From NCBI GenBank assembly GCA_029777935.1, contig JAKORH010000101.1:1-10112 (forward strand): 10,112 nt of DNA, in the 5' to 3' direction. Source of the stretch: Pseudomonadota bacterium. Its GTDB lineage: Bacteria > Pseudomonadota > Gammaproteobacteria > Burkholderiales > Burkholderiaceae. The notes beneath the pieces are model-generated. The model made no database searches. It worked only from the letters and a program-made list of their open reading frames with translations, and was not told the origin of the DNA. Positions 1 to 10,112 of the stretch are shown here, in pieces; position 1 is the stretch's first letter; each line of letters begins with the position of its first letter. Position numbers and translations under genes: made by a program.

Positions 1-1
1 C

Positions 2-2998
2 ATCATCGGCGCGCTGGGCGCAGGCAAGACGACCGCGCTCGCCAACTCCGGTCTCGAGTTCCCGCTGGAGTCGAAGTTCGGCCGGCGCGGCATCCGCGGC
101 ATCGGCGGCACGCGCAACTGCGATTGGTGGTTCACCAGCGATGCGGTACTGATAGACACCGCGGGGCGCTTCACCACGCAGGACAGCGATCCCCGGGCCG
201 ACCACGCAGGGTGGTCGGCGTTCCTGGATCTGCTGAGCAAGTACCGGCCGCGCCGTCCGGTCAACGGGGTGCTGCTGACGATCAGCATCAGCGACCTGCT
301 GGGCGCGACCCGCGAGGAGCAGCGCGTGCACGCGCGCCGGTTGCGCGAGCGGGTCGACGAACTCACGGCGCGCTTCGGTAGCGGCATTCCCATCTACGCC
401 CTTGTCACCAAGCTCGACCTGCTGGCGGGCTTCATGGAGTTCTTCGCCGACTTCGACAAGGACGAGCGCGCGCAGGTGTGGGGCGTGACCTTCCCGTACG
501 ACGCCGATGCGGCGGCCGATCCGCTGGCGCGCCTGTCGAGCGAACTGGTCGCGCTGGAAAAGCGGCTCGACGAACGCCTGCTCGAGCGGCTGCACGCGGA
601 AAGCGATCGCGACCGCCGCGCGGCGATCTACGCGTTTCCGCAGCAGTGGCGCGTGCTGCGCGAAACGCTGAGCGAATTCCTGCCCGCGACCTTCGGCGCG
701 TCGACGCCGCGAGGCCGGCCGCTGGTGCGCGGCATCTACTTCACCAGCGCCACGCAGGAGGGCACGCCGATGGACCGCGCGCTCGGCAGCCTCGCGCGCG
801 CGCTCGGGCTGGGCAGCCGCATCGTTGCCCCCGCGCGGCCGAGCGGCAAGACCTTCTTCCTGACCCGGCTGCTGCGGGAAGTCGTGTTTGCCGAGGCGGG
901 GCTGGCGGGCACCAATCTGCGCTGGAAGCGCAACCGCGTGCGGGTCGAATGGGGCGCGATCGCGGCGTGCGGGGCACTAGTGGCCATCGCGCTTGCACTT
1001 GCGTGGCGCGGCCAGCTCGACAACAGCGCGTACTTGGCTGCCGTGCAGACCCGGCTCGCAGGGCTCGAACGCAGCGTCGCCGCCGCGCGCGCTTCGACGC
1101 CGACCGACCTGGTCGCGCTGCTGCCGGTGCTCGACAGCGTCGAGACGATCGGCGCACCGGACGAAACGCCGCGTGCCGCTTGGCGCTGGTTCGGGCTCGA
1201 TCAGAGCGCCAAGCTCGATGCGGCGGGTCACGACGCGTACCGCCGACTGCTGAAAGACGCCTTTCTGCCGCGTATCGCCGTGCGGTTGCAGGAACGGCTG
1301 CGAGCCGGCGCGCCCGACGCGATCGAGACCATCTACGAGGCGCTGAAGGCGTATCTGATGCTCTTCAGCGGCCAGCATTTCGATCGCGGTGCGTTGCGCA
1401 CGTCGCTGCGCGTCGACTGGGATCTGTCGCTGCCGGCCGAGGGGCGCGAACTCGGCGCGCGGTTGCGCCGGCATTTCGACCGGCTGATCGCCGGCGGCGA
1501 CGTCGGCGCGCCGGTGCTGGCCGACCAGTCGTTGATCGAGCGCGCGCGCAAGCTCGTCGCCGGCGTGCCGCTGGCACAGCGCGCGTACACGCGCTTGCGC
1601 AGCGTCGACGCGGGTCCGGATTTCTCCGTCGATTCGGTGACCGGCACCGCGGGCCGTCAGGTCTTCGCACGCGCCAGCGGGCAGTCGCTCGCGCAAGGTG
1701 TGCCGGCCATCTACACACGGGCCGCGTACCAGCGGCTCGCCGAGCGCAGCGACGACGTGCTGCGGCAGCTTGCGGGCGAGTCGAGCTGGGTCCTCGGCAC
1801 GGCGCAGGCAAGCGAAACGGACGATCGCGCGCGCCTGCGCGAGGAGATCGAGCGGCGCTATCTCGCCGACTACTCGCGCGCGTGGGATGCTTTCCTGCGC
1901 GATCTGCGCATCGAGCCGATCAAGACGCTGGCGCAGAGCGAGCAGGTCGCGCAGGTGCTGGCCCGCACCGATTCGCCGCTGCTCGCGCTGGCGCGCGCGG
2001 CGGCGCAGCAGGTCAACCTCGAGCCGAGCGGTCGCGCGAACGAGTTCGACGGGCACTTCGACGCGCTGCGCCGCTATGCCGCCGGCGAGGCCGCGCCGCT
2101 GAAGGACGCCCTTGGCACGGTCGGCAAGCTGGCCACGCATCTCGCCGCCGTCGACGACGCGGTCAAGCGCGGCGTGGCGGTGCCGGAGAGCGACGTGACG
2201 CGTGAATTGGCGACGCAGGCCGCGCAGGCGCCGGAACCGGTGCGCACGCTGCTGACGCAACTGGCGACGGTGAGTTCCGCGCAGATCTTCGTCGCGCAGC
2301 GCGATCGGCTGTCCCGCCAGCTCGCAGCCGAAGTCGGCGCGCAGTGCAGCCGGTTGCAGGGCCGCTATCCGTTCGCGCGCACGAGCAAGGACGACGTTGG
2401 GCTGCCGGAGTTCGCGCAGGCATTCGGAGCCAAGGGCTGGATCGACGCCTTCTTCGCGCGCCACCTGGCCCCGTTCGTCGACACTTCGCAGCGCGTGTGG
2501 ACGCTGCCCGCCCCCGACGGCCGCGCCGAGCCGGCGCCTGCGCTCGCGCCGTTCCAGCAGGCGCACACGATCCGCGACGCGTTTTTCGGCGATGGACACA
2601 CGCTCGGCACGAGGCTCGAATTCAGGCTGCTCGACATGGATGCCGGCGTCAGCGGACTCGAGCTCGATATCAACGGCCAGTTGCTGCGGTTCGCGCGCGA
2701 TTCGCGCGGCGCGCAGGCCGTGCAGTGGCCGGGGGCCGACGGCCGCACGCAGCGCGTGCAGCTCAGCCTGTCGAGCAGCGCCGGCGGCAGCGGGGCGCGC
2801 TATGCGTTCGAAGGGCCATGGGCGCTGCTCCGGCTGTTCGAGCGCGTGCGCGTGGAGCCGGGACCCGCGCCGGACCGGGTGATCGTCGTATTCGATGTCG
2901 AGGGCCGCCGCGCGCGGTTCGAGGTGAAGAGCGCCACGCCGATCAATCCGATCCGATTGACTGCACTGGAACAGTTCCAATGCCCGCAGAAGCTCTGA
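2..2998 (+). CDS. tssM: Type VI secretion inner-membrane protein TssM (IcmF-family), 5' partial
   Basis: TssM is the large inner-membrane protein that, with TssL and TssJ, forms the envelope-spanning complex of the type VI secretion system. The window holds 998 codons, entering just before the P-loop. Visible in order (numbering of this fragment): Walker A GALGAGKT at residues 3-10, a Walker B-like VLIDTAGRF around D52, the third transmembrane helix at about 317-335 (starting WGAIAACGALVA), then a long periplasmic part. The C-terminal domain shows typical TssM text, such as GLELDINGQLLRF and YAFEGPWALLRLFERV. The family is usually about 1,100-1,300 residues, so the missing part should be the N-terminal membrane helices and first cytoplasmic stretch. 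Domains are recognised by eye; ATP use by TssM varies between species and is not settled by the motif alone. The TGA at 2996-2998 lies inside tagF, which starts 19 nt earlier. Confidence 0.97.
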   Translation: MIGALGAGKTTALANSGLEFPLESKFGRRGIRGIGGTRNCDWWFTSDAVLIDTAGRFTTQDSDPRADHAGWSAFLDLLSKYRPRRPVNGVLLTISISDLLGATREEQRVHARRLRERVDELTARFGSGIPIYALVTKLDLLAGFMEFFADFDKDERAQVWGVTFPYDADAAADPLARLSSELVALEKRLDERLLERLHAESDRDRRAAIYAFPQQWRVLRETLSEFLPATFGASTPRGRPLVRGIYFTSATQEGTPMDRALGSLARALGLGSRIVAPARPSGKTFFLTRLLREVVFAEAGLAGTNLRWKRNRVRVEWGAIAACGALVAIALALAWRGQLDNSAYLAAVQTRLAGLERSVAAARASTPTDLVALLPVLDSVETIGAPDETPRAAWRWFGLDQSAKLDAAGHDAYRRLLKDAFLPRIAVRLQERLRAGAPDAIETIYEALKAYLMLFSGQHFDRGALRTSLRVDWDLSLPAEGRELGARLRRHFDRLIAGGDVGAPVLADQSLIERARKLVAGVPLAQRAYTRLRSVDAGPDFSVDSVTGTAGRQVFARASGQSLAQGVPAIYTRAAYQRLAERSDDVLRQLAGESSWVLGTAQASETDDRARLREEIERRYLADYSRAWDAFLRDLRIEPIKTLAQSEQVAQVLARTDSPLLALARAAAQQVNLEPSGRANEFDGHFDALRRYAAGEAAPLKDALGTVGKLATHLAAVDDAVKRGVAVPESDVTRELATQAAQAPEPVRTLLTQLATVSSAQIFVAQRDRLSRQLAAEVGAQCSRLQGRYPFARTSKDDVGLPEFAQAFGAKGWIDAFFARHLAPFVDTSQRVWTLPAPDGRAEPAPALAPFQQAHTIRDAFFGDGHTLGTRLEFRLLDMDAGVSGLELDINGQLLRFARDSRGAQAVQWPGADGRTQRVQLSLSSSAGGSGARYAFEGPWALLRLFERVRVEPGPAPDRVIVVFDVEGRRARFEVKSATPINPIRLTALEQFQCPQKL

Positions 2999-3660
2999 CT
3001 TCGCCGGCGCTCCACGCCAACGGCGCGCCGGGCTGGTTCGGCAAGCTGCCGAGCCTCGGCGACTTCGCGTCGCGCCGGCTGCCCGACGCGTTCGTGCACG
3101 CCTGGGACGAATGGCTGCAGCAGGGGCTGGCCCACGCAGCGGGCGCGTTCGACGCTCGCTGGCGTGATGGTGCCGGCGCGAGCCGGTTCTGGCTCAGTGC
3201 CGGCGTGCTCGGCGAGCCCGGCCGGGTCGGGCTGCTGCTGCCGAGCCGCGACCGCGTCGGCCGCCGCTTCCCGCTGACGATCGTTCAGCCGCTGCCGCCG
3301 CAGTCGCAAGGCCTCGCGGTGGCGCTGGCGTCGCGTGCGTGGCTCGACGCAGTCGAGCACGCGGCGTGCGGCGTGGTGCAAGCGCAGCTTTCGCTCGCTC
3401 GACTGGAGGACGAACTGGCTCGCATCGCGGTGAAGACGCCATTGGCCGACGGCGACGCAGTCACGGCCGGGCAGCTCGCCGCCGCGGTGCTGGCCGACCG
3501 CGGAGTCGATGCGCGCGGCTGCAGCGTGTGGTGGAACTCGGCCGCGCGCGAGCCATCGGATTATCTGTGCGTGGCCGCGCTGCCGTCGCCGGCCGTGCTG
3601 GCGGCGTTGCTCGCAGGGCCGCTGACGGGCAAGCAGGTTGCGGGATCCACGGGATGGTGA
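2980..3660 (+). CDS. tagF: Type VI secretion-associated protein TagF
   Basis: TagF is a small cytoplasmic T6SS accessory protein; in Pseudomonas aeruginosa it is known as a post-translational repressor of T6SS assembly. The 226-residue length matches the family (roughly 200-250). The N-terminal signature GWFGKLPSLGDFASRRLP (residues 18-35) is the diagnostic TagF opening, followed by a WDEWLQQGL segment and FWLSAGVLG. I chose the ATG at 2980 because the conserved signature begins only 17 residues later; the open frame extends far upstream but only as a shadow of tssM. A weak GGA (2968-2970) lies 9 nt before the ATG. The start overlaps the tssM end by 19 nt and the stop overlaps the next gene's ATG, so translation is probably coupled on both sides. 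No PpkA kinase or PppA phosphatase gene is seen in the window. Confidence 0.93.
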   Translation: MPAEALTSPALHANGAPGWFGKLPSLGDFASRRLPDAFVHAWDEWLQQGLAHAAGAFDARWRDGAGASRFWLSAGVLGEPGRVGLLLPSRDRVGRRFPLTIVQPLPPQSQGLAVALASRAWLDAVEHAACGVVQAQLSLARLEDELARIAVKTPLADGDAVTAGQLAAAVLADRGVDARGCSVWWNSAAREPSDYLCVAALPSPAVLAALLAGPLTGKQVAGSTGW

Positions 3661-5246
3661 ATTTCTCCTGTCGCGCATGGCTCGGTCGGCTGCTGCTCGC
3701 CGCGACGCTGGCGGCGATCGCAGCCGCGGTCCATGCGCAGCCGCGCACGCGCGGCATCGCGATCGACGAGGAGCGCTTCGCGCTGGTGATCGGCAACGCG
3801 GCCTACAAGCCGTTCAACCCGCTCGACAACCCGGTCAACGACGCGCGCCTGATCGCCGACGCCCTGCAGCGCGCGGGCTTCAAGGTGACCAAGTACGAGA
3901 ACCTCGACCGCGTCGGCATGGTCAACGCGTTCCGCGATTTCGGCGACAAGCTGGACGAGCGCACCGTCGCGGTCGTCTATTACGCCGGCCACGCGCTGCA
4001 GTTGCGCGACCATAACTACCTGGTGCCGGTCGACGCCGAGATCCACAGCGAGGACGAGATCCCGCTCGCAGGTATCGACGTTGGCTTCATGCTCAACCGC
4101 ATGTCGCGGGCGAAGAGCCGCGTCAACATCGTGATCCTCGACGCCTGCCGCGACAATCCGTTCGCAGGCCGCTCGCGGCCTGCGCAGGGCCTGGCGCAGA
4201 TCGACGCGCCGCCTGGAACGTTGCTCGCCTATGCGACCGCGCCGGGCAAGGTCGCCGAGGACGGCACGGGCTCCAAGGACAGCTTGTACACGTCGTACCT
4301 CGCGAGGTTCATGCTGGCGCCGGGGCTGCCGATCGAAACCGTGTTCAAGCGCGTGCGCGAGGCGGTGATCCAGGCGACCAACGAGCAGCAGGTGCCGTGG
4401 GAAAACTCGTCGCTGCTCGGCGAATTCGCGTTCGTTCCCGGCGTGGCTGCGCCGACGACCGCCGACGCTGCCCAGGAAGCCGCCGGCGAGATCGCGTTCT
4501 GGAACAGCATCCAGTCGTCGAATCGCGCCGACGAGTACCGCGCGTACTTGCGCCAGTACCCGCGCGGCCGCTTCGCCGAGCTGGCGCAGGCGCGCATCGC
4601 CGCGTTCGCGCGCGAATCGCCCCCGACTGCGGCTGCGCGCGCGAAGCCCGACCCGCTGGCCGCGTTGGTGCTGGCCAAGGGCGGCCGGCCGGAGCTGCTG
4701 CCGCACGCGGGCGACACGTGGCGCTATCGCGTGTCCGACCAGTTCCGGCTCGGCGACCTGTTCCTGACCGCCACCGTTGCCGACGTGACCGAGGACGGCG
4801 TGGTCGAGACCTGGACCACGACCTCGGACGCCAAGGTGCGCTCGACGGTGGTGCCGCTCGAGACGGGCTTCCACGCGCTGCCGGACTGGTCGCTGACGCC
4901 GCCGGAGTTTTCGCCTTACCTGCTGGCGACCGAGCGGCTGCGGCCGGGCCAGAAGATCGGCGGGCAGCGCCGCAGCGTGGAGCGCTCGGTCGTCGCGCTC
5001 AACGCCACCGTCGAGGGCGAGGAAGGCGTGACCGTGGCTGCCGGACGCTTCCGCGCGACCAGGATCGTGCTGCGCGGGCAGGCGCAATCACGCGGTGCGC
5101 AGCGCTCCGGGCCGATCACGGTCGAGCATGTGGTCTGGTACGCGCCCGCGGTCAAGCGCTTCGTCAAGTACGAGGTGACGACCCGCGTCGGCAGCGCGCT
5201 GCAGGAAGAAACGGTGTTCGAGCTGATGGACTACAAGCTGAACTGA
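3654..5246 (+). CDS. Exported caspase-like (peptidase C14) protein coupled to the T6SS cluster
   Basis: A 530-residue protein with a signal peptide (residues 1-28, hydrophobic core LLLAATLAAIAAA, probable cleavage VHA|QP), so it likely acts in the periplasm or outside. Residues 40-250 are a caspase-fold domain: FALVIGNAAY at the start, catalytic His113 in VVYYAGHALQ and Cys165 in VILDACRDNPF. The common GHG triplet is GHA here. Residues about 280-318 carry an FWNSIQSS...YLRQYPRGRFAELAQARI repeat, seen in other bacterial caspase-like proteins. Residues about 348-530 form a predicted beta-rich domain that I cannot name, containing VTVAAGRFRATRI and VWYAPAVKRFVKYEV. The ATG at 3654 overlaps the tagF stop (ATGGTGA), and it directly precedes the signal peptide, which fixes the start. 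Target and substrate are unknown. A role in T6SS is inferred from position only; it could also be a stress protein riding on the operon. Confidence 0.92.
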   Translation: MVNFSCRAWLGRLLLAATLAAIAAAVHAQPRTRGIAIDEERFALVIGNAAYKPFNPLDNPVNDARLIADALQRAGFKVTKYENLDRVGMVNAFRDFGDKLDERTVAVVYYAGHALQLRDHNYLVPVDAEIHSEDEIPLAGIDVGFMLNRMSRAKSRVNIVILDACRDNPFAGRSRPAQGLAQIDAPPGTLLAYATAPGKVAEDGTGSKDSLYTSYLARFMLAPGLPIETVFKRVREAVIQATNEQQVPWENSSLLGEFAFVPGVAAPTTADAAQEAAGEIAFWNSIQSSNRADEYRAYLRQYPRGRFAELAQARIAAFARESPPTAAARAKPDPLAALVLAKGGRPELLPHAGDTWRYRVSDQFRLGDLFLTATVADVTEDGVVETWTTTSDAKVRSTVVPLETGFHALPDWSLTPPEFSPYLLATERLRPGQKIGGQRRSVERSVVALNATVEGEEGVTVAAGRFRATRIVLRGQAQSRGAQRSGPITVEHVVWYAPAVKRFVKYEVTTRVGSALQEETVFELMDYKLN

Positions 5247-5256
5247 CCCGGCCCGT

Positions 5257-5276
5257 CGCGGCGCGTCGTCGCCGCG
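5257..5276 (+). terminator. Weak hairpin after the caspase-like gene, possible terminator
   Basis: Eleven nt after the caspase-like stop, CGCGGCG (5257-5263) and CGCCGCG (5270-5276) form a perfect 7-bp GC stem with a 6-nt loop. No U-tract follows (the next T-rich bit is only GTTTCC near 5285). It sits where the T6SS transcript would end, but in DNA this GC-rich such stems occur by chance. Confidence 0.25.
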
Positions 5277-5304
5277 GCGCGAACGTTTCCCGCGGTTGTT
5301 TCCA

Positions 5305-5310
5305 TATAAG
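5305..5310 (+). promoter_or_regulatory. Candidate -10 box for the rhodanese gene
   Basis: TATAAG matches the sigma-70 -10 consensus at 5 of 6 positions and stands out as the only AT-rich patch in the gap 5247-5372. No good -35 is found 16-18 nt upstream (AACGTT at 5282-5287 is poor). Transcription would begin near 5317. A CGTGAC/GTCACG hairpin (5340-5345 with 5354-5359) would then lie in the leader, ending just before the ribosome binding site. Confidence 0.3.
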
Positions 5311-5361
5311 CATTCGTTCCGACGGACGTGCTCCGGCGCCGTGACAATGACGCGTCACGCC

Positions 5362-5366
5362 GGGAG
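5362..5366 (+). promoter_or_regulatory. Ribosome binding site that decides the rhodanese start
   Basis: GGGAG ends directly at an in-frame ATG at 5367 (spacing 0) but is 6 nt before a second in-frame ATG at 5373. The second ATG therefore has the workable spacing and is the better start. Confidence 0.6.
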
Positions 5367-5372
5367 ATGCCG

Positions 5373-5861
5373 ATGCCGTTCGAAACACAGGTCGCGAGCG
5401 ACTCGCTCGAGCAGGCGAGCCTGCCGGAGCAGATCTTCGATCTGGCCTCGGTGCGGCGGGTCGAATTCGAACTCGACTACGCGGGCGCGATCACGCCGCC
5501 CGAGGCCTGGCGACTGGTGCAGAACCGCGCGGCGGTATTGATCGACGTGCGCACCGCGCCGGAATACAAGTTCGTCGGCCGCGTGCCGCATTCGGTCAAC
5601 GTCGAATGGCACGGCGAAGACCCGGCGCCGCGCGCGAAGTTCGTCGACGAACTGCGCCGCATCGCCGATCCGGACGCGCCGCTCCTGTTCCTGTGCCGCA
5701 GCGCCGTGCGCTCCGATGCCGCCGCCGCGGCGGCGGCCGAGGCCGGCTTCGCGCGCGTGTACAACGTGCTGGAAGGCTTCGAAGGGCAGCGCGACGCCGC
5801 GCAGCAGCGCGGCAAGATCGACGGCTGGCGACGCGCCGGCCTGCCCTGGATCCAGGACTGA
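5373..5861 (+). CDS. Single-domain rhodanese-like protein
   Basis: A 162-residue cytoplasmic protein (no signal peptide). After an N-terminal extension of about 40 residues comes one rhodanese domain: TPPEAWRLV leading in, the conserved LIDVRTAPEY (D58, R60, E64), then GRVPHSVNVEW, and the active-site loop LCRSAVRS with Cys108. Rhodanese domains carry a persulfide on this cysteine and move sulfur to acceptors such as cyanide, thiols or proteins; the loop here is complete, so the protein is probably active. The true acceptor cannot be read from sequence. The start at 5373 is chosen from the GGGAG spacing; GTG at 5328 and ATG at 5367 are also in frame. The next gene is 57 nt downstream on the same strand, so a shared transcript is possible. 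Confidence 0.93.
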   Translation: MPFETQVASDSLEQASLPEQIFDLASVRRVEFELDYAGAITPPEAWRLVQNRAAVLIDVRTAPEYKFVGRVPHSVNVEWHGEDPAPRAKFVDELRRIADPDAPLLFLCRSAVRSDAAAAAAAEAGFARVYNVLEGFEGQRDAAQQRGKIDGWRRAGLPWIQD

Positions 5862-5887
5862 ACGCCGCGGCGCGCTGCTGAAGTAAC

Positions 5888-5911
5888 CTCCGCGCATCGA
5901 AGAGCGCGGAG
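5888..5911 (+). promoter_or_regulatory. Hairpin overlapping the ribosome binding site of the coiled-coil gene
   Basis: CTCCGCGC (5888-5895) and GCGCGGAG (5904-5911) are a perfect 8-bp inverted repeat with an 8-nt loop. The 3' arm ends in GGAG (5908-5911), the ribosome binding site 7 nt before the ATG at 5919. When folded, the site would be masked. It lies 27 nt after the rhodanese stop, so it could instead act as a weak processing or attenuation hairpin; no U-tract follows. Confidence 0.45.
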
Positions 5912-5918
5912 ACAGGCG

Positions 5919-6188
5919 ATGCGCGCATTCCTTTTCGCACTGCTGGCAGCGTTCGCGGCGCAGGCAGCCGCGCAGCGTGCGCCCGGCGCGCCGACCGCCG
6001 CCGAGACGCAGGCGCAGATCGTGCGGGTGCAGGCCGGGATCGCGCAGAACAACGCAGCACGCGGGCGCGTCGACGAAGAACTGCGCCAGCTCGAACAGCG
6101 GATCAACGATCTCAGGCTCGAACGGCAGCGGCTGCAGCGCGAGCAGACCCGTCTGCAGTCAGAGCTGCAGCTTCTTCTGACGCGCTGA
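5919..6188 (+). CDS. Small exported coiled-coil protein of unknown function
   Basis: An 89-residue protein I do not recognise by name. Residues 1-18 are a clear signal peptide (MR, then FLFALLAAFAAQ, cleavage AAA|Q), so a periplasmic location is likely. The mature 71 residues begin with a short Ala/Pro-rich stretch and then, from about residue 34 to the end, are rich in Gln, Arg, Glu and Leu with heptad-like spacing (for example ELRQLEQRINDLRLERQRLQ), predicting one continuous alpha-helical coiled coil. A good GGAG site sits 7 nt before the ATG, supporting a real gene. Only 2 nt separate its stop from the SRAP start, so the two are probably translated together, though nothing known links a periplasmic coiled coil to DNA repair. 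It could be a scaffold or a small Lpp/YbgF-like helix bundle; this is a guess. Confidence 0.72.
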   Translation: MRAFLFALLAAFAAQAAAQRAPGAPTAAETQAQIVRVQAGIAQNNAARGRVDEELRQLEQRINDLRLERQRLQREQTRLQSELQLLLTR

Positions 6189-6190
6189 GC

Positions 6191-6793
6191 ATGTGCGGCC
6201 GCTACGACCTGTCGGACAACCCGGCCGCGATCAAGGCCAGGTTCTCGGTGCCGCGCGTGCCCGACTACGCGCCGAACATCGACGTGCGGCCCACGCAGGT
6301 CAATCCCATCGTGCGGCTCGACCGCGAAGGCGGCCGTGAATGCGCGCTGGCGCGCTGGGGACTGGTGCCGGTGTGGGCGAAGGACCTCAAATTCGGCACC
6401 CGCTGCATCAACGCGCGCTCCGAGACGATCGCCAGCGCGCCGGCGTTTCGCGCCGCGTACCGCAAGCGGCGCTGTCTCGTTCCCGTCAACGCCTTCTACG
6501 AGTGGAGCGGCCCGACCGGCCACAGGATCAAATGGCGGATCGGACTGCGCGACGAACCGCTGTTCGCGCTCGCCGGCCTGTGGGAGTGGTGGCGCGATCC
6601 GCAGTCCGACGAAGGCGTCGAAACCTACACGATCATCACGACCGATGCGAACGCGGCCTTGGCATCGATCCACGACCGCATGCCGGTGATCGTCGCGCCG
6701 CAGAACTACGCCGCTTGGCTCGATCCGGGCGAGTCGCCGGAGCCATTGCTCGCGCCGTTCGACGCCGGCGCGCTGAAGTTGGAGCGCGGCTGA
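6191..6793 (+). CDS. SRAP-family abasic-site processing protein (YedK/HMCES-like)
   Basis: A 200-residue member of the SOS-response-associated peptidase family. In E. coli YedK and human HMCES the free N-terminal Cys2 forms a stable thiazolidine crosslink with abasic sites in single-stranded DNA, protecting them at replication forks. The signature residues are present: Cys2 (MCGRYDL), Asn74 (CINARSET), Glu104 (FYEW) and His161 (SIHDRMPVIV). Cys2 must directly follow Met, which fixes the start at 6191. No strong ribosome binding site is visible; the coiled-coil gene ends 2 nt before, so coupling is likely. The protein stops at LKLERG, about 20 residues shorter than E. coli YedK (222), and lacks the C-terminal VN..RN/KNxGxELI-type segment. 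I see no LexA-like box upstream. Confidence 0.95.
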   Translation: MCGRYDLSDNPAAIKARFSVPRVPDYAPNIDVRPTQVNPIVRLDREGGRECALARWGLVPVWAKDLKFGTRCINARSETIASAPAFRAAYRKRRCLVPVNAFYEWSGPTGHRIKWRIGLRDEPLFALAGLWEWWRDPQSDEGVETYTIITTDANAALASIHDRMPVIVAPQNYAAWLDPGESPEPLLAPFDAGALKLERG

Positions 6794-6891
6794 TCGGCTG
6801 CAACGTGGAGCGGCTGCGCCAGCGGGTCGCCCACCACGGCGGGGATGCCGTAGCGCCCGAAGGGTGGTCTCGCGGCGGAATCCCGGCCGAA

Positions 6892-6909
6892 GTTGACGTT
6901 TACGTCAAC
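6892..6909 (+). promoter_or_regulatory. ACGT-type palindromic operator upstream of icmF
   Basis: GTTGACGTTTACGTCAAC consists of two perfect 8-nt inverted arms (6892-6899 and 6902-6909) around TT. It overlaps the candidate -35 TTGACG and the spacer, the position at which MerR-family regulators typically bind. From memory, ACGT-centred palindromes of this size are described for LiuR-type MerR regulators of branched-chain amino acid breakdown in proteobacteria. The downstream gene fits such a regulon, but the regulator is not in the window. Confidence 0.6.
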
Positions 6910-6921
6910 GGCAGCTAACTT
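6893..6921 (+). promoter_or_regulatory. Candidate sigma-70 promoter of icmF
   Basis: TTGACG (6893-6898, 5 of 6 matches to the -35 consensus) is followed after 17 nt by TAACTT (6916-6921, a weak -10). Transcription would begin near 6928, leaving a leader of about 70 nt. The -35 is embedded in the palindromic operator. Confidence 0.45.
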
Positions 6922-6937
6922 TGCCCCTGCCGCCGCG

Positions 6938-6979
6938 ATTGCCGCCCGTGCACCCCAGGGCGATCATTGCCGTCCGTGC
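6938..6979 (+). repeat. Imperfect 14-nt direct repeat in the icmF leader
   Basis: ATTGCCGCCCGTGC (6938-6951) and ATTGCCGTCCGTGC (6966-6979) differ at one position and are offset by 28 nt. Both lie between the candidate transcription start and the ribosome binding site. They may be a small duplication or a leader element; no function is evident. Confidence 0.5.
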
Positions 6980-6996
6980 GCGTTCCGGAGCCCGCC

Positions 6997-9900
6997 ATGA
7001 CCGATCTGTCCGAGATCAAGAAGCTCGCCAAGTATCGCCCCGCGCACAAGGTCCGCTTCGTCACCGCGGCGTCACTGTTCGACGGCCATGACGCCAGCAT
7101 CAACATCATGCGGCGCATCCTGCAGAGCATGGGCGCGGAGGTGATTCACCTCGGCCACAACCGATCGGTGGAGGAGATCGTCATCGCCGCGCTGCACGAG
7201 GACGTGCAGGGCATCGCGGTCAGTTCCTACCAGGGCGGGCACGTCGAGTTCTTCAAGTACATGCTCGATCTGCTGCGCAGCCGCGGCGGCGCGCACATCA
7301 AGGTGTTCGGCGGCGGCGGCGGAGTGATCGTGCCGGCCGAGATCAAGGAGCTGCACGACTACGGCGTGGCCCGCATCTTCTCGCCCGAAGACGGGCAGAA
7401 GATGGGCCTGACCGGAATGATCGGCATGATGCTGGCGATGTGCGACGAGGACCTGTCGCCGCTGGCGCCGAAGAAGTTGGACGCGCTGCGCGACAAGGAC
7501 GTCTACAAGCGCTGGCGCGCGCTGGCGCAACTGGTCACCGCGCTGGAAAACGACAAGGCGCCCGACGACGTGTGCTACGAGCTGCACAAGGCCGCCGACA
7601 CCGCGCGCGCGCCGGTGGTCGGCATCACCGGCACCGGCGGCGCCGGCAAGAGTTCGCTGACCGACGAGCTGATCCGCCGCTTCCGCCTCGACCAGGACGA
7701 TAACCTGTCGCTCGCGGTGATCTCGATCGACCCGTCGCGCCGCAAGACCGGCGGCGCGCTTCTCGGCGACCGCATCCGCATGAACGCGATTGGGCCCTGG
7801 CAGAAGGGCCCGCGTGTGTACATGCGCTCGCTCGCCACGCGCGAGGCCGGCACCGAGGTGTCGCAGGCGCTGCCCGACGTGATCGCCGCCTGCAAGGTGG
7901 CGGGGTTCGACCTGATCCTGGTCGAGACCTCCGGCATCGGCCAGGGCGACGCCGCGATCGTGCCGCATGCAGACGCGACGCTGTACGTGATGACGCCGGA
8001 GTACGGCGCCGCGAGCCAGCTCGAGAAGATCGACATGCTCGACTTCGCCGACTTCGTCGCCATCAACAAGTTCGACCGCAAGGGCGCGCTCGACGCGCTG
8101 CGCGACGTGAGCAAGCAGGTGCAGCGGAACAGGAGCGCGTTCGACCGGTCGCCCGACGACCTGCCGGTGTTCGGAACGATGGCGGCGCGCTTCAACGACG
8201 ACGGCGTGACCTCGCTGTACCACGCGCTGCTGGCGAAGCTCAAGGAACTGGGGCTGAAGGCCGGCACGTCGAAGCTGCCGCACGTCTTCACGCGCCATTC
8301 GACCAACCAGACGCCGGTCGTGCCGCCGGCGCGCGTGCGGTATCTGGCGGAAATCGCCGATACCGTGCGCGGCTACAAGAAGCGCGCGGTCGAACAGGCG
8401 CGCGTCGCACGCGAGCGACAGCAGTTGCTCGAGACGAAGCGCATGCTCGCCGAAATCCCCCCCTGCCCCCCTTTGCAAAAGGGGGGTGACCAGCCCCCTT
8501 TCGAAAAGGGGGACGGCGACGCAGTCGCCGGGGGGATTTCGGCCCTCGACCAGCTCGTCTCCGACCGCGAAGCCAGGCTCGACTCGCGCAGCAGGAGGCT
8601 GCTCGAAATGTGGCCGCAGATGCAGCAATCCTATGCCGGCGACGAGTACGTGGTCAGGATCCGCGACAAGGAGATCCGCACCAAGCTCACGCACACCACG
8701 CTCTCCGGCAACAAGATCCGCAAGGTCGTGCTGCCGCGCTACGAGGATCACGGCGAGCTGCTGAAGTGGCTGCTGCTGGAGAACGTCCCCGGCAGCTTCC
8801 CGTACACCGCGGGCGTGTTCGCGTTCAAGCGCACGGGTACGGGTAACGACAGTGAAGACCCGACGCGCATGTTCGCCGGCGAGGGCGATCCGTTCCGCAC
8901 CAACCGGCGCTTCAAGCTGCTCAGTGAAGGCATGCCGGCCAAGCGGCTGTCGACCGCGTTCGACAGCGTGACGCTGTACGGCAACGAGCCCGATCCGCGG
9001 CCGGACATCTACGGCAAGGTCGGCAACAGCGGCGTTTCCATCGCCACGCTCGACGACATGAAGGTGCTGTACGGCGGCTTCGACCTGACCGCGCCGAACA
9101 CCAGCGTCAGCATGACGATCAACGGCCCGGCGCCGACGATCCTCGCGATGTTCATGAACACCGCGGTCGACCAGAACCTCGACAAGTTCCGTGCCGACAA
9201 CGGCCGCGAACCGACCGACGACGAGGCGCAGAAGATCCGTGCCTGGGTGCTGGAGAACGTGCGCGGCACCGTGCAGGCCGACATCCTGAAGGAAGACCAG
9301 GGCCAGAACACCTGCATCTTCTCGACCGAGTTCTCGCTCAAGGTGATGGGCGACATCCAGGAGTACTTCGTCCATCACAACGTGCGCAACTTCTACTCGG
9401 TCAGCATCTCCGGCTACCACATTGCCGAAGCGGGCGCGAACCCGATCAGCCAGCTCGCGTTCACGCTCAGCAACGGCTTCACGTTCGTCGAGGCGTACCT
9501 GGCGCGCGGCATGCATGTCGACGACTTCGCGCCCAACCTGTCGTTCTTCTTCAGCAACGGGATGGACCCCGAGTACACGGTGATGGGCCGCGTGGCGCGC
9601 CGCGTCTGGGCGGTGGCGATGCGCGACCGGTACGGCGCCAACGAGAGGTCGCAGAAGCTGAAGTACCACTGCCAGACCAGCGGTCGGTCGCTGCACGCGC
9701 AGGAGATCCAGTTCAACGACATCCGCACCACGCTGCAGGCGCTGATCGCCACCTACGACAACGCCAACAGCCTGCACACCAACGCGTACGACGAGGCGAT
9801 CACCACGCCGACCGAGGAAAGCGTGCGGCGCGCGCTGGCGATCCAGCTCATCATCAACCGCGAGTGGGGGCTGGCGAAGAACGAGAACCCCAACCAAGGC

Positions 9901-10112
9901 AGCTTCGTCATCGAGGAGCTGACCGACTTGGTCGAGGAAGCGGTTTTGCGCGAGTTCGAGTCGATCAGCGAACGCGGCGGCGTGCTCGGCGCGATGGAGC
10001 TCGGCTACCAGCGCGGCAAGATCCAGGAAGAGTCACTGCACTACGAGCACCTGAAGCACACCGGCGAGTACCCGATCATCGGCGTCAACACCTTCCGCAA
10101 CCCGCACGGCGA
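6997..10112 (+). CDS. icmF: Fused isobutyryl-CoA mutase (B12-dependent), 3' partial
   Basis: IcmF interconverts isobutyryl-CoA and n-butyryl-CoA with adenosylcobalamin and carries its own G-protein chaperone. The frame is open to the window end (1,038 codons; family about 1,090, so I estimate some 80 residues are missing). Residues 1-150 are the B12-binding domain with [10 protein letters not shown] (His31 the cobalt ligand). Residues 205-450 are the MeaB-like GTPase: Walker A GTGGAGKS (212-219), [14 protein letters not shown] (357-360). The mutase domain follows from about residue 530, with [15 protein letters not shown], then [14 protein letters not shown], and [14 protein letters not shown] (His808). 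Phe626 in MFAGEG is where methylmalonyl-CoA mutase has Tyr, supporting IcmF over MCM. The start has GGAG (6987-6990) 6 nt upstream. Residues 485-516 are encoded by an inserted repeat-like element. This gene is unrelated to tssM, which shares the name IcmF. Confidence 0.97.
8449..8543 (+). repeat. Cloverleaf-forming palindromic element translated in frame within icmF
   Basis: A 95-bp element bounded by a perfect 14-bp inverted repeat, GCCGAAATCCCCCC (8449-8462) and GGGGGGATTTCGGC (8530-8543). Inside are three perfect hairpins, each with a 3-nt loop: C6T3/A3G6 (8466-8474 with 8478-8486, loop GCA), C5T3/A3G5 (8494-8501 with 8505-8512, loop CGA) and GGCGAC/GTCGCC (8515-8520 with 8524-8529, loop GCA). 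It reads as Ala485-Ala516 of IcmF, a Pro/Gly/Lys/Asp-rich stretch ([19 protein letters not shown]) unlike the rest of the protein, in the linker between GTPase and mutase domains. The homopolymer runs and nested palindromes look like a REP/MITE-type dispersed repeat rather than evolved coding sequence. Copies elsewhere in the genome cannot be checked here. Confidence 0.8.

Follow-up and report, generated by a model that had tools for sequence, protein, structure and literature searches.

How a 95-bp palindromic element came to lie, in frame, inside a metabolic gene is the question raised by the 10,112-bp stretch of DNA analysed here (the window). The host gene, at 6997..10110 of the forward strand and cut by the end of the window, is icmF, which encodes a fused isobutyryl-CoA mutase/GTPase and was identified from Pfam and a PDB match to the IcmF entry 4xc6. 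The element occupies 8449..8543 on the same strand, and its assignment to a palindromic family, designated A, is based on its fold and on 11 distinct full-length copies of one plan, the window's included. We consider it likely that this segment belongs to a dispersed repeat family found mostly between genes, that it entered the icmF linker through a spreading process started at hairpins, and that it was kept under selection as a neutral loop. The frames upstream of icmF, between 2 and 6793, presumably encode, judging by eye, TssM- and TagF-like type VI secretion genes, caspase-like and rhodanese-like proteins and, at 6191-6793, what we take to be a SRAP-like protein.

The element folds as a unit. 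Its closing stem joins a 5′ arm at 8449..8462 (GCCGAAATCCCCCC; the family-wide end reads (G)AAATCCCCCC) to a 3′ arm at 8530..8543 (GGGGGGATTTCGGC), found both in the RNA fold and by stem search, and it is perfect over 14 bp. Between the arms, the RNA fold places three hairpins on the forward strand: hairpin 1 at 8465..8487 (10 bp, loop GCA), hairpin 2 at 8494..8512 (8 bp, loop CGA) and hairpin 3 at 8515..8529 (6 bp, loop GCA). In the RNA minimum-energy fold, the closing stem and these three hairpins with 3-nt loops pair 28 + 20 + 16 + 12 = 76 of the 95 bases, in agreement with the earlier note, which had described a 14-bp stem, three triloop hairpins and about 80% pairing. Among stems with 40-99 nt between their arms, the element's is the longest in the 10,112-bp window, followed by one of 11 bp at 6342-6440. 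When the folding energy of 8439-8553 was set against 200 dinucleotide shuffles, the RNA z-score was -5.4 and the DNA z-score -6.5, and none of the shuffles folded as well. Three Rfam matches at 8300-8700, all to microRNA models and far under their gathering scores, were taken as chance, and blastn of the element against plasmid and phage collections gave no match.

The icmF frame is open from the ATG at 6997 through the element to the end of the window, with 8449 as the first base of codon 485, so the element encodes residues 485-516. Five of its six reading frames are free of stops, which makes survival inside genes likelier. In the window protein, Pfam places a B12-binding domain at residues 20-124, MeaB at 176-412 and MM_CoA_mutase at 582-1035. 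The insert thus falls in the gap from 412 to 582 that separates MeaB from the mutase match, and an open frame adding about 32 residues between two domains, as had been claimed, is what we find. The stretch of the C. metallidurans IcmF (4xc6) that aligns to the insert is shorter. The 2023 IcmF structure paper, in the portion available to us, handles the linker and the substrate-binding domain jointly as residues 443-1093 (PMC10481361). The window protein was also modelled with AlphaFold2, at a mean pLDDT of 57 that is too low to support a fold search. The model has helices at 444-486 and 506-527, with residues 490-508 below 50, which hints that the insert region may be compatible with a loop.

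If the element is a mobile repeat, further copies are expected, and these were counted in relatives rather than in the window's own genome. G001 is the genome that contains the nearest of the fetched loci, and BLAST of the element found two copies there (E = 3.7e-14 and 4.2e-10) and none in 13 other genomes. Over 67 genomes of G001's family, the element matched in three: G024 (17 matches), G001 (two) and G054 (a single 36-nt match). A search for the core pattern CCCCTTT-N(0-10)-AAAGGGG gave 156 hits in G024 and four in G001, with 0 for a reversed-pattern control; in a 14-genome set, it was found four times in G001, once in G002 and not in the other 12. The 11 full-length copies follow the plan AAATCCCCC-hairpin-hairpin-hairpin-GGGGGATTT, with the first or last base missing in some. 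The element thus has terminal inverted repeats, with 14-bp arms in the window copy and the common ends AAATCCCCC/GGGGGATTT across the family. Hairpin 3 is variable in sequence among the 11 copies, yet it retains 6-8 bp of pairing in 10. By eye, no target-site duplication was recognised at A copies or at the nuoG site described below. These copies leave almost no room for the alternative that a Pro/Gly-rich linker drifted through low-complexity sequence and became palindromic by chance. Although linkers vary in general, drift is contradicted by the same plan outside genes, by the G001 match at E = 3.7e-14 and by a 14-bp stem with three hairpins that 0 of 200 shuffles could equal in folding, and we reject it as vanishingly improbable.

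Family A is not mainly genic but mostly intergenic. In a 796,529-bp sample of G024 (all of contig C1 and the first 80 kb of C2), 50 hairpins form 30 clusters, 28 of which lie outside convincing ORFs, defined by codon composition on both sides of the cluster, that is, by a composition test and not a gene caller. The two clusters inside such ORFs are in icmF and in a 981-aa frame. Copies of the Rickettsia element RPE-1 lie mainly inside genes, and the earlier note had likened the element to Rickettsia palindromic elements that settle in protein genes; with convincing ORFs around only 2 of the 30 clusters sampled, the distribution of A is not gene-centred. Outside the cluster sample, nuoG is a second gene with A in frame, in both G001 and G024, at a site that reads as a short VTPLENxxVNGPWIC without A in G005, G045, G046 and G047. 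Orthologous coding copies differ in length, at 87 vs 105 nt in icmF (18 nt apart) and 96 vs 99 nt in nuoG (3 nt apart). Both differences are multiples of three, so the reading frame is kept in both genes.

The icmF linker itself has received more than one kind of palindrome. The window's insert peptide is absent from all 80 homologous loci first fetched, and the closest of these, L001 (90% identity), has a different palindrome, B, in frame at the linker instead. By our reading, B appears to be a CGTC/dRS3-like palindrome: the L001 insert ends in GGGTATGACG, the reverse complement of CGTCATACCC, and the CGTC tag is present. Linkers could be read in 10 family genomes and carry A in one (G024), B in one (G001) and a third type, C, in two (G050 and G054); the other six are plain (G005, G045, G047, G051, G078 and G079), and the G052 linker, which the search expression did not catch, is outside the 10. 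The C type in G050 and G054 reads CCTCACCC... with a C(T/G)C-CCGC...GCGGGAGAG hairpin. Both types are multi-copy. G001 has 18 matches to the B-type pattern, the icmF site included, with 0 and 1 in the controls, a pattern that is noisy elsewhere (8 and 7 in G024 vs 4 and 4 in the control), and G054 has 12 C-type matches, its icmF copy included, with 0 in the control.

A protein search was scored on the mutase domain alone and was therefore blind to the linker. Among the 120 nearest IcmF proteins it listed, 115 had readable linkers, and 16 of these carry repeat-like peptides (A in 2, B in 10, C in 4), a count in which the repeat family of proteins without DNA is judged from the peptide alone, and from which P0164 and two eroded-looking linkers, judged by eye, are excluded. 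The same insert as in the window is present in G024, P0001 and P0139. The existence of homologues across genera with the same residues had been named as what would overturn the palindrome reading; the residues are absent from the 80 loci first fetched but present in these three, which bears that objection out in part. The claim of a palindromic repeat in frame in the linker between the G domain and mutase of a fused isobutyryl-CoA mutase is upheld by that absence and by the many copies of the repeat in G024. A fourth type, D, occurs as a peptide in P0033, P0102 and P0108, and as DNA only beside a DUF559 gene in G045. The idea that B peptides represent three reading frames was dropped, as the translation of the single B insert for which DNA is available did not bear it out. 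Across 157 aligned IcmF proteins, we counted 87 insertions that are 8 residues or longer, 75 at residues 484-519, 11 at 271-272 and one at 165, a tally in which one protein can count repeatedly and which includes matches from a ranking favouring long linkers. The icmF linker is a recurrent landing site for palindromes. Separately, residue ~271 (window numbering), in the GTPase domain, is a second insertion site, with 9-29 residues (PRLPAGPPQGQSAPSGG...) in 11 of the 157 proteins, for example P0074, P0142 and P0160. Longer icmF linkers were also seen at L055 and L051.

Whether the window's copy arrived by insertion or as part of an existing linker allele is evenly balanced in our judgment. The second reading holds that the insert was inherited or exchanged, with a short recombination tract replacing the linker of a gene like that of G001 by one like that of G024. 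In 50-codon bins, the DNA identity of the window icmF to G001 is 0.91-0.94 over codons 101-450 and 0.93-0.98 over codons 551-800; in bins 451-550, which hold the insert, it falls to 0.71-0.72, with 0.85-0.86 to G024, a drop that is in part trivial since G001 has an unrelated insert there. A tree built without the linker makes the window sister to L001 (SH-aLRT 98), and the A-bearing P0001, P0139 and L106 fall in another clade (99). With the gene outside the linker nearer to G001 and the A insert common with G024, the copy may stem from allelic exchange and not from a fresh insertion. Against this, from codon 801 on the identities to G024 and to G001 are similar in some stretches (0.91/0.91, 0.89/0.87), and exchange leaves unexplained both the first arrival of palindromes in the linker and the different families in close relatives. 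Such a mosaic would result either from linker exchange over a short tract or from A inserting there a second time. The tree has 80 rows (41 repeat and 39 plain), with labels set by hand, 14 doubtful rows dropped and most plain rows left out. Parsimony on it gives 28 state changes as recorded (A 4, B 14, C 9, D 2), with 19 of 77 inner branches open; as most plain rows are omitted, branches are open and gain is indistinguishable from loss, we used the tree only for the window/L001 split.

A candidate for the enzyme that moves these palindromes comes from the neighbourhood of the copies outside icmF. In G001, the strongest match to the window element (C76:135544-135636) is only 25 bp away from a match to the DUF559 nuclease profile, PF04480 (C76:135199-135519). 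In 11 family genomes, this profile gave 10 strong matches and one weak one, in six genomes, and six of the matches are stand-alone genes. When their flanks are read by eye, each of the six has palindromes of a single family in inverted orientation on its two sides. The family is A at G001 C76 and at the G024 gene on C1, C at the G024 gene on C6 and in G079, a CCCTCCCCC type in G050 and D (CCCCTCCCCTT) in G045. A is inverted on both sides of the DUF559 gene in G024 C1 (L245) and in G001 C76 (L242), the latter with an imperfect left hairpin.

We then asked how general this arrangement is in a class-wide sample, an even draw of 369 genomes of which 112 have a DUF559 match; the 30 loci assayed are the best-scoring ones, one per genome, and were not selected for repeats. 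The test looks on each side of the DUF559 match for a perfect stem with a loop of 3-12, lying no more than 230 bp beyond the match or 20 bp into it. The random control lies mostly in coding DNA, so a gene-matched control, the flanks of 263 short genes, was added; 156 of these genes come from the hairpin-rich contig G024 C1, whose own DUF559 gene was not purged. Stems of at least 9 bp were found on both sides at 17 of the 30 class-wide loci and 5 of the 6 family loci, a score of hairpins and not of one same family on either side. The controls gave 2 among 348 random positions and 3 among the 263 ordinary short genes. At 8 bp, the both-side counts are 20/30 vs 7/348 and 12/263, and with a 9-bp stem on at least one side they are 25/30 vs 31/348 and 42/263. 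The gene-matched control leaves the DUF559 contrast unchanged.

The 13 class-wide loci that fail the both-side test at 9 bp are of several kinds. Eight (L254, L256, L257, L258, L259, L262, L265 and L277) have 8 bp on one side only, and neither flank of L273 or L276 has a stem longer than 6, with L273 cut at a contig end and maybe misplaced, as an earlier test gave it 10 bp on both sides. L278 passes once 8 bp is allowed, but its stems are AT-rich and in this differ from the C-rich families. The sole family locus failing at 9 bp is L242, which has a mismatch in its left stem (6 bp). The final test uses match coordinates and all 36 loci and replaces two earlier ones: an inverted-flank score that flagged 17 of 33 DUF559 loci, with estimated gene bounds and 3 of 36 loci dropped, and a first hairpin test, in which estimated bounds cut hairpins and the same number of loci was dropped, that passed 15 of 27 class-wide loci and 2 of 6 from the family, against 3 of 246. 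At the level of genomes, at least one C hairpin (CCCTCTCCC...GGGAGAGGG) is present in 60 of 78 genomes with a strong DUF559 match (E up to 1e-15) and in 57 of 291 others, an odds ratio of 13.7 that is uncorrected for kinship or genome size. Palindromes of the A, C and D types bracket DUF559 genes. Among the 36 loci, no DUF559 gene was bracketed by B, and DUF559 therefore does not explain B at the icmF linker.

The nuclease domain is also found inside host enzymes. The other four strong family matches lie in frame in metG, in G001 (L246), G024 (L247), G050 (L244) and G054 (L243). The order tRNA-synt_1g, DUF559, tRNA_bind was found in the three that were scanned, and in L243 by reading only. DUF559 thus precedes the C-terminal tRNA-binding domain, flanked by PSPASAGEG-like, repeat-like peptides that are eroded in places. 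Without DUF559, the metG linker measures 36-58 residues in G045, G046, G055, G078 and G079; that of G053 reads short inside a longer match, and the two metG matches of G051 overlap and leave no room. For metG, there was a partial match in G005 and none in G047 and G052. Among the 120 nearest MetG proteins, 50 of whose linkers were unreadable by the search expression, P0289 and P0311 have DUF559 in precomputed Pfam annotation, and P0280 has a C-like peptide alone. Two further hosts were named by eye: a putative DNA methylase with DUF559 and repeat-like peptides in frame (L269, G215), and a restriction-subunit-like frame with both at its end (L271, G210). A metG with an in-frame nuclease domain resembles the unspliced counterpart of an intein-borne homing gene. 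In G052, contig C141 carries TCCCCGCGCGTGCGGGGA six times at a regular 61-bp spacing (48-370), perhaps a CRISPR array.

These palindromes share features with several known systems. Like Rickettsia palindromic elements, A has a stable palindromic fold over the whole element and lies in frame in unrelated protein genes (icmF, nuoG) that have empty orthologues; unlike them, it is mostly outside ORFs (28 of 30 G024 clusters) and in another lineage. REPs of the GTAG/CGTC type are, in the passages of Di Nocera et al. (2013, PMC3733652) available to us, short palindromes that are mostly intergenic with some in genes, and A matches that description. The same passages describe different REPs at about one site in recB of two Xanthomonas species and suggest that linkers and loops are tolerant, which the icmF site parallels. 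One B unit in L001, in our own reading, gives CGTCAT, a palindrome and CCA on the other strand, like CGTC REPs. Unlike the cases of Di Nocera et al., three palindrome families (by DNA) occur at one icmF linker, and A, C and D are found around DUF559, a family not named in the text of PMC3733652. Enterobacterial RU small mobile sequences, as far as the abstract goes (Delihas 2007, PMC2759123), are MITE-like repeats with open frames found in genes. A is likewise an intragenic repeat with open frames and, with its terminal inverted repeats, is MITE-like, but it has other hosts, and that abstract gives RU sequences no nuclease association. An in-frame palindrome or REP is therefore a known kind. 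The earlier note had presented a Rickettsia-like element in another lineage, and its in-frame palindrome stands, but the kind is already in print outside Rickettsia, to judge from the available parts of PMC3733652 and PMC2759123. In the literature searched, with most subscription journals outside it, we found neither a repeat in the IcmF linker nor an association of DUF559 with repeats.

The closest formal parallel is with REPtrons and TIRtrons, in which, according to the available text of PMC3733652, a RAYT or TIRYT gene is flanked by REPs or TIRs. Here too a gene is bounded by palindromic or inverted repeats with solo copies dispersed, but the enzyme is DUF559 (PF04480, Vsr-like) and not a tyrosine HUH transposase. 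The palindromes could still be mobilised by tyrosine transposases of the RAYT/IS200 type, the route which that text ascribes to GTAG REPs, and A and GTAG REPs are both short palindromes of similar build. We think this unlikely, since A ends in GAAATC...GATTTC, neither with GTAG; indeed, neither a GTAG nor a CGTC tag is present in A, the window copy ending GCCGAAATCC...GGATTTCGGC and the family AAATCCCCC/GGGGGATTT. VsrA of Caulobacter, which has a DUF559 domain and is proposed to be a mismatch-repair endonuclease (PMC12907096, in part), belongs to the same family as the bracketed nuclease, but the passages on VsrA that we could consult draw no link to repeats.

We hypothesize that A entered icmF at the linker between the G domain and the mutase, a site that would tolerate extra residues. 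The palindromes would spread by a copy process starting at hairpins or cruciforms; A, C and D would probably be cut by the DUF559 (Vsr-like) nuclease, and recombination repair would complete the process by copying the palindrome to new places with or without the nuclease gene. Solo palindromes would be the non-autonomous form and the repeat-DUF559-repeat unit the autonomous one. Copies that break the frame or the fold would be removed by selection, leaving coding copies to persist in flexible linkers (IcmF, NuoG, MetG), where the inserted peptide would be a neutral loop and not a regulator. From sequence comparison, DUF559 is a tentative candidate for the mover of A, C and D palindromes, with B not covered. 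The wider proposal, which we find possible and hold with less than even confidence, is that DUF559 (Vsr-like) proteins may mobilise elements bounded by palindromes that would form a large and so far unrecognised class in proteobacteria, with solo A, C and D palindromes as non-autonomous members. Both forms may enter housekeeping genes in frame and unspliced, either as new peptides in linkers (IcmF, NuoG) or, in MetG and a DNA methylase, as an entire nuclease domain.

It comes close to an even chance, in our estimate, that DUF559 is a passenger, with the palindromes serving as its landing sites, as for homing nucleases in their own targets, or as safe intergenic ground, and spreading by another enzyme or by replication slippage. 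C hairpins in 57 of the 291 genomes that lack a strong DUF559 match, 17 CTCTCCCGC hairpins in G078, which has no DUF559 match, and the P0280 metG, with its C-like peptide and without DUF559, are what a passenger would leave. What speaks for a mover is that all six stand-alone family genes have, by reading, same-family inverted repeats on both sides, an arrangement resembling the ends of an element, and that, in the 11 family genomes searched for both, A matches in BLAST fall in G024 (17), G001 (2) and G054 (one, 36 nt), and A-bracketed DUF559 genes in G024 and G001.

Bacterial genomes commonly contain short palindromic repeats. Several families of such repeats, CGTC REPs among them, are without a known mover according to Di Nocera et al. 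(2013, PMC3733652), and DUF559, bracketed by several other repeat families, is a concrete and testable candidate mover. The linker of a B12 enzyme, in which the repeats differ among relatives, is a natural experiment in how selfish DNA turns into protein sequence.
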